Assembly: GCA_013696965.1 (NCBI GenBank) | Contig: JACCXN010000009.1 | Location: 62,001-126,000 of the forward strand | DNA from: Bacteroidota bacterium | Lineage (GTDB): Bacteria > Bacteroidota > Bacteroidia > JACCXN01 | Direction of reading: 5' to 3' | Length of the DNA stretch: 64,000 bases | Shown: in pieces, positions 1-64,000 of the stretch | Numbering within the stretch: the stretch's first letter is position 1 | Layout: every line of letters begins with the position of its first letter | Notes under the pieces: model-generated | The model's input: the letters and a program-made list of their open reading frames with translations, nothing else | Told to the model about the DNA's origin: nothing | Database searches by the model: none | Program-made: the position numbers and the translations under genes

Positions 1-3000
1 TGAAGTTTTTATTAAAGGTGGGAGGTATTACATAATCAGCGAATCCACTGTTATTTCTTATCTGTACTTCGTTAAACATCCTGTCTAGGCTAGTAGAGAA
101 GGACAGCCTGCTTGGCATTAAATTGAAATTAAAATCAGTGATGAGCTTAGCATATTTAGATTTATTAAGCAATTTAGATTTTGAAAAAGGCTTGATGTTT
201 TTTGGCGAAGTGGAAAAACTATACATTACAGCACCACGATAAAGCTTGGTTTCATTGTATTCTGTATTAATGTCACGCTTAAATATTTCATTGTAAGAGT
301 AGGTGAAGGATAAATTTTCCACATCATATATCCTGCTTTTAGAGGCTCCCTTGCCTTTTTCTTTTTTTACATTGGCAAAATTGATGCTTCGTCTGCGGGT
401 GTAGTCCTGTACCGATTCCTTAATTGAATCCCTTACTGATTTATCATCGATTTTCAAAAGATCATCAAATTCAATATCCGGGTCATTTGGATGAAATTGG
501 GGATTAATAAAACCTTCGGAATAACCAAGGAACATAGGGATACTTAAATTAAAATTCTCAGGTAAAAGTCTGCCCATTCTGAAATTACCAGAAAGATCAT
601 AGGATCTAATATCTGCCCTTTGTCTTTCACTGATCTTCTTTTCTATTGAACCAAAGCCAGGAGTACTCATATTTCCGGCAACGGTTACATCTCCAAAATC
701 AGCAAGCTTTGCAGATACTCTTCCTGTAGTTGCCCATCCATTTCTTTTATCAAAATCCGAGAGCCTTAACTCATTCACCCATATTTCAACACACTTAGCA
801 AAGCCATCATCACTGTCATCTGTTCCTTCTTTTTTAGGATTTCTAACCCCAATCATAATTGAACTGATTTCACTTAACTGAGGATTTCCCACTACAGCTA
901 ATACATGTTCCCCATTTTTTCGTGTATAAGGAATATTAAAAGGTACCTGGGCTGCATTTCTGTCCAGTTTAAGGGCTGTAAGCAATTCAAAAGGAAGATC
1001 AATTTCATTTATAAGCGGCCAAACTTTAATTCTATCTGCCTCCGAATCACCATTGTATTTACCAGGCGGGGTAACCACCAGGGGTATTTCATATTCGTAA
1101 TAATTTTCATTGTAGTCTCTTCCCAATCTTACGAACAACCTTAAATCACCATCATTAAGTACTTGATTGTTTAATGCCTCTGCATGAACAAACATTTTTA
1201 GCTTTTTATAGGATCTTACATCAAAATTTGTATTTCTGTAAGCGGCCTTTGCATCTCCATCCTCAAGATCACAGGCTTTTAAAACCATTGATTGTTCATT
1301 TAATCTTCTTAATTGAGGGTTAGCAGCATCAATTACTCGGTCTATTCCAGGAGGCAAAATATAATTTACAGGAGTTTTCACTCCATTTTCTTCAATATTC
1401 ACTGCTCCAACATCAAAAAGGGTGGAACCCGAAGCATCATCCGCAAGGTATTCACCTGGTGATCTAAGATCATAAAGATATTTTCGCCATTCTCCACGAA
1501 CAAGTTCAAGTCTTCCAAAACGACAAATTACTGAATCTGTAAAACCTGTTAAAAACATTCTTACAAACCGTATAGAGGTAAAATCCTGAATCCCTCCAAT
1601 TACTTTTTCCGGGTTACGAACAGGGATTTTAAACTGATACCAGTCCACATCAATTTGCTCTCCGTCTTTTGTTTTGCCTGATCCTGTTACTTTATCCGTT
1701 ATGTAATTCTGTCCAACCACCATATCCTGTGGCCTTAAACTTACCTTGTACTGGTAATAACTTTCATTTGTACTTAATGTATTGTCACGATTTATGTCTT
1801 CAATGTTTGGAGATGGTGATGAAGCAGTTGGAAATGCTTCTGTTTCGTTTTGGCTTGTTTTGGAATTTCCTTCAACCCCATTAAACTCTTTATATCTTTC
1901 AAGAATATTTCTTTGATCATCATCTTGTGCAGTTCCCCTGAAGTATTTAAAATTATCTCCCGAAGGATCCTGTAATGCCTTTTGATAAGCCGGGCTATTA
2001 ACTCCATATATACTGGCAATATTTGCAAGATAAATATTATCAAAAAAAGTTTTTTCATCCTCATCGGATAACCCATCATACCCAATATCTTGAAAAGGCC
2101 TTGCTTCCTCCTTGGTATCAAAAGCATTAACAAGGGACTGAAGAGAAGAAACCCGCCCCCATGCAGTGGTGTCAACATTGGTAACGCTAGCGGTTGTAGG
2201 CAATCCATGCTCAAAACTTTTTCGATCATCTCTTAATATATCCTCTGAAATGTTACCAAGATTGAAATATAAATCTCCTCCCGAATGTGTTGCTACCCCA
2301 TTATCAGAATGAAAGGGGTCCATTACCCAAAACTGTATATATTCAATATTCGCAGTTTCGAAGTCATTCTGGTCAATCTTTCGCATAATACCCGCCCAAC
2401 GACTTGCCGGATCATTCAATAATCCATTTTGATCAATACCAGCAGAATAAGCTGAGGGTTGAACATCATAATTATAAGGCCCTTTTTCATTTGGATAAAG
2501 TGCAAGGTCAAGAACAGGCATATTCATAACTTGCCCTTGAGGTGGAACCCTGTTAGGAAAAATTTCTGTTTCCAGAATCTCCCTCATATAATGATTGGAT
2601 TGCATTTCAGAGCCTTTTATATGCGTAGGCGTTAAATTATTGTCTCTCCAAAACAAGGGGTCAATTGTATACCAGGCTAGCTTTGCCCTGTTAAAACCAT
2701 ATCTAAGGTCATTAACGAAATTCGCTTCTGGAAATAAATTTGTTTGCTTTTGAGGAGTACTAGCAAGGCTCCAGGCAAAACTAGATCGAATATCAATCAC
2801 AGATTGGCTTCCTTCAAAATCATCAAGGTAAGAAACTCCTTCCTTGCCTATTGCCTTTGAATTACCCGGAATTAAATGAGCGAATTCTCCCTGAAAAGTA
2901 ATTGTTGACATTTCTTTTGTAGCAAGAAATGGAAGCTTGTCTACTAATTTAGTTAGTATAGGAGCATCAGTGCGGTAGTTTGCATCAAGACCCCAAATGG

Positions 3001-5359
3001 TATTTGACATGGGTTCATCACCGAAATTTACTTTTTGGGTTAATGGTCTTTCTGTCAAATTCATTATAGTTGCACCTACAGTAAAATCATTGCTTATCTT
3101 ATAGTCCAAATGAGTACCAAACAAGGATTTAGACTGAATTGCAAAAAGCTGGTTACTTTCAAGGGAAACCTTAATTGGAGTATTTGACTCCAAAAGACTT
3201 GCATTAATAATTTTCACCCTTCCTAAGGTATAATCAACTGTGTAGTCGGAACCTTCTACTAAAGTCGCTCCCCCTGCAGTAACTACAACTGAACCCTGTG
3301 GAACATTCATTGCATTAAGTGAAATTTCAGAACTACTGGTTGATTGATAGGAACCTTTTATTCTAAACCTATTAAGATCAGGCCTCTGTTGGGCAGCAAT
3401 CTTGGTTGTATCGTAAAGGGGCTCAAAAACATATTTATTTGCAACTGTTTGCAAATTATCATCCCCACCTGTAATCTGCTTTCTCAAATGACTCCCAAAA
3501 GGTTCAATAACAGGAAAGTAAATTCTTCCGTTTTGTGGGTTAATTGTTCGTCCGGGTAAAAAATCAAAAACCCCATCTGAGGATGCATCTTCCTGAGCAT
3601 TTAATCGGTCGAGCCCAAGAACCTGAATTAATGGCCTTCCCCTATATGCCCCTTCAGGTAAATAAGGGATGTTTATACCTTGCTCAATACTGTTATAAAC
3701 AACATCCAATTTAAAGCCTTCCTTATTGACGCTATATGCACCAATGGAATAAATATTTTTCATCATTAAATCCCACAAAGGAATCTGAGTATTTAAATTA
3801 GTGCTTTTAAGTAACTTCAATACAAGTGCTTTTTCTCCATTTATACCATCTGTGGAAAACTCCCCTACTTGATAAATATCTGGAGAACCACCTACAGTAT
3901 ATTGAAAAGCCACAGAAAGAACCTGGTCAGGATTTAAGGTTTGATTAAGTGAAATAAATCCTAACTGAGGATGGAAAGTATATTCAGCAGGAGTTAACAA
4001 TCTGGCTCCTTGTGCCACATCATAATCAATGGCAAATTCAAGCTGAGTTTGATTATTTAGATATGAATTGGCTTGTAAGAAATTCCTTACAGGTTCCAAA
4101 TTGCTGACTTTGTCATAAAGACTATTCACTTTATTGTCAGGATATGTTCCGGAATTTTGTGTTATATATCCTGATTGATGATAAAAATTTGGTTCACCCA
4201 AATCCATAAAACCTACAACATTACGAATGTTTGTAGTGGAGGAAATATTGGTATTTGTAATCCAAACCTCAACCTTTGTAATATTAACAGTGGAACTGAT
4301 AATTGGCATTGTTGCCATGGAATTGTCATAATTTTCCCTGAAATAATTAGCAAGAAAAAAGTGCTTGTTATATTCATAATTGTCGGCAGAAATATCAAAA
4401 TAACTGGTTTGTGCACCACCCGAAGTTTCAACCTCCTGCTTTTTCCCCCTTTGTTGAGAGAAAACACTTGTTACAGTTAATCTTCCGAACTGCAATTGAG
4501 TTTTAATCCCAAACAAACTTTGGCTACCGGTAATTAGGGATCCGGTAAGTGGAAGATTAACATTTCCTGCTTCTATTTTTTTAATGATTTCATCTTCATA
4601 ACCAGTATATTCTAGTTTCATTTGATTTTCAAAATCAAATGTTGCTTCTGTATTGTAGCTGGTTGTAAGTTTTAATTTTTCACCGATATTTCCAACTACA
4701 TTAAGTTGAATTTTTTGATTGAAATCAAATGCTGTTTGTCGCCTGTTCCTTTCAGGTATAGCAGGATTATCAATCCTATTGGACATAACCCCAAAAATCA
4801 ACTCTGCTGTTCCCTGAGGTTTAATATCTACAATATTCCCCCCAAATATTCGGTCAAAAGCCTCTCCCCCTACATGAATTTTTGGAATAATGGGATTTTC
4901 TTTGTCAATGGTCTCTGCATCAATTTTTTGTCGCCAATAATCCTTGGTAGACTTATCCATTTTGTAATTGACGTATTCATCAAAAGTCATATAAACAGGG
5001 CTTCTGTAATTCCTATCGCCTAACTTTTGTTCATAATTGTAATTTCCTGTTTCAACATCATACGAAAATTCACTTTGTATATTTGATGGGTCCTTTAAAT
5101 ACATAGAACCATTGGAACCAGAACTAGGGAAAGGATCCCAACTTTGATCATTAAATGGAAAAGGAAGTGGTTCAGACTCCTTAGTGTTGGGAATTGTATC
5201 ATCGAGGGTCAAAATAGATTGACCTTCCGTTTTCTCATCTCCAGCTTCTAGAGCATAAAGATATTCTGCCGGAGAGATTTCTGCATTTGAAACCCAGGCA
5301 ATTGTAAAAAACGAAATAGCCGACAATGCGGAAATAATAATGTTTCTGCTGTTTTTCAA
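1..5359 (-). CDS. sprA: T9SS outer-membrane translocon SprA (C-terminus outside window)
   Basis: SprA (Sov in Porphyromonas) is the giant outer-membrane pore through which T9SS cargo and gliding adhesins leave the cell. The minus-strand frame stays open from the window edge to a TTG at 5357-5359. About 1786 residues are visible, against roughly 2,400 in known members, so the C-terminal quarter is missing. An in-frame TAG lies two codons upstream of the TTG and no ATG is close, so the TTG is the best start. It opens with Lys-Asn-Ser-Arg-Asn and a hydrophobic stretch ending in SNA, a plausible signal peptide of about 26 residues. The rest is strand-rich, with family-typical phrases such as SYLDDFEGSQS near the middle. 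ruvA and maeB lie upstream on the same strand, an order I recall from Flavobacterium. Family assignment is firm; the start is inferred. Confidence 0.93.
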   Translation of the reverse strand, partial: MKNSRNIIISALSAISFFTIAWVSNAEISPAEYLYALEAGDEKTEGQSILTLDDTIPNTKESEPLPFPFNDQSWDPFPSSGSNGSMYLKDPSNIQSEFSYDVETGNYNYEQKLGDRNYRSPVYMTFDEYVNYKMDKSTKDYWRQKIDAETIDKENPIIPKIHVGGEAFDRIFGGNIVDIKPQGTAELIFGVMSNRIDNPAIPERNRRQTAFDFNQKIQLNVVGNIGEKLKLTTSYNTEATFDFENQMKLEYTGYEDEIIKKIEAGNVNLPLTGSLITGSQSLFGIKTQLQFGRLTVTSVFSQQRGKKQEVETSGGAQTSYFDISADNYEYNKHFFLANYFRENYDNSMATMPIISSTVNITKVEVWITNTNISSTTNIRNVVGFMDLGEPNFYHQSGYITQNSGTYPDNKVNSLYDKVSNLEPVRNFLQANSYLNNQTQLEFAIDYDVAQGARLLTPAEYTFHPQLGFISLNQTLNPDQVLSVAFQYTVGGSPDIYQVGEFSTDGINGEKALVLKLLKSTNLNTQIPLWDLMMKNIYSIGAYSVNKEGFKLDVVYNSIEQGINIPYLPEGAYRGRPLIQVLGLDRLNAQEDASSDGVFDFLPGRTINPQNGRIYFPVIEPFGSHLRKQITGGDDNLQTVANKYVFEPLYDTTKIAAQQRPDLNRFRIKGSYQSTSSSEISLNAMNVPQGSVVVTAGGATLVEGSDYTVDYTLGRVKIINASLLESNTPIKVSLESNQLFAIQSKSLFGTHLDYKISNDFTVGATIMNLTERPLTQKVNFGDEPMSNTIWGLDANYRTDAPILTKLVDKLPFLATKEMSTITFQGEFAHLIPGNSKAIGKEGVSYLDDFEGSQSVIDIRSSFAWSLASTPQKQTNLFPEANFVNDLRYGFNRAKLAWYTIDPLFWRDNNLTPTHIKGSEMQSNHYMREILETEIFPNRVPPQGQVMNMPVLDLALYPNEKGPYNYDVQPSAYSAGIDQNGLLNDPASRWAGIMRKIDQNDFETANIEYIQFWVMDPFHSDNGVATHSGGDLYFNLGNISEDILRDDRKSFEHGLPTTASVTNVDTTAWGRVSSLQSLVNAFDTKEEARPFQDIGYDGLSDEDEKTFFDNIYLANIASIYGVNSPAYQKALQDPSGDNFKYFRGTAQDDDQRNILERYKEFNGVEGNSKTSQNETEAFPTASSPSPNIEDINRDNTLSTNESYYQYKVSLRPQDMVVGQNYITDKVTGSGKTKDGEQIDVDWYQFKIPVRNPEKVIGGIQDFTSIRFVRMFLTGFTDSVICRFGRLELVRGEWRKYLYDLRSPGEYLADDASGSTLFDVGAVNIEENGVKTPVNYILPPGIDRVIDAANPQLRRLNEQSMVLKACDLEDGDAKAAYRNTNFDVRSYKKLKMFVHAEALNNQVLNDGDLRLFVRLGRDYNENYYEYEIPLVVTPPGKYNGDSEADRIKVWPLINEIDLPFELLTALKLDRNAAQVPFNIPYTRKNGEHVLAVVGNPQLSEISSIMIGVRNPKKEGTDDSDDGFAKCVEIWVNELRLSDFDKRNGWATTGRVSAKLADFGDVTVAGNMSTPGFGSIEKKISERQRADIRSYDLSGNFRMGRLLPENFNLSIPMFLGYSEGFINPQFHPNDPDIEFDDLLKIDDKSVRDSIKESVQDYTRRRSINFANVKKEKGKGASKSRIYDVENLSFTYSYNEIFKRDINTEYNETKLYRGAVMYSFSTSPKNIKPFSKSKLLNKSKYAKLITDFNFNLMPSRLSFSTSLDRMFNEVQIRNNSGFADYVIPPTFNKNF

Positions 5360-5505
5360 CTGCTAGGCTGTTTATTTTTTTAGAAAATGAATTTCTAATT
5401 TAAGTAGATATTCAATCGATAGGCTATAGCAGTTTTATATTTTTCATAGGAGAAATAAAGATGAATATACACCTTTTTTTATTTATTAACAATAGGGTTT
5501 TTATA

Positions 5506-6096
5506 TTACAAACTTTTTAATGCATCCTTAATTAATTGCTCAACCAATAACTCATGCTCACTATTTTTTATTGCTTTGTCAACTGCCTTTTCTGCAGCCA
5601 ATTTTCCAAAACCTAGCATTACCAATGCAGACAGAGCTTCATTTCTGGTATTATTTGTTTGCGTTAATTCTATTCCTTGCAATAAGGATTCTTTTGAGAG
5701 TTTATCTTTCAAATCAACAATTAACCTTTGAGCTGATTTAAGACTGACTCCCTTAACCCTTTGCAGCAATGTTACATCTCCATTTGAAATTGCTTGTATG
5801 ATCTCTCTGGGATTTAAGGAAGATAAAACCATTCGTGCCGTACCAGGTCCAATTCCTGAAACAGAAATCAGGTTTTTAAATAGATTTCTTTCTTCATTGT
5901 CTGCAAAACCGTATAGAATTGGGGTTCCCTCCCTTGCAACAATATGCAGGTGAGCAAATAATTTAACACGATTCCCTTCTGTTAAAACAGAAAAGGTATT
6001 GAGTGAAATATTAAGGTAATAACCAACTCCGCCGCAATCTATCACTGCATAAGTAGGTGTTTTTTCTACAAGTTTGCCTTCTAAATGAGTTATCAT
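5506..6096 (-). CDS. ruvA: Holliday junction branch-migration protein RuvA
   Basis: RuvA binds the four-way Holliday junction and loads the RuvB helicase during recombinational repair. The product has 196 residues, normal for the family. The N-terminal OB-fold covers about residues 1-63. Two helix-hairpin-helix motifs follow: GIGPGTA at 81-87 and VKGVSLKSA at 114-122. A C-terminal RuvB-contact domain covers about 145-196. It starts with ATG 12 bases after the maeB stop, which suggests one transcript. ruvB is also in the window (19343-20377), but not adjacent; ruvC is not seen. Confidence 0.96.
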   Translation of the reverse strand: MITHLEGKLVEKTPTYAVIDCGGVGYYLNISLNTFSVLTEGNRVKLFAHLHIVAREGTPILYGFADNEERNLFKNLISVSGIGPGTARMVLSSLNPREIIQAISNGDVTLLQRVKGVSLKSAQRLIVDLKDKLSKESLLQGIELTQTNNTRNEALSALVMLGFGKLAAEKAVDKAIKNSEHELLVEQLIKDALKSL

Positions 6097-6107
6097 AGTA
6101 TAGGTAA

Positions 6108-8384
6108 TTATTTTCTGATTCTTGACTGGGCATCCACTACAGCAATGGTTACCATATTTACAATTTCTCTAATTGAACTTCCGAGTTGAAGTATATGTAC
6201 GGGCTTTTTCATTCCGATCAAAATCGGCCCAATTGCTTCTGCTGCACCCAATTCCTGTATAAGTTTATAGGCTATATTTCCTGAAACAAGGTTTGGGAAT
6301 ATCAAAACATTTGCATTGCGATCAGCCAATTGTGAAAATGGAAATTGTTCATTGCGCAATTCTTTATTTAAAGCCATATTTGCCTGCATTTCCCCATCAA
6401 CAACAAGATCAGGATGGTTTTTATGTAAAAAGGAAACCGCTTCTCTTATTTTGCGTGTCTCATCACTTTCCGAGGAACCAAAATTGGAATATGAAAGCAT
6501 AGCAACATGAGGTTGAATACTAAGTTGTTTAACTGCTTCAGCTGTAAGTAAAGTTATATCAACCAGATCTTCAACAGTAGGATTCACATTTACTGTTGTA
6601 TCAGCAAAAAACAAAGGCCCAGACTTGGTAATCATTATATACATTCCTGCAACTCTTCTTACATCTGCCCTTTTACCAATAATTTGAAGAGCAGGCCTTA
6701 TTGTATCGGGATATTTTCTGGTTAGGCCAGAAATTAATGCATCTGCCTCACCCATTTCCACCATCATTGATCCAAAATAATTTCTTTCCTGCATTACTTT
6801 CCTGGCTTCATATAAAGTAAAACCACGTCTTTTCCTTTTATTAAAAAGAATATCTCCGAAAGTTTTTCTTCTCTCCTCCTCTTGCTTACTTCTAGGATCT
6901 ATGATTTGAATATGACCCAAATCCAAAGCGTTTTCCTTTATCAAATGTTTTATTTTTTCCTTATCTCCTAAAAGTATCGGAACGGCTATACCTTCATCTG
7001 AAACTATCTGGGCTGCTTTTAAAATTTTATAATTATCTGCTTCTGCAAAAACAACCCTTTGTGGATTTTGTTTGGCCTTGTTGGTTATATTCCTGATTAA
7101 TTTGTTGTCAAGGCCAAGTCGTTTTTTAAGTTCTTCATTATATGCTTCCCAATCAGTAATAATATTACGGGCAACACCTGATTTAATTGCAGCTTTGGCC
7201 ACTGCAGGAGCAACATTTGTAATAAGCCTTGGATCAAGTGGTTTTGGAATTATATAATCACTTCCGAACATAATGTTTTTTGAATCATAGGCAACATTTA
7301 CTATTTCAGGAACATTTTCTTTCGCAAGGGCTGCAATGGATTTTACTGCTGCCAGCTTCATTTCTTCATTTATACAGGTTGCCCTTACATCTAGTGCTCC
7401 CCGGAAAATATATGGAAAGCCAAGTACATTGTTTACCTGGTTAGGGTAATCAGATCTGCCAGTTGCCAAAATTATATCTTTTCTTGCTGCAATGGCATCT
7501 TTATATGCAATTTCAGGATCAGGATTGGCAAGAGCAAATACAATAGGTTTTTTAGCCATTGATTTAACCATGGCAACTGAAACAACATTACCTTTTGAAA
7601 GACCAAGAAAAACATCTGCATTTTTCATAGATTCCTCTAAAGTGTATATATTTCTAGAAGTAGCAAAATATTTTTTCTGTACATCCAAATCTGCAATATC
7701 CTTTCGTATCACACCTTTGCTATCACACATTACCAGGTTATCCAATTTTGCACCCATTGCAATATATAGTTTTGCACAAGATATGGCAGAAGCCCCAGCA
7801 CCATTTACTACTATTTTAACTTTTTCAATTTTTTTCCCAGCAATTTCAAGTGCATTTAACAGGGCTGCCGATGTTATAATAGCAGTGCCATGCTGATCAT
7901 CATGCATTATTGGAATATCAAGTTCCTCTTTTAATCTTCTTTCTATCTCAAAACATTCGGGAGCTTTAATATCTTCCAAATTAATTCCTCCAAAAGTAGG
8001 GGCTATTGCTTTTACCGTATTTACAAATAGATCAATATCCTTTGCATCTACTTCAATATCAAAAACATCTATGTCTGCAAAAATTTTAAACAACAATCCT
8101 TTTCCCTCCATAACGGGCTTTGAAGCCTCTGGGCCAATATCCCCCAGACCTAAAACTGCAGTTCCATTCGAAATTACTGCAACAAGGTTTCCCTTCGCAG
8201 TATATTTATATACGTCTTCTTTATTTTTTTCTATTTTAAGACAAGGTTCAGCTACCCCTGGGCTATAGGCCAATGAAAGATCCCGTTGTGAACTGTATGG
8301 TTTAGTGGGTACAACTTCAATTTTCCCAGGTCTACCCTGAGAATGATAATCTAATGCCTCTTGTTTTCTGATTTTAACTCCCAT
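6108..8384 (-). CDS. maeB: NADP-dependent malic enzyme with phosphotransacetylase-like domain
   Basis: This enzyme decarboxylates malate to pyruvate and CO2 with NADP, supplying NADPH and pyruvate. At 758 residues it has the long MaeB layout: a malic N-domain (about 1-160, with the conserved NGTAVLGLGD segment), an NAD(P)-binding domain (about 165-400, with GAGASAIS as the dinucleotide loop), and a phosphate acetyl/butyryltransferase-type domain (about 430-758). In MaeB proteins the third domain is known to act mainly in regulation by acetyl-CoA. The gene heads a maeB-ruvA(-sprA) run. A -7 element at 8405-8412 on the minus strand would place the transcript start about 15 bases before the ATG. 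Confidence 0.95.
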   Translation of the reverse strand: MGVKIRKQEALDYHSQGRPGKIEVVPTKPYSSQRDLSLAYSPGVAEPCLKIEKNKEDVYKYTAKGNLVAVISNGTAVLGLGDIGPEASKPVMEGKGLLFKIFADIDVFDIEVDAKDIDLFVNTVKAIAPTFGGINLEDIKAPECFEIERRLKEELDIPIMHDDQHGTAIITSAALLNALEIAGKKIEKVKIVVNGAGASAISCAKLYIAMGAKLDNLVMCDSKGVIRKDIADLDVQKKYFATSRNIYTLEESMKNADVFLGLSKGNVVSVAMVKSMAKKPIVFALANPDPEIAYKDAIAARKDIILATGRSDYPNQVNNVLGFPYIFRGALDVRATCINEEMKLAAVKSIAALAKENVPEIVNVAYDSKNIMFGSDYIIPKPLDPRLITNVAPAVAKAAIKSGVARNIITDWEAYNEELKKRLGLDNKLIRNITNKAKQNPQRVVFAEADNYKILKAAQIVSDEGIAVPILLGDKEKIKHLIKENALDLGHIQIIDPRSKQEEERRKTFGDILFNKRKRRGFTLYEARKVMQERNYFGSMMVEMGEADALISGLTRKYPDTIRPALQIIGKRADVRRVAGMYIMITKSGPLFFADTTVNVNPTVEDLVDITLLTAEAVKQLSIQPHVAMLSYSNFGSSESDETRKIREAVSFLHKNHPDLVVDGEMQANMALNKELRNEQFPFSQLADRNANVLIFPNLVSGNIAYKLIQELGAAEAIGPILIGMKKPVHILQLGSSIREIVNMVTIAVVDAQSRIRK

Positions 8385-8404
8385 AACAGTATTTTAATAA
8401 CCGT

Positions 8405-8412
8405 CAAAAGTA
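8405..8412 (-). promoter_or_regulatory. Candidate -7 element for maeB
   Basis: Read on the minus strand the bases are TACTTTTG, an exact match to the Bacteroidota -7 consensus TAnnTTTG, 21 bases before the maeB ATG. No TTG is found at the usual 17-23 base spacing upstream, so only half of the promoter is supported. Confidence 0.45.
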
Positions 8413-8544
8413 ATAAAATTCGGCAATTTGTTAATTTCATTAATAAAATGATTGAATTAAATTTTATTTATTAATATTGTTTCTTGAACTTTGATTTACT
8501 TAAATTATTAATAGTGTTTAAATGCGGTAGTTCATAAAAGTAGG

Positions 8545-9231
8545 ATGACAAAAAAAGAACTGGTTGTATTTACGGGAGCTGGAATTAGCGCAGAAAGTGG
8601 CATAAAGACCTTCAGGGACAGTGGAGGCCTGTGGGAAGAATTTGATATATATGAAGTTGCAACTCCTGAGGCTTGGAATAAAAATCAAAAGTTAGTTCTG
8701 GAATTTTACAATGCACGAAGAAAGCAGGTTCTTTCTGCTATTCCTAATGCTGCCCATCTTGCATTAGTTCAACTTGAACAAAAATTCAATGTAAATATTA
8801 TTACCCAAAATATTGATGATTTACATGAAAGGGCTGGTTCAAAAAACGTTTTGCATCTTCATGGAGAAATAAATAAAGCACGAAGTACAATAGATCCTTT
8901 GTTAATATATCCAATAATAGGACACGAAATTAAATCAGGAGAAATATGTGAGAAGGGTTCTCAATTACGACCTCATATTGTTTGGTTTGGAGAGGAAGTG
9001 CCAGAAATGGAACAAGCTTTAAAATTTGTTAAAAAAGCCGATATTTTTATTGTTATTGGCACCTCTCTAAATGTTTTTCCCGCCGCTAGTTTAATATATA
9101 ATACCAGGTCTTCGGCACAAACCTATCTTATTGATCCAAATGCAGGAAATTTCGACAAACTCCCCAAATTAAAAGTAATACGAGAAAATGCATGTAAAGG
9201 AGTATGTATTTTGGCTGATTTGCTGATGTGA
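8545..9231 (+). CDS. Sir2-family NAD-dependent deacylase lacking the zinc cysteines
   Basis: Sirtuins remove acyl groups from lysines using NAD. The 228-residue product has the NAD loop GAGISAESGI (11-20), FRD at 23-25, TQNIDDLHERAG (87-98) and the catalytic His106 in LHLHGE. Tyr55 and Arg58 in FYNARR match the Tyr/Arg pair that lets class III sirtuins (E. coli CobB, SIRT5) accept succinyl or malonyl lysine. The small zinc domain that normally follows the catalytic His carries two CxxC pairs; here the equivalent stretch (about 107-150) has one Cys only, so zinc is unlikely to be bound. The start is an ATG (at 8545) with AGTAGG just upstream. It is divergent from maeB. Confidence 0.9.
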   Translation: MTKKELVVFTGAGISAESGIKTFRDSGGLWEEFDIYEVATPEAWNKNQKLVLEFYNARRKQVLSAIPNAAHLALVQLEQKFNVNIITQNIDDLHERAGSKNVLHLHGEINKARSTIDPLLIYPIIGHEIKSGEICEKGSQLRPHIVWFGEEVPEMEQALKFVKKADIFIVIGTSLNVFPAASLIYNTRSSAQTYLIDPNAGNFDKLPKLKVIRENACKGVCILADLLM

Positions 9232-9256
9232 ATTTTACTTGTACGTTTTATTATGT

Positions 9257-9264
9257 TATATTTG
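9257..9264 (+). promoter_or_regulatory. Candidate -7 element upstream of the T9SS cargo gene at 9389
   Basis: TATATTTG matches TAnnTTTG exactly. The nearest TTG upstream (9239-9241) leaves a gap of 15 bases, slightly short, and the leader to the ATG would be about 120 bases. It is a weak but reasonable promoter candidate. Confidence 0.35.
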
Positions 9265-9388
9265 AATTTCCAAAACTATTTTGATAAAATAGCAAGACAC
9301 AAACAGGAATGAACAATTTAAAAACAATGCTATGGCATTCATTAGTTCCTTAGAACAATAATTAAAAAAAACGAATAAATAAATCCAT

Positions 9389-10069
9389 ATGAAAAAAATT
9401 GCTGCTCTTTTAATTGGCATGCTTCCTTTTCTTCTTTTAGCTCAAAATTATACTGTATCACCTTCTAATTCTTTGGATATTGTTTTGAATATAGATGAAT
9501 ACAGTGGAAGACAAATATCTTTTGTAAACAATTTAAATAAAACAATCAATCTTGAGTGGCAATTAATCAGCAACAACTTAATAGCAGGATGGGATTATTC
9601 TCTATGCGATTATGGAACTTGCTATGCTGGAGTACCAAATTCAGGCGTAATGGATCCTATTGTTCCTGGGGATTCTGGCTTTGTCAAAATGAATATTACT
9701 CCATTAGATATCGAAGGTAGCGGAGTGCTTAAATTGATTGTTTTTGAAACAGGAACTACAACTAATCCGGATACACTTGTTTTTAATTACAATACATTTT
9801 CAACCAATGGCATAACTGACGGACCTTCAGAATTTGCTACTATTTCTGTTTTTCCAAATCCTGTTTCTGAAATCATTTTTATTAAAAATATACCAAGTCC
9901 TTCAACAATAAATTTGATGGATGTAACAGGCAAAACAATTCAAAAAATAGTTTCCAATTCAACAATTGAAAACATAAAAGTTGATTATCTATCTGATGGT
10001 TTATATTTTATTTCTATTGAAAATTCAATAAGCCAGAAACAAATTCATAAAATAATAGTAGGTCATTAA
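9389..10069 (+). CDS. Secreted protein with T9SS type A sorting domain
   Basis: A 226-residue exported protein of unknown function. A Lys-Lys signal peptide ends at LLLAQ (about residue 19). The middle part is beta-rich and holds the motif C-x4-CY (CDYGTCY). The last ~78 residues form a T9SS type A sorting domain: it opens with VFPNPVSE, has the DVTGK turn and the LSDGLYFISIE strand, and ends in a basic strand before the C-terminus. It should cross the inner membrane by Sec and the outer membrane by the T9SS encoded elsewhere in this window. It is a diverged paralogue of the convergent gene at 10357-11055, which shares the C-x4-CY region and the architecture. Confidence 0.85.
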   Translation: MKKIAALLIGMLPFLLLAQNYTVSPSNSLDIVLNIDEYSGRQISFVNNLNKTINLEWQLISNNLIAGWDYSLCDYGTCYAGVPNSGVMDPIVPGDSGFVKMNITPLDIEGSGVLKLIVFETGTTTNPDTLVFNYNTFSTNGITDGPSEFATISVFPNPVSEIIFIKNIPSPSTINLMDVTGKTIQKIVSNSTIENIKVDYLSDGLYFISIENSISQKQIHKIIVGH

Positions 10070-10295
10070 TTCAGCCATTTTATAGAATTTACAAAAAACA
10101 GCTTAATGTTTTTTGGTTTTTCTCCGCCCAGAACATCCTGTTTTTTTACCCATATTATTGGCGCTGAAATGTATAGGAAAATCGAAATTCTATTTACAGA
10201 GTTTGCTCATCAATTGTATCCTGTAATCAAATGAGCTTCCCAATTTGTTTGAATCAGCAAGGATAGGATTATGCTAATGGAGGGCTTTATTATAC

Positions 10296-10330
10296 ATATG
10301 GCTGAAAAGGTTTTACCTATTCAGCCATAT
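10296..10330. terminator. Inverted repeat between convergent cargo genes, possible terminator
   Basis: ATATGGCTGAA (10296-10306) and its exact reverse complement (10320-10330) flank a 13-base loop. It lies between two convergent genes, just past the stop of the minus-strand one. There is no strong T-run on either side, so termination is possible but not certain. The rest of 10070-10356 shows no gene. Confidence 0.4.
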
Positions 10331-10356
10331 TAAAATTGATACGCTTAATAAAAATA

Positions 10357-11055
10357 CTATCTCACAACAAATTTCTTGGTTGCGCTATTTTCTCCTTCTG
10401 AGTTTAAAGAATAAAAATAAATCCCTGGAGACAATTTACTAACAGGAAAAACAACAGAACCTTGCAAATCAACCAATTGAACACGGTTGATTTCCGCTCC
10501 AACTACATTGTAAAACAATAAATTGGCATCATGTGATGGATTCTTCATTTTATATTTAATTGCTATGAAATCACTCGTTGGATTTGGAAAAGCATTGGAT
10601 AATGACAAAGAAGCTTCCTGTTCATTAATCCCCACTGACGTTGCAATAAAATGAATAATAGTACAAACAGAATCTGCAGGATCATCATTATTAAAAAAAC
10701 AATACTGAATTATACTCTCACCTTCATTTTCCAAAGGATTATAATCTGCCTTAAAAGTAGTATTTACGGCTCCAGCAGTAAAAAATTCCGGAGTGGGGGA
10801 TTCATCTACAAATGGAGGGTAACAAGCAGTTCCCCAACAAAAATTGTTTTCAGAGCCCGTAACTTCAGATAATATTATTCGCTTTACTTTAACATTAATA
10901 TTTGAAGCACTCTCATTTTTTACATCAAAAGAGGCATTAATATAGGCATCAGAAGAACCTGACACACTAGATGGTGGGTTAATCAATGAAATTGATTGTC
11001 CAAAAACGGATGAAAAATTTAATAGCATTAAGGCAAAAAGTATGTTTTTTATCAT
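10357..11055 (-). CDS. Secreted protein with T9SS type A sorting domain (paralogue of 9389-10069)
   Basis: A 232-residue exported protein of unknown function. The signal peptide ends at SVFGQ (about residue 20). The middle domain contains FCWGTACYPP, the same C-x4-CY motif as the neighbouring cargo protein, followed by a second Cys pair (QYCFF and DSVCT). The C-terminal sorting domain starts at NAFPNPTSD and runs through NVVGAE and SPGIYFYSL to a terminal KKFVVR, a classic T9SS type A ending. Small Cys-paired domains like this recur in Bacteroidota secretomes, but I cannot name a function. It is convergent with its paralogue, so the pair is not a simple tandem duplication. Confidence 0.86.
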   Translation of the reverse strand: MIKNILFALMLLNFSSVFGQSISLINPPSSVSGSSDAYINASFDVKNESASNINVKVKRIILSEVTGSENNFCWGTACYPPFVDESPTPEFFTAGAVNTTFKADYNPLENEGESIIQYCFFNNDDPADSVCTIIHFIATSVGINEQEASLSLSNAFPNPTSDFIAIKYKMKNPSHDANLLFYNVVGAEINRVQLVDLQGSVVFPVSKLSPGIYFYSLNSEGENSATKKFVVR

Positions 11056-11248
11056 CTTATTATTTTTAATTGTTTAATTAAACATTTATCAAAAATAAGC
11101 ATTTCTAAATACCTTTCATAATTTAAATGTCTTTACAAGATTAATAGGATTCATAGAATAAAAGAAATTATACGACTTTTTTTTTCATTAAATAAAGGAT
11201 TGTTAACACTTTTGTATTACTTTTAAAAAAATTAAACAAAAAAAAAAT

Positions 11249-13144
11249 ATGAAAAAAACTTTACTCACCTTAACATTGCTGTTCTCAACAATTGCATTCT
11301 TAAGTAGTCAAAACATTTTAGTTGAAAATTTTGAATCTGGTGCTTTGCCAAGTGGCTGGACAAAAACTCAAAGCTCACCTTCTGTTGGCTGGGAATTTGG
11401 TACAGCAACTGTAGTATCTAGTCAATATTGGACAATTCCTGCACATACAAAAATTGCAGGATCCAATGATGATAAATACGATAATCAGGCTGCTACTGCA
11501 AATGTTGCCAATCTTGATTTTCTAATTACTCCATCAATGGATTTTTCAGGTTATGCTGCCATTTTTATGGAATTCGCTGCTTTTTTTGATGGTCAATATG
11601 GATCTACAGCTCATATTAAGGTAAGTACAAATAATGGTGCAACTTGGACCAACGTTAAAACTCTTACTGCAAATAGCGCCTGGCAAAATGTAACTGTTAA
11701 TTTAACAGCTTTTAATTCAAATACCGATGTTAAAGTGGCTATTCATCATAACGATAACAATGGCTGGGCAAGTGGATTTGCTGTTGATGATATTCGGATA
11801 TTTGTTCCAAACAGCTTTGATATGGCTGGAGTAAAAATCAATTTAGATGATCATGTTTTAAATATTGCTCAAACAATTGCTGGGAGTCTTAATAATGCGG
11901 GTTCGGTTTCGGTAACATCTTTGGATTTAAATTACAACATTAATAATGGTGCAGTGGTAACCCAAGCTCTTTCCTCACTTAGCATTGCTCCTTTGGCAAA
12001 TTATAATTTTTCACATGGTACTCAATGGACTCCTTCATCTACAGGCAATCATACAATAAAAGTATGGGCCTCAAATATTAACGGAAACGTAGATGGGTTC
12101 ACAACAAATGACACTGTGATTAAGACAGTTTACGTTGCGAACAACCTTTCGCAAAGAAAAGTACTTTATGAGCAATTCACTTCAAATACCTGTGGCCCAT
12201 GTGCATCTTCTGCTCCGGCAATTACTACTTTTCTAAACAACAACAATGTTAATTCTACAAATGGAAAAATTGTTGCCTTGAAAAATCACATGAATTATCC
12301 ATCACCAGGTAACGATGCTTCATATACTACTGAAGCATCAACAAGACACACTTATTATGGTGTTACAGGAATTCCACATGCAAATATCGGTGGAAGTGCT
12401 TATAGCGGACATCCAGGGAATACAGCTTCAACTCAGGTTATTGTTAATGCTGAATATGCCCGACCAGCAATTTTCAATATCGATATAAACGCTGAGTATA
12501 CCGCTGATTCTGTTGTTACTGTTAGTGGCAATTACACCTCACATGTTGATGTTGCAGGGAACTTAAAGCTTCATGTTGTTATTATTGAAGATCTTATTTT
12601 AAAATCACAAATGAATGGAACAGGTACTACTTCTCAAACAGAATTCAGGCAAGTTATGAGAAAAATGCTTCCAAATGCAGCTGGCACAACTGTTCCAACT
12701 CAAACAGAAGGGCAAAACACTCCCTTTACTTTAACTTACGATTTAAAAAATGGTCCTAAAGTTTTTAACACTATGAATGGTTTAACTGTAGTTACTTTTA
12801 TTCAGAATGTTACTACTAAGGAAGTTTACCAGGCTAATTCAGTTCGTGTTAACCTTTTTGTTGGAATAGAAGAAGCAAAATCAACTGTTTTCGGTGTTAA
12901 TGTTTACCCAAATCCAGTTTCAAATAACGCTAACCTTGTATTCAATCTCAATAGTGCTGAGAATACTCAGGTAATGGTTTACAATATGATAGGTGAACTT
13001 GTTTATTCAAATGAATTAGGTGTTTTAGGTCAGGGAAATCATTCTGTTGAAATAAATACAACCTCATTTAACTCTGGTTTATATTTTGTTAATTTAAAAT
13101 CAGGTAATACTGTTACAACTAAAAAGATTTCAGTTTTACATTAA
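11249..13144 (+). CDS. T9SS-secreted protein: cleaved-adhesin-like domain plus Omp28/thioredoxin-like domain
   Basis: A 631-residue exported protein. The signal peptide ends near residue 20 (LSSQ). Residues about 22-190 begin NILVENFESGALPSGW and end in a GFAVDDIRIF strand, typical of the cleaved-adhesin/choice-of-anchor-J jelly-roll fold. A linker domain follows (about 195-300). From about 303 an Omp28-type thioredoxin-like domain starts with YEQFTSNTCGPCASS; Cys315 and Cys318 form the CxxC. The last ~85 residues (VNVYPNPVSNN through GLYFVNLKSG to KKISVLH) are a T9SS type A sorting domain. A strong terminator follows at 13219. Function is unknown; a surface thiol or adhesion role is inferred only from the domains. 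Confidence 0.88.
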   Translation: MKKTLLTLTLLFSTIAFLSSQNILVENFESGALPSGWTKTQSSPSVGWEFGTATVVSSQYWTIPAHTKIAGSNDDKYDNQAATANVANLDFLITPSMDFSGYAAIFMEFAAFFDGQYGSTAHIKVSTNNGATWTNVKTLTANSAWQNVTVNLTAFNSNTDVKVAIHHNDNNGWASGFAVDDIRIFVPNSFDMAGVKINLDDHVLNIAQTIAGSLNNAGSVSVTSLDLNYNINNGAVVTQALSSLSIAPLANYNFSHGTQWTPSSTGNHTIKVWASNINGNVDGFTTNDTVIKTVYVANNLSQRKVLYEQFTSNTCGPCASSAPAITTFLNNNNVNSTNGKIVALKNHMNYPSPGNDASYTTEASTRHTYYGVTGIPHANIGGSAYSGHPGNTASTQVIVNAEYARPAIFNIDINAEYTADSVVTVSGNYTSHVDVAGNLKLHVVIIEDLILKSQMNGTGTTSQTEFRQVMRKMLPNAAGTTVPTQTEGQNTPFTLTYDLKNGPKVFNTMNGLTVVTFIQNVTTKEVYQANSVRVNLFVGIEEAKSTVFGVNVYPNPVSNNANLVFNLNSAENTQVMVYNMIGELVYSNELGVLGQGNHSVEINTTSFNSGLYFVNLKSGNTVTTKKISVLH

Positions 13145-13218
13145 TTGAAAAAAACACTATGAGAAGTGCTTTGTAAAACTAAAATAAATAGCTTTGCATT
13201 AATTCTCTAAACAATCGA

Positions 13219-13259
13219 GAATCAGCGGAGGACAAGTCATCCGCTGATTCTTTTTTTTT
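13219..13259 (+). terminator. Rho-independent terminator after the 11249-13144 gene
   Basis: GAATCAGCGGA (13219-13229) pairs perfectly with 13240-13250 across a 10-base loop and is followed at once by nine T residues. It separates the cargo gene from tlpA-like 13275. Confidence 0.93.
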
Positions 13260-13274
13260 AAAAAACTTTAGTCC

Positions 13275-13796
13275 ATGAAATTTCTCAGTATAATTTTCGC
13301 ATCCCTGCTTTTTGTCTTGAACCCCGTATTGGCCCAAGAATCTAAAGCCCGTAAAATCCCTGCTTCTGAACTCAAAACCCTAGATGGAAAAACATTTCAC
13401 ACTGAAAATTTTTCTAATAATGGAAAACCTATTTTCATTAGCTTTTGGGCAACATGGTGCAGCCCATGTAAAAAGGAACTTAACGCTATTGCCGAACGCT
13501 ATGAGGAATGGCAGGAGCAAACAGGTGTAAAAGTAATTGCAATATCCATTGATGATGCAAGAAATACGAATAAAGTTGGGCCTTATGTTAATGGCAGAAA
13601 TTGGGAATTTGAGGTTTACCTTGATACAAACCAGGATTTCAAAAGGGCAATGAACGTTAACAATGTGCCCCATTCATTTCTTTTGAATGGAAATGGAGAA
13701 ATTGTTTGGCAACATAATTCTTATTCTGACGGGGATGAAATTAAAATATATGAATTAATTAAAAAGCTTGCTGCAGGAGAAAAAATTGAAGAATAA
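13275..13796 (+). CDS. TlpA-family thiol-disulfide oxidoreductase
   Basis: A 173-residue periplasmic thioredoxin-fold protein. The signal peptide ends at VLAQE (about residue 21). The active site is WCSPC, with Cys62 and Cys65, in the context FWATWCSPCKKEL of the TlpA/ResA group. The cis-Pro loop is NVPHSFL and the C-terminal strand is GEIVWQH. Such proteins reduce or transfer disulfides in the envelope, for example in cytochrome c maturation, but the partner cannot be read from sequence. The stop codon overlaps the start region of the next gene, so the two are surely co-transcribed with the Omp28-like gene behind them. Confidence 0.92.
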   Translation: MKFLSIIFASLLFVLNPVLAQESKARKIPASELKTLDGKTFHTENFSNNGKPIFISFWATWCSPCKKELNAIAERYEEWQEQTGVKVIAISIDDARNTNKVGPYVNGRNWEFEVYLDTNQDFKRAMNVNNVPHSFLLNGNGEIVWQHNSYSDGDEIKIYELIKKLAAGEKIEE

Positions 13797-15468
13797 AAAT
13801 GCAATATTTATCCCATTGAAAAATTCTAATCTACTCTGTCTATCGACTTTTATTTTTTGTGCAATTTTTTGTTCATCTTCTGTTTTTTCACAGGATAAGG
13901 ATGTAGGATCAATTCATGGAAACTTTCAAACGGATGTTCAATATTACAATGTTGACACCGTAATTGGAGCCCCTATTGTTCCTGAAAAGTTATTAATGAA
14001 TGGCTTTGCTAATATTATTTATACAAAAGGCAACTTCAATGCAGGCTTAAGATATGAAAGCTACATGAATGCTTTGCAAGGGTTTGATCCGGGATTCAAA
14101 GGGAACGGAATTCCTTTTCGTTACGCTTCTTATTCATTAGATGGATTGGATGTAACGGTTGGAAATTTTTATGAACAGTTTGGAACTGGTCTAATACTGC
14201 GAACATATGAGGAACGCGGACTTGGATATGATAATGCATTTGACGGAATAAGAGTTAAATATTCTCCTCTTTCCGGAATCTATTTAAAAGGAATTATTGG
14301 AAGACAAAGGCTGTTTTTTGATTATGGGCCAGGCATTGTCCGGGGAATTGATGGAGAAATTATGCTCAATGAATTAAGTGAGTATTTTTCTGAAATGAAA
14401 ACAAGAATTACAGTAGGTGCAAGTTTCGTAAGTAAGTTTCAACGTGATCAAGACCCTATTTACAACCTCCCGGAAAATGTAGGTAGTTTTGGAGGCCGAT
14501 TAAACATTTCAAGGGGTAAAATTAGCTTACTTAGTGAATATGCATATAAAATCAATGATCCATCTGCTGTTAATCAATACATATACCGGCACGGAGAAGC
14601 TATGTTTTTATCTGCAAGTTATTCACAGAAAGGACTTGGAATTGTTATAGCAGCAAAAAGAATTGATAACATGAATTTTCGCTCTGATAGAAATGCTACT
14701 GCAAACAATTTAAACATAAATTTCCTGCCTGCTTTAACCAAACAACATGTTTATAACCTTGCAGCAACTCTTTATCCATATGCTACTCAATTTAATGGTG
14801 AAATGGGGATACAAGGTGATTTAATTTATACCATTAAAAAAGGAACTCTTCTTGGAGGAAAATATGGAACTGGGCTAAACATCAATTACTCTGCAGTAAA
14901 TAATATCCATACTGTTCCACTTGATGATTTAAACGAGAAAAGAATAGGATACACATCTGATTTTTTCACTCCTGGAGATGAAGTCTTTTTCAGGGACTTC
15001 AATGTAGAGCTTACAAAAAAAATAAGCAAGCGAATCAAAATGAACCTTATGTATGTAAATTTCGTTTATAATATGGAGGTTGTACAGGGTCTTGGTGGTA
15101 AAGGAACAGTATATGCTGATGTTGCCATTGCCGATATCTCTTTTAAGCTTTCAGATAAAAGCTCCATACGGACAGAATTGCAAAGTTTAACAACTAAACA
15201 GGACTTAGGGAATTGGGCAACAGGAATTTTGGAATATACTTATTCCCCAAGTTGGTTTGTTGCAGTTATGGATCAGTATAATTATGGAAATACAAATCCT
15301 GATCAACGTATACATTATGTTACAGGATCTGTTGGTTATACAAAAAAAGCAAATCGTTTTATGTTAACTTATGGAAGGCAAAGGGCAGGAATTTTCTGTA
15401 TTGGTGGAGTGTGCCGAAATGTTCCAGCTTCCAACGGTTTAACCTTAACCATTACTAGTAGTTTTTAA
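13786..15468 (+). CDS. DUF6029-like outer-membrane protein
   Basis: About 560 residues, exported and beta-rich throughout, resembling the DUF6029 family of Bacteroidota, predicted outer-membrane barrels of unknown function. No ATG lies near the front. The frame can start at TTG 13768, 13786 or 13816. I chose 13786 because it gives Met-Lys-Asn-Lys followed by a hydrophobic core ending at SVFSQ; 13816 is almost as good. The sequence shows alternating amphipathic strands with many Tyr and Gly and ends in a phenylalanine (SSF), as outer-membrane barrels do. It overlaps tlpA-like 13275-13796 by a few codons and is followed 17 bases later by the Omp28-like gene. The family name is from memory of the typical neighbourhood; the barrel nature is visible. 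Confidence 0.75.
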   Translation: MKNKNAIFIPLKNSNLLCLSTFIFCAIFCSSSVFSQDKDVGSIHGNFQTDVQYYNVDTVIGAPIVPEKLLMNGFANIIYTKGNFNAGLRYESYMNALQGFDPGFKGNGIPFRYASYSLDGLDVTVGNFYEQFGTGLILRTYEERGLGYDNAFDGIRVKYSPLSGIYLKGIIGRQRLFFDYGPGIVRGIDGEIMLNELSEYFSEMKTRITVGASFVSKFQRDQDPIYNLPENVGSFGGRLNISRGKISLLSEYAYKINDPSAVNQYIYRHGEAMFLSASYSQKGLGIVIAAKRIDNMNFRSDRNATANNLNINFLPALTKQHVYNLAATLYPYATQFNGEMGIQGDLIYTIKKGTLLGGKYGTGLNINYSAVNNIHTVPLDDLNEKRIGYTSDFFTPGDEVFFRDFNVELTKKISKRIKMNLMYVNFVYNMEVVQGLGGKGTVYADVAIADISFKLSDKSSIRTELQSLTTKQDLGNWATGILEYTYSPSWFVAVMDQYNYGNTNPDQRIHYVTGSVGYTKKANRFMLTYGRQRAGIFCIGGVCRNVPASNGLTLTITSSF

Positions 15469-15485
15469 AATTCAACAAAATAATT

Positions 15486-16391
15486 ATGAGAAAATTCCTT
15501 AAAAATATTTTTTATTTTCTCCTTATCACCTCCTTTTGTGCTTGTGATTTTGTAGATCAGCCTTTTAGTGAGATTCAAACTGGAAACAATGACCCTGTTC
15601 CTCCTATAACAGACACCATTCCTCCTGTAATACAAGATACTGTTATTAGAAAAATTTTGATCGAAGATTTTACTGGGCATACTTGTGGTAATTGTCCTGC
15701 AGCAGCCAATACTGCAAAACAAATTCAAGATTTATATGGAAAAAAAGTAATTGTTGTTGGAGTCCATTCCGGATATTTTGCAAAACTTTCTACCGTTGCA
15801 GGAACAAAATACAAAACTGATTTTCGTACCATAGCCGGAGAAGCATATAATAACCTGTGGAAAAATGATGTTGCTGGAAACCCCAATGGCTTTGTAAACA
15901 GAAGTAAGATAATAAACAGCAATATAATAATTCAACCATCCGCATGGGGACAAGCTGTTGAATTATTAAAAAATGCATTACCGGATTTTAAAATAGAACT
16001 AATTACTGTTTATGATGCTGGCACACGATCCCTTAAAACAATTGCAAAAAATAAAGCTTTAAATAATCTTTCCAAAAAATACAATCTTGTGGTTTATCTT
16101 ATTGAAGATAATGTACAAGATTGGCAAAAGGACTATTCATTCCCTTCCGGCCCGCAACAGGATGTAGAAAATTATATGCACCGACATGTTTTAAGAGACA
16201 ATATTAACGGAACCTGGGGTGAAGAAATAGTTGCAACATCATTAGCTGCCGGAGATTCTGTTATAAAAACATATAACAATTATTTGATTAACCCTTCCTG
16301 GAAAGCAAATGATTGTTCAGTGGTAGCCTATATTTATGATGTGGATACATATGAAATAATGCAAGCCGAGGAAGTTCATATTATTCCTTAA
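15486..16391 (+). CDS. Omp28-related lipoprotein with thioredoxin-like CxxC
   Basis: A 301-residue predicted lipoprotein. The signal peptide reaches a lipobox-like FCAC with Cys20 as lipidation site. After a Pro-rich linker the Omp28-type domain begins with KILIEDFTGHTCGNC; Cys67 and Cys70 form a CGNC motif. The rest alternates helices and strands as in thioredoxin-like folds and ends with AEEVHIIP. Omp28 proteins were described as outer-membrane antigens of Porphyromonas; their function is unsettled. It shares the EDFTG-x-TCG-C motif with the T9SS cargo protein at 11249-13144. It is last in the TlpA-DUF6029-Omp28 operon. Confidence 0.88.
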   Translation: MRKFLKNIFYFLLITSFCACDFVDQPFSEIQTGNNDPVPPITDTIPPVIQDTVIRKILIEDFTGHTCGNCPAAANTAKQIQDLYGKKVIVVGVHSGYFAKLSTVAGTKYKTDFRTIAGEAYNNLWKNDVAGNPNGFVNRSKIINSNIIIQPSAWGQAVELLKNALPDFKIELITVYDAGTRSLKTIAKNKALNNLSKKYNLVVYLIEDNVQDWQKDYSFPSGPQQDVENYMHRHVLRDNINGTWGEEIVATSLAAGDSVIKTYNNYLINPSWKANDCSVVAYIYDVDTYEIMQAEEVHIIP

Positions 16392-16546
16392 TATTATTTT
16401 TTGAGATTAATCCAATTATTTTTTTTCGGAAAACAAAGTCATAAACAGTTTAAGCTTATCTAAAATAGCTTTTATAAATATCTTAATCACTCGCCTTTTC
16501 AGCTAAAAAACTATTTTTTATAAGGCTTACTCTTTATTATTTTCAG

Positions 16547-16554
16547 TATTTTTG
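16547..16554 (+). promoter_or_regulatory. -7 element directly before the ATG at 16560
   Basis: TATTTTTG fits TAnnTTTG exactly and ends 5 bases before the ATG. In this promoter type transcription starts about 4-7 bases past the element, so the mRNA would have almost no leader. Confidence 0.5.
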
Positions 16555-16559
16555 CAGAT

Positions 16560-17201
16560 ATGATAAGGTTTTGGGGCTATTTATTATTGATTTTCATCAT
16601 TTCACTTAATCCTTTTAATGGAATAGCCCAATCATTTAATGCAGGAATTACAGCTGGTTTAAATACAGCTCGCGTTCTTGGGGGTGTAAATCATTCTGGA
16701 TGGAGGCGATTTGGTATTATTGCCGGCCCATTTGTTGAATATGAACTAAATGAATTATCAGGATTGAAAATGGAAATGCTTTTTTCACAAAAAGGAGAAA
16801 AAAAGCCCTATCGTCCAAATGTTGGAGATTATACATTTTATCAACTTCGGTTAAACTACATTGATATTCCAGTGTTTTATTATTATAAACATACTAAATT
16901 CATATTCGAAGCTGGTCCTTCATTTAATTACCTTATTGAATATTCTGAAGAAGATTTAAGCGGGCCTTTAACATTTGAAAGGCCTTTTAACACAATGGAA
17001 TTTGCTGCTCTTTTTGGTGTTAATTATAAATTAACAGAAAATCTGGATATGAACTGGAGGTACAGTAATTCACTTGTTCCTATAAGGGAACATTTAGGAG
17101 GTAGTGTTTACAGGTTAAACAGAGGTCAATACAATTCATTTTTTACATTCAAAGTTATTTATTGGTTTAATAAGGATCGAAAACATGCAAGTGGGGAATA
17201 A
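16560..17201 (+). CDS. Outer-membrane beta-barrel protein (PorT-like/OMP_b-brl_2 family)
   Basis: A 213-residue exported barrel. The signal peptide ends at NGIAQS (about residue 25). Then come short amphipathic strands separated by turns: GITAGLNTARV, FGIIAGPFVEYEL, GLKMEMLFSQKGEK, YIDIPVFYYYK, FIFEAGPSFNYLI and a final FFTFKVIYWF strand. The pattern and length fit the family often labelled PorT, but it lacks features I would need to call it the true T9SS component PorT/SprT, so no gene symbol is given. The 3' end overlaps the ubiX start by 17 bases, so the two are translationally coupled. Confidence 0.8.
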   Translation: MIRFWGYLLLIFIISLNPFNGIAQSFNAGITAGLNTARVLGGVNHSGWRRFGIIAGPFVEYELNELSGLKMEMLFSQKGEKKPYRPNVGDYTFYQLRLNYIDIPVFYYYKHTKFIFEAGPSFNYLIEYSEEDLSGPLTFERPFNTMEFAALFGVNYKLTENLDMNWRYSNSLVPIREHLGGSVYRLNRGQYNSFFTFKVIYWFNKDRKHASGE

Positions 17202-17754
17202 AATAGTAGTTGCAATAACAGGTGCAAGCGGAGCAATATATGCCAAAGTACTGCTTCAAAAACTTGCTGAACTTAAGGAACAAGTTTCTGAAGTGGCTGT
17301 AGTTATGTCTGACAATGCAAAAGATGTATGGTACTACGAATTAGATAACAGGAATTATGAAATCCTTCCATTTAAGGTATATAGTAAAAATGACTTTTTT
17401 GCTCCCTTTGCATCAGGTTCTGCAAATTTCAATACCATGATAATATGTCCATGCTCAATGGGTACAATGGCAAGGATTGCTTCAGGCATTTCAAATGATC
17501 TTACCACCCGATCTGCTGATGTTATACTTAAAGAAAGGAGAAAACTTATTCTTGTTACTCGCGATACTCCCTTAAACCTTATTCATATCAATAATATGAA
17601 AACTATAACAGAGTCAGGTGGAATAATTTGCCCTGCGAGTCCATCCTTTTACAGTAAGCCTGCATCTTTTGAGGCTCTTGCAGCAACTGTAACAGACAGG
17701 GTTCTCGAATTAGCCGGATTCTCATTAAACACTTTCCGTTGGGGGCAGCACTAA
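17185..17754 (+). CDS. ubiX: Flavin prenyltransferase UbiX
   Basis: UbiX attaches a dimethylallyl unit to FMN, making the prenyl-FMN cofactor used by UbiD-type decarboxylases in quinone synthesis. The 189-residue product has the flavin loop VAITGASGAIYAKVLL near the N-terminus, the IICPCSMGTMARIASG segment (about 91-106), the LVTRDTPLN strand and the ICPASPSFY loop. The ATG lies inside the previous gene. No ubiD is visible in the window; the amidohydrolase at 57880-59076 could belong to a futalosine-type menaquinone route, which would need UbiX, but that is a guess. Confidence 0.95.
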   Translation: MQVGNKIVVAITGASGAIYAKVLLQKLAELKEQVSEVAVVMSDNAKDVWYYELDNRNYEILPFKVYSKNDFFAPFASGSANFNTMIICPCSMGTMARIASGISNDLTTRSADVILKERRKLILVTRDTPLNLIHINNMKTITESGGIICPASPSFYSKPASFEALAATVTDRVLELAGFSLNTFRWGQH

Positions 17755-17936
17755 TTCTGCTTTCACAAATTTTGTTTAAATTTAAATTTTAATCCTGTAA
17801 ATTCTATTTATTGTTTTTTCAATAAAAAAAATTACAAACATTTGTTAATATCTTTTACAGAGATACTTGTAACCCATTTGTTATTTTCACGATTAATAAT
17901 TACCTTAGAATGTTTAATTTCAAAATCATATAACCT

Positions 17937-18122
17937 ATGTTTGAATTATGTAAAGTAATCTTACAAAAAGTAAGTTTTGACAAATTGTTATTCAAAAAAG
18001 AATTGGTAAAAGCTACACGTTGGTTGAAAAAAGAAGAATTGCTTTTATTAAAAGTATGGTGCCTGGCAACCTTCTCTCAATACCAGGATTTAACCTCTGA
18101 GGTATTTGATTCACTTCAATAA
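17937..18122 (+). CDS. Small hypothetical protein, 61 residues
   Basis: I do not recognise the family. The 61-residue product is helical in appearance, has alternating Lys/Glu and Leu, no signal peptide, and two Cys (positions 5 and 42). It starts with ATG 182 bases after ubiX and ends 21 bases before a strong hairpin terminator. The isolated position with its own terminator, plus a coding-like mixture of residues, argues for a real gene. An exported or membrane role is unlikely; a small cytosolic regulator or adaptor is possible but unsupported. Confidence 0.6.
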   Translation: MFELCKVILQKVSFDKLLFKKELVKATRWLKKEELLLLKVWCLATFSQYQDLTSEVFDSLQ

Positions 18123-18142
18123 ACTAAAACTATTCTATTATC

Positions 18143-18180
18143 AAAAAACAAAACCTCGATTAACCGGGGTTTTGTTTTTT
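18143..18180. terminator. Bidirectional terminator between small gene and queG
   Basis: 16-base arms (18143-18158 and 18165-18180) pair with one G-U type mismatch around a 6-base loop. Both arms end in a run of A/T, so the hairpin works on both strands. The queG stop codon (18160-18162) lies inside the loop. Confidence 0.88.
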
Positions 18181-19104
18181 AATAAAATCAACATTTCTTT
18201 TTATTCCATTAAATTTTGCCCTTTTTAATGGAGAGTCTTTAAAAACTTCATTAAAAATTTCTTCTGACATATCTCTCCAATCATTCCCAGACATTTTCAA
18301 CAATCCATTTATAGGATCAAATAAAGGCTCATCGTGAGGTTTAGAAAATCTGTTCCAGGGGCAAACATCCTGGCATATATCACAGCCAAACATCCAATTG
18401 TTAAATTGGCCCTTCATTGTTTCAGGAATCTTATCTTTTAATTCAATCGTGAAATAGGAAATGCAACGGCTTCCATCCACAACATAAGGTTCAACTATTG
18501 CTTGTGTAGGACAGGCATCAATACATTTGGTGCAAGTACCACAATAATCTTTCACTGGCCCATCATATTCAAGCTCAATATCCAATATTAATTCTGCAAT
18601 AAAAAAGAAAGAACCGAATTGCTTATTAATAAGGTTAGAATTTTTTCCAACCCATCCAAGCCCGCTTTTTTTTGCCCATGCCTTGTCCATTACAGGTGCT
18701 GAATCTACAAAAGCCCGTCCACTAACCTCTCCAATGGTTTCTCTTATAAATGCTAATAATTCCTTGAGTTTTGCTTTAATTACATCATGGTAATCCTTGC
18801 CATAAGCGTATTTTGAAACTTTTGGCGCTTGTTGATCTATGTTTTCTTCTTTAGGAAAATAATTCAAGAGTAAAGAAACTACTGATTTAGCATCATCAAC
18901 CAACAAAACAGGATTAAGTCTTTTATCAAAATGATTTTCCATGTAAGACATGGTTCCCTGCATGTTTTTATTTAGCCACTTTTCCAATCTTGGTGCTTCT
19001 TCCTCTAAAAAACCAGCTTTTGAAACACCACAGAACATAAAGCCAAGCCGTTTTGCCTCGGCCTTAATTAATTGTGAATTATGGTAGCGCTGTTGCTCAA
19101 TCAT
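18160..19104 (-). CDS. queG: Epoxyqueuosine reductase QueG
   Basis: QueG carries out the last step of queuosine synthesis in tRNA, reducing epoxyqueuosine with cobalamin and two 4Fe-4S clusters. The product is about 314 residues. The start chosen is the ATG at 19104; a TTG five codons upstream is possible. The catalytic region contains [20 protein letters not shown] (about 134-153). Cluster ligands are [12 protein letters not shown] and [11 protein letters not shown]. The HEAT-like C-terminal domain of longer members is short here. It is convergent with the small gene at 17937. Confidence 0.95.
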
Positions 19105-19342
19105 GTAATAAAGGGACAAGGGACAAGAAATACATTTTAATTAAATTATCCATTAACTGACTTTAATTTTCTAATTGCTAAGCAAATATTTAACAATTCT
19201 TTTTAAATTTTATTTGCATATCAGATGAATGATGTATTTATAGGGCCTGAAAGAGAAAATACACTTGATTAATACTCGAAATGAATTTTTAAAGGTAAGG
19301 AATGAAAAAAATCAAATAGTAATAAAAGCAATGAAAAACAAA

Positions 19343-20377
19343 CTATTCATTACTAAACAAAGTTCCTTGATCAGCTCTAGGAACCCGGCCAAGGTGCCTG
19401 TACGCTTTTTCTGTAGCTTCCCTTCCTCTTGCCGTTCTTACAAGGTAACCTTCCATTATCAGGTAAGGTTCATAAACTTCCTCAATAGTATCTCCTGGCT
19501 CACCTACAGCAGTTGAAATAGTTGTAATTCCTACCGGGCCTCCTTTGAATTTATCAATTATGGTTGATAGTATTTTATTGTCCATTTCATCAAGCCCATA
19601 TTTATCTACATTAAGCGCGGAAAGAGCAATATGGGTAATTGCAATATCAATTTTTCCTGTGCCCCTAATTTGGGCAAAATCCCTAACCCTTCTAAGTAAA
19701 GCATTGGCAATTCGAGGAGTTCCCCTGCTTCTACCAGCAATTTCTAATGCAGCATTATCGGCAATTTCAATATTCAAGATACTACAGGAGCGCTTTAGAA
19801 TGGTTGATAAGGTTGCAGTATCATAATATTGCAATCTGAAATTTATTCCAAAACGGGCTCTTAATGGAGCTGTTAATAATCCCGAACGTGTAGTTGCTCC
19901 TACCAGGGTAAAAGGATTAAGTTGCAATTGAATGGAACGTGCATTTGGTCCGCTATCAATCATAATATCAATTTTAAAATCCTCCATTGCAGAATAAAGA
20001 TACTCTTCAATTACATGGCTCAGGCGATGAATTTCATCAATGAAAAGAACATCTCCGGTTTCAAGATTCGTAAGTAAGCCGGCAAGGTCTCCAGGCTTAT
20101 CAAGTACAGGGCCAGAAGTTATTTTAATGCCAACCCCCAAGTCGTTAGCTATAATGTTAGCCAGTGTGGTTTTTCCAAGCCCAGGAGGGCCATGCAGTAA
20201 AACATGATCTAAAGCTTCGCCCCTTAATTTAGCCGCATCAACAAAAACTTTAAGTGTTTCTACTATTTTCGATTGCCCTGTAAAATCATTAAAATGATCA
20301 GGCCGCAATACCCTTTCAATCTCTTTCTCAGAGGATGATAAATTATCGGATGTGGGATCAAGATTAATGTTATTCAT
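19343..20377 (-). CDS. ruvB: Holliday junction helicase subunit RuvB
   Basis: RuvB is the hexameric AAA+ motor that drives branch migration with RuvA. The 344-residue product has the N-terminal [11 protein letters not shown] box, Walker A GPPGLGKT (63-70), Walker [10 protein letters not shown], sensor-1 GATTRSG and the C-terminal winged-helix part ending near [12 protein letters not shown]. All expected residues are present. It starts with ATG; the region between it and queG (19105-19342) holds no gene I can support. Confidence 0.97.
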
Positions 20378-20422
20378 TAGGGGGAGTAATTATAATTACA
20401 AAGTTACTAAAAAACAGCCAAT

Positions 20423-21079
20423 TTACTTACGCTTTTGATCATTTTTAGGCCAAATGCTTTTCACAATTGTTCCTAAAAAAACTTTCATTTTCAAAACGTA
20501 AATAGGTGAATTGAAATTCTCATTGATGCTATTGTTATTTAATAATAAGATTCTGTACCCAAGACCAACACCAATACCAAACCAAGGCATAATTTTATAT
20601 TGTGTAGTCATGGCTGGTTCATAAAGAATAATTGGCCGGTAGTTTTCTCTAATATTCCTTCCATTAACTTTGTATTCATACCAGGTATTACCAAAACCCA
20701 ATTGAAGAGGAATAGTGTGCTCCCATTTTTTATTGCGGTGAAAAACATATTCAAAATACGGAGAAACAAAAACGAACTTTAAATTTGCATAAATCTTCTG
20801 ATTATTTTGAAATTCATCAACTATTACTTTTTCTTTAGAAATAGTAGAAACAAGTTGGTTATAACCAATTCCTAATTTGACTGTTTCATTGTATTCATAT
20901 CCTATTTTTACCCCAAATATTTTTGCTCTTTGAGTGGTAATAAATGAATTCCTTGAATCCAATTTGAATTCAATTCGAGGTTTGTATTTAAAACTTACGG
21001 CAATTGTATCGAATAACTGAGCAAAACCAGGTGAGAAAACAAAGGATAATACAATTAAAATAATTATCCGTAGATGCAT
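20423..21079 (-). CDS. Hypothetical outer-membrane beta-barrel protein
   Basis: A 218-residue exported protein. The signal peptide ends at SPGFAQL (about residue 21). It is followed by alternating strands rich in Tyr, Lys and Gly: FGVKIGYEYNETVKLGIGYNQ, LKFVFVSPYFEYVF, TIPLQLGFGNTWYEY, WFGIGVGLGYRILL, and a last VLKMKVFLG strand. This reads as an eight- to ten-stranded barrel. No family name is recognised. It sits 45 bases upstream of ruvB on the same strand and 71 bases after the histidine kinase gene, so it may share a transcript with either. Confidence 0.68.
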   Translation of the reverse strand: MHLRIIILIVLSFVFSPGFAQLFDTIAVSFKYKPRIEFKLDSRNSFITTQRAKIFGVKIGYEYNETVKLGIGYNQLVSTISKEKVIVDEFQNNQKIYANLKFVFVSPYFEYVFHRNKKWEHTIPLQLGFGNTWYEYKVNGRNIRENYRPIILYEPAMTTQYKIMPWFGIGVGLGYRILLLNNNSINENFNSPIYVLKMKVFLGTIVKSIWPKNDQKRK

Positions 21080-21150
21080 GAGAATTAAGTGATATTAATG
21101 AAACGTCACAAAAATAAGGAAAATTAGAATATAAGTTCCAAATCGGTCTT

Positions 21151-22203
21151 TCACTTTATCTTCTTTAATGTAAAAGAAAAAGTTGAACCTACACCTTCTG
21201 TGCTTCTTACGTTAATAGTCTGATCATGGGCCTCAATTATATGCTTTACAATAGCAAGTCCTAAACCAGAACCTCCTGATTCCCTGGACCGGCTTTTATC
21301 AACCCGATAGAACCTTTCAAATAAATGAGCAAGATGGTGAGCAGGAATTCCTATTCCATTGTCAGCTACCTCAATCAATATGTTTTCCTCCATGTCATAA
21401 AAGCGAATTTCCGTAAGTCCCTCTTTTTTTCCATAACGTATGGAATTTAGCATCAAATTGGTTAAAACTTGTCTTATACGGTCCTTATCTGCTTTTACCA
21501 AAACCGGTTTTTCGTTATCCTTTTTTATTTTAAAAACCACTCCTTTTTGTTTCGCATTCATCTGTAATGCATCTACAACATCTTTAGAAAGATCCACAAT
21601 ATCAAATTTAATAAAATCCATGACCAGTTGGCCTGTTTCAAGTTTTGTTACAGTATCAAGATCCTCAACAATATTAATCATTCTCTCCACGCTCCTTTCG
21701 GCCCTGATCAAATAATTCCGGTTAATAGTTTCATCTTCCAATCCTCCTTCCAGCAGCGTTAATACATATCCTTGAATATTAAACAAGGGTGTTTTTAATT
21801 CATGAGAAACATTTCCAATAAAATCCTTTCTGTATTGCTCCTGACTTTTGAGATCCTCAATTTCTTTATTGCTGCTTTGTGTCCAATTCACAACATCCCT
21901 GCTAACCTGATTTAATATATCAGTATCCAAATCAAAGGAATCAGGAAAATTGGCTCCGTTTATTTTCATACTGTGAATTGTTTTGTAAATGACCTTGATT
22001 TTTCGATAAATGAATCGTTCAATAACATATAATGAAACATAAAAACACAGGGCAAAAAGCAATAATCCACCAACTAATCCAGGAATAATTAGTTTGCTTC
22101 CCCTAAAATCCAATATATATATAAATGAAAGAAAGATTAAAAAAACAAGCAGACAAATAACTGCAATAAGAGAAGCAATTTTTTTGGGGGTTAATGATTT
22201 CAA
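21151..22203 (-). CDS. PhoR-type sensor histidine kinase
   Basis: A 350-residue membrane sensor kinase. Two transmembrane helices (about 10-31 and 38-62) enclose only a very short outside loop, so sensing is probably within or below the membrane. The phospho-acceptor is His134 in NVSHELKTP. The ATP-binding domain shows the N box (LTNLMLNSIRYG), the G1 box (VADNGIGIP) and the G2 box (SGGSGLGLAIV). It lies 76 bases downstream of the response regulator on the same strand, so the two form a pair. PhoR/PhoB-like by layout; the signal is not deducible. Confidence 0.92.
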   Translation of the reverse strand: MKSLTPKKIASLIAVICLLVFLIFLSFIYILDFRGSKLIIPGLVGGLLLFALCFYVSLYVIERFIYRKIKVIYKTIHSMKINGANFPDSFDLDTDILNQVSRDVVNWTQSSNKEIEDLKSQEQYRKDFIGNVSHELKTPLFNIQGYVLTLLEGGLEDETINRNYLIRAERSVERMINIVEDLDTVTKLETGQLVMDFIKFDIVDLSKDVVDALQMNAKQKGVVFKIKKDNEKPVLVKADKDRIRQVLTNLMLNSIRYGKKEGLTEIRFYDMEENILIEVADNGIGIPAHHLAHLFERFYRVDKSRSRESGGSGLGLAIVKHIIEAHDQTINVRSTEGVGSTFSFTLKKIK

Positions 22204-22279
22204 AAGTATAGCTAAAAAATATTAATTTGAACAATATCAATAATACAAACAAAACTACTTGTTTTACGCAAATAGTAAA

Positions 22280-22972
22280 TTAACGGAATTCAAACTTATA
22301 GCCCACTCCTTTTATTGTTTTTATATAGTCTTCACCTAATTTTTCTCTTAGTTTTCGAATATGAACATCAATTGTTCGATCTCCCACCACAACTTCCTCA
22401 CCCCAAACTCTGTCTAAAATAACTTCCCTTGTAAACACATTGCCTGGTTTTGATGCAAGTAACGAAAGCAGTTCAAACTCTTTCTTAGGTAAATTAATTT
22501 GAACATTGTTTTTATAAATAACGTATTTTTCACGGTCTATAACTATTCCCCCTAAGTCTTGAAGGGAAGTTCCAGATTCATTTGAAACACCCGTAGATCT
22601 TCGAAGCAATGCCTTTACCCTGCTAACTAATACACGTGGTTTTATAGGCTTTGCAATATAATCATCTGCTCCTGCTTCAAATCCTGCAATTTGAGTATAG
22701 TCTTCATTTCTTGCAGTTAAAAAAGCAATTAAACTATCCTTAAATTTGGGATTCTCCCTGATTTGTATACACGTTTCAACACCATCCATTCCAGGCATCA
22801 TTACATCTAAAATAAACAAAGATGGAATTATTTTTTCTGCCAATTCAATGGCTTCTTTTCCATTGGTTGAAGTATATACTTCAAATCCTTCCTTTTCCAG
22901 ATTATACTTAATAAACTCTAAAATATCAGGTTCATCATCTACCAGTAAAATTCTAATTTTTTTTTCAGCCAT
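22280..22972 (-). CDS. PhoB/OmpR-family response regulator
   Basis: A 230-residue regulator: receiver domain (about 5-122) with acidic pair Asp12/Asp13, phospho-acceptor Asp56 in LFILDVMMPG, Thr in FLTARNE and Lys in YIAKPIKP. A winged-helix DNA-binding domain (about 135-228) includes the LPKKEFELLSLLAS and DRTIDVHIRKLREKLG segments. It is transcribed ahead of its kinase. The 323-base region upstream (22973-23295) is shared with a divergent T9SS cargo gene, which could be a target, though no repeat typical of PhoB sites is seen. Confidence 0.94.
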   Translation of the reverse strand: MAEKKIRILLVDDEPDILEFIKYNLEKEGFEVYTSTNGKEAIELAEKIIPSLFILDVMMPGMDGVETCIQIRENPKFKDSLIAFLTARNEDYTQIAGFEAGADDYIAKPIKPRVLVSRVKALLRRSTGVSNESGTSLQDLGGIVIDREKYVIYKNNVQINLPKKEFELLSLLASKPGNVFTREVILDRVWGEEVVVGDRTIDVHIRKLREKLGEDYIKTIKGVGYKFEFR

Positions 22973-23140
22973 CTTAATCTCTCAAGTTTTAAAAATAACG
23001 TTTTAAACCTTCGTTTCAAAATTAATAAATCCTTCATCTTGTAATGTTATGAAAACATTAAGGTTTAATGTAAATAGCAAATAAAACAACCTTTTATTTA
23101 TAAATTCCATTTTGCAGCTATCTCAAAAAACAGGTTTTTT

Positions 23141-23180
23141 AATTGGAAAAAATATTCGGAAAATTGTTTTCGAACCAATT
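23141..23180. other. Nested inverted repeat in the 22973-23295 intergenic region
   Basis: AATTGG (23141-23146) and CCAATT (23175-23180) enclose a second imperfect palindrome (TTCGGAAAA...TTTTCGAA, 23155-23174). It lies between the response regulator and the divergent cargo gene. It could be an operator; chance is also possible in AT-rich DNA. Apart from this and the promoter at 23245, I see nothing in 22973-23295. Confidence 0.35.
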
Positions 23181-23244
23181 ACGAACAACATTCAAAACCA
23201 TTTCAATACTTACAAAATGCAGTTGAAGTCAAAAAAAAAATTCA

Positions 23245-23279
23245 TTTGTTTCTTTTCTTCAATAAAATCAATAAATTTG
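23245..23279 (+). promoter_or_regulatory. Promoter of the T9SS cargo gene at 23296
   Basis: TTTG at 23245-23248 and TAAATTTG at 23272-23279 are 23 bases apart, within the TTG-N17-23-TAnnTTTG range described for Flavobacterium. The start of transcription would fall about 10 bases before the ATG. Confidence 0.6.
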
Positions 23280-23295
23280 AAAAAAAACAAACTTT

Positions 23296-24225
23296 ATGAA
23301 AAGAAAAATACTTTTATTAGCAATTCTATCTGCTGGATTTTATGTTAAATCAACAGCTCAAACCGGAGTAATTCCAAACGGGGGTTTAAATACCTGGACA
23401 AATTTCTTTTTCACCTATGATGAACCTAATGGTTGGGCAACTTCCAATCAATATAAAGCGCTTGACATTTCAAATCCTGTTACAGTTTTTAAAACCACGG
23501 ATAAATTTGAAGGAGGATTTGCCGCTAAAATAGAAACAAAACCAATGAATACTGCTCCCGCTGAGCAATTTGACACCCTTGGCTATCTGATTTGTGGAAG
23601 CGTTGATTTTTCAACGGCAGAAATAAAAGGTTTTCCTTATAGCGAGCGTCCCGATCGATTGGAATTTTATTATAAATATGCTCCTGTTTCTGAAGATGAA
23701 GGAGGGGTTTATGTTTCTTTAACCAAATGGGACAACACTACAGGAACAAGAATTACTGTGGCAGAGGGCGGAGCAGCCTTTACGGATAATGTTTCTCCTT
23801 ACATCCTTAATGAAGCAATATTAGGATACAACACTGATGATGTTCCTGATAGCGCCTCTATTATTTTCCTTTCAAGCAATTTTCTATTTGGCACTCCACA
23901 AGTTGGTTCAGTGTTATTTGTTGATAATGTTTCTTTCCAGGGACAAGCTACAGTTACTGGAATAAAAAATGCTCCAATAGAACAGATCCAGCAGCCTGTT
24001 GCTTATCCAAATCCCTCTTCAACAGAAATAAATTTTAGAGCATCCAAAAATGCAACCAGGATTACTACTGCACATTTTGGAGGCAGTACCCAGGCAACCA
24101 TTCATTTAGTAAATGGACAGGGCAAATTAGATACTTCTAATTTACCTGCAGGGATTTATTTTTACCAAATATTCATGGAGGATGAGCCAACGCCATTTCT
24201 TGGGAAATTTGTTGTTGTAAGATAA
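23296..24225 (+). CDS. Secreted protein with T9SS type A-like sorting domain
   Basis: A 309-residue exported protein. The signal peptide ends at KSTAQT (about residue 22). The body (about 23-215) opens with a PNGGLNTW phrase and ends in a SVLFVDNVSFQG strand, like the carbohydrate-binding jelly-roll (PCMD) proteins of Bacteroidota. The C-terminal part starts at VAYPNPSSTE and ends LPAGIYFYQIF...GKFVVVR, typical of T9SS cargo. The stretch between these two, where a D-x-x-G turn is expected, is unusual (RITTAHFGGSTQ), so the sorting domain has diverged or a small double frameshift has occurred. No specific substrate can be proposed. Confidence 0.8.
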   Translation: MKRKILLLAILSAGFYVKSTAQTGVIPNGGLNTWTNFFFTYDEPNGWATSNQYKALDISNPVTVFKTTDKFEGGFAAKIETKPMNTAPAEQFDTLGYLICGSVDFSTAEIKGFPYSERPDRLEFYYKYAPVSEDEGGVYVSLTKWDNTTGTRITVAEGGAAFTDNVSPYILNEAILGYNTDDVPDSASIIFLSSNFLFGTPQVGSVLFVDNVSFQGQATVTGIKNAPIEQIQQPVAYPNPSSTEINFRASKNATRITTAHFGGSTQATIHLVNGQGKLDTSNLPAGIYFYQIFMEDEPTPFLGKFVVVR

Positions 24226-24300
24226 CATTGCAAGTATGCTACAACCTTTAAAAGCATCCTAATCGAAGAAAATAAAAAACAGCAATTCCTGAATTTTTAT

Positions 24301-24332
24301 ACTACCAACCGTATCCCAATATGGTTGGTAGT
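24301..24332. repeat. 14-base-pair hairpin without a T-run
   Basis: Arms 24301-24314 and 24319-24332 pair with one C-A/G-U type mismatch around a CCCA loop. It lies 76 bases after the stop of the cargo gene. No T-run follows on either strand, so it is not a canonical terminator; it may stabilise the mRNA end. Confidence 0.6.
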
Positions 24333-24447
24333 TAATTCGAAAAAATAAAAATTCATTTGATTGGGTTATTATTATTGATGTAAAATCAAGCATTAAAATT
24401 GGGATTTTGTTTTGAATGGTCTGATTTTTCACCTTACAAATAATCGT

Positions 24448-24455
24448 TATATTTG
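24448..24455 (+). promoter_or_regulatory. -7 element of the gene at 24478
   Basis: TATATTTG matches TAnnTTTG exactly and lies 22 bases before the chosen ATG. It supports that ATG over an in-frame upstream start at 24412, which would lie before the promoter. Confidence 0.5.
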
Positions 24456-24477
24456 TGTTCATAAAATCAAAAGTCAT

Positions 24478-24918
24478 ATGAAAAAAACTACATTAATTAT
24501 CACTTTGTTTTTTTGCAGTTTTGCATTTCATTCAAAAGCATCCACCAGTATGTTTGAACTTGATTATGATCTTGTCAGTTCAGAATTAGCTGATCTTTCC
24601 GAACTTGAAAATTACCTTTCTATAAATGGAATAGTTTCTTTGGGTGAATTATCACTTACTGATAACATAATATTAAAGAAGCTAAATATTTCAAAAGAAC
24701 TTTCAATGGTATCCCCTAATAACCTTCTCTTTAGAATTGAGGATATGGAATGGGGATCTTTCTTTTGGGGATTCTGTTGCTGGCCTATTGGTGTTTTCAC
24801 CGTCCTTTTGAATGATGACAAAGATAGCAATCACAAAATTTCCTACTTAATAGGATTAGGCACTGCTTTCATTGCTTATTCACCTACATTCTTTTTCCGT
24901 CCACAAGGATGGAGGTAA
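24478..24918 (+). CDS. Hypothetical membrane protein
   Basis: A 146-residue protein of unknown function. The ATG at 24478 begins a Met-Lys-Lys signal peptide ending near SKAST (about residue 22). Residues about 30-80 are acidic and Leu-rich. Then comes a hydrophobic hairpin: WGSFFWGFCCWPIGVFTVLL, an acidic loop DDKDSN, and a second membrane segment ISYLIGLGTAFIAYSP. The layout resembles the small Bacteroidota proteins with a WGxxxGxxGV...NDDK membrane hairpin often seen near yidD-like genes. A good terminator follows at 24945. I cannot assign a function. Confidence 0.7.
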   Translation: MKKTTLIITLFFCSFAFHSKASTSMFELDYDLVSSELADLSELENYLSINGIVSLGELSLTDNIILKKLNISKELSMVSPNNLLFRIEDMEWGSFFWGFCCWPIGVFTVLLNDDKDSNHKISYLIGLGTAFIAYSPTFFFRPQGWR

Positions 24919-24944
24919 TAAAAATTACAAATCTTTTTAGTTAT

Positions 24945-24977
24945 GGGCCGGCATTTTATTGCCGGCTCTTTTTTTAA
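24945..24977 (+). terminator. Rho-independent terminator after the 24478-24918 gene
   Basis: GGGCCGGCA (24945-24953) pairs with 24960-24968 with one G-U pair and a 6-base loop, followed by a T-run. It also rules out a start of the next gene at 24943. Confidence 0.85.
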
Positions 24978-24999
24978 TTTTGTCACTAAAGCCAATTCA

Positions 25000-25686
25000 A
25001 TGCTTAATACAAGGCATCTTTTAATAATTCTTGGTCTTACACTTTTACACTTTACCCAGGCATTTTCTCAGCAGTTTTACCGGATTAAAGCAGATTTTAG
25101 TATTAAGGAAAACAAACCGGATGGACAATCCCAATTAATTATGGGCCAGGTTTATTACGACAAGATTTATAAAAAAATAATTTACGATATAACCTTTCCT
25201 GAAAAAGGTGTACTAATTGTAACTGATACAGTGATATACAGGATTGAGAACAATAAAGTAATAAGTAAAACTCCAACTGGCAATTTAAATGACTTTTCTG
25301 TTTTTCACCTATCCTTAAATGGCGATTTAATCAATTTTGGCCTTAACAATTCACCTTACACAATAGGAACCATTGAAAAAAAAGAAAATTTAGTGATTTC
25401 CACCTGGATTCCACCTAAAAAATATGCTCATTTATTAGGAAAAACAATAATTTCACAAAAAGACAAACGCCTTTTTGGGCTGGTCTTTTTCACGCCAACC
25501 GAAGAAATAATAGGCAAGCAATTTTTCAGAAAATACATTAATACAAATGGACTGGAATTCCCATCAGAATTGGTACAGGTAACCTATTTTGACAATAAAG
25601 AATTTTACAAGATTACCACTTTTAAAAACATTATAATTGATGAATTCAAAAATGAAAATTTATATAACTATAATCTTCCTGATTAG
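25000..25686 (+). CDS. LolA-like periplasmic protein
   Basis: A 228-residue exported protein. The ATG at 25000 is chosen because the upstream in-frame ATG (24943) lies in the terminator of the previous gene; from 25000 a clean signal peptide ends at QAFSQQ. The mature part is a run of beta strands (IKADFSIKENKPDG, GQVYYDKIYKKIIYDITFPEK, VIYRIENNKVISK) like the open-barrel fold of the lipoprotein carrier LolA and its relatives, with a DEFKNENLYNYNLPD ending. No key residue defines the activity. It overlaps the yidD-like gene by about 35 bases and so heads a four-gene overlapping cluster. Confidence 0.65.
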   Translation: MLNTRHLLIILGLTLLHFTQAFSQQFYRIKADFSIKENKPDGQSQLIMGQVYYDKIYKKIIYDITFPEKGVLIVTDTVIYRIENNKVISKTPTGNLNDFSVFHLSLNGDLINFGLNNSPYTIGTIEKKENLVISTWIPPKKYAHLLGKTIISQKDKRLFGLVFFTPTEEIIGKQFFRKYINTNGLEFPSELVQVTYFDNKEFYKITTFKNIIIDEFKNENLYNYNLPD

Positions 25687-26044
25687 TTTTGTCATTCCTT
25701 CAATGGTAATGGCACAGTCTACTTTTGAAATCTCAAAAATGAGAGAAGTATTGCATCCGCACACCAACAATATTGAATACAGCAGCGCCAAGAACAATAC
25801 AAATGAAGTAGAGTACATTTTTTCAGGGCTTTTTCTTTTTTACAAAGCTTTTATTTCTTCCCAGGACGGGCAGTCATGTTCTTTTACCCCTTCGTGTTCT
25901 GAATTTGGAATGCAGGCTGTAAAAAAACAAGGACCTATATTAGGTGTTATAAATACAATTGATCGTCTTACAAGGTGCAATGGCTTGAGTCCTGAAAAAT
26001 ATAACAGAGATGATAAATCAAAACTCTTACACGACCCTTTATAA
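25652..26044 (+). CDS. YidD-family protein with an N-terminal signal peptide
   Basis: YidD is normally an 80-90 residue protein on the inner face of the inner membrane that helps YidC insert proteins. Here the same domain (about residues 55-125) has FYKAFIS, CSFTPSCSEFGMQAVKKQG and the RCNG end, with Cys76, Cys82 and Cys109 at the family positions. Before it is an apparent cleavable signal peptide (about 1-22, ending VMAQS) and a 30-residue linker. I chose ATG 25652; TTG 25637 and ATG 25640 are also in frame. A periplasmic or outer-membrane-associated YidD would act differently from the known one. The stop overlaps the next ATG by one base. Confidence 0.88.
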   Translation: MKIYITIIFLISFVIPSMVMAQSTFEISKMREVLHPHTNNIEYSSAKNNTNEVEYIFSGLFLFYKAFISSQDGQSCSFTPSCSEFGMQAVKKQGPILGVINTIDRLTRCNGLSPEKYNRDDKSKLLHDPL

Positions 26045-26862
26045 TGTTTCTAAGAATTGTCTTTATTTGTATCCTTCTCTTATCAAACATAAGGGTAAAA
26101 TCTCAGGATTTATTTAACCTGGAAAATTCCACCCAGTTTGCTGATTTTTTAAAGAGAACCAGGCAATTTGAGCATGCAGCCAGGGAATATGAACGAATTG
26201 CCTTTCTTGATGTTCAGAACAATGATATAAGGCTTTCGCTTATCCAAGTGTATTTTCTTTCCGCAGACTATGCAGAGGCCTTAAAAAAAGCCTCGAAAAT
26301 ATATCAATTCAATCAAAACCTTCCTCGCCTTTTTGCAATGGAATATTCGCGTTTAATGTTACTTAATGATTCCATTGCCCAATTAAATTCTTTTGTAACA
26401 AACAACCCTAATTTACAAATTGAAGATAATAGAAAAATAATAATGTATTCTTATATGCTAAATGAAAATTGGCAGCAGGCTGAAAAGATCCTAAAACAAA
26501 TGCCAGAGGAATATTCCGAACACTCACTTGTGATAAAACAGGCTTTAAATCAAAAATACAAAAGCCCTTTGCTTGCCACAGGAATGTCTGCAATTATTCC
26601 TGGGGCAGGAAAAATATATACAAGAGATTGGAAAGACGGGTTATTTAGTTTCCTGGCTGTAGGATCATTGGCTTTTCAATCCTACAGAGGATTTTCAAAA
26701 TATGGTACACAAGCCGGCTCGGGATGGATTTATGGGGGAATTGGAACAGTGTTTTATGCAGGAAACATTTACGGAACTCACAAAGCTGCAAAAAGGTATA
26801 ATTCAAAATTAAAAGAAAGTGTTAAGGCAAAAACAAGGCATCTGCTTATTACTGGTTTTTAA
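26044..26862 (+). CDS. Exported TPR protein with TM2/DUF5683-like C-terminal tail
   Basis: A 272-residue protein. The signal peptide ends at RVKSQD (about residue 21). Helical TPR-like repeats (about 30-170; AAREYERIAFLDVQNND, AEALKKASKIYQFNQNLP, WQQAEKILKQMPEEYSE) are followed by IIPGAGKIYTRDWKDG and two or three hydrophobic segments to about residue 255. This proline-glycine entry to a membrane hairpin is typical of TM2 and DUF5683-type domains. Its neighbour at 26819 has the same layout, so they are diverged paralogues. Start is the ATG that overlaps the yidD-like stop. Function unknown. Confidence 0.78.
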   Translation: MFLRIVFICILLLSNIRVKSQDLFNLENSTQFADFLKRTRQFEHAAREYERIAFLDVQNNDIRLSLIQVYFLSADYAEALKKASKIYQFNQNLPRLFAMEYSRLMLLNDSIAQLNSFVTNNPNLQIEDNRKIIMYSYMLNENWQQAEKILKQMPEEYSEHSLVIKQALNQKYKSPLLATGMSAIIPGAGKIYTRDWKDGLFSFLAVGSLAFQSYRGFSKYGTQAGSGWIYGGIGTVFYAGNIYGTHKAAKRYNSKLKESVKAKTRHLLITGF

Positions 26863-27673
26863 AATTGCTTTTGTTTTAAATTTATCCGCTCAGGATATTG
26901 AACAAACTCTTGCGCTTGCAAACCAGCAATACGAAAAAGCTCAGTATACTCAAGCAATAAGTTATTATCAAAGAATACTATTTTTTGATAAAAAAAACTA
27001 CAATTCACAAATCCACCATCGACTTGCAAATTGTTTTTTCAATACAGGAAATTACGAGAAGGCTGCCGAAAGCTACGATATTGCTTGGTATTCCGAGGAA
27101 AACGACAGCATAAAAACCGAATTGGTTTTTAAGAAAACATCAAGCCTGCTGCTTCAAAATAAATTTCAATTTGCGCTAATTGAAATATTAAACCTTAAGG
27201 ATGATCTATCCATAGATTTTCAAAAACGAAAGGAATTTTATTCGGGAATAATCTATTTTGGATTGGAAGATTTTGTACGTTCTGAATCTCATTTCAAATT
27301 AGTTTTTTCAGAAAAAGTTTTTGTTAACGAACTTGAAAAACTATTTAAAAAGAATCAAAAAATTGAAAAATTAAATCCTAAAACCGCGCGAATATTAAGC
27401 ATGGTAATTCCGGGTTTAGGGCAATTTTATTCAGGAGATATAAAAAACGGAATTAATTCTTTGTTATTAACCGGATTATTCGCCTATTTATATGTAAATA
27501 CCGCTATAAATTTTAGTTTTCTGGAAGGTTACTTAATTGTTTTCCCTTGGTTTCATAGATACTATACTGGCGGATATAAAAGAGCTGGTATAAATACTGA
27601 AAAAATAAAATCAAACAAACGTGCTGTAATTTATCAGGAAATTATTACCCTTATTGAAAAATCAAATAGTTAA
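26819..27673 (+). CDS. Exported TPR protein with TM2/DUF5683-like tail (paralogue)
   Basis: A 284-residue product read from a GTG inside the previous gene (44-base overlap); from it a signal peptide ends at NLSAQD (about residue 25). TPR-like helices follow (LALANQQYEKAQYTQAISYYQRI, HRLANCFFNTGNYEKAAESYDIAW). From about residue 193 VIPGLGQFYSGDIKNG leads into hydrophobic segments and ends with YKRAGINTEK. Layout and the PG-x-G-x-x-Y motif mirror the upstream gene. It closes the LolA-like/YidD/TPR/TPR cluster. GTG start is inferred because no ATG gives a signal peptide. Confidence 0.76.
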   Translation: MLRQKQGICLLLVFKIAFVLNLSAQDIEQTLALANQQYEKAQYTQAISYYQRILFFDKKNYNSQIHHRLANCFFNTGNYEKAAESYDIAWYSEENDSIKTELVFKKTSSLLLQNKFQFALIEILNLKDDLSIDFQKRKEFYSGIIYFGLEDFVRSESHFKLVFSEKVFVNELEKLFKKNQKIEKLNPKTARILSMVIPGLGQFYSGDIKNGINSLLLTGLFAYLYVNTAINFSFLEGYLIVFPWFHRYYTGGYKRAGINTEKIKSNKRAVIYQEIITLIEKSNS

Positions 27674-27831
27674 TGCATTTTTGTTTTTAGAAAATCATAG
27701 GATTATTTATACTTTGTGCAGAGAATATTTAAAAACGTTCAATATTATTTGTCATACAAGAATAAAACTCAATGTGAAAATGCTTGACAATAGAAAAACA
27801 ATAATAAATAAAATCTTAACAAACTCAAGTC

Positions 27832-28701
27832 ATGAAAAACATTTCCAAATTTTCTGCTATATTTATTGTAGTAGTTATTCTGGTGTCCTTTTCTTTTAAA
27901 AACAAAAAGGACACTTATAAAATATACGATTCAAAAGGAAAGGAAGTATCTTATTCTGATGTTTTACTTGCCTCCCAAAAAGCTGAAATAATATTGTTTG
28001 GGGAGCTTCATAACAACCCTGTTATTCATTGGATGCAGCTTGAATTGACAAAAGATTTATATCAGAAAAAACCAAATTTAATAATGGGGGCTGAAATGCT
28101 TGAAGCGGATAATCAAATATTACTTAATGAATATCTGACAGGAAAAATAACCGAAAAAAATTTCAAGGCTGAAGCTAAATTATGGACAAATCACAATACA
28201 GATTATCAGCCATTAGTGAATTTTGCAAAAGAAAATAAATTGTCTTTTATAGCCACAAATGTTCCAAGACGATATGCCAGTATGGTATACAGTAAAGGAA
28301 TTGACGAACTTCAAAGTTTAAGCAATGATGCAAAACAATGGATTGCCCCTCTACCAATGAAGTATGATTCCACATTAAAGGGTTACAGTGAAATCATTAA
28401 GGCTGCCGGTGGCCATGGTGGTGAGAATTTGCCTAAATCTCAAGCATTAAAAGATGCTACCATGTCCCATTTTATTTTAAAAAACTACAAGCCTGCATAT
28501 ACATTTATTCATTACCATGGATCATACCATTCAAATAATTTCGAAGGTATTTATTGGTATTTAAAACAAGAAAAAACTAAACTTAACATTTTAACAATTG
28601 CTTCTGTTGAACAACTAAACATTGATTCACTTTCCCAAGAATATTTAAATATGGCTGATTATATTTTTGTAATCCCGGAAAACATGACAAAAACGCATTG
28701 A
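27832..28701 (+). CDS. ChaN/haem-binding-type uptake protein
   Basis: A 289-residue exported protein of the ChaN family, known in Campylobacter as an iron-regulated haem-binding lipoprotein. The family core is seen: ILFGELHNNPVIHWMQ (about 50-65), GAEMLEADNQ, a central AGGHGGE region, and HYHGSYHSNNFEGI near residue 236. Conserved Glu and His of GELH and HYHG are present. Unlike ChaN it has no lipobox Cys: the N-terminus is a plain signal anchor or signal peptide (about 1-23). The stop overlaps the start of tag, so the two are translated together. Iron-related role is inferred from the family. Confidence 0.82.
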   Translation: MKNISKFSAIFIVVVILVSFSFKNKKDTYKIYDSKGKEVSYSDVLLASQKAEIILFGELHNNPVIHWMQLELTKDLYQKKPNLIMGAEMLEADNQILLNEYLTGKITEKNFKAEAKLWTNHNTDYQPLVNFAKENKLSFIATNVPRRYASMVYSKGIDELQSLSNDAKQWIAPLPMKYDSTLKGYSEIIKAAGGHGGENLPKSQALKDATMSHFILKNYKPAYTFIHYHGSYHSNNFEGIYWYLKQEKTKLNILTIASVEQLNIDSLSQEYLNMADYIFVIPENMTKTH

Positions 28702-29255
28702 AAACGATTTGCCCCTGGGTTTCTGACAACCAATTGTATATTGATTATCATGATAATGAATGGGGAATACCTGTTCATGATGATAGAAAATTATTTGAAC
28801 TGCTCTTGCTTGAAACTTTTCAGGCAGGCCTTAATTGGCTTACAGTTTTAAAAAAAAGAGAAAATTTCAGGAAGGCTTTTGATAATTTCTATCCTGAAAT
28901 AATTGCTAAATACGATCAGCAAAAAATTCAGGGTTTAATGACAAATGAGGGCATTATACGCAACAGATTAAAAATAATGGCTGCAATATCGAATGCTGAT
29001 TCCTTCTTAAAAATTGTAAAAGAATATGGCAGCTTTGATAAATTTATCTGGAAATTCACAAGCCATAAAACGATTACAAATCAATGGAAAAACATAAATG
29101 AAATTCCTTCAAAAACAAAAGAATCAGACGAAATGAGCAAGGAATTGAAAAAGCATGGGTTTAAATTTGTAGGCTCTACAATTTGCTATGCATTCATGCA
29201 AGCTACGGGAATTGTAAATGATCATACCATGGACTGCTGGAGGCACAATAAATAA
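28698..29255 (+). CDS. tag: DNA-3-methyladenine glycosylase I
   Basis: Tag removes 3-methyladenine from DNA in base excision repair. The 185-residue product starts with a TTG that overlaps the previous TGA; from there the N-terminus reads MKTICPWVSD, exactly where the family places its zinc Cys. All four zinc ligands are seen: Cys5, His18 (YHDNEWG), His176 and Cys180 (DHTMDCWRH). The substrate pocket phrases LLLETFQAGLNW and FRKAF are intact. Co-transcription with a ChaN-like gene seems incidental. Confidence 0.95.
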   Translation: MKTICPWVSDNQLYIDYHDNEWGIPVHDDRKLFELLLLETFQAGLNWLTVLKKRENFRKAFDNFYPEIIAKYDQQKIQGLMTNEGIIRNRLKIMAAISNADSFLKIVKEYGSFDKFIWKFTSHKTITNQWKNINEIPSKTKESDEMSKELKKHGFKFVGSTICYAFMQATGIVNDHTMDCWRHNK

Positions 29256-29367
29256 TCGTGTTTACTCTGTTAGATGATACACAAACTCCTTGAATAATTT
29301 AGGATTAAACCAGGCCGAATAGTGAAAGATTAAGGTTTGCATTAGAAGCTAAAATTTAATTCCCAAA

Positions 29368-31323
29368 TTATTTCTGAATCCCTTCTAATTCTGTTTGTAG
29401 TTTTTCCCACAAATTCAGTTCTTCTTCAAGTTGTTTTTTCAATTTTTCATACTCAGTAAAAAAAACTTTATCATTCATCATTAGCTTGTATTGCTCAGAA
29501 TCCTGTAATTTTTCATCATTCAAAGCAATTTCCTTTTCCAGTCTTTCTATTTCCCTTTCTGATTTGCCAATCTGGTTGCTTAAACGCTTATTTTCCTTTT
29601 CTAATAGTTTTTTATCCTCGTTGGATAAATCAGAGGATTTTGGTTTTTCAATTTTAACTTCAGAAATTTTTTCCTGTTGATTTTTCTTTTCAACCTGTTC
29701 AAGCTCGTGCAAAGTACTCAATTTTCTTGTTGCAAGATATTCATAAACATCACCATAATGCTCACTAATATTTCCTCCGGCAAATTCAAAAACCTTATTG
29801 GTTAAGCCTTGCAAAAAATCCCTGTCGTGAGAAACTACAATTAATGTTCCGTCATATTTCATCAGTGCATTCTTCAGGACGTCTTTAGATCGCATGTCAA
29901 GGTGATTAGTGGGCTCATCTAACACCAGCAGATTTACTGGTTCAAGAAGAAGTTTACACATTGCCAATCTTGATTTTTCACCACCTGATAAAACTTTCAC
30001 TTTCTTATCAACCGTATCTCCACTAAACAAAAATGATCCCAAAAGGCTACGTGCCTTTTTAAGCATATCGCCTCTTGCTGCATCTTCAATGGTTTGCAAC
30101 ACTGTTTTATTACCATCTAAGGATTCAGCTTGATTTTGGGCAAAATATCCTATTTCAACATTATGTCCAAGTTCCAGTTTACCTTCATTTTTTTCCAGTC
30201 CAGCAATTAACTTGCTTAAAGTAGATTTCCCCTGTCCGTTTTTTCCTACAAATGCAACACGTTCACCTCTTTCAATATCAAAATCAACTTTGTTTAATAC
30301 TACATGATTATCGTATTGCTTCTTTAGGTTTTCGGCCAGCACCACAACTTTTCCTGAACGAGGAGAGGGTGGAAAATAAAAATTTATGGTTTGTAAATCT
30401 TCCTCATCAACCTCAATACGATCTATTTTATTCAAATGCTTTATTTTTGATTGCACTTGTATAGCTTTAGAAGCTTTTGATCTAAACCTGTCGATAAATT
30501 TTTCAGTTTCCTCAATTTGCTTTTGCTGATTTTTAAACGCAGATAATTGTTGTTCCCTTCTCTCGGTTCTTAATTCGATATATTTACTGTAAGATGCTTT
30601 ATAATCATTTATTTTCCCCAGGGAAATTTCTATTGTCCGGGTGGTAACATTATCAAGAAATGCTCTATCATGAGATACAAGAACAACAGCTCCGCGATAG
30701 GTAAGCAGGAATTCTTCAAGCCACTGAATGGATTCGATATCAAGGTGGTTTGTAGGTTCATCAAGCAATAAAACATCTGAATTTTGAAGAAGTATTTTAG
30801 CAAGCTCAATTCTCATTCTCCACCCACCACTAAATTCATCCGTTAAACGGTTGAAATCATCCTTACTAAAACCTAATCCAAGAAGAATTTTTTCAATATC
30901 TGCCTCCATGGAATATCCGCCTATCATTGAAAATCTTTCATTGGCTTCATTTAGCTTATTAATGATATCATAATATCCCTCCGACTCATAATCAATTCTT
31001 GAAGTGAGTTGTTCATTGTAATATTCCAGATCCCTCTGAAGCTTTTTTGCCTCAACAAAAGCACTTGATGTTTCCTCAAAAACAGTCTTGCCATTATTGT
31101 GTTCCATTTCCTGTGGAAGGTATCCTATTGTTCCACCTGAGGGGATAGCTACATTTCCCTTTTCAGGCTCAATTTGTTTGGCAAGAATTTTTAATAGTGT
31201 TGATTTGCCTGCACCGTTTTTCCCGGTAAGTCCTATCCTGTCCTTGGTGTTTACAATAAAAGATACATTGTCAAAAAGACTGGTGCCGGTAAAATGTATG
31301 GAAAGTTGGTTAACTGATATCAT
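29368..31323 (-). CDS. ABC-F family ATPase (ribosome-associated)
   Basis: ABC-F proteins are soluble twin-ATPase proteins that bind the ribosomal E site and relieve stalls. The 651-residue product has two ABC domains: Walker A GKNGAGKST (about 34-42) and GKNGQGKST in the second half; signatures FSGGWRMRIELA and LSGGEKSRLAMC; Walker B followed by LLLDEPTNHLD and LVLDEPTNHLD. The inter-domain linker (about 240-320) is charged and helical, and a C-terminal Lys/Glu-rich coiled coil (about 555-651) is of the Uup/YheS kind. No membrane segments. Not enough is visible to choose between Uup-like and YheS-like. Confidence 0.92.
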   Translation of the reverse strand: MISVNQLSIHFTGTSLFDNVSFIVNTKDRIGLTGKNGAGKSTLLKILAKQIEPEKGNVAIPSGGTIGYLPQEMEHNNGKTVFEETSSAFVEAKKLQRDLEYYNEQLTSRIDYESEGYYDIINKLNEANERFSMIGGYSMEADIEKILLGLGFSKDDFNRLTDEFSGGWRMRIELAKILLQNSDVLLLDEPTNHLDIESIQWLEEFLLTYRGAVVLVSHDRAFLDNVTTRTIEISLGKINDYKASYSKYIELRTERREQQLSAFKNQQKQIEETEKFIDRFRSKASKAIQVQSKIKHLNKIDRIEVDEEDLQTINFYFPPSPRSGKVVVLAENLKKQYDNHVVLNKVDFDIERGERVAFVGKNGQGKSTLSKLIAGLEKNEGKLELGHNVEIGYFAQNQAESLDGNKTVLQTIEDAARGDMLKKARSLLGSFLFSGDTVDKKVKVLSGGEKSRLAMCKLLLEPVNLLVLDEPTNHLDMRSKDVLKNALMKYDGTLIVVSHDRDFLQGLTNKVFEFAGGNISEHYGDVYEYLATRKLSTLHELEQVEKKNQQEKISEVKIEKPKSSDLSNEDKKLLEKENKRLSNQIGKSEREIERLEKEIALNDEKLQDSEQYKLMMNDKVFFTEYEKLKKQLEEELNLWEKLQTELEGIQK

Positions 31324-31432
31324 CTATATAATTGAAAATTCTGCAAAAGTACAAAATAAGAACTATCTACAGAGGATCATAGTATATATTAGTGAAAAAG
31401 GAAGCAAAAATTCTGACAAATAGGCTATAAAT

Positions 31433-32281
31433 CTAATAATGCCATAGATCCTGCTCAAAATTAAAAATATCTTCCTTTATTTTTTCAGCCTCAAGTATAG
31501 CATCAAGGCCTGTTGAATAATCTTCAACAGCCCGGTCATACACATTTGATTCTTTTACTACATAACTATTAAACATCCTTTTCCAGAAAATATCATCGTA
31601 AGTTATTCTTTGCGCATCATTATTACGGTTATATGTTTCGGCATTAATAAAAATATCCCTGCAGTTTGGAAAATACAACCAGAATGGTATTGTTTTTCCT
31701 CTTTCAAATCCCTCATCATCTTTAGTAATTACAATAGGTGCTATACCAACTATTCTAACATCCATAACAGACCGTTGCTTATCAAAAAACCAGTCTTCTT
31801 TAAGTTGGTATTGAATAACATCCCTTGATTCAATTTTGATAGTATCAGTAATTTCAAAAAATTCACCCGGATTATTCGGATCCTCTACTTGTTTTATTGT
31901 AATTTTTTGAAGAGCTTCAAGTGCTTGATCCTTTGTTAACTGTGTTCTAAAATCATCATTTGCAGGATCAAAAGCATATAAGTCTCCATTTTCAATACCT
32001 GCAACAATAACATCAAAAAGAGATTTCCTACCATTTGAGGGTTCATTTGGAAAGTATAAGGGATGATTCAATTTTTCTCGAAGATCAATCCTTCTCCATA
32101 TCCTTTTTGACCACATTACATCTGCCTCGCGTAAACTAGTATAAGAAATAGGTTCTCTTTCTTTGTTATTCAGTTTTTCATATATACCATCCTCAATCAC
32201 TTTCATTGTTTGATCTTGTGCATATGAAAAAGTAGTAATAAATACAACAGCAATAACTAAGATGGGCTTTACAATATTCAT
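31433..32281 (-). CDS. gldO: GldN paralogue (GldO-like), T9SS/gliding periplasmic protein
   Basis: GldN and its paralogue GldO form, with the lipoprotein GldK, the periplasmic rings of the T9SS. This 282-residue protein has a signal peptide ending at TFSYAQD and aligns without gaps over its last 232 residues to the upstream GldN, sharing READVMWS-RIWR, QALE, SRDVIQY, KEDWFFD-QRSV-DVRI, FWLYFPNCR and the ending WHY. Order and spacing match gldN-gldO in Flavobacterium johnsoniae, where the two are partly redundant. A terminator stands between them, so this copy may be expressed separately. Confidence 0.9.
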   Translation of the reverse strand: MNIVKPILVIAVVFITTFSYAQDQTMKVIEDGIYEKLNNKEREPISYTSLREADVMWSKRIWRRIDLREKLNHPLYFPNEPSNGRKSLFDVIVAGIENGDLYAFDPANDDFRTQLTKDQALEALQKITIKQVEDPNNPGEFFEITDTIKIESRDVIQYQLKEDWFFDKQRSVMDVRIVGIAPIVITKDDEGFERGKTIPFWLYFPNCRDIFINAETYNRNNDAQRITYDDIFWKRMFNSYVVKESNVYDRAVEDYSTGLDAILEAEKIKEDIFNFEQDLWHY

Positions 32282-32460
32282 AACCAGTAGTATTAAAGTT
32301 TATATTAACAATGCAACGTTTTCAAAAGTGGTTTATTTTAAACTTGTTGGCCTCATAGGAACCATAGTGCATTTTTAATCTAAAAAGGCTTAATGTATTT
32401 AATACAAGGAAGGTGGTATAAATATTTATAAGAGAGAGAGGCAGGGAAATAAACAAATAA

Positions 32461-32497
32461 AAAAAGGGACTCAATCTAAACGACAGAGCCCCTTTTT
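32461..32497 (-). terminator. Terminator after gldN
   Basis: 12-base arms (32461-32472 and 32486-32497) pair with one G-U type mismatch. On the minus strand the stem is followed by a T-rich run. It lies 19 bases past the gldN stop, and would insulate gldK-N from gldO. Confidence 0.82.
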
Positions 32498-32515
32498 ATA
32501 AATCTAGTTAAGCTT

Positions 32516-33349
32516 TTAATAATGCCACATATCCATTTCCATTGTAAAAATATCGTTTTTAATTTTTTCGGCCTCAAGCAATGCATCAAGTCCTGTATTA
32601 TAAGAAGCGATGTCTCTGTCATAAACATTTGTTTGTTTAGTAATATAACTACCAAACATTCTTTTCCAGAAAATATCTTCGTAAGTTCTACGCTCTGCAT
32701 CATTGGTGCGGTTGAAGGTTTCTGCATTAGCAAACACTTCTCTGCAATTTGGGAAATACAACCAAAAAAGCATAGTTTTTCCCCTTTCAGCACCATCCGC
32801 ATCACGAGTAATAATAATAGGTGCTATCCCAATAATTCTAACATCCAGAACAGAACGTTGCCTATCAAAAAACCAATCTTCTTTAATTAAATATTGAATA
32901 ACATCCCTTGATTCCACATTATTGGTATCAATAACTTCGAAATACATTCCTGGATTATTTGGATCCTCCGCTTGCTTGGTAACAATTTTCGACATTGTTT
33001 CAAGAGCTTGGGCCTTGGTGAGTTGAACCCTAAAATCATCTTGAGTATTATCGAATGCCAACAGTGAGCCTTCATTTACTCCCTTTTTAATAACATCAAA
33101 AAGCGACATTCTGCCATTAACAGGCTCATTAGGATAATAAAGAGGGTGATTGATTTTTTCTCTTAAATCAATTGTTCTCCAAATCCTATGGCTCCACATT
33201 ACATCAGCCTCTCGTAAACTTGTATAAGGAATTGGGTTACGGGTAGGAGTATGTTCCTTTACGTAAAGTCCATCCAAAACCTGAGCTTCAAGCAAAGATG
33301 GTATAGCTGCAAATACAGTTACTGCTAATAATAATCTGGCAAATTTCAT
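32516..33349 (-). CDS. gldN: Gliding motility / T9SS protein GldN
   Basis: GldN binds GldK to build the periplasmic ring of the T9SS (PorN-PorK in Porphyromonas). The 277-residue product has a signal peptide ending at SLLEAQV, followed by the conserved PYTSLREADVMWSHRIWRTIDLREKINHP region (about 41-69, given as key residues), QRSVLDVRIIGIAPI, FWLYFPNCRE and the C-terminal MDMWHY. The start is ATG, 23 bases after gldM. A terminator follows, then gldO. Confidence 0.95.
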   Translation of the reverse strand: MKFARLLLAVTVFAAIPSLLEAQVLDGLYVKEHTPTRNPIPYTSLREADVMWSHRIWRTIDLREKINHPLYYPNEPVNGRMSLFDVIKKGVNEGSLLAFDNTQDDFRVQLTKAQALETMSKIVTKQAEDPNNPGMYFEVIDTNNVESRDVIQYLIKEDWFFDRQRSVLDVRIIGIAPIIITRDADGAERGKTMLFWLYFPNCREVFANAETFNRTNDAERRTYEDIFWKRMFGSYITKQTNVYDRDIASYNTGLDALLEAEKIKNDIFTMEMDMWHY

Positions 33350-33372
33350 ATAGCGCCCTCCAATGGTTTAAA

Positions 33373-34974
33373 TTACATTACTTTTAAGTTAATTGGGCTT
33401 AAGGTCCTAATGGTACCATCTTCACCTTTAACTTTAATATTTTCAATATACACCTTCGCACCTGGTTTAACACTTTTCAACAGAGATTTTTGTTCCTCTG
33501 TAATCATATTGCTTTTTGAGGTTTTATTCTGTTCAAAACCACCAATTGTTGCAGTAATATCAAATTCAAGTACTTTAAATTTAAGGTCAAAATCAAAATT
33601 TTCAAGATCGGCAATCACACCAAGTGCTGTTGTTAAATCACTTCTTGAAATATTAGCTGCACCTTTTTTACCAGCAAACATAGCAACTGGATCCGGTACC
33701 CTTTTAACCCTAAATTCAGCACTTCCCATAGAAGTAGTAGCTGAACCAATTTTTGCAGAAACATTTACTGTGGCTTTAACTCCACTTTGTACTCTTGCGA
33801 TGTATTTTCCTCTAGAACCAGAAAGTGTACCTCCAGCTAATGTTGGAACTATGTTCTCGGCAGCTATTCCCGAAACAGAGATATCTAGAGGGTTATCAAC
33901 TCCAATATACAGCACGTTCATTTTAGTAGGAGAAACAACAACACCGCCTTTAGCAACCATATATTCAGTTTTAAAAGGGTAAGGTTTAACAGTACCGTCA
34001 GGAGCTTTAATATTTATAATACCTCTTACAGTCTGAGGTCCTTCAGCTACACTTTTCCTGCTGAACTTACCTATACCATTATTTACATTAACTGCAGATG
34101 GATCACCTTTAAACTGATATGAAACCGTATCTAATTCACCTACTAAAACTTCAGGATTTTGAGTACTGCTGTACGCAGCAACAAAAATATCTGCTTTAAA
34201 GGAATCACCTAATATTACGTAATTTGATTGGGGGATAACTTTGGCAACAACCACATCAAATTTAAAATCCCCAGCATCTACTTCACTAAAAAGTGCTTTT
34301 ACTATATCGGATTCAGCATTTCTTATATCTGTTTGAAGTTTAGATAAAATGGTAACAGTAGCTGCTAATGGAGTGTGATCAAAGTTTAAAACCTCCCAGC
34401 CAACATTAACTCCATTTTGATTGGCACCTTCTAAAACAAGTCCAATATTCATGTTTGACCTATATTTCTCATCAATAAGCTCTAACATTTTTCCTCTGAA
34501 TGACTCGATTTTGAGTTTTAACTCATTGGCGCTAAATTCATCTGTTCTTGGAGATGCTGGTTCACTTCCAATTAAAATATTGGTAGGAGTACCATAATCA
34601 TCTTTTGCCTCTACTTTGGTAAGACTCAAAGAATCATCAGGAATAGATGGATCAATTTTATCAGTTGCCCTAATTAATTTAAACTTAATTTGGTCAATAT
34701 GATCAATTAATTCCTTTGATAATTTTTTTGCCTCATTTGCCTTATCCCAATATTTCTTAACCTTATCCTTATTTTCAGCATATGCTTTATCAAAGGCACT
34801 GTATGCTACATCGTTTTTACTTCCAAATGTAATATTTGTAGCTTCCAAGCTGTCATTGATCATAACAAAGGCATTTAAAATGTCTTTGGATATATTCATT
34901 GCCAGAAGTGCCGTCAACACAAGGTACATCATTCCGATCATCTTCTGCCGTGGTGGTAATTTGCCGCCTCCCAT
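33373..34974 (-). CDS. gldM: Gliding motility / T9SS motor protein GldM
   Basis: GldM is the inner-membrane partner of GldL; together they form the proton-driven motor of T9SS and gliding, and the GldM periplasmic shaft reaches the GldK/N ring. The 533-residue product has a short basic N-terminus, one transmembrane helix (about 12-30, MIGMMYLVLTALLAMNIS) and a long periplasmic part of beta domains with Ig-like character; GldM-typical phrases include PPRQKMIGMMYLVLTALLA and the C-terminal NLKVM end. It is second downstream of gldK and shares the strand and close spacing with gldL and gldN. Confidence 0.95.
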   Translation of the reverse strand: MGGGKLPPRQKMIGMMYLVLTALLAMNISKDILNAFVMINDSLEATNITFGSKNDVAYSAFDKAYAENKDKVKKYWDKANEAKKLSKELIDHIDQIKFKLIRATDKIDPSIPDDSLSLTKVEAKDDYGTPTNILIGSEPASPRTDEFSANELKLKIESFRGKMLELIDEKYRSNMNIGLVLEGANQNGVNVGWEVLNFDHTPLAATVTILSKLQTDIRNAESDIVKALFSEVDAGDFKFDVVVAKVIPQSNYVILGDSFKADIFVAAYSSTQNPEVLVGELDTVSYQFKGDPSAVNVNNGIGKFSRKSVAEGPQTVRGIINIKAPDGTVKPYPFKTEYMVAKGGVVVSPTKMNVLYIGVDNPLDISVSGIAAENIVPTLAGGTLSGSRGKYIARVQSGVKATVNVSAKIGSATTSMGSAEFRVKRVPDPVAMFAGKKGAANISRSDLTTALGVIADLENFDFDLKFKVLEFDITATIGGFEQNKTSKSNMITEEQKSLLKSVKPGAKVYIENIKVKGEDGTIRTLSPINLKVM

Positions 34975-35041
34975 TATTTAAAAATTATTATAGAGTTAAA
35001 ATATTAAGATTAATTATGATTCTGTTTGGAATTTGAATGGA

Positions 35042-35854
35042 TTATGCTCTAACATTCATTGCATTAAGCATATTGCCATAAACTGTATTTAAGGCACCCA
35101 GATTTTTAGCTAAATCAGCTATATTTTCTTTATACTTCTGGGTATCCTCAAGAGAATCATTTAGATTTTGCATAAGTTGTCCAATTCCATCATACATTTT
35201 ATTGGTAACCTGCAATTGATCGTTAGAACTTTGGTATTGTAATTCATAAACAGAATTCAAAGCAGCAAGATTTTTGGAAACCTTTGCAAGTTGTTCACTG
35301 TAATTAGCTCCATTTTCAGAAGATACTGAAAGAGAAGACAATGACTCGGATGCTTTTATATAAGACTCATCAAGTTGTTTCATTGAACCTGAAGCAGATT
35401 TAATGTTACTAACAAATTCGGTAGTTGCAGCTGATGCATCAGTAATGTTATTCAGTTTAGATGTTTGATCGCTTAATGCTCTCAAGCCGGTTCCAAGACT
35501 AGCCAATAACTCTGGTTCTATTTTGGCTTCCTCAAGCATTTTATCAAGTTGTTCAGTAATGGTTCCTGTTTCTTCCTCTTCTACTGCAAATTCATCATGC
35601 CCACCATGTCCATGTTCTCCTCTTAATTCAGGATATACAAGACTCCAATCTGGATCTTCGTGAATAGGTTCAAAAGCGGAGAAAAAGAAAATAACAGCTT
35701 CAATACTCAATCCTGCTACAAGCATAGGGCCTGCAAATGGCCAATGCTGAATTTTAAACATCGCACCTACGATTACAATAGCAGCTCCCCAGCCATATAA
35801 GTAACCCATGAATTTTTTACCGCCTTTTGATTGAAGTGATGAAATGAATCCCAT
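35042..35854 (-). CDS. gldL: Gliding motility / T9SS motor protein GldL
   Basis: GldL is the inner-membrane stator-like partner of GldM. The 270-residue product has two transmembrane helices (about 15-35 and 41-60) with the conserved FKIQHWPFAGPML segment between them, an acidic cytoplasmic stretch (HGHGGHDEFAVEEEE), and a long coiled-coil C-terminal half rich in Ser, Asn and Leu. A conserved Glu in the second helix (SIEAVIFF) matches the residue implicated in proton use. It lies between gldK and gldM on one strand. Confidence 0.95.
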   Translation of the reverse strand: MGFISSLQSKGGKKFMGYLYGWGAAIVIVGAMFKIQHWPFAGPMLVAGLSIEAVIFFFSAFEPIHEDPDWSLVYPELRGEHGHGGHDEFAVEEEETGTITEQLDKMLEEAKIEPELLASLGTGLRALSDQTSKLNNITDASAATTEFVSNIKSASGSMKQLDESYIKASESLSSLSVSSENGANYSEQLAKVSKNLAALNSVYELQYQSSNDQLQVTNKMYDGIGQLMQNLNDSLEDTQKYKENIADLAKNLGALNTVYGNMLNAMNVRA

Positions 35855-35932
35855 AATGTGTTTTTTTTTAAATTGGTATTAATAAATGTTAGAATTAAAC
35901 TCGATTTTTTTTGTGAACTATTTTTATGCTAG

Positions 35933-37225
35933 TTATAAATCATCCCCTTTAGCCCTGCCTAAATAAGTCATTACAGATCTAAAGCCAATATAACATTTTG
36001 CGGTATCTTGATATTCATAAGTACGGGTTCCATTTTGCAGGTAATATCCAATATCTTTCCAGGAACCACCTCTAATAACTTTTCTTTTCAAGGTTTCAGC
36101 ATCGGTATCTTTTGCATCATATTGATAATCCATGTTAAGGTCATGAGCAAAATTATATGCGGATTCATCAAAAGCATTGTTTGTCCATTCAGATACATTT
36201 CCTGACATACAAAACAAACCGTAATCATTTGGAGAGTATGAAGTTACCTTTACAGTATGAAATCCTCCATCATCAACATAATTACCTCTTAAAGGCTTGA
36301 AATTCCCAAGGAAGCAACCACGGCTGTTTCTAATATAAGGGCCGCCCCAAGGATATGGAGAAAGATCCAAACCACCTCTTGATGCATACTCCCACTCCGA
36401 TTCTGTTGGCAATCTAAAATCCTGAACAAATGTGCTTCCAATAGAAGCCAAATAGCTATTGAACAATTGTGTTCTCCATATACAAAATGCGCGTGCTTGT
36501 TTCCAATTCACACCAACTACAGGATATTCATCAAAAGCAGGATGCCAAAAATACATATTAGTCATTGGCTCATTAAAAGAATAAGTAAAATCATGAATCC
36601 AGGCAAGGGTATCAGGATAAACATTAATTATATCCTTTTTAATGAATACAGATCTGTCGGTTTTGCCTTGTTCACGATTTTCTCGCTTTGCTGCTTCACG
36701 CAAATCAATCCAATAATACTCAAAATCAAGTTTTCTGGTATCAATTTCTTTACGTCTGTAAAAACGCTCATTTTCCGGGTAAAACATATCAATGGTTGCT
36801 TCTCTAACTTCAGGTTTATCCCAACGCAATTTAGCATCCCAGTTAATATTTGGAGGGTCTATATCTTCTCCGTATTCATCAGTGGTAATTAAATATGTAG
36901 CTTCATCCTCCTCACCCATTAGCCTTCTTGCAATGGAATCTCTAACCCAATACACGAATTGTCTGTATTCGTTATTTGTAATTTCTGTTTCATCCATATA
37001 AAATGCTTGAATAGAAACAGTTTTAGATTGTGCAGTTTGAGCATAAGGCATATCCTGATCACTAGGGCCCATGTTATAACTTCCCATTGGAATATAAACC
37101 ATTCCAAACGGATCGGGTTGAAACCAATCTTCACGACCCTGTACTCCGACCAATTGGCCTTGATTAGGGTTACCGCATCCTGCGATAAGAGCAGCGCCAA
37201 ATATAATTATGAGAATTTTTTTCAT
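35933..37225 (-). CDS. gldK: Gliding motility / T9SS ring lipoprotein GldK
   Basis: GldK is the outer-membrane lipoprotein of the T9SS ring. The 430-residue product has a lipobox ALIAGC with Cys17. The rest is a formylglycine-generating-enzyme-like (FGE-sulfatase) fold: MVYIPMGSYNMG, a DETEITNNEYRQFV segment, PVVGVNWKQARAFCIWR, RLPTESEWEYASRGG and the terminal GNVSEW...RGGSWKDI...IGFRSV pattern. The catalytic function of FGE is not expected; the fold is structural. First gene of the gldK-L-M-N run. Confidence 0.95.
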   Translation of the reverse strand: MKKILIIIFGAALIAGCGNPNQGQLVGVQGREDWFQPDPFGMVYIPMGSYNMGPSDQDMPYAQTAQSKTVSIQAFYMDETEITNNEYRQFVYWVRDSIARRLMGEEDEATYLITTDEYGEDIDPPNINWDAKLRWDKPEVREATIDMFYPENERFYRRKEIDTRKLDFEYYWIDLREAAKRENREQGKTDRSVFIKKDIINVYPDTLAWIHDFTYSFNEPMTNMYFWHPAFDEYPVVGVNWKQARAFCIWRTQLFNSYLASIGSTFVQDFRLPTESEWEYASRGGLDLSPYPWGGPYIRNSRGCFLGNFKPLRGNYVDDGGFHTVKVTSYSPNDYGLFCMSGNVSEWTNNAFDESAYNFAHDLNMDYQYDAKDTDAETLKRKVIRGGSWKDIGYYLQNGTRTYEYQDTAKCYIGFRSVMTYLGRAKGDDL

Positions 37226-37275
37226 CTTTCCCTAGTTTAAGAATAAGTTCTCCATAAATCTTTCTTAGAAACAAA

Positions 37276-37300
37276 ATCACCATACAATTAGTATGATGAT
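37276..37300 (-). terminator. Weak hairpin between porP/sprF and gldK
   Basis: 10-base arms (37276-37285 and 37291-37300) with one mismatch, 5-base loop. On the minus strand TTTTGTTTC follows, a poor T-run. It may slow read-through from sprF into gldK. Confidence 0.4.
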
Positions 37301-37359
37301 TTATTACAAGTGAGATTTTTAACGGAGTATATTGTTTTTTGTTACAAAAAAATTAAAAT

Positions 37360-38322
37360 TTATAAAAATCTAACGTTCCGGTGTTTTGAAACTTTAGGTC
37401 TGTCAGGTATTATAAAGCAATAACCAAGCATAATTTCATGTGTATTAACTCTTTTATTGTTTTCGCCTGACCTAGCCATACCTGAAGTTGTGAAATCATA
37501 TGCATATCCTATTTTCACCCCACTTTGATGCTGAAATCCCAGCAATACAACAACAGCATCTTTCATACGATATGACAACCCCGCCCAAACCATTTTATTG
37601 TATAAAACATTCACATTTAAGTCTAATTGTGTGCTGGAAGCATCTGTTTTAATAAAAACAGATGGTTTAATATCTAATTCGTCAGTTAATCTTGCAGAAT
37701 ATCCTGCCATTATATAATAATGTCTTGCGAAGTCAAAATTTAAAGAATAATTATTAGGGGCTGATCCTCCGATGGCATCTGCAGTAGATGCAGGAAGTCT
37801 TGTTGAAGATAGTCCTACATATAATTGTTCGCCAATGTTATAATACAATCCAAATGAAGCATCAAGTACCATATCACTTACACTTTCATTAGGAATAGAT
37901 GAATCCTGAGTATAATCATCTATTGCTCTCCAGCTACCTTTAATTGCGTGAGATATAAAACCTACATTGGCTCCTATTCCCAAAATACCATTACCAAGTG
38001 CAAGTCTGTATGCATAGCCAAAATTCACAATACTGGTATTAAAAAACCCAATTTTATCTTGCATTACATTTAATCCAACCCCTCCACGAAGCATTTTAAC
38101 TGGGGCATCCACACTAAGAAGAAAGGTTTTTGGAGCTCCATCCCCAAAGCCTGCCCACTGTTGTCTTCCCAGTAGAGTTGCACAAATGGCATTACTACTG
38201 CCCGCATAACCAGGATTAATTGCAAGTTTGTTAAACATGTTTTGACTGAATTGGGCATCTTGTTGAGAATAGCCAATTGCCGTTGAAAATAGAAGTGACA
38301 AAGAGATAATTATTTTCTTCAT
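37360..38322 (-). CDS. T9SS membrane protein PorP/SprF family
   Basis: A 320-residue outer-membrane protein. The signal peptide ends at GYSQQ (about residue 20), and is followed by DAQFSQNMFNKLAINPGYAGS, the family's hallmark (about 22-42, key residues Gln-Phe-Ser and Asn-Pro-Gly-Tyr-Ala-Gly). Barrel strands follow, with RQQWAGFGDGAPKTFLLSVDAP and a C-terminal EIMLGYCF strand. Members (SprF, PorP) dock cargo such as SprB or anchor PorE. It stands directly upstream of gldK. Several PorP/SprF genes usually occur per genome, so the specific partner is uncertain. Confidence 0.93.
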   Translation of the reverse strand: MKKIIISLSLLFSTAIGYSQQDAQFSQNMFNKLAINPGYAGSSNAICATLLGRQQWAGFGDGAPKTFLLSVDAPVKMLRGGVGLNVMQDKIGFFNTSIVNFGYAYRLALGNGILGIGANVGFISHAIKGSWRAIDDYTQDSSIPNESVSDMVLDASFGLYYNIGEQLYVGLSSTRLPASTADAIGGSAPNNYSLNFDFARHYYIMAGYSARLTDELDIKPSVFIKTDASSTQLDLNVNVLYNKMVWAGLSYRMKDAVVVLLGFQHQSGVKIGYAYDFTTSGMARSGENNKRVNTHEIMLGYCFIIPDRPKVSKHRNVRFL

Positions 38323-38464
38323 ATATTATATTTATCTTGTTTTAATGATTTTATAGGCACTCCTACACCCTACTATACACAAATAAGGTTGCTAAAATAG
38401 ATATAATAAATTTCTAAAAAAAATTTTTTTAATAATTAATTGTTAATAACATCTAAAAAGTTGG

Positions 38465-39628
38465 CTAACTTAGTTTCAAATAGGTGGTCCACCATCTATC
38501 TGGCATTTCATCATTACAGGCAACTTGATAGTCTTTATAGGAACATGGAACTAAATGATGCCTACTGTATTTAACTTTTTTATTTACAGGAAAAGGCACA
38601 TCCATCCACCATCGATCACTTTTATTGCTTTTATAAAAAATAATTTCGTGTTTATTGTCCTTTATTGCAACCCTGTATTTTAAATAATCTGATTTTTCAC
38701 CGATTGGAAAATCCTTTTTCCGGTTACAGTATCCATCAATAAAATACCAAATCATTTGTGAGACTAAATGTGCAGTTTGGTTGTTAATATCGTTTAATGG
38801 ATTGATCTCATAAAAACCAATTGAAGTAAGTTTGTCGCTCATTCCGGCATACCTGGAAATCTGGCAAGCCTCCTCTCCATAAAAACCATTAGGTGTAGAT
38901 GATTTACATCCTGGAGCATCTGAATATCTAACTGAAGAAATATCAAAACTTAATATATCTGCATTCCTTATTACCGGTTCAACTTCCTCAAAGTTATCTC
39001 TTACCTGTCCAAGTCTATGTGCATCGAAATTCAGTTTGGCCATTAATTCAAGCAGATTTTGATCCACCAAATAGGATTGGTAACCTACATTGCTGTAATT
39101 AAACAAATAATTTGGTTCATGAAGAATAATCTGACTTAAATAGGACCTGGAGTTCAAATCGCCTTCAACAGGACCCAGATCAAATGAAGAATCAATAGTG
39201 ACAATGTTTACTGTCTGTTCAAGATTTTCATATGCCAGGTAATTGGCATAGGTAAGATCTTGTCCCCCACCTATGATTAGTGGCATTATATTGTTTTTTA
39301 TTAAAAATGAAATAGCACTTGATAGGGCATAATAAGTATCTTCTACAGTATGTCCAGCACTTATATTTCCAAGATCAATAATACTTGCAAGATGATTTGC
39401 ACCTGGATAAAGCTTGTAAAGGCTATTTCTAACTGCATCCGGAGCCTGGGAACAACCTAGGTTATCAATTGATCGCCTGTCTTCATTTACCCCAATTATT
39501 GCAATTTTACAACCAGAAACATCAGGAAAATCAAGTCCATTGTTAAAAAGGGTTAAAGAACCGATAGTTCCAGGTGAAAAGTTGATGTTTTGGAGCTTTA
39601 TTGGCTCAAAAAATATTGAAATATCCAT
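38465..39628 (-). CDS. Arginase/formimidoylglutamase-family protein with degenerate metal site
   Basis: A 387-residue ureohydrolase-fold protein. Members hydrolyse guanidino compounds using two Mn ions held by six residues. Here motif 1 (normally GGDH) is GGGQ, so His is Gln123; motif 2 (D-A-H-A-D) is DSSFD at 146-150, so Asp146 and Asp150 remain but His is Ser148; motif 3 (D-V-D) is DIS at 229-231, so the second Asp is Ser231. Three ligands are lost, and a binuclear centre is unlikely. The C-terminal ~100 residues (Trp- and Lys-rich, WWMDVPF, DRWWTTYLKLS) are an extension beyond classical arginases. The gene is 13 bases downstream of topA and upstream of sprF. Calls as active formimidoylglutamase would be wrong; a structural or binding role is inferred. 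Confidence 0.85.
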   Translation of the reverse strand: MDISIFFEPIKLQNINFSPGTIGSLTLFNNGLDFPDVSGCKIAIIGVNEDRRSIDNLGCSQAPDAVRNSLYKLYPGANHLASIIDLGNISAGHTVEDTYYALSSAISFLIKNNIMPLIIGGGQDLTYANYLAYENLEQTVNIVTIDSSFDLGPVEGDLNSRSYLSQIILHEPNYLFNYSNVGYQSYLVDQNLLELMAKLNFDAHRLGQVRDNFEEVEPVIRNADILSFDISSVRYSDAPGCKSSTPNGFYGEEACQISRYAGMSDKLTSIGFYEINPLNDINNQTAHLVSQMIWYFIDGYCNRKKDFPIGEKSDYLKYRVAIKDNKHEIIFYKSNKSDRWWMDVPFPVNKKVKYSRHHLVPCSYKDYQVACNDEMPDRWWTTYLKLS

Positions 39629-39641
39629 TTGTTCAATTCAA

Positions 39642-42020
39642 TCATTTTATTTTTGCCACCGAAGCCTTGGCTTTTGGTTTTGCTTTAACAGGAACTTTTG
39701 TTTTTGCTGCTGCTTTTGCCTTTCCTTTAAACTTAGGAGCTGGTGCCTCTGCTGCTATTTTTAAACACTCTTCCAATGTAAGTGAAGTTGGCTCTTTTTC
39801 TTTAGGAATTTTAAAGTTGTTTTTTCCAATGGATATATATGGGCCCCATCGTCCATTTAAAATCTGAACTTCTTTATTTGCATCAAAGGTTTTAATAACT
39901 TTTTCTTTGTCTGCTTTTCTTTTCGCTTCAATTAATTCAATTGCTCTATCCTGTTCGATAGAATAAGGATCATCTTCTTTTTTTAAAGAATAAAAAGCAC
40001 TTTTATGTTTAATATATGGCCCAAATCTGCCAATACTAACAGTCATCTCGTTATCTTCAAATTGCCCTATTTGCCTTGGCAGCTTAAACAATTCAAGAGC
40101 ATCTTCAAGTGAAATTTGTTCCAATCTCTGATTAGGTCTTAGACCTGCATACTTTGGTTTTTCTTCTCCCTCTATGGATTCTCCCAATTGCACAATAGGC
40201 CCAAATCTTCCAATCCTTGCATAAACAGGCTTGCCACTTACCGGATCGATTCCTAATTTTCTTTCTCCTGAAGCTCTCTCTGATGTTTCCAGTGTGACTT
40301 CCACTGCTTTATGGAAGTTTTTATAAAAGGAGTCAATCATTTTATTCCATTCGATTTGTCCTTCCGCTATTTCATCAAATTCCTTTTCAACTTTGGCTGT
40401 AAAATTATAATCCAAAATGTTTTTAAAATGCTCAACAAGAAAATCCGTTACCACCATACCAATATCAGTAGGAAATAATTTATTTTTCTCAGCTCCGGTA
40501 ATTTCAGTTAATGTTTCCTTTTTAATATTATTGCTTGATAAAGTAAGGGAGCGATATGACCTTTCCACTCCTTCTCTTTCTTCTTTAATAACATAACCTC
40601 TTTTTTGAACAGTAGAAATTGTGGGAGCATAGGTTGATGGACGTCCTATTCCTAATTCCTCTAGTTTTTTTACAAGACTAGCTTCAGTATATCTAGCAGG
40701 GTGATGAGTAAACCTTTGAATTGCAGTAATTTGCTTTAAATTCAGCTTCTCACCAGTTTTTAAAGGAGGCAACATTCCACTTTGTGCTTCCTCTTCCTCT
40801 TCATCAGTTGATTCAAAATACACTTTTAAAAACCCATCGAATTTCAGCACTTCCCCCTCCGCAATAAGTTTTTCCTGGTTGGTTGAAATATTTATTGTTG
40901 CAGTAGTTTTTTCAAGTTGAGCATCACTCATTTGGGAAGAAATAGTTCTTTTCCAAATCATTTCATACAATCTTTGTTCAGATGAATCACCTTTAACAGA
41001 ATGGTTATTCATATAAGTTGGACGGATTGCCTCATGAGCCTCTTGTGCTCCTTTTGCTTTAGTTTTATACTGTCTTATCTGAACATATTCTTTGCCATAT
41101 GAACTAATGATTTCCTCTTTGGCTGCCGAAATTGCAGTATCCGATAAATTCACAGAATCGGTTCTCATATAGGTAATTTTACCCGATTCATATAATTTCT
41201 GTGCAACCACCATTGTTTGGGCGACAGAAAATCCCAGTTTACGACTGGCTTCCTGTTGAAGTGTTGATGTTGTAAATGGAGCAGATGGTGATTTTTTCGC
41301 AGGCCGTGTTTCAAGTTTCTCAATAATAAAATCAGCATTTACACATTCTTTCAAAAACTCTTCTGCTAATTGTTCGGTTGAAAAGCGTTTTGGATGTTCG
41401 GCCTTAAGAACAGAATGTCCTCCAACTTCAAAATTTGCTGTTACTTTAAAGGCAGAAGTGGATTTAAAATCCATTATGGCTCTTTCTCTTTCCACAATAA
41501 GTCGCACTGCAACAGATTGAACACGTCCTGCTGAAAGAGAAGGCTTAACTTTTTTCCATAAAACTGGTGAAATTTCAAAACCAACCAATCTATCCAGGAT
41601 TCTTCTTGCTTGTTGGGCATCAACAAGATTTTTATCAATATTTCTTGGTTGTTCAATTGCCCTCAATATTGCTGGTTTTGTAATTTCGTGAAACACTATC
41701 CTTTTCGTTTTAGAATCACTTAGTTTCAGCGTTTCAAACAAATGCCATGAAATGGCTTCCCCCTCACGGTCCTCATCCGTTGCTAGCCAAACCATTTCTG
41801 CACCTTTTGCGAGTTTTTTCAATTCTGCAATTACGTCCTTTTTGTCGGGCATAACCTCATATTGTGGCTCGAAATTGTTTTCAACATCTATCGCTAATCC
41901 TTTCTTTGCTAAATCTCTAACATGTCCGTATGATGATTTAACTTGAAAATCTTTCCCAAGGAATCCTTCAATAGTTTTAGCTTTAGCAGGGGACTCTACA
42001 ATTACCAGATTTTTTGCCAT
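39642..42020 (-). CDS. topA: DNA topoisomerase I
   Basis: Topoisomerase I relaxes negative supercoils. The 792-residue product has the Toprim domain (about 3-120; NLVIVESPAKAKTIEGFLG at the front, ATDEDREGEAISWHL with the acidic metal ligands), the active-site tyrosine in ITYMRTDSVNLS, and three C-terminal repeats of the GRFGPYI type (IGRFGPIVQLG, SIGRFGPYIKH, GRWGPYISIG) in place of Cys zinc fingers. The tail (about 755-792) is Lys/Ala-rich, probably for DNA contact. The start is ATG at 42020, divergent from miaB. Confidence 0.96.
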   Translation of the reverse strand: MAKNLVIVESPAKAKTIEGFLGKDFQVKSSYGHVRDLAKKGLAIDVENNFEPQYEVMPDKKDVIAELKKLAKGAEMVWLATDEDREGEAISWHLFETLKLSDSKTKRIVFHEITKPAILRAIEQPRNIDKNLVDAQQARRILDRLVGFEISPVLWKKVKPSLSAGRVQSVAVRLIVERERAIMDFKSTSAFKVTANFEVGGHSVLKAEHPKRFSTEQLAEEFLKECVNADFIIEKLETRPAKKSPSAPFTTSTLQQEASRKLGFSVAQTMVVAQKLYESGKITYMRTDSVNLSDTAISAAKEEIISSYGKEYVQIRQYKTKAKGAQEAHEAIRPTYMNNHSVKGDSSEQRLYEMIWKRTISSQMSDAQLEKTTATINISTNQEKLIAEGEVLKFDGFLKVYFESTDEEEEEAQSGMLPPLKTGEKLNLKQITAIQRFTHHPARYTEASLVKKLEELGIGRPSTYAPTISTVQKRGYVIKEEREGVERSYRSLTLSSNNIKKETLTEITGAEKNKLFPTDIGMVVTDFLVEHFKNILDYNFTAKVEKEFDEIAEGQIEWNKMIDSFYKNFHKAVEVTLETSERASGERKLGIDPVSGKPVYARIGRFGPIVQLGESIEGEEKPKYAGLRPNQRLEQISLEDALELFKLPRQIGQFEDNEMTVSIGRFGPYIKHKSAFYSLKKEDDPYSIEQDRAIELIEAKRKADKEKVIKTFDANKEVQILNGRWGPYISIGKNNFKIPKEKEPTSLTLEECLKIAAEAPAPKFKGKAKAAAKTKVPVKAKPKAKASVAKIK

Positions 42021-42211
42021 ATAGTATTATATTTATTATCAATCAACACTTTTCCTGTTTTGAAATTAACCGCAAAGTAAAGGAAAAGTAAAAGTTATTT
42101 CCAAATAATAATTTTATTTTAACCATTGAAAGTGCTGAAATTTGCATTAACAATAGCACAGAGGGGAATAAAAACGTTTTCAATATATGTCATTTTGTCA
42201 CCATCTTTTTT

Positions 42212-42219
42212 TAACTTTG
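42212..42219 (+). promoter_or_regulatory. -7 element of miaB
   Basis: TAACTTTG fits TAnnTTTG exactly and lies 34 bases before the miaB ATG. The nearest upstream TTG is at 42195-42197, a gap of 14 bases, shorter than usual. Confidence 0.45.
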
Positions 42220-42253
42220 CCACTCTTTTATCTAAATTAGTAAATATTTTCAA

Positions 42254-43663
42254 ATGATTTTGCCAGATAATAAAATAATTGACGAAAAGAAACAAGGGGA
42301 AGTTCTAAGCATCGCATCCTCAGTGAAACAAGGAGGGAAAAAATTTTACCTTGAAAGTTATGGTTGTGCAATGAATTTTTCAGATAGTGAAATTGTAGCT
42401 TCAATATTAATACAGCAAGGATTTTCAACAACCAATATTGCAGATGAATCAGATGTTATATTTATAAATACTTGCGCAATAAGGGATAATGCCGAATTAA
42501 AGATTCGTAACCGTTTAAGGCAATTCAATGCTTTAAAAAAACAAAGGCCTTCTTTAATAATCGGAGTATTAGGTTGTATGGCTGAGCGCATTAAATCAAA
42601 ATTGCTGGAAGAAGAAAAGCTTGTAGATATTGTGGTTGGCCCGGATGCATATCGTGATTTACCAAACCTTATTGAAACTGTGGAGACTGGACAAAAAGCT
42701 GTAAATGTACTTTTGTCAAGAGAGGAAACATATGCAGATATAAGCCCTGTAAGATTAGGAAGCAATGGAATTTCAGCATATATATCAATAATGCGGGGAT
42801 GCGACAACATGTGTTCCTTTTGTGTAGTACCTTTTACTCGTGGCCGAGAGAGAAGCAGGGATGCTTTTTCTATTGTAAATGAGGCGATGGATTTAGTTAG
42901 TAAAGGTTATAAGGAAGTTACTCTTTTAGGTCAGAATGTGGATTCCTACAAATGGAAGAATGAAGTAAATGAAAAAACAATAAATTTTAGTGCCTTACTA
43001 GAAATGGTTGCAATGGTAAGTCCGGAATTAAGGGTTCGGTTTTCAACTTCTCACCCAAAAGATATGGGAGATGATGTATTGGAGGTTATTTCAAAGTATG
43101 AAAACATTTGTAAACATATTCATTTACCTGTACAATCAGGCAATACTGAATTGCTTGAAAAAATGAACAGAGGATATAGTCGAGAATGGTACATGGAAAG
43201 AATTCATTCTATAAGAAAAATTATACCTAATTGTGCTATTACCACTGACATTATTACAGGATTTAGTTCAGAAACCCAGGATCAGCATAGAGATACTTTA
43301 TCTCTCATGGAATATGTAAAATACGAATTTGCATATATGTATAAATATTCTGAGCGACCAAATACACTGGCAGAAAGAAAATTCAAAGATGATGTTCCTG
43401 AAGCTTTAAAAGCAGAAAGATTAAATGGGATAATAGAATTGCAGCATGCCCACTCTTTAGAAAGAAACGAATTAAACATTGGCAAAATTTTTAAAGTTCT
43501 TGTGGATGGTGAGTCCAAAAGATCAAAAAGCGATTTTTCAGGCAGGACAAGCCAAAACAGCACAGTTATTTTTCCAAGAAAGAATTACGCACCAGGTGAT
43601 TATGTAATGGTAAAAGTAACAAGTTGTACCTCGGGTACATTAATTGGACAAATTGATGAGTAA
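42254..43663 (+). CDS. miaB: tRNA-2-methylthio-N6-dimethylallyladenosine synthase MiaB
   Basis: MiaB is a radical-SAM methylthiotransferase acting on i6A37 of tRNA. The 469-residue product has an N-terminal UPF0004 domain with its 4Fe-4S cysteines ([30 protein letters not shown]), the radical-SAM triplet in [22 protein letters not shown] (about 178-199), and a C-terminal TRAM domain (about 400-469). ATG start. The stop is 17 bases from the ATG of the sigma-54-type regulator, so both are likely in one operon. Confidence 0.96.
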
Positions 43664-43680
43664 TTTAAACTGGTACTAAA

Positions 43681-44919
43681 ATGACTATTCAACAGGTTAA
43701 GCAACGATTTGGAATAATAGGAGATAGTCCTTTATTAAATAGGGCAATTGATATAGCCATGCAGGTAGCTCCCACAGATCTATCAGTACTTATAACAGGT
43801 GAGAGCGGAACAGGGAAGGAAGCAATGCCTCAAATCATTCATCAATTAAGTACAAGAAAACACGGGCCTTATATTGCGGTTAATTGTGGGGCCATACCAG
43901 AGGGAACAATAGATTCAGAACTTTTTGGTCATGAAAAAGGTTCTTTCACAGGTGCACATGAGGCAAGAAAAGGGTATTTTGAGGTTGCAAATGGTGGTAC
44001 TATCTTTATGGATGAAGTAGCTGAACTACCGCTTCAAACTCAGGCAAGATTTTTAAGAGTGCTTGAATCAGGGGAATTTATACGAGTAGGCTCTTCAAAG
44101 GTATTAAAAACCAACGTAAGGATAGTTGCAGCCACGAATGTTAAAATTCCTGATGCAATTCAAAAGGGTAAATTTCGTGAAGATCTTTATTACAGGTTAA
44201 ATACAGTACCCATAATTGTTCCTGCTCTTAAAGAAAGGAAAGAGGATATTCACTTGCTTTTTAGAAAATTCGCAACAGATTTTGCAGATAAATATAAAAT
44301 GCCTCCCATTAAACTGGATAATAAGGCAAAGGAAATTCTAATTAATTATCCCTGGCCTGGAAATATTAGGCAATTAAAAAACGTTACTGAACAAGTTTCA
44401 ATAATTGAAAAGACAAGAGAAATCAATGCTGAACAACTCTTAATATACTTGCCGCAAGATACTATCAGTAAGCTTCCTGCCCTTTATAAGGGGGAAGGAT
44501 CAGCTTCAGAATTTTCTGAACGTGACATATTATATAAAGTACTTTTTGATATGCGAAGGGATATTACTGATTTGAAAAATTTAGTCTTTGAAATTATTCA
44601 GCGCGATGGTATAACAAAGGAATTACGAGAGAGTCATGCAGGAATAATAAATAAGTTGTCTTCTGAACAACATGGTGAACCTTCTGAAGAACCCTCAATT
44701 CATTACCCTGTTTACAATCATGATGCCAGGCAAGTTGAAGAAGAAGAAAATGAACATGAAGTTGTGGAAGAAGAATCTTTATCACTGGAGGAAACTGAAA
44801 TCGGACTAATAAAAAAGGCTCTTATAAAAAATAAAGGAAAAAGAAAAAATGCAGCCAAGGAACTTGGAATATCGGAGAGGACCTTATACAGGAAAATTAA
44901 AGAATACGGAATAATTTAA
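43681..44919 (+). CDS. Sigma-54-dependent AAA+ transcriptional activator
   Basis: A 412-residue enhancer-binding protein. The AAA+ domain starts near residue 8; Walker A is GESGTGKE (40-47), the sigma-54 contact loop is GSFTGA (87-92), Walker B is TIFMDEVAEL. A linker of about 100 acidic residues (approximately 275-370; EEEENEHEVVEEE) leads to a Fis-type helix-turn-helix (about 375-410; KRKNAAKELGISERTLYRKIKEYG). There is no receiver or sensor domain at the N-terminus, so activity must be controlled by other means. It sits between miaB and lptE, an arrangement I recall as recurrent in Bacteroidota. Confidence 0.93.
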   Translation: MTIQQVKQRFGIIGDSPLLNRAIDIAMQVAPTDLSVLITGESGTGKEAMPQIIHQLSTRKHGPYIAVNCGAIPEGTIDSELFGHEKGSFTGAHEARKGYFEVANGGTIFMDEVAELPLQTQARFLRVLESGEFIRVGSSKVLKTNVRIVAATNVKIPDAIQKGKFREDLYYRLNTVPIIVPALKERKEDIHLLFRKFATDFADKYKMPPIKLDNKAKEILINYPWPGNIRQLKNVTEQVSIIEKTREINAEQLLIYLPQDTISKLPALYKGEGSASEFSERDILYKVLFDMRRDITDLKNLVFEIIQRDGITKELRESHAGIINKLSSEQHGEPSEEPSIHYPVYNHDARQVEEEENEHEVVEEESLSLEETEIGLIKKALIKNKGKRKNAAKELGISERTLYRKIKEYGII

Positions 44920-44930
44920 ATTATAAAGCT

Positions 44931-45446
44931 TTGGTTAACAATTCTCTCAAAATAATTTTTGTGATTTTATTAGGATTTGTGGTTTCCTGTAAAATGAATT
45001 ATTCATTTACTGGAGCATCTATTGCCCCTGATGTAAAAACCGTTTCAATTCAATACTTTCCGAATTATGCCCCCTTGGCTCAACCCTTATTAAGCCAGGA
45101 ATTTACAGAGTCGTTACGGAATATTTTTTTAAGTCAGACGAACCTTAATTTAGTGGAAAAAAACGGTCATTTGCATTTTGAGGGAGCAATAACCGGATAT
45201 AGCACCACACCTGTTGCCATTCAAGGCGGTGAAATTTCTCAGGCAGCTTATAACAGGTTAACTATAACAGTAAATGTAAAATTCATCAATACAAAAGATG
45301 AAAATCAAAACTTTGAAACCTCCTTTAACCGATTCACAGATTATGATGCCAGCAGAAATTTATCAGATGTGGAAATGGTGCTAATTAAAGAGATTAATGA
45401 TCAATTGGTTCAGGATATATTTAATAAGGCTGTAAGTAACTGGTAG
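44931..45446 (+). CDS. lptE: LptE-like lipopolysaccharide-assembly lipoprotein
   Basis: LptE plugs the LptD barrel for LPS insertion in the outer membrane. The 171-residue product starts with TTG (no ATG fits) and has a lipobox GFVVSC with Cys20. The mature part has YSFTGASIAPDVKTVSIQYFPNYAPL and an LSQEFTESLRNIFL helix, close to the LptE domain of Bacteroidota; the C-terminal helix ends IFNKAVSNW. It lies 11 bases after the regulator stop and abuts the TPR gene. Family assignment rests on layout and context; sequence in this family varies widely. Confidence 0.85.
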   Translation: MVNNSLKIIFVILLGFVVSCKMNYSFTGASIAPDVKTVSIQYFPNYAPLAQPLLSQEFTESLRNIFLSQTNLNLVEKNGHLHFEGAITGYSTTPVAIQGGEISQAAYNRLTITVNVKFINTKDENQNFETSFNRFTDYDASRNLSDVEMVLIKEINDQLVQDIFNKAVSNW

Positions 45447-46709
45447 ATGAAAAAGGAACAATTTTTAAGTTTCATGCAAAACCCTGAGCAATTAGACCAA
45501 AAGTCGTCTAAAAAGCTTGAAACAGTTTTGGAGGAATTTCCTTATTGCCAAACTGCCCAGGTTTTGTATTTAAAGGCGCTTCACAATGAAAAAAACATTC
45601 AATACCATAATAGACTTAAATTAACCTCAGCATATTCTGCAGATAGAAGAGTTTTGTATAAATTCATTATGCAAGCCGAATTAAAGGCTAAAATTGAAAA
45701 GGTTGAAAAGGATTTGAAACAAGCGGAGGAAACCCAAATCAGGAAAAGCCCTGCACTGGAATTAACCAAGCCAAATCAGATTAATGCAATTGTTGAGATT
45801 AAACTACCTGAAATTACACAATATGAGAAGAAAGAGGAGACAAAAATATCTGAGGGAAAAATTGAAATAAAACAGGAAAATGAAGCAACTTTCCCTAACC
45901 TAAAACCAGAAACAAAAGAATTAAAAACAATAAATTCCGATGAAATAAAAAATAATGGAACCAAGGAAGAAAAGGCGAACTCAATCCCAATAACTCTTGA
46001 ACAACAAAGTCCAAAAGAAAAGAGTGAAGACCAAATAACTCCAAAAGAAACTCCAGTTAAAACTGTTAATAATCAACCAAATGAAAAAAAGCTGGATATA
46101 GAAATAAAAGTTGAACCTTGTTTAAACTTTGAAGCTGATCCTAATAAAGCAAACATTTCTTCGGTAAATGAATTTTTAATTTCTGATGATTCAAATACTC
46201 ATTTAGCATCGGCAGGCGAAGAAGAAAATGAATTAACAGAACTGGAAACAGAAGTATTAAAGGAAGCAATTTTCGCTTCAATTGAACTTGATTTGTCTAA
46301 AATTCCTGAAATTGAAAACTCAAAGCAGGCAGAACCAATTAAAAAAGATTCTTTATCCCCAAAAGAAGAAAAACATACATTTAATCAATGGTTGAAAGTA
46401 CTTAGTGAAAAGAAAGAAAGTAATAGCAATGCCAGTAAACAACCATCCCCAGGCTTTGATTTAATTGATAAATTTATTCAGGAGGAGCCTAAAATAAAAC
46501 CAAAGAAAACAGCGTTCTTTTCACCAGTTAATATGGCACGAATGAGTGTGGTTGAGAATGACGGTTTTGTTACAGAAACTTTAGCAAAGGTTTATGCAAA
46601 ACAAGGCAATAATAACAAGGCAATTAAGGTTTATGAAAATTTAATTTTGAAATATCCGGAAAAATCAGCTTACTTTGCAGCCCTAATTAAGGAAATAAAA
46701 GAAAAATAA
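45447..46709 (+). CDS. TPR-like protein with long low-complexity linker
   Basis: A 420-residue cytosolic-looking protein with no signal peptide or membrane segment. The N-terminal 85 residues are helical (VLEEFPYCQTAQVLYLKALHNE, DRRVLYKF). Residues about 95-345 are Glu/Lys/Pro/Asn-rich, disordered, with short repeated phrases. The C-terminal ~60 residues contain one TPR-like pair (TLAKVYAKQGNNNKAIKVYENLILKYPEK). The ATG follows the lptE stop directly, so translation is coupled; secG follows 19 bases later. I recall similar proteins before secG in Bacteroidota; no activity is known to me. Confidence 0.82.
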   Translation: MKKEQFLSFMQNPEQLDQKSSKKLETVLEEFPYCQTAQVLYLKALHNEKNIQYHNRLKLTSAYSADRRVLYKFIMQAELKAKIEKVEKDLKQAEETQIRKSPALELTKPNQINAIVEIKLPEITQYEKKEETKISEGKIEIKQENEATFPNLKPETKELKTINSDEIKNNGTKEEKANSIPITLEQQSPKEKSEDQITPKETPVKTVNNQPNEKKLDIEIKVEPCLNFEADPNKANISSVNEFLISDDSNTHLASAGEEENELTELETEVLKEAIFASIELDLSKIPEIENSKQAEPIKKDSLSPKEEKHTFNQWLKVLSEKKESNSNASKQPSPGFDLIDKFIQEEPKIKPKKTAFFSPVNMARMSVVENDGFVTETLAKVYAKQGNNNKAIKVYENLILKYPEKSAYFAALIKEIKEK

Positions 46710-46728
46710 CACTAAAACACATAATCAA

Positions 46729-47049
46729 ATGAGTATTTTAATATCGGTATTGTTGGTCATAGTATGCATTCTTCTTGTGCTAGTTGTATTAGTGCAAAAT
46801 CCAAAAGGAGGAGGTTTATCTTCGTCTTTTTCTTCATCCACTCAAATTATGGGAGTAAGAAAAACTGCAGATTTCCTTGAGAAAGCAACATGGAGTTTAG
46901 CTATTGCCCTAGTTGCATTAAGCTTGTTTAGTGCTGTTATTGACAAGTCATCGGATAGAACCATACAAGGTTCTGAAATTGAACAACAAATAGAAACAGC
47001 GCCAGCACCTAGCCAGCCTGAAATGCCATCTATGCCTGAAGAGCAATAA
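46729..47049 (+). CDS. secG: Preprotein translocase subunit SecG
   Basis: SecG assists SecYE in moving proteins through the inner membrane. The 106-residue product has two transmembrane helices (about 2-22 and 54-74), the family signature LVQNPKGGGLSSSFSSS between them, and a Pro/Glu-rich tail. It ends a transcript from the lptE/TPR genes; a terminator follows at 47108. Confidence 0.95.
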   Translation: MSILISVLLVIVCILLVLVVLVQNPKGGGLSSSFSSSTQIMGVRKTADFLEKATWSLAIALVALSLFSAVIDKSSDRTIQGSEIEQQIETAPAPSQPEMPSMPEEQ

Positions 47050-47107
47050 AAAAAATACATTTATAACAAAAGGATTAAGCTTCTTTTGTAGAATAATTCA
47101 CAGGAAT

Positions 47108-47150
47108 AAAAATGTCAGCTTGTCATAAACTTGCTGACATTTTTATTTTT
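47108..47150 (+). terminator. Terminator after secG
   Basis: Perfect 12-base arms (47108-47119 and 47133-47144) with a T-rich tail to 47150, 59 bases past the secG stop. It separates secG from the groESL promoter region. Confidence 0.9.
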
Positions 47151-47264
47151 ACCTGTTAAAATGTCTTGAAAATTCTCGACCAATAATTTAAAATGTTCTT
47201 GGCATAAAATATGACAAGAGAGTTTTGTAAAAAAATATTGTTTAACACTAAAATAAAATTCGAA

Positions 47265-47543
47265 ATGTCAGACGTAAAAATCAAACCATTGGCAGACAGA
47301 GTACTTGTAGAAGTAGCACCTGCCGAAGAAAAAACAGCAAGTGGAATTATTATTCCTGATACTGCAAAAGAAAAACCGCAAAAAGGCAAAGTAGTTGCTG
47401 TTGGTGGAGGCAAAAAAGACGAACCTCTTACTGTAAAAGTAGGTGATGAGATACTTTACGGAAAATATGCAGGAACTGAAGTAAATGTAGAAGGCAAGGA
47501 ATATTTGATCATGCGTGAATCAGATATTTTTGCAATAGTTTAA
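47265..47543 (+). CDS. groES: Co-chaperonin GroES
   Basis: GroES caps the GroEL folding chamber. From ATG 47265 the protein has 92 residues, close to the usual length; an in-frame TTG/ATG extension upstream would add a non-homologous N-terminus and is rejected. The conserved [10 protein letters not shown], the mobile loop [19 protein letters not shown], and [16 protein letters not shown] are all present. groEL follows in 28 bases. No CIRCE inverted repeat (TTAGCACTC-N9-GAGTGCTAA) was found upstream. Confidence 0.97.
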
Positions 47544-47568
47544 TTAATTTAACAATCTAAAATTATAA

Positions 47569-49203
<1,635 letters not shown>

Positions 49204-49229
49204 TATTTCCACTAAAACATTCTTTTAAA

Positions 49230-49266
49230 AAACACCCTTTTAGGTATTCTAAAAGGGTGTTTTTTA
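49230..49266 (+). terminator. Terminator after groEL
   Basis: Perfect 14-base arms (49230-49243, 49249-49262) with a 5-base loop and a T-run into 49266. Between it and the promoter at 49479 the 49267-49478 stretch shows no gene or clear structure. Confidence 0.95.
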
Positions 49267-49478
49267 TTTAAATCAATTCGCTCTATTTTTCTTTTAGGGC
49301 CTTTTTAGCGGATTATTTAATGAAAACTGTCTATTTTAATGAGAGTTCCGGAAACAAACTAAAGGGTTTCATTGGCTAGAATAGAATTTTTATAATAAAA
49401 ATTCGCTTACTCGCCTAAATTTTATTTTTTTTTTACCTTTTTCGAATTGCCAAAATAAATTTTTAGTTCCAAGTAGTC

Positions 49479-49507
49479 TTTGATATTGCAGGAATTACCT
49501 ATATTTG
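49479..49507 (+). promoter_or_regulatory. Promoter of the ABC substrate-binding gene
   Basis: TTTG at 49479-49482 and TATATTTG at 49500-49507 with a 17-base gap agree with TTG-N17-23-TAnnTTTG. The leader to the ATG is about 65 bases. Confidence 0.6.
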
Positions 49508-49579
49508 CATAATACTATGTTTTAAAATTAAATTAAGACAAAAATCCTCATTAGGAAACTAACATAATTTAAATTAACA

Positions 49580-51322
49580 ATGAAAACAAGATTAATTGCA
49601 CTCATTACCCTGGTTTGTATTCTTGGAGCATGTAATGGCGATAAAAAAACAGGCAAAACCAATAAAGTTGCTCAAGGCGATGTATTTTATGGAGGAGTAT
49701 TCAGAATAAATGAAGTAGAAGACTTCAGGAATCTTTTTCCATTAAACGTTACCGAAGTAACCTCACATAGAATAACAAACCAAATATATGAGGGATTAGT
49801 AAAGCTTTCTCAAAAGGACCTTTCAATACTTCCAAGTCTTGCAGAGAGGTGGGAAATAAATGAGGATGCAACGTCCTTTACATTTTATTTGCGCAAAGGG
49901 GTTAAATACCATGATGATCCTGCTTTTGAAAATGGCATAGGGAGAGAGGTTACAGCAAAAGATTTCAAGTATTGCTTTAACTTATTGTGTACTGATTTTG
50001 GTGAGAATCAAGGTTTTTGGGTATTTAAGGATCGTGTAATAGGCGCCACAGAATATTATAATTCAACAACAGCTAAAGCACCATTAAAAGATGGTGTAGA
50101 AGGTGTTAAGGTAATTGATGATTACACTTTACAAATAGATTTAAAATATCCTTTTTCAGGATTTTTAAATATTTTATCCACACCCTTTACATGGGCATTC
50201 CCGCAGGAAGTTTTCGAAAAATATGGTGTTGAAATGCGCTCACATGCTGTAGGAACTGGAGCATTTATGGTTAAAAACATCAAAGAAGGCCAGGCTATTG
50301 TTCTTGAAAGGAACCCTGATTATTGGGATATAGATGAATTTGGCAATCAATTGCCTTATCTTGATGCTCTAAAATTCACTTTTCTTAAAGAAAAGAAATC
50401 TGAACTACTTGAATTTAAAAAGGGTAATTTGGAAATGGTGTATCGCCTTCCTCTTGAAATGATTAAAGATGTAACCTCAGAACTTGAAAATGCAAAAGAA
50501 GGAAACATATCTTTTGAATTGCAAAACATTGCCGCTCAAAGCACTTTTTATTATGGATTCCAGAATCAGGGCAAAATATTTGACAATAAAAATCTTCGCC
50601 TTGCTTTTAATTATGCTATCGATAGAGAGTCAATTGTAAATTACACTTTACAGGGTGAAGGAGTACCGGGAAATTATGGTATTGTTCCACCTGCTTATAA
50701 AAGCTATGAATCTTCAAAATTAGTGGGTTATACTTTTGATCCTGAAAAAGCAAGAAAATATATGGCTGCAGCAGGATATCCAAATGGAAAAGGTTTTCCA
50801 AAAATAACCCTACAAATAAACAGTGGTGGCGGTGATAGGAATGTTCAAACTGCAGAAGTAATTCAAAAAATGCTTAATGCAAATTTAAATATTGAAGTGA
50901 AAATTGATGTTATGCCATTTGCACAACATTTGGATGCACTTGAGACAGGAAAAGCGGACTTCTGGAGAACTGCCTGGATTGCTGATTATCCAGATCCTGA
51001 AAACTTTCTAAATTTATTGTACGGAGGGCATATTCCAAATACTATGGCTGAAAAATCATACATTAATTCTGTAAGGTATGTAAGTCCTGTTTTTGATTCT
51101 CTTTTTAAGGCAGGGTTAAGGGAAGTTGATCTGAAAAAAAGAAATGAACTGTATTTAATGGCTGAGCAGGTTGCTATTGATGATGCTGCCATTATGCCTA
51201 TTTTTTATGACGAAAATACTAGGCTTATTCAGGTATATGTAAAAAATTTCCCTATAAACTCAATGGAGCTTCGTGACTTTTCAAAAGTTTATATTGATCC
51301 GAATTTAATGGAAAAGAAATAA
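49580..51322 (+). CDS. ABC-type peptide/nickel-binding lipoprotein (SBP family 5)
   Basis: A 580-residue lipoprotein (lipobox ILGAC, Cys18) of the extracellular solute-binding protein family 5 (OppA/DppA fold), which binds peptides, nickel or sugars for ABC importers. Signature regions are seen: TNQIYEGLVKLS, LAERWEINEDATSFTFYLRKGVKYHD (about 75-101), VKNIKEGQAIVLERNPDYW, LAFNYAIDRESIV, KADFWRTAWIADYPDPENFL. No permease or ATPase gene lies beside it in this window, so it is an orphan in position. It is alone between two terminators and has its own promoter. Confidence 0.92.
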   Translation: MKTRLIALITLVCILGACNGDKKTGKTNKVAQGDVFYGGVFRINEVEDFRNLFPLNVTEVTSHRITNQIYEGLVKLSQKDLSILPSLAERWEINEDATSFTFYLRKGVKYHDDPAFENGIGREVTAKDFKYCFNLLCTDFGENQGFWVFKDRVIGATEYYNSTTAKAPLKDGVEGVKVIDDYTLQIDLKYPFSGFLNILSTPFTWAFPQEVFEKYGVEMRSHAVGTGAFMVKNIKEGQAIVLERNPDYWDIDEFGNQLPYLDALKFTFLKEKKSELLEFKKGNLEMVYRLPLEMIKDVTSELENAKEGNISFELQNIAAQSTFYYGFQNQGKIFDNKNLRLAFNYAIDRESIVNYTLQGEGVPGNYGIVPPAYKSYESSKLVGYTFDPEKARKYMAAAGYPNGKGFPKITLQINSGGGDRNVQTAEVIQKMLNANLNIEVKIDVMPFAQHLDALETGKADFWRTAWIADYPDPENFLNLLYGGHIPNTMAEKSYINSVRYVSPVFDSLFKAGLREVDLKKRNELYLMAEQVAIDDAAIMPIFYDENTRLIQVYVKNFPINSMELRDFSKVYIDPNLMEKK

Positions 51323-51339
51323 AACCATTGTGATATTTT

Positions 51340-51378
51340 CCAATAAAAAAAGCGGCTATTGGCCGCTTTTTTTATTGG
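51340..51378. terminator. Bidirectional terminator between SBP gene and cphA
   Basis: Perfect 16-base arms (51340-51355 and 51363-51378) around a 7-base loop, with A-run and T-run on both sides. It ends both convergent genes. Confidence 0.95.
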
Positions 51379-51388
51379 AAAAATCATC

Positions 51389-54010
51389 CTACAATTCATA
51401 CTCCCCTACCAATTCTTTTTCCTGTAACTGTTTCAATGTTTGAATGCTATCATCAATTGATTCGGTAAAAACAGTAATCAATTGTTTTTTTCTGGCATTT
51501 TCAACTGCATATTTAATGGCTTCCGATTCACTTGAAATAATTCGAACAGGCACCTTCTTTTTAGATTTTCTGATTCCTTCTAACAATAAATCATGGATTT
51601 CTTTTTCTTGCCTCCCTCTTAAATTTTTATCACTTCGGATAATGATTTCGTCAAATATGTGGGCTGTTTTTTCACCGATACTAATTATTTGAGCATCTGG
51701 TCGATCACCAGGTGCAGCGATAATACCTGTTTTGAAAACTCCGGTGTAATTATTTACAAATTTTCCAATGGCATCAATTCCAGCTGGATTATGGGCATAA
51801 TCAACAAGCACTTCAAACTCATTAAATTTAAAAAAATTCATTCTTCCCGGTGTTTTATCTGGAGAGGGATAAAATGACATCAAAGCATTTTTAATTATAT
51901 CGGTATCAAATCCGCTTACATATCCGAACAGAACAACCGGAAGGGTATTTTGAACCATAAATTCTGCTTTTCCCCCAAAAGTAGCCGGAATATCATTAAC
52001 CTCTTCAATTTGCATTTTTAAATCGCCATTATAAACCACTATAACACCATTTTCAACAACAGCAGCCACTCCATTTTTACTGACATGGTCTTTTATCCTC
52101 TTGCTTTCGGGATCCATACTGAATAAAGCAACTTTGCAATTCAAATTCTCAGCCATTTCAAAGACCAAATCATCATCCGCATTTAACACAGCATAACCAG
52201 TTGAAACCACAGTACGGGCAACAACCGCCTTTACCTGCGCTAGATCTTCAAGTGTTTCGATATCATCCACTCCTAAATGATCTTCAGTAATATTGGTAAC
52301 AACTCCTACATCGCAGTTATTAAATGCAAGACCTGAACGAAGAATTCCCCCTCTTGCACATTCAAGTACAGCGAACTCGACATTGGGGTCGGTTAATATT
52401 AATTGAGAGCTTGCAGGGCCAGAACAATCACCTTTGGAAATAATCACATCATTTATATAAATGCCTTCTGTTGTAGTATATCCTACATTATAACCTGCAA
52501 CTTTAACCAAATGTGCAATCATTCGTGTTACTGTTGTTTTGCCATTGGTACCAGTAATTGCTGCGATAGGAATTTTAAATTGCTTTTCACTTGGAAACAT
52601 CATATCCATAATTGCACCAACAACATTTCTTGATTTCCCCATTGAAGGCATTAAATGCATTTTTATTCCCGGAGAAGCATTCACTTCAAGTATTGCTGTA
52701 TTGTTTTGGTAAAAAGGAACTGACAAATCAGGGGAAATTAAATCTATACCGCATATATCCAACCCAACAATCCTTGCGATTCTCTCTGCCAAAAACCTGT
52801 TATGAGGATGAATTTCATCAGTTACATCGTAAGGAACAGCTCCCGCACTAACATTTGCAATTTCCTTCACATAAACTATTTCTCCTCGTTTTAATACCGA
52901 TTGAAGTGTCAGTCCTTTCTTTTTTAAAATATTCATTGTAACCTCATCAATCTGAATTGGAGTAAGAACGTTTCCTTCATTAACTGCTCTGGCCGGATCA
53001 CTGTTTACATCACTTATTAACTCCTTAATAGTTGATAGCCCATCTCCAGTTATAGAAGCTGCAATTCGTTTTGTAGCGGCAGAGAACTTATAATTAATTA
53101 CAAGTAATCTGTAATCAAAACCCTTAATAAATTTTTCAACAATAATATCCTGAGCCACCTCCTTAGCAATGTGATAAGCATCAATAACCTGATTTTTTGT
53201 ATTCAGGTTAAGGCTAATTCCTTTGCCATGATTTCCATCAAGAGGTTTAACAACTATAGGAAATCCAACTTTATTTATTGCATAATCAACTTCATCCTCA
53301 AATTCAATGATAACACCAAAAGAAACAGGAATTTTTGCTTTCTCCAGTACCATTTTGGTCAGATCTTTATCTCCCGTAACATCTACTCCCATGAAACTAG
53401 TTGAACTGGTGAGCACTCCATTTATTTTTTTCTGATTTACTCCATATCCAAAAACTGTTTCCCTTGAATAAAAACCTTTTGTATAAGGGATTCCTCTTAT
53501 ATCTGCTTCCTTTAAAATAGCTTCAGTACTCATACTGGGAGCATATTTTCTCTTGAGTGCTTTTAAAAATTTAATTTCCTTATTGATGTCAAATTCCTCA
53601 TCATTTATTACAGCAGAGCAAATATCAACAGCAGATAAAACGGCTTCTATTCCAACATTTTCAACTGTATAAGCCACAACAATATTAAATACATTTTTCT
53701 TTGAAGTGGTATATACTCTTCCGTAATCACTAGGCAGACCAACCAATCGTTGCAATTCCCGTGCAAGGTATTCCACAACATTAGGAATAGTGGTACCCGA
53801 TTTTAAGGATCTTAAGAAATCGTTTTCAAACTCAAAATCTTTTTCATTGGCTTTTGAAACAAGAATTTTGGCCATTTTTCTTTCGAAATCCTTTATTTTG
53901 TTTGTGTGGCTATGAATGGTTTCTAAATCGAGTTTAGATACAATGAGATTTTCATTAGAAATTGACCAGTAATTAGGCCCCCTCATAACTTTTGTAGATA
54001 TAACTTTCAT
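51389..54010 (-). CDS. cphA: Cyanophycin synthetase
   Basis: CphA polymerises Asp and Arg into cyanophycin, a nitrogen store. The 873-residue product has the family's N-terminal domain opening MKVISTKVMRGPNYWS, an ATP-grasp domain (about 215-460, with VVKPLDGNHGKGISL and a metal-binding FLEVNAS-type strand AILEVNASPG) and a Mur-ligase domain (about 480-873; Walker A GTNGKTT at 487-493). The C-terminal DYAHNPAG and PGDR motifs fit. No cyanophycinase (CphB) or isoaspartyl dipeptidase gene is nearby, though these often accompany CphA in Bacteroidota. It shares the strand with the small charged protein upstream. Confidence 0.96.
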   Translation of the reverse strand: MKVISTKVMRGPNYWSISNENLIVSKLDLETIHSHTNKIKDFERKMAKILVSKANEKDFEFENDFLRSLKSGTTIPNVVEYLARELQRLVGLPSDYGRVYTTSKKNVFNIVVAYTVENVGIEAVLSAVDICSAVINDEEFDINKEIKFLKALKRKYAPSMSTEAILKEADIRGIPYTKGFYSRETVFGYGVNQKKINGVLTSSTSFMGVDVTGDKDLTKMVLEKAKIPVSFGVIIEFEDEVDYAINKVGFPIVVKPLDGNHGKGISLNLNTKNQVIDAYHIAKEVAQDIIVEKFIKGFDYRLLVINYKFSAATKRIAASITGDGLSTIKELISDVNSDPARAVNEGNVLTPIQIDEVTMNILKKKGLTLQSVLKRGEIVYVKEIANVSAGAVPYDVTDEIHPHNRFLAERIARIVGLDICGIDLISPDLSVPFYQNNTAILEVNASPGIKMHLMPSMGKSRNVVGAIMDMMFPSEKQFKIPIAAITGTNGKTTVTRMIAHLVKVAGYNVGYTTTEGIYINDVIISKGDCSGPASSQLILTDPNVEFAVLECARGGILRSGLAFNNCDVGVVTNITEDHLGVDDIETLEDLAQVKAVVARTVVSTGYAVLNADDDLVFEMAENLNCKVALFSMDPESKRIKDHVSKNGVAAVVENGVIVVYNGDLKMQIEEVNDIPATFGGKAEFMVQNTLPVVLFGYVSGFDTDIIKNALMSFYPSPDKTPGRMNFFKFNEFEVLVDYAHNPAGIDAIGKFVNNYTGVFKTGIIAAPGDRPDAQIISIGEKTAHIFDEIIIRSDKNLRGRQEKEIHDLLLEGIRKSKKKVPVRIISSESEAIKYAVENARKKQLITVFTESIDDSIQTLKQLQEKELVGEYEL

Positions 54011-54048
54011 TTATTTATAATTGGTTGAATAAACATTCTTGTTAAAAA

Positions 54049-54297
54049 TCATTTCTTGTATTTGCCGTATCCCTGGGGCCCTTGCTCTCCCTTATCAATC
54101 TTATTATTAAACCCATGAGCTCCCTGGGCATCACTTTCACCATCCTCCTGTTCAAAGTATTTTGTTTTTTTTGCTTTTTTTTTACTATCGGTTCCAGCTC
54201 TATCGGGTGGAATTTTCGATTTTGCTTTTTTACCTTTATCTGGAGTCTGGAGTGCTATGTCTCTTTCCTTATCCTCATTTTCCTTTTTATTTTTCAT
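54049..54297 (-). CDS. Small charged hypothetical protein
   Basis: An 82-residue protein of unknown function, extremely hydrophilic (Lys, Asp, Glu, Gly, Gln), without hydrophobic core or signal, so probably disordered. It starts with ATG 54297 and lies 38 bases upstream of cphA on the same strand. The composition (phrases such as PPDRAGTDSKKKAK and KGEQGPQGYGKYKK) is coding-like, not a shadow of the opposite strand, which would be Phe/Leu-rich. It may share the cphA transcript. Confidence 0.62.
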   Translation of the reverse strand: MKNKKENEDKERDIALQTPDKGKKAKSKIPPDRAGTDSKKKAKKTKYFEQEDGESDAQGAHGFNNKIDKGEQGPQGYGKYKK

Positions 54298-54511
54298 TAT
54301 TTCCCTGGTTTCCTTGTTAAATTATTCTAGAAATAGATTTTAGATTAGCTCCAACAAATCTTATAAAAGATCTTTACTTCAAAATTTTAAGCCATTCTTA
54401 CTGCTGTATTGCAACAATTTCACTATTAACAATAACCAGCTGATTAAAAGGCCATTAAAATTAATGTTGTAGTTTAAAATATGCTTAAAAATCGGCACTT
54501 ATAATTCAAAC

Positions 54512-54597
54512 GGGGAATTATTTTCACGCATTTGGGGCAAAAATGTGTAGAAATTGGGGCAATGAAAATAATTCCCCCATTTGTGGAATTATTTTCC
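54512..54597. repeat. Structured repeat upstream of the DUF892 gene
   Basis: GGGGAATTATTTTCA (54512-54526) has an exact 15-base inverted copy at 54563-54577. A further copy of GGAATTATTTTC is at 54585-54596. Between the inverted arms TTGGGGCAA occurs twice (54532-54540 and 54554-54562), 22 bases apart. This lies in the 458-base gap 54298-54755, in which no gene is supported. It looks like an operator array or a small palindromic element. Confidence 0.7.
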
Positions 54598-54755
54598 TAA
54601 AAAACAATTCCATTTTAATTAATTCATTTTTCATTTCCTTGTCAGGGCATTAATACGAAAGGAAATATTTTCAAAAAGAAAAAAACAAAAAGATGGCAGG
54701 GATTTTTATAAAAAGAGCAATAAATAAATTATTAATCTTAAAATAAAGCGCTATT

Positions 54756-55286
54756 ATGAAAAAAATGAAAACTTTACAGGATCTGTTTGTAGAACAGTTA
54801 AGAGACATGTATTATGCTGAAAAACAATTGCTAAAGGCTATTCCAAAAATGGTTAAAAAAGCAAGTTCTGAAACTTTAAAAAGCGCTCTTGAAAACCATC
54901 TTCAGGAAACAGAAAACCAAGTAGAAAGGCTTGATCAAGTTTTCGAAAAATTAGAAATGACAGCAAGGGGAAAAACTTGTCCTGCAATGGATGGAATTAT
55001 TGAAGAGGCAAAAGAATTAATGAACGAAGATGCAGAACCAACTGTTATGGATGCTGGAATAATTGCTGCTACGCAAAAAGTTGAACATTATGAAATAGCC
55101 ACTTATGGCACACTAAGAACTTTTGCTGACACTTTAGGTTATACTAATATTTCAAAGCTTTTGCAAGCAACATTGGATGAAGAATTAGCAACGGACAAAA
55201 AGCTGACGAAAATTGCCCAAACAATTAATGTAGAAGCAATGGAGCCTGCATCAAGCACAGGAACAGGAACGGGAAAAAAACATTAA
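54756..55286 (+). CDS. Ferritin-like DUF892 (YciE-type) protein
   Basis: A 176-residue cytosolic four-helix protein of the YciE/DUF892 family, linked to stress and stationary-phase responses. Key features are LQDLFVEQLRDMYYAEKQLLKAIPKM (about 6-31, given by position), ENHLQETENQVERLDQVF, and KVEHYEIATYGTLRTFAD, supplying the Glu and His ligands of a di-iron site. The C-terminal tail is a Gly/Thr-rich GTGTGKKH. The large structured gap upstream (54298-54755) probably contains its control region. Confidence 0.9.
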   Translation: MKKMKTLQDLFVEQLRDMYYAEKQLLKAIPKMVKKASSETLKSALENHLQETENQVERLDQVFEKLEMTARGKTCPAMDGIIEEAKELMNEDAEPTVMDAGIIAATQKVEHYEIATYGTLRTFADTLGYTNISKLLQATLDEELATDKKLTKIAQTINVEAMEPASSTGTGTGKKH

Positions 55287-55299
55287 ATAAAAATTAAAG

Positions 55300-55345
55300 A
55301 ATCAAAAGGGCGGTAGTAGTACTTTAAGCCCTTTTGATTTGTTTT
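55300..55345. terminator. Terminator after the DUF892 gene, probably bidirectional
   Basis: Perfect 12-base arms (55300-55311 and 55328-55339) with a 16-base loop, T-rich on the plus side; the convergent gene at 55344 ends just beyond it. Confidence 0.85.
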
Positions 55346-56084
55346 ATGCAGTTTCACTTATATGTTTAATCAACATTCGTTTAGCAATAGGAAGAAACGT
55401 TTCATTTAATGGAATTTCCAAATCAGTTTCCATGGCATATGTAGCGGGATTTAGCAAATCCCTTTTCTTGCGTATTAAATCAGATTTAATAAATTCAAAA
55501 GTAGTACTGAAATTTCTTTTATAGGTTTCAATGAAGATTGTATGAAGTCCTCTGTATTTATCTTCAGATGCTTCAAAAATAGTTGTTCTGTATTCATAAA
55601 CATAGGTTTTTTTATTGATCCCATTATTAAGTAACATATACCCGTAATCGGCATTTAAGGGCACAACACCAATGGAAGAAATGGTGGTATTGTTTTCAAT
55701 AAGGTCAAATATTTTTTTTCCCTCATTTAAATAATATTCGAATTTTGGGATGGAGAAATTGATAATTTGTTCCAGTTCTTCGAATAAATCAGAGTCTTTA
55801 ATTATTTTTTCATATTCCATATCAAAAGATTCAAGGTCTATTTTTTGAAGCTTACTTGGAAATGCGTCTGATATTAATTTTTTATTTTCTTTAACTGACA
55901 TTATATTTTTGTAATGATCGATAATTTCCGAAAAACAAGGATAAAGCAGGTTTTGTTCGAAGCTGTTACTTACATCGCTCAAATAAGCCAGCAAAACATA
56001 TTTTTTGTATTCAAAATCTATGTGCTTTTCTGTAAGCCAGTTTTTGCTAAGTTGTTTCATTGGAGCGGGTGTTGGTGTTTTCAT
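55344..56084 (-). CDS. Hypothetical protein
   Basis: A 246-residue protein with no signal peptide, membrane segment or motif I recognise. It looks alpha/beta and soluble, with mostly charged helices in the N-terminal half and a stretch of strands about 115-160 (ISSIGVVPLNADYGYMLL, KKTYVYEYRTTIF). It stands alone and divergent from the OmpA-like gene. An ATG at 56084 is used; the front is Pro/Thr-rich (MKTPTPAPMKQLSK). No function can be assigned. Confidence 0.72.
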   Translation of the reverse strand: MKTPTPAPMKQLSKNWLTEKHIDFEYKKYVLLAYLSDVSNSFEQNLLYPCFSEIIDHYKNIMSVKENKKLISDAFPSKLQKIDLESFDMEYEKIIKDSDLFEELEQIINFSIPKFEYYLNEGKKIFDLIENNTTISSIGVVPLNADYGYMLLNNGINKKTYVYEYRTTIFEASEDKYRGLHTIFIETYKRNFSTTFEFIKSDLIRKKRDLLNPATYAMETDLEIPLNETFLPIAKRMLIKHISETA

Positions 56085-56162
56085 AAAACGGTATTTTTCC
56101 TTAGAGGTTTCAATTTTAATACCATAATTTTAGTTTCAAGTGCCAATAAAATCAAATAATGT

Positions 56163-56170
56163 TATCTTTG
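56163..56170 (+). promoter_or_regulatory. -7 element of the OmpA-like gene
   Basis: TATCTTTG is an exact TAnnTTTG match, 40 bases before the ATG. A clear -33 TTG is missing. Confidence 0.45.
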
Positions 56171-56210
56171 AAGCGTTAATAAAAAATATTATAAAAACAG
56201 AACTTTCAAA

Positions 56211-57212
56211 ATGAAAAAACATTTTCTTCCCGCCTTACTTATTGCTTCACTCCTTTTTTCTTGTGTTCCGGCCCGCAAATTTGAAGAAACAAAAAACAAA
56301 TACACAAAATGTGAAGAGGAAGCCAATCAAATGAAATTATCAAATATTGAATTTGAAACTCAGCTTACAGAAAATAAAGCCTTAATGAGGGAACTAACTA
56401 AGAAAGTAGACAATTTGGAACGTGATACTGTAAATGGAGGAAATTCCTATCGCCAACTTACCAGGAATTACGATAAGTTAGGAGAAACCTATGAATTATT
56501 GCTTCAAAAAAACAAAGAACTCTTATCGGGAAGTGCCGCTGAAACAACAAAACTTACAGGCCAATTGCAACTTACACAAACCCAACTTCAGCAAAAAGAA
56601 GATGCATTGAAAATAATGGAGCGTGAGTTGGAACTAAAGAAAAGCAACCTGGAGGAATTAAACAAAGAATTAACAAAGCGCGAGGCCAAGGTTAATGAAC
56701 TTGAGGCCATATTGAAGAAAAAGGATGAGGCTGTAAATGAACTTAAAAGGAAAGTTTCTGCCGCTTTGCTTGGTTTTGAAGGACAAGGCTTAACAGTTGA
56801 GCAGAAAAACGGAAAAGTATATGTATCACTTGATGAGCAATTGTTATTTACATCAGGAAGCACAAAAGTTGAGGCAAAAGGTGTAGAACCTTTAAAAAAA
56901 CTTGCCAAAGTACTTGAACAAAATGAGGATATAAACGTTTTAATTGAAGGCCATACTGATGATGTTCCAATGTCTGGTTCGGGTGCAATAAAAGACAATT
57001 GGGATTTGAGTGTAATACGAGCTACTTCAATATTAAAAATCATTCTAACAAACAGCAAGGTTGACCCATCACGATTAACTGCGGCTGGAAGAGGAGAACA
57101 TATGCCAATTGATTCTTCCAAAACTGCAGAAGCAAGAAAGAAAAACCGTAGGAGTGAAATAATACTTACTCCGAAACTTGATGCTCTTTTCCAATTGTTG
57201 GAAAACAATTAA
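56211..57212 (+). CDS. OmpA-family peptidoglycan-binding lipoprotein
   Basis: A 333-residue lipoprotein that should tether the outer membrane to peptidoglycan. Lipobox LLFSC, Cys18. Residues about 25-185 form a long coiled coil with heptads of Leu, Glu and Lys. The OmpA C-terminal domain (about 200-325) has EGHTDDVPMSG, the DNWDLSVIRATSIL helix and AAGRGEHMPI...RKKNRRSEI, including the Asp and Arg that hold diaminopimelate. It is monocistronic or followed by the DUF4468 gene. Confidence 0.92.
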   Translation: MKKHFLPALLIASLLFSCVPARKFEETKNKYTKCEEEANQMKLSNIEFETQLTENKALMRELTKKVDNLERDTVNGGNSYRQLTRNYDKLGETYELLLQKNKELLSGSAAETTKLTGQLQLTQTQLQQKEDALKIMERELELKKSNLEELNKELTKREAKVNELEAILKKKDEAVNELKRKVSAALLGFEGQGLTVEQKNGKVYVSLDEQLLFTSGSTKVEAKGVEPLKKLAKVLEQNEDINVLIEGHTDDVPMSGSGAIKDNWDLSVIRATSILKIILTNSKVDPSRLTAAGRGEHMPIDSSKTAEARKKNRRSEIILTPKLDALFQLLENN

Positions 57213-57278
57213 GAAGTAAAATACTTATATTGGCTCTTGAAACCTTTTCTTAAATAAATTCCTTAAAATTAAAAAATC

Positions 57279-57854
57279 ATGAAAACATTATTTGTTCGAA
57301 TACCGGTATTAATTTTATTTTTATTTGTAAGTATTTCCATAGCTCAAAAAAACAAGCAAGCCCTGCCTGTTGCTCCACAAATGCCTGTGAACGAGGAAAG
57401 CAAATTAATTTCCTATTCAGCAGTTGTGGAATTGAAAGCAGCTCCTGATGAATTGTATAAAAGAGGAATTAATTTTTTCAGCTCCAATTACAAAAACACG
57501 GCAGATGTGTTAAAAAAACAGGATGAAGCAAATGGTGAGATTGAAGGGGTTGCACGTTTTAAAATTCGCAACCCTGCCGATAAAGATGGTGTTGAATCTG
57601 AAGCAGGAATGGTTTCCTATTCTATAAATTTGAAATTAAAGGATGGCAAGTATAAATACGAGTTTACTAAAATAAACTGGAAACAGACCTCTTATTATGG
57701 AATTGAAAAATGGATGGATAAAAGTTCTCCTAGTTACAAATCTAATTATGATTATTATTTAATTCAGGTTGATGAACAAATCAAAAAACTAGTTGAAGAA
57801 TTAACAAAAGCAATGCAAAAGCCTTCAGTACAGTCTAAAAAAGCTGATTGGTAA
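57279..57854 (+). CDS. DUF4468-like exported protein
   Basis: A 191-residue exported protein. The signal peptide ends at SISIAQK. The mature part resembles DUF4468 (TBP-like fold) proteins of Bacteroidota: VVELKAAPDELYKRGINFFS (about 50-69), IEGVARFKIRNP, VSYSINLKLKDGKYKYEFTKINW (112-134, position only). Function unknown. It follows the OmpA-like gene in 66 bases, the same orientation. Confidence 0.8.
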   Translation: MKTLFVRIPVLILFLFVSISIAQKNKQALPVAPQMPVNEESKLISYSAVVELKAAPDELYKRGINFFSSNYKNTADVLKKQDEANGEIEGVARFKIRNPADKDGVESEAGMVSYSINLKLKDGKYKYEFTKINWKQTSYYGIEKWMDKSSPSYKSNYDYYLIQVDEQIKKLVEELTKAMQKPSVQSKKADW

Positions 57855-57879
57855 AAAATCAATTGATCTGGTTAAAGGG

Positions 57880-59076
57880 CTAGATTAATTTTTTCACAGA
57901 AGACTTATCAGTCAAAGAAAAATTTTCCAAATCCGGGTTTTGAATTAAGTTCAATCCCGGATTTTTTCCTTTTTCAAGTGAGCCCAAAGTTTTAAAACCT
58001 AAAAAATCAGCACCGTTTAAAGTAGCCCATTTTATCATTTCATCTAAAGGTATCTCTGGGAAACTCTTTGAAATGGTTTTTATCTCATTCAATATAGACA
58101 ATGAACCATTTGAGGCAAGACTATCGGTTCCAAGAGTTAATCTTAGCCCTGCTTTAATAAATTTATCTATTGGGGGCAATTTGCCTTCTATATACATATT
58201 GGCTCCAGGGCATAAGCACCACCAGACCATTTTGCTGTAATTGTTAACCCATTTCAAATCTTGCTCTGCTGTAAAAGTATTGTGCACCAATAGTATTTTA
58301 TTGCAAACCGGAAGCTGAACAAGTACGGTAGGAAGAGAATTAAATCCAGAGGGTTTCCATTGGCTAAAATCCAGTGAAAACATTTCCAGCATTTCCCTTA
58401 TTTTTCCCTTACCTGTTAAAAACAATAGATTTTCATCCTCAGATTCCTGGTTATGCATGGACAACAATCCGTTTTCCAAATAACAGCTATCCCCTATTTT
58501 CTTAAATAACTTCTCAGAAACTGAATAGGGTGCATGTGGTACAATAGAGGCACATGCATTAAATTTATTATTTCCCAGTTGATAATACTCCTGTTTTAAC
58601 GAATGTGCCTGCTTAAAAATAAGATCTGCTTTTTCAGAATCAAATCCAAATACTTCTATAAATGTATGATAAAGGATGCTGCTGTTTGATTTTAATTTAA
58701 AGGAATGGTTGGAGTTGGAGACATCACCTACTGCCACAATTCCTTCCCTTATCATTTCTTCTTCTGCAGTTTTTATGGCAAGCTGAATAAAATCATCAGC
58801 TTGATTTCTTTTTTGTTGAAGTTCCCGAACAAAAGCAGGAAGCCCTAAAGATGGTGTAATCTTGTTTTTAAGATGAGATAATTCAAGATGGCAATGTGTA
58901 TTAATAAAGCCAGGACATATTATTCCCTCATGCTTTTCAACTCCCTCAATGGAATAACCTTTAGCTTGAGGGGATATCACATCTAAAATAGTCCCGTCAT
59001 CGTGAATTATTACAACTCCATTTTCAATTGGAGAGGAAGAAACAGGCAGAATATAATTGGCTGAGAACTTACGCAT
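57880..59076 (-). CDS. Amidohydrolase (ATZ/TRZ/aminodeoxyfutalosine-deaminase type)
   Basis: A 398-residue metal-dependent hydrolase. The first metal pair is in NTHCHLEL (about 60-67), then PHAPYSVS, HNQESEDE and HNTFTAEQ supply other ligands and GTDSLASNGSL holds the Asp. This layout is close to the deaminase group that includes S-adenosylhomocysteine, 5'-methylthioadenosine and aminodeoxyfutalosine deaminases. With ubiX in the window a futalosine-menaquinone role is conceivable, but mqn genes are not visible. Specific substrate unknown. Confidence 0.85.
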   Translation of the reverse strand: MRKFSANYILPVSSSPIENGVVIIHDDGTILDVISPQAKGYSIEGVEKHEGIICPGFINTHCHLELSHLKNKITPSLGLPAFVRELQQKRNQADDFIQLAIKTAEEEMIREGIVAVGDVSNSNHSFKLKSNSSILYHTFIEVFGFDSEKADLIFKQAHSLKQEYYQLGNNKFNACASIVPHAPYSVSEKLFKKIGDSCYLENGLLSMHNQESEDENLLFLTGKGKIREMLEMFSLDFSQWKPSGFNSLPTVLVQLPVCNKILLVHNTFTAEQDLKWVNNYSKMVWWCLCPGANMYIEGKLPPIDKFIKAGLRLTLGTDSLASNGSLSILNEIKTISKSFPEIPLDEMIKWATLNGADFLGFKTLGSLEKGKNPGLNLIQNPDLENFSLTDKSSVKKLI

Positions 59077-59142
59077 TCATTAATATTATCTACAATAGAC
59101 AAAGATAATCACTGTTATGATGATATGTACCGTGCAAATTTA

Positions 59143-59150
59143 TAATTTTG
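59143..59150 (+). promoter_or_regulatory. -7 element directly before rlmN
   Basis: TAATTTTG matches TAnnTTTG and ends 6 bases before the ATG at 59157, so the transcript may begin at or next to the start codon (leaderless). It also argues against the in-frame TTG start at 59148, which overlaps the element. Confidence 0.45.
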
Positions 59151-59156
59151 TATTTA

Positions 59157-60215
59157 ATGATACCCACAAAAACAACAGATATAAGAGCTTTGACTCTGGA
59201 AATGCTTGAGGTTTTTTTTATTTCTAATGAAGAAAAAAAATTTCGTGCAAAACAGGTATATGAATGGCTTTGGAAAAAATCAGCCAGAAGTTTTGATGAA
59301 ATGACTAACCTTTCAAAGGAAATCAGGGAGCTTCTTAAAGCTAATTTTGTAATTCAGGCTGTTAATGTTGATGAACAACAAAAAAGCAAGGATGGTACAA
59401 TTAAGAATGCATTCAAATTATTTGATGGAAATGTGGTGGAGGGAGTATTAATTCCTACAAAAAACAGAATGACCGCTTGTATTTCATCCCAGGTAGGATG
59501 TAGTTTGACTTGTAAATTCTGTGCAACGGGCAGACTTGATAGATTAAGAAATCTTAATGCTGATGAAATATATGATCAGGTAGTTTTAATACGAAATCAA
59601 GCTGAGGAAAATTACAATTTGCCCCTTACCAATATTGTTTATATGGGAATGGGGGAACCCTTGCTAAATTACAGGAATGTACTTGAATCAGTAGAGAAAA
59701 TCACTTCTCCTGAGGGTTTGAATATATCGGCACAACGCATTACTATTTCAACAGCTGGTATAGCTAAAATGATTAAAAAATTAGGTGATGATCAGGTTAA
59801 ATTTAATCTTGCACTTTCCCTTCATGCTGCAAATGATGAAAAGCGTAGCAAAATTATGCCTATAAATGAGCAAAATTCTATTGATGCACTTGCTGAAGCC
59901 CTCAAATATTTTTATGAAAAAACCAATACTCGTGTTACTTATGAGTATATAATTTTTAAGGATTTTAATGATACTTTACAAGATGCCAGGGAACTTGCAG
60001 CGTTTTGTAAACACATTCCCTGTAAAGTGAATATTATTGAGTACAATAGTATTGATGATGGAGAATTTCAACAGACAACTGACTCCAGGTTGAAATCATT
60101 TGTTGAGTACCTTGAAAAACACAGGGTAATTGTAAATGTTCGCAGAAGCCGCGGAAAGGATATAGATGCGGCATGTGGCCAACTGGCCAATAAAAACACT
60201 GCCGTTAAAAAGTAA
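59157..60215 (+). CDS. rlmN: 23S rRNA/tRNA adenine C2-methyltransferase RlmN
   Basis: RlmN is a radical-SAM enzyme that methylates A2503 in 23S rRNA and A37 in some tRNAs. From ATG 59157 it has 352 residues. The radical-SAM cysteines are Cys115, Cys119 and Cys122 in CSLTCKFCATG; MGMGEPLLN and the SLHAANDEKR loop are intact, and the methyl-carrying Cys is in the C-terminal part (AACGQL). A TTG three codons upstream is rejected because it overlaps the -7 element. Confidence 0.95.
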   Translation: MIPTKTTDIRALTLEMLEVFFISNEEKKFRAKQVYEWLWKKSARSFDEMTNLSKEIRELLKANFVIQAVNVDEQQKSKDGTIKNAFKLFDGNVVEGVLIPTKNRMTACISSQVGCSLTCKFCATGRLDRLRNLNADEIYDQVVLIRNQAEENYNLPLTNIVYMGMGEPLLNYRNVLESVEKITSPEGLNISAQRITISTAGIAKMIKKLGDDQVKFNLALSLHAANDEKRSKIMPINEQNSIDALAEALKYFYEKTNTRVTYEYIIFKDFNDTLQDARELAAFCKHIPCKVNIIEYNSIDDGEFQQTTDSRLKSFVEYLEKHRVIVNVRRSRGKDIDAACGQLANKNTAVKK

Positions 60216-60353
60216 TTGTTTAATATTATCTCAATAATATAATTTCGATAGCTTTATTAAAAATAAGAAGTACATAATTACGTTTAAAAATTGCATTAAA
60301 AAGCTTGCTATTAGTGCTTTTTAATGCGGACGAAATTAAAACTCTCATTTCAA

Positions 60354-62027
60354 ATGAAAACTACCCTCCTTCCTATTGTTCTTTTTTTAATTTGTTTTGG
60401 GGCATTTTCTCAAGATGTTAAAGTAAAATGGGGACAAGATTACAAAATCCCAAAAAAATCATTTATAAAAAAAATAATTGGGGAGGATGAAAAAGGTTTT
60501 TATTTGCTTCGAAACCAAGGACAAACAAGGTCAAAAGAAGGGGAATTGTTTTTAGAAAGGTATTCCAACGATAATGTAAGCTTGCAAAGTTCGAACATGA
60601 TTCTTGTTCCTAAAATTAAGGGTGAAAGTGTAAAATACGAGCAGCTTTTTTACATCAATGAAAAGCTCTTATTATTTACTTCTTTTTATGATAAGGAAGC
60701 TGGAACAAATACAGTTTATGCCCAATATTTAGATGAGATTGGTAGAGGAGTATCTGAATTAATCCGAATTAATGAAATACATACCCTTCAAAAAAAGAAT
60801 ACAGGAAGTTTTGAGATTGTACTTTCTGAAGATAATTCAAAGATTCTTGTTTGTAGCAATGAGCCTTTTGAGAATTATGCCAATGAAAAAATAGCGTATA
60901 CTGTTTTAGATGTTGATTTAAATAAAATTTGGTCAACAGAACTGGAAATGCCCTATTCAGGAAGGGAGTTAAGTATTACAAATCATATAGTTGATAATTT
61001 TGGAAATGCTCATATGCTTGCCAAGGTTAACATGAAACCCGAGAAAGCCGAAAAAAAGCAGGCAGATTATTTTTACACTATTCTTTCCTATTTTTATTCA
61101 GATGATATTGTAAAAGAGTATGAGGTAAGTATTAAGGATAAATCCGTTTCAGATATAGCATTCAAATTGAGTGGTTCGGGAGAATTAGTGGCAGCAGGCT
61201 TTTACTCAAATACAACAAAGGGCCAATCTAATTCCAATACTAATTTCGGTTTTTCCAGTGTATCCTACCAGGAGCAAAAGAGCCTGATTGCCGGTTCCTT
61301 TTATTTAAAAATTGACCTTTCAACCCAAAAAGTAACCGCAAGGGGCATAAAAGAGTTTGACAGAAGTTTTTTGGGAGAATTTATGAATGAGCGGAGCATT
61401 GATAAGGGCAAAGAACTTTTCAGTTACCTTATTGATCATTTTGTAATAAGAGAAGATGGTGGAGCTATTTTGGCGGGAGAACAGTATTATTCTACCATGG
61501 TATGTAATTATGATCCCAGAACAGGGATTCGCAATTGCAATTACCATTATTATTTCAATGATATTGTAATTGTGAATATAAATCCTGACGGATCCATTGC
61601 CTGGACAAGGAAAATTCCCAAAAAACAACATTCCATAAATGATCATGGTTTTTACTCCTCCTATATATTTGCTTACGACAATTCAACAATTTCTATTGTT
61701 TTTAATGATCATATAAGAAACATAGTACCTGAGAAAGGGAAAAACATAAAGTACATGAATAATCCAAGAAAGGCTGTTGTAGCACTTGTTACTGTTGATG
61801 AATCTGGGAAAGTAAAAAAATCCCCGTTGTTTGCTGCAAGGGATCAAAAAGTTATTGTAAGGCCTAAAGTGTTTTCTCAAGTAAAAATTGATCAGGCAAT
61901 TATTTATGGCCAAAAGAAAAACACCTATAAAATGGGTAAAATGACCTTTTTGTCATCCAAAAATGCAAATGAAGAAAAAAAGCAGAGCGGATACCTGGAA
62001 AATCGAAATTCAGAGGATGGTGATTGA
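60354..62027 (+). CDS. Hypothetical exported protein
   Basis: A 557-residue exported protein I do not recognise. ATG 60354 is preferred over 60324 because it gives a compact signal peptide ending at GAFSQD. The body is rich in strands with repeated phrases of the form '...LLFTSFYDKE', 'SKILVCSNEP', 'YSGRELSITNH', suggestive of a beta-propeller or similar repeat fold; one Cys-containing turn (MVCNYDPRTGIRNCNYHYYFND) stands near residue 400. No sorting domain is visible. Neighbours (rlmN, polyprenyl synthase) do not help. Confidence 0.75.
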   Translation: MKTTLLPIVLFLICFGAFSQDVKVKWGQDYKIPKKSFIKKIIGEDEKGFYLLRNQGQTRSKEGELFLERYSNDNVSLQSSNMILVPKIKGESVKYEQLFYINEKLLLFTSFYDKEAGTNTVYAQYLDEIGRGVSELIRINEIHTLQKKNTGSFEIVLSEDNSKILVCSNEPFENYANEKIAYTVLDVDLNKIWSTELEMPYSGRELSITNHIVDNFGNAHMLAKVNMKPEKAEKKQADYFYTILSYFYSDDIVKEYEVSIKDKSVSDIAFKLSGSGELVAAGFYSNTTKGQSNSNTNFGFSSVSYQEQKSLIAGSFYLKIDLSTQKVTARGIKEFDRSFLGEFMNERSIDKGKELFSYLIDHFVIREDGGAILAGEQYYSTMVCNYDPRTGIRNCNYHYYFNDIVIVNINPDGSIAWTRKIPKKQHSINDHGFYSSYIFAYDNSTISIVFNDHIRNIVPEKGKNIKYMNNPRKAVVALVTVDESGKVKKSPLFAARDQKVIVRPKVFSQVKIDQAIIYGQKKNTYKMGKMTFLSSKNANEEKKQSGYLENRNSEDGD

Positions 62028-62038
62028 CATAATTAAGT

Positions 62039-62046
62039 TAATTTTG
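62039..62046 (+). promoter_or_regulatory. -7 element upstream of the polyprenyl synthase gene
   Basis: TAATTTTG, exact TAnnTTTG match, 37 bases before the ATG. The only TTG nearby gives a 12-base gap, too short. Confidence 0.35.
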
Positions 62047-62083
62047 CAAGGAAATTAAAAAACAGAATCTGCCTACTCATTTC

Positions 62084-63058
62084 ATGCTGAATTTAAAAGA
62101 AATAAAAGCTCCCATTGCAAGCGAAATGTCTGAATTTGAAATAAAATTCAAAGACTCAATGAAAAGCTCAGTTCCTTTGCTGGATAAAATTACCCATTAC
62201 ATAGTAAAGCGCAAAGGCAAACAAATGAGACCTATGTTTGTTTTTTTATCGGCAAAGCTTTGTGGGGGAATTAATGATTCATCTTTCAGGGCAGCCTCTT
62301 TGATTGAATTATTGCACACTGCTACTCTTGTTCATGATGATGTTGTGGATGATGCCAATATGCGAAGGGGTTTTTTCTCAATAAATGCCTTATGGAAAAA
62401 CAAGATTGCAGTTTTAGTGGGAGATTTCCTTTTGTCTAAAGGCTTGTTGTTATCCGTTGACAACAACGACTTCAGACTTTTAGGGATTGTAGCTAATGCA
62501 GTGAGGGAAATGAGCGAAGGCGAACTTTTGCAAATAGAAAAAGCAAGGAAATTGGATATTCAAGAGCCTGTTTATTTTGAGATAATACGGCAAAAAACAG
62601 CTTCTCTTATTGCATCATGTTGCGCCTGTGGTGCTGCCTCTGCCGGTGCTGATGAAAAAACGATAAAGCTAATGAATGATTTTGGTGAAAATACCGGAAT
62701 AGCTTTTCAAATAAAAGATGATCTCTTTGACTATGGAAATGGTGAGAATACCGGAAAACCATCTGGCATTGACATTAAAGAGAAAAAAATGACACTCCCC
62801 TTGATTTTTGCCTTAAGCAAGGCTTCCTCTGAAGACAAAAAAAGGATAATCAATATTATTAAAAATCACAATGAGGATCCAATTCGGGTTGCCGAAGTGA
62901 TTAATTACGTTTTAAAGAGCGGAGGAATTGAATATGCACGTGAAAAAATGAACGAGTACAAAGCAAAAGCATTGCAGCTGCTAAACGAAATGAATGACTG
63001 CCAGGCAAGAACTTCCCTTGAACAACTCGTACGGTATACAACTGAACGTGACAGATAA
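62084..63058 (+). CDS. Polyprenyl diphosphate synthase
   Basis: An isoprenyl chain-elongating enzyme that makes the side chain of menaquinone. The 324-residue product has the two Asp-rich motifs: LVHDDVVDDANMRRG (first, DDxxD) and FQIKDDLFDYG (second). Basic KGKQMRP near residue 45 binds the diphosphate. Chain length cannot be read reliably. The MORN lipoprotein starts 8 bases after the stop, in the same orientation. Confidence 0.94.
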   Translation: MLNLKEIKAPIASEMSEFEIKFKDSMKSSVPLLDKITHYIVKRKGKQMRPMFVFLSAKLCGGINDSSFRAASLIELLHTATLVHDDVVDDANMRRGFFSINALWKNKIAVLVGDFLLSKGLLLSVDNNDFRLLGIVANAVREMSEGELLQIEKARKLDIQEPVYFEIIRQKTASLIASCCACGAASAGADEKTIKLMNDFGENTGIAFQIKDDLFDYGNGENTGKPSGIDIKEKKMTLPLIFALSKASSEDKKRIINIIKNHNEDPIRVAEVINYVLKSGGIEYAREKMNEYKAKALQLLNEMNDCQARTSLEQLVRYTTERDR

Positions 63059-63066
63059 TTAAAAAG

Positions 63067-63483
63067 ATGAAAAAACTGCTCATTTTACTTATTCCTTTTT
63101 TATTGGTCTTTTTTTCATGCAATCAATCGCAAATTGCTGAAGAAAGAAATGAAACACCACTTGAAACTTCTCCTGAATTAAAAACAGAGGTTATTAAATC
63201 AGGTGAGATGGCATTGCATAAAACATTTTATAAAAACGGACAGCTTAGAATACAGGGAAATATGCTCAATGGAAAAAGAGAAGGCAAATGGGTTTCTTTT
63301 TATGAAGATGGAATGCCCTGGAGTGAGACTTGGTTTGATAAAGGAAGAAAACATGGGAGCACCACTACATGGAATTCTGACGGAAAAAAGTATTATGAAG
63401 GCCATTTTGAAAACAATAAGGAATCAGGAAAATGGACTTATTGGGATGAAAACGGTAGTGTAATTAAAGAGGTTGAATATTAG
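63067..63483 (+). CDS. MORN-repeat (YwqK-like) lipoprotein
   Basis: A 138-residue lipoprotein (lipobox FFSC, Cys18). The mature part holds MORN-type repeats: FYKNGQLRIQGNMLNGKREGKW, FYEDGMPWSETWFDKGRKHG, TWNSDGKKYYEGHFENNKESGKW, YWDENG, the pattern of the so-called YwqK antitoxin family. A toxin partner is not seen, so the antitoxin label of databases should not be taken as function. It lies right after the polyprenyl synthase. Confidence 0.85.
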   Translation: MKKLLILLIPFLLVFFSCNQSQIAEERNETPLETSPELKTEVIKSGEMALHKTFYKNGQLRIQGNMLNGKREGKWVSFYEDGMPWSETWFDKGRKHGSTTTWNSDGKKYYEGHFENNKESGKWTYWDENGSVIKEVEY

Positions 63484-63536
63484 GATCTTCCCTCTTTTTC
63501 AGGTTTTTGTGGTAATTGATTTCTTTAAAAACATTT

Positions 63537-63560
63537 AGAGCGTTGCGGGCTCTTTTTTTT
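63537..63560 (+). terminator. Short hairpin plus T-run after the MORN gene
   Basis: AGAGC and GCTCT (63537-63541, 63549-63553) flank a 7-base loop and an eight-T tract. The stem is short, so it is a modest terminator. Confidence 0.45.
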
Positions 63561-63564
63561 ATGA

Positions 63565-64000
63565 TCAAAAATCCATTTCCACCATTACCGGACAATGATC
63601 AGAGTGAATAGCATCAGGTAAAATATAAGAACTTTTAAGTTTATCTTTTAAATTTTCAGTTACCAAATGGTAATCAATGCGCCATCCCAAATTTTTGACT
63701 CTGGCATTTGCTCTATAACTCCACCAGGTGTATTGATGAGCATCTGTATTAAAATGCCTAAAGGAATCCAAAAAACCAGAATTGATAAATCCATCAAACC
63801 AAGCTCTTTCTTCAGGAAGAAAGCCAGAAGTTTTTGCATTGCTTTTTGGATTATGTATATCAATATGTTTATGGCAAATATTGTAATCTCCGCAAATAAT
63901 TAATTTAGGCCTGGTAATCTTTAGCTTTTCAATGTATTCAGAAAAATCTTCAAGCCATTCCATTTTAAAAGCTTGTCTTAAATCACCACTTGATCCTGAA
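63565..64000 (-). CDS. xth: Exodeoxyribonuclease III (C-terminal part, N-terminus outside window)
   Basis: Exonuclease III is the AP endonuclease of base excision repair. The frame is open to the window edge, showing about 145 C-terminal residues. Catalytic residues are visible: IICGDYNICHKHID (the Asp-Tyr-Asn core), WWSYRANARVKNLGWRIDYHL (about residues 84-104 from the visible ATG, Trp/Arg/Asp), and the terminal SDHCPVMVEMD with the Ser-Asp-His. An internal ATG at 63963 is not the true start because the frame continues upstream with GSSGDLRQAFK. Confidence 0.93.
   Translation of the reverse strand, partial: SGSSGDLRQAFKMEWLEDFSEYIEKLKITRPKLIICGDYNICHKHIDIHNPKSNAKTSGFLPEERAWFDGFINSGFLDSFRHFNTDAHQYTWWSYRANARVKNLGWRIDYHLVTENLKDKLKSSYILPDAIHSDHCPVMVEMDF

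Follow-up and report, generated by a model that had tools for sequence, protein, structure and literature searches.

Gene organization of the cluster

The window analyzed here is a 64,000-nucleotide (nt) stretch of DNA from a Bacteroidota bacterium with a 3.86-Mb assembly in 106 contigs. An earlier note had described four overlapping or abutting genes, and their coordinates proved exact. The set was incomplete: a fifth gene located upstream belongs to it, and a terminator-like hairpin had also been overlooked. The features, in window positions, are:

24478..24918, + strand: UP (fifth gene), 146-aa exported hairpin protein upstream of ORF1
24945..24976, + strand: intrinsic-terminator-like hairpin between UP and ORF1
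25000..25686, + strand: ORF1, exported LolA/LolB-fold protein, 228 aa
25652..26044, + strand: YidD2 (exported YidD), 130 aa, with the YidD domain at about 25817-26005
26044..26862, + strand: TPR1, exported TPR protein with a C-terminal PGxGKxY...FYxGNIYG hairpin at about 26575-26784
26819..27673, + strand: TPR2, exported TPR protein with a PGxGQxYxG...RFYxGN hairpin at about 27380-27577

ORF1 and YidD2 overlap by 35 nt and YidD2 and TPR1 by 1 nt (TAATG), while TPR2 starts with GTG and shares 44 nt with TPR1. Signal peptides had been proposed for all four proteins, and each indeed has a hydrophobic N-terminal core followed, where cleavage is likely, by Q (AFS^QQ in ORF1, VMA^QS in YidD2, VKS^QD in TPR1, and LSA^QD in TPR2). 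All four signal peptides (Sec/SPI) fit the Q-rule of Bacteroidetes (PMC5837995, PMC10653852), and Q-rule export signals were found in nearly all homologues of the module proteins. Upstream of the cluster lies a gene for a PCMD-domain protein with a type IX secretion system (T9SS) C-terminal sorting domain (23296-24225, +). Downstream, a ChaN/Tiki-type haem-binding protein is encoded (27832-28701, +), which was not seen at this place in the relatives read.

A divergent YidD with a predicted export signal

YidD is among the most widespread small proteins of bacteria, and its role is poorly understood. YidD2 matched Pfam PF01809 with 64.3 bits (cut-off 27) and TIGR00278 with 58.9 bits (cut-off 40). 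Judged by these profile matches, the second gene of the cluster is a real but divergent YidD. With canonical YidD (PF01809/TIGR00278, membrane protein insertion efficiency factor) it shares the overall domain, the CX5C core, and the preceding hydrophobic/amphipathic helix with the YxxFIS motif, which is kept in the exported YidDs. It differs by its signal peptide and linker, its gene neighbors, its separate branch in the tree, and the lack of the C[HN]P...GxDPVP tail; of the sequences sampled, nearly every canonical one from the phylum has a tail of this kind and no exported one does. The split between exported and canonical YidD fell on one branch with support 100/99, in a tree built from only 76 columns with 8 canonical rows.

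The YidD2 gene is not located beside rnpA or yidC but sits among ORF1, TPR1, and TPR2. The other yidD gene of the genome, for which a check beside rnpA had been proposed, is present: it is canonical (75 aa) and adjoins rnpA on another contig. A single yidD with an altered start or a misread signal peptide was thus rejected, since a canonical copy exists elsewhere and 29 aligned YidD2 homologues keep both the signal peptide and an invariant Q after it; this conservation speaks for export.

The YidD domain with preceding signal peptide and linker was confirmed as described earlier. The three family cysteines are present in YidD2 of the window and in types A and B (defined below), but the third is not invariant: all aligned type-C homologues have Asp in its place, which leaves only the CX5C pair as common to all. 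Together with the missing canonical tail, this means that the biochemical function of exported YidD may differ from that of canonical YidD. The predicted model of YidD2 is mainly helical, at moderate confidence (pLDDT 79). None of the chains with which it was compared exceeded Z 2.7, a result that does not in itself show a new fold, and no solved structure for YidD was matched by sequence.

Paralogous TPR proteins with a conserved hairpin

TPR1 and TPR2 are paralogous from end to end (hhalign 99.9%, E 8e-36). TPR2 matched TPR_2 with 32.5 bits (cut-off 27); matches of TPR1 to the Pfam families TPR, DUF5683, and TM2 were all below threshold. A conserved PGxGxxYxG...FYxGN hairpin is present in both proteins (alignments A7 and A6). 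The paralogy and the PGxGxxY motif of the pair, both proposed earlier, thus stand. The membrane nature of the hairpin fared less well: its hydrophobicity is modest in the TPR proteins and weak in TPR1.

The PGxGxxYxG motif is loosely shared with the hairpin proteins of the DUF5683 and TM2 families. Weak matches to Pfam DUF5683 were obtained for 14 of the 30 TPR1 members and 18 of the 29 TPR2 members; for the two window proteins, they scored 19.5 and 13.6 bits (cut-off 26.7) and covered only the first ~25 positions. In contrast to DUF5683 and TM2 proteins, the TPR proteins have a TPR domain in front, and their second motif, FYxGN, lies outside the short matched stretch. Leptospira LB_137 was considered as a TPR2 relative but not retained, the match being to one member (E 7e-5).

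Exported YidD and TPR1 co-occur in Bacteroidota

Among 40 relatives, exported YidD scored above 107 bits in exactly 12, and no other YidD exceeded 66 bits. The genomes in which TPR1 scored above 197 bits were these 12 and no others; in the remaining 28, its best score was 45 bits. Since some of these genomes also went into the profiles, what is informative here is the absence elsewhere, together with a test on 296 genomes of the phylum. There, TPR1 was detected in 32 genomes, of which 12 had made no contribution to the profiles; 28 of the 32 also matched the YidD profile. The remaining four also have an exported YidD, adjacent in G045, G047, and G263 and fused in G144. Exported YidD therefore stands beside TPR1 in all 32 TPR1 genomes, once as a natural YidD-TPR1 fusion in one 400-aa ORF (L103, 7599-8801, +). 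On the basis of this co-occurrence in both samples, chance neighborhood was rejected. A gene for a PEGA-like lipoprotein lies just upstream of the fusion.

A search for the gene order in other Bacteroidota had been proposed, and the genes proved to be neighbors in relatives across many families. YidD, TPR1, and TPR2 follow each other in this order and in most cases overlap, and the module was found in 16/16 sampled genomes of family f49. Only one TPR protein was seen in G045, G263, and G144. In terms of gene content, exported YidD and the paralogous TPR-hairpin proteins are a conserved module. Strict co-occurrence, conserved order, and the natural fusion also lend support to the complex postulated in the earlier note, and it is likely that these proteins associate physically.

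Three types were distinguished by the YidD core: SSQDxxxCxFxPSCS in type A, to which the window belongs, SxQxxAxCxYEISCS in type B, and DGDNCPFxPSCS...RFTRD in type C. Type-C modules (L089-L102, L104) have a wider common synteny, with what we take to be an acyl-CoA dehydrogenase upstream and, presumably, a ~142-aa ACT-like and a 453-aa DUF711-like protein downstream. Genes for an exosortase X-like protein, an associated membrane protein, and a PID-CTERM protein adjoin one type-B module (L045, 1466-2736, +).

Could the module be an accessory of a type IX secretion or exosortase system? The genome has a T9SS (SprA at C9:60115-67101), exosortase X and a PID-CTERM protein are encoded beside the module in L045, and 13 TPR2 members are similar to PorW/SprE. 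SprA presence does not discriminate, since it was found in 26 of the 28 relatives lacking the module and in 38/40 overall, compared with 12/40 for the module. The exosortase neighbor was seen at one locus only, and the resemblance to PorW consists of TPR repeats, which are common to many families. The T9SS link is thus unsupported, and we regard an accessory role of either kind as very improbable.

ORF1 is LolA-like by fold

The MMPL-family exporters are typical partners of PF17131 proteins. Genes for such exporters were seen near the module at L040 (3-2069, +) and L049 (3402-5732, -) only, and a constant MMPL partner was therefore rejected.

ORF1 had no match in Pfam or NCBIfam, including the LolA families PF03548 and TIGR00547, and its relatives remained below threshold against these two. 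Its predicted model (pLDDT 86) shows an unclosed beta-barrel of the LolA/LolB fold. The best Foldseek match was 3buu (E 1.8e-10), and VIA Z scores were 15.5 for a DUF1329 protein, 14.9 for LolA3 of Porphyromonas gingivalis, and 14.5 for LolB; LolA3 and LolB superimposed at 3.5-3.6 Å over 183-191 residues (VIA). The earlier assignment of a LolA-like flanking protein was thus borne out by the model, and ORF1 is LolA-like by predicted fold only. Genes at the same place in type-B, f44, and f57 loci encode ORF1 homologues (hhalign 99.5%), while no LolA-like gene adjoins the module in the type-C loci sampled. With LolA, LolA3, and LolB of Bacteroidota (PMC11885536, PMC13103446), ORF1 has the fold and the export signal in common. 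It differs from them in that it has no sequence-family match, its cluster has no LolB lipoprotein partner, and it shares an operon with YidD2 and the TPR proteins.

The fold raises the question of whether the cluster is a branch of lipoprotein or lipid trafficking, in which ORF1 would serve as a LolA-type carrier in soluble form, with an inner-membrane platform, made up of YidD2 and the TPR proteins, for docking or release. The closest folds (DUF1329, LolA3, and LolB), the matching position of a LolA-like gene in types A and B, f57, and f44, and the MMPL exporters beside two loci are consistent with such a role. It is harder to reconcile with type C, the f49 type, which lacks a LolA-like gene beside the module, with the restriction of MMPL genes to two loci, and with UP and most module members, which resemble SPI substrates rather than lipoproteins. 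We consider trafficking of this kind somewhat unlikely. The role in outer-membrane lipoprotein or barrel handling offered in the earlier note gained no direct support, given that ORF1 is LolA-like in fold alone and type C has no LolA neighbor.

UP and the terminator-like hairpin

UP consists of a signal peptide and a C-terminal two-helix hydrophobic hairpin (WGFCCWPIGVFTVLL...YLIGLG; alignment A8). Its family adjoins the module in most type-A loci, and of the 40 relatives, only the six that carry a type-A module have it. In two of these six (G019 and G037), neither of which contributed to the UP profile, UP is encoded in several copies on other contigs, unlinked to the module. Groups of UP-family genes away from the YidD module were read in L127 (6378-6851, about 6872-7267, and 7478-7729) and L128 (2-3103), from the two type-A genomes in which the module showed no adjacent UP. 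By hhalign, the UP hairpin showed no homology to the TPR hairpin. A relation to the TM2 protein of L087 was rejected, the similarity being weak and N-terminal only.

In 8/10 type-A loci, a terminator-like hairpin was detected downstream of the UP stop codon and ahead of the main part of the LolA-like gene (0.29 expected from shuffled sequences); some of these loci are close relatives and thus do not count as ten independent cases. Only 1 of the 29 intramodule junctions has such a hairpin. In four loci (L040, L042, L105, and L110), the hairpin lies inside the region coding for the LolA-like signal peptide; there, its T-tract encodes the residues just after the cleavage-site Q. A terminator-like hairpin at this position points to production of UP in excess of the module proteins, as would be expected if UP were a client or product and not a constant subunit.

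Alternatively, the YidD fold may have been reused as a disulfide-stabilized (CX5C) periplasmic adaptor of a structural or maturation complex that has no role in membrane insertion; UP would then be a secreted or envelope peptide matured by it. The invariant CX5C pair would fit this possibility, as would the missing canonical tail, the replacement of the third cysteine in type C, the multiple UP copies in some genomes, and the terminator-like hairpin that follows UP. Against it speak the retention of the canonical hydrophobic helix before CX5C with YxxFIS and the membrane-type hairpins of the partners. On balance, a reused fold seems to us on the unlikely side.

A putative periplasm-facing complex for membrane protein assembly

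Two papers, both citing Yu et al. 2011, place canonical YidD near SecYEG and YidC and regard it as a putative insertion factor (PMC8082313, PMC10502375). Our leading reading, which we hold tentatively, is a periplasm-facing envelope complex that aids the assembly of hydrophobic or membrane proteins, with UP as a candidate client in type A. YidD2 would be a small membrane-binding helper facing the periplasm, held by the two TPR proteins, which would be anchored via their C-terminal hairpins; in several lineages, a LolA-type carrier of hydrophobic molecules may join. Such a complex would help exported proteins that are hydrophobic or contain hairpins to enter the membrane, or to assemble in it, from the periplasmic side; canonical YidD is presumed to act in an analogous mode on the cytoplasmic face, as an aid to SecYEG/YidC. 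For type A, the most probable client would be UP, whose gene precedes the terminator and which would be produced in surplus. The LolA-like gene and UP lie outside the universal core of the module, since type C has no LolA neighbor and UP is known only from type A.

The mode proposed resembles that of the YidC/Oxa1 insertase with YidD, a small YidD helper acting at the site of membrane insertion. It differs in that the module would act from the periplasmic side and that the cluster contains no YidC-like gene. An argument against a helper is that SecYEG can insert hairpins located behind a signal peptide during export without help.

A bolder version of this periplasm-facing model, which we think unlikely, is a dedicated periplasm-side machine for the insertion of exported proteins with helical hairpins, UP among them, into either the inner or the outer membrane. 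It would be composed of the exported YidD and two hairpin-TPR scaffolds, with a LolA-type carrier in many lineages. We know of no bacterium in which such a machine provides a periplasm-side insertion route; if helical proteins were inserted from the periplasm, this would be a new one.

The papers searched, an incomplete collection of the literature, contained no description of an exported YidD or of this gene set. The parts belong to known families; their combination, location, and conservation appear new to us. A second, exported YidD with constant partners suggests an undescribed machine for membrane protein assembly at the outer side of the inner membrane, which automatic annotation masks under the name "membrane protein insertion efficiency factor YidD." An exported branch of YidD tied to constant partners, with one case of fusion to a partner, also offers a handle on the binding targets of the YidD domain. 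Yet another YidD, of a third kind, was encountered at L088 (7883-8239, -) and L063, as the second copy in one f40 genome. It is 118 aa long, has the tail CRPENGGIDQLN, and no signal peptide was seen in it.
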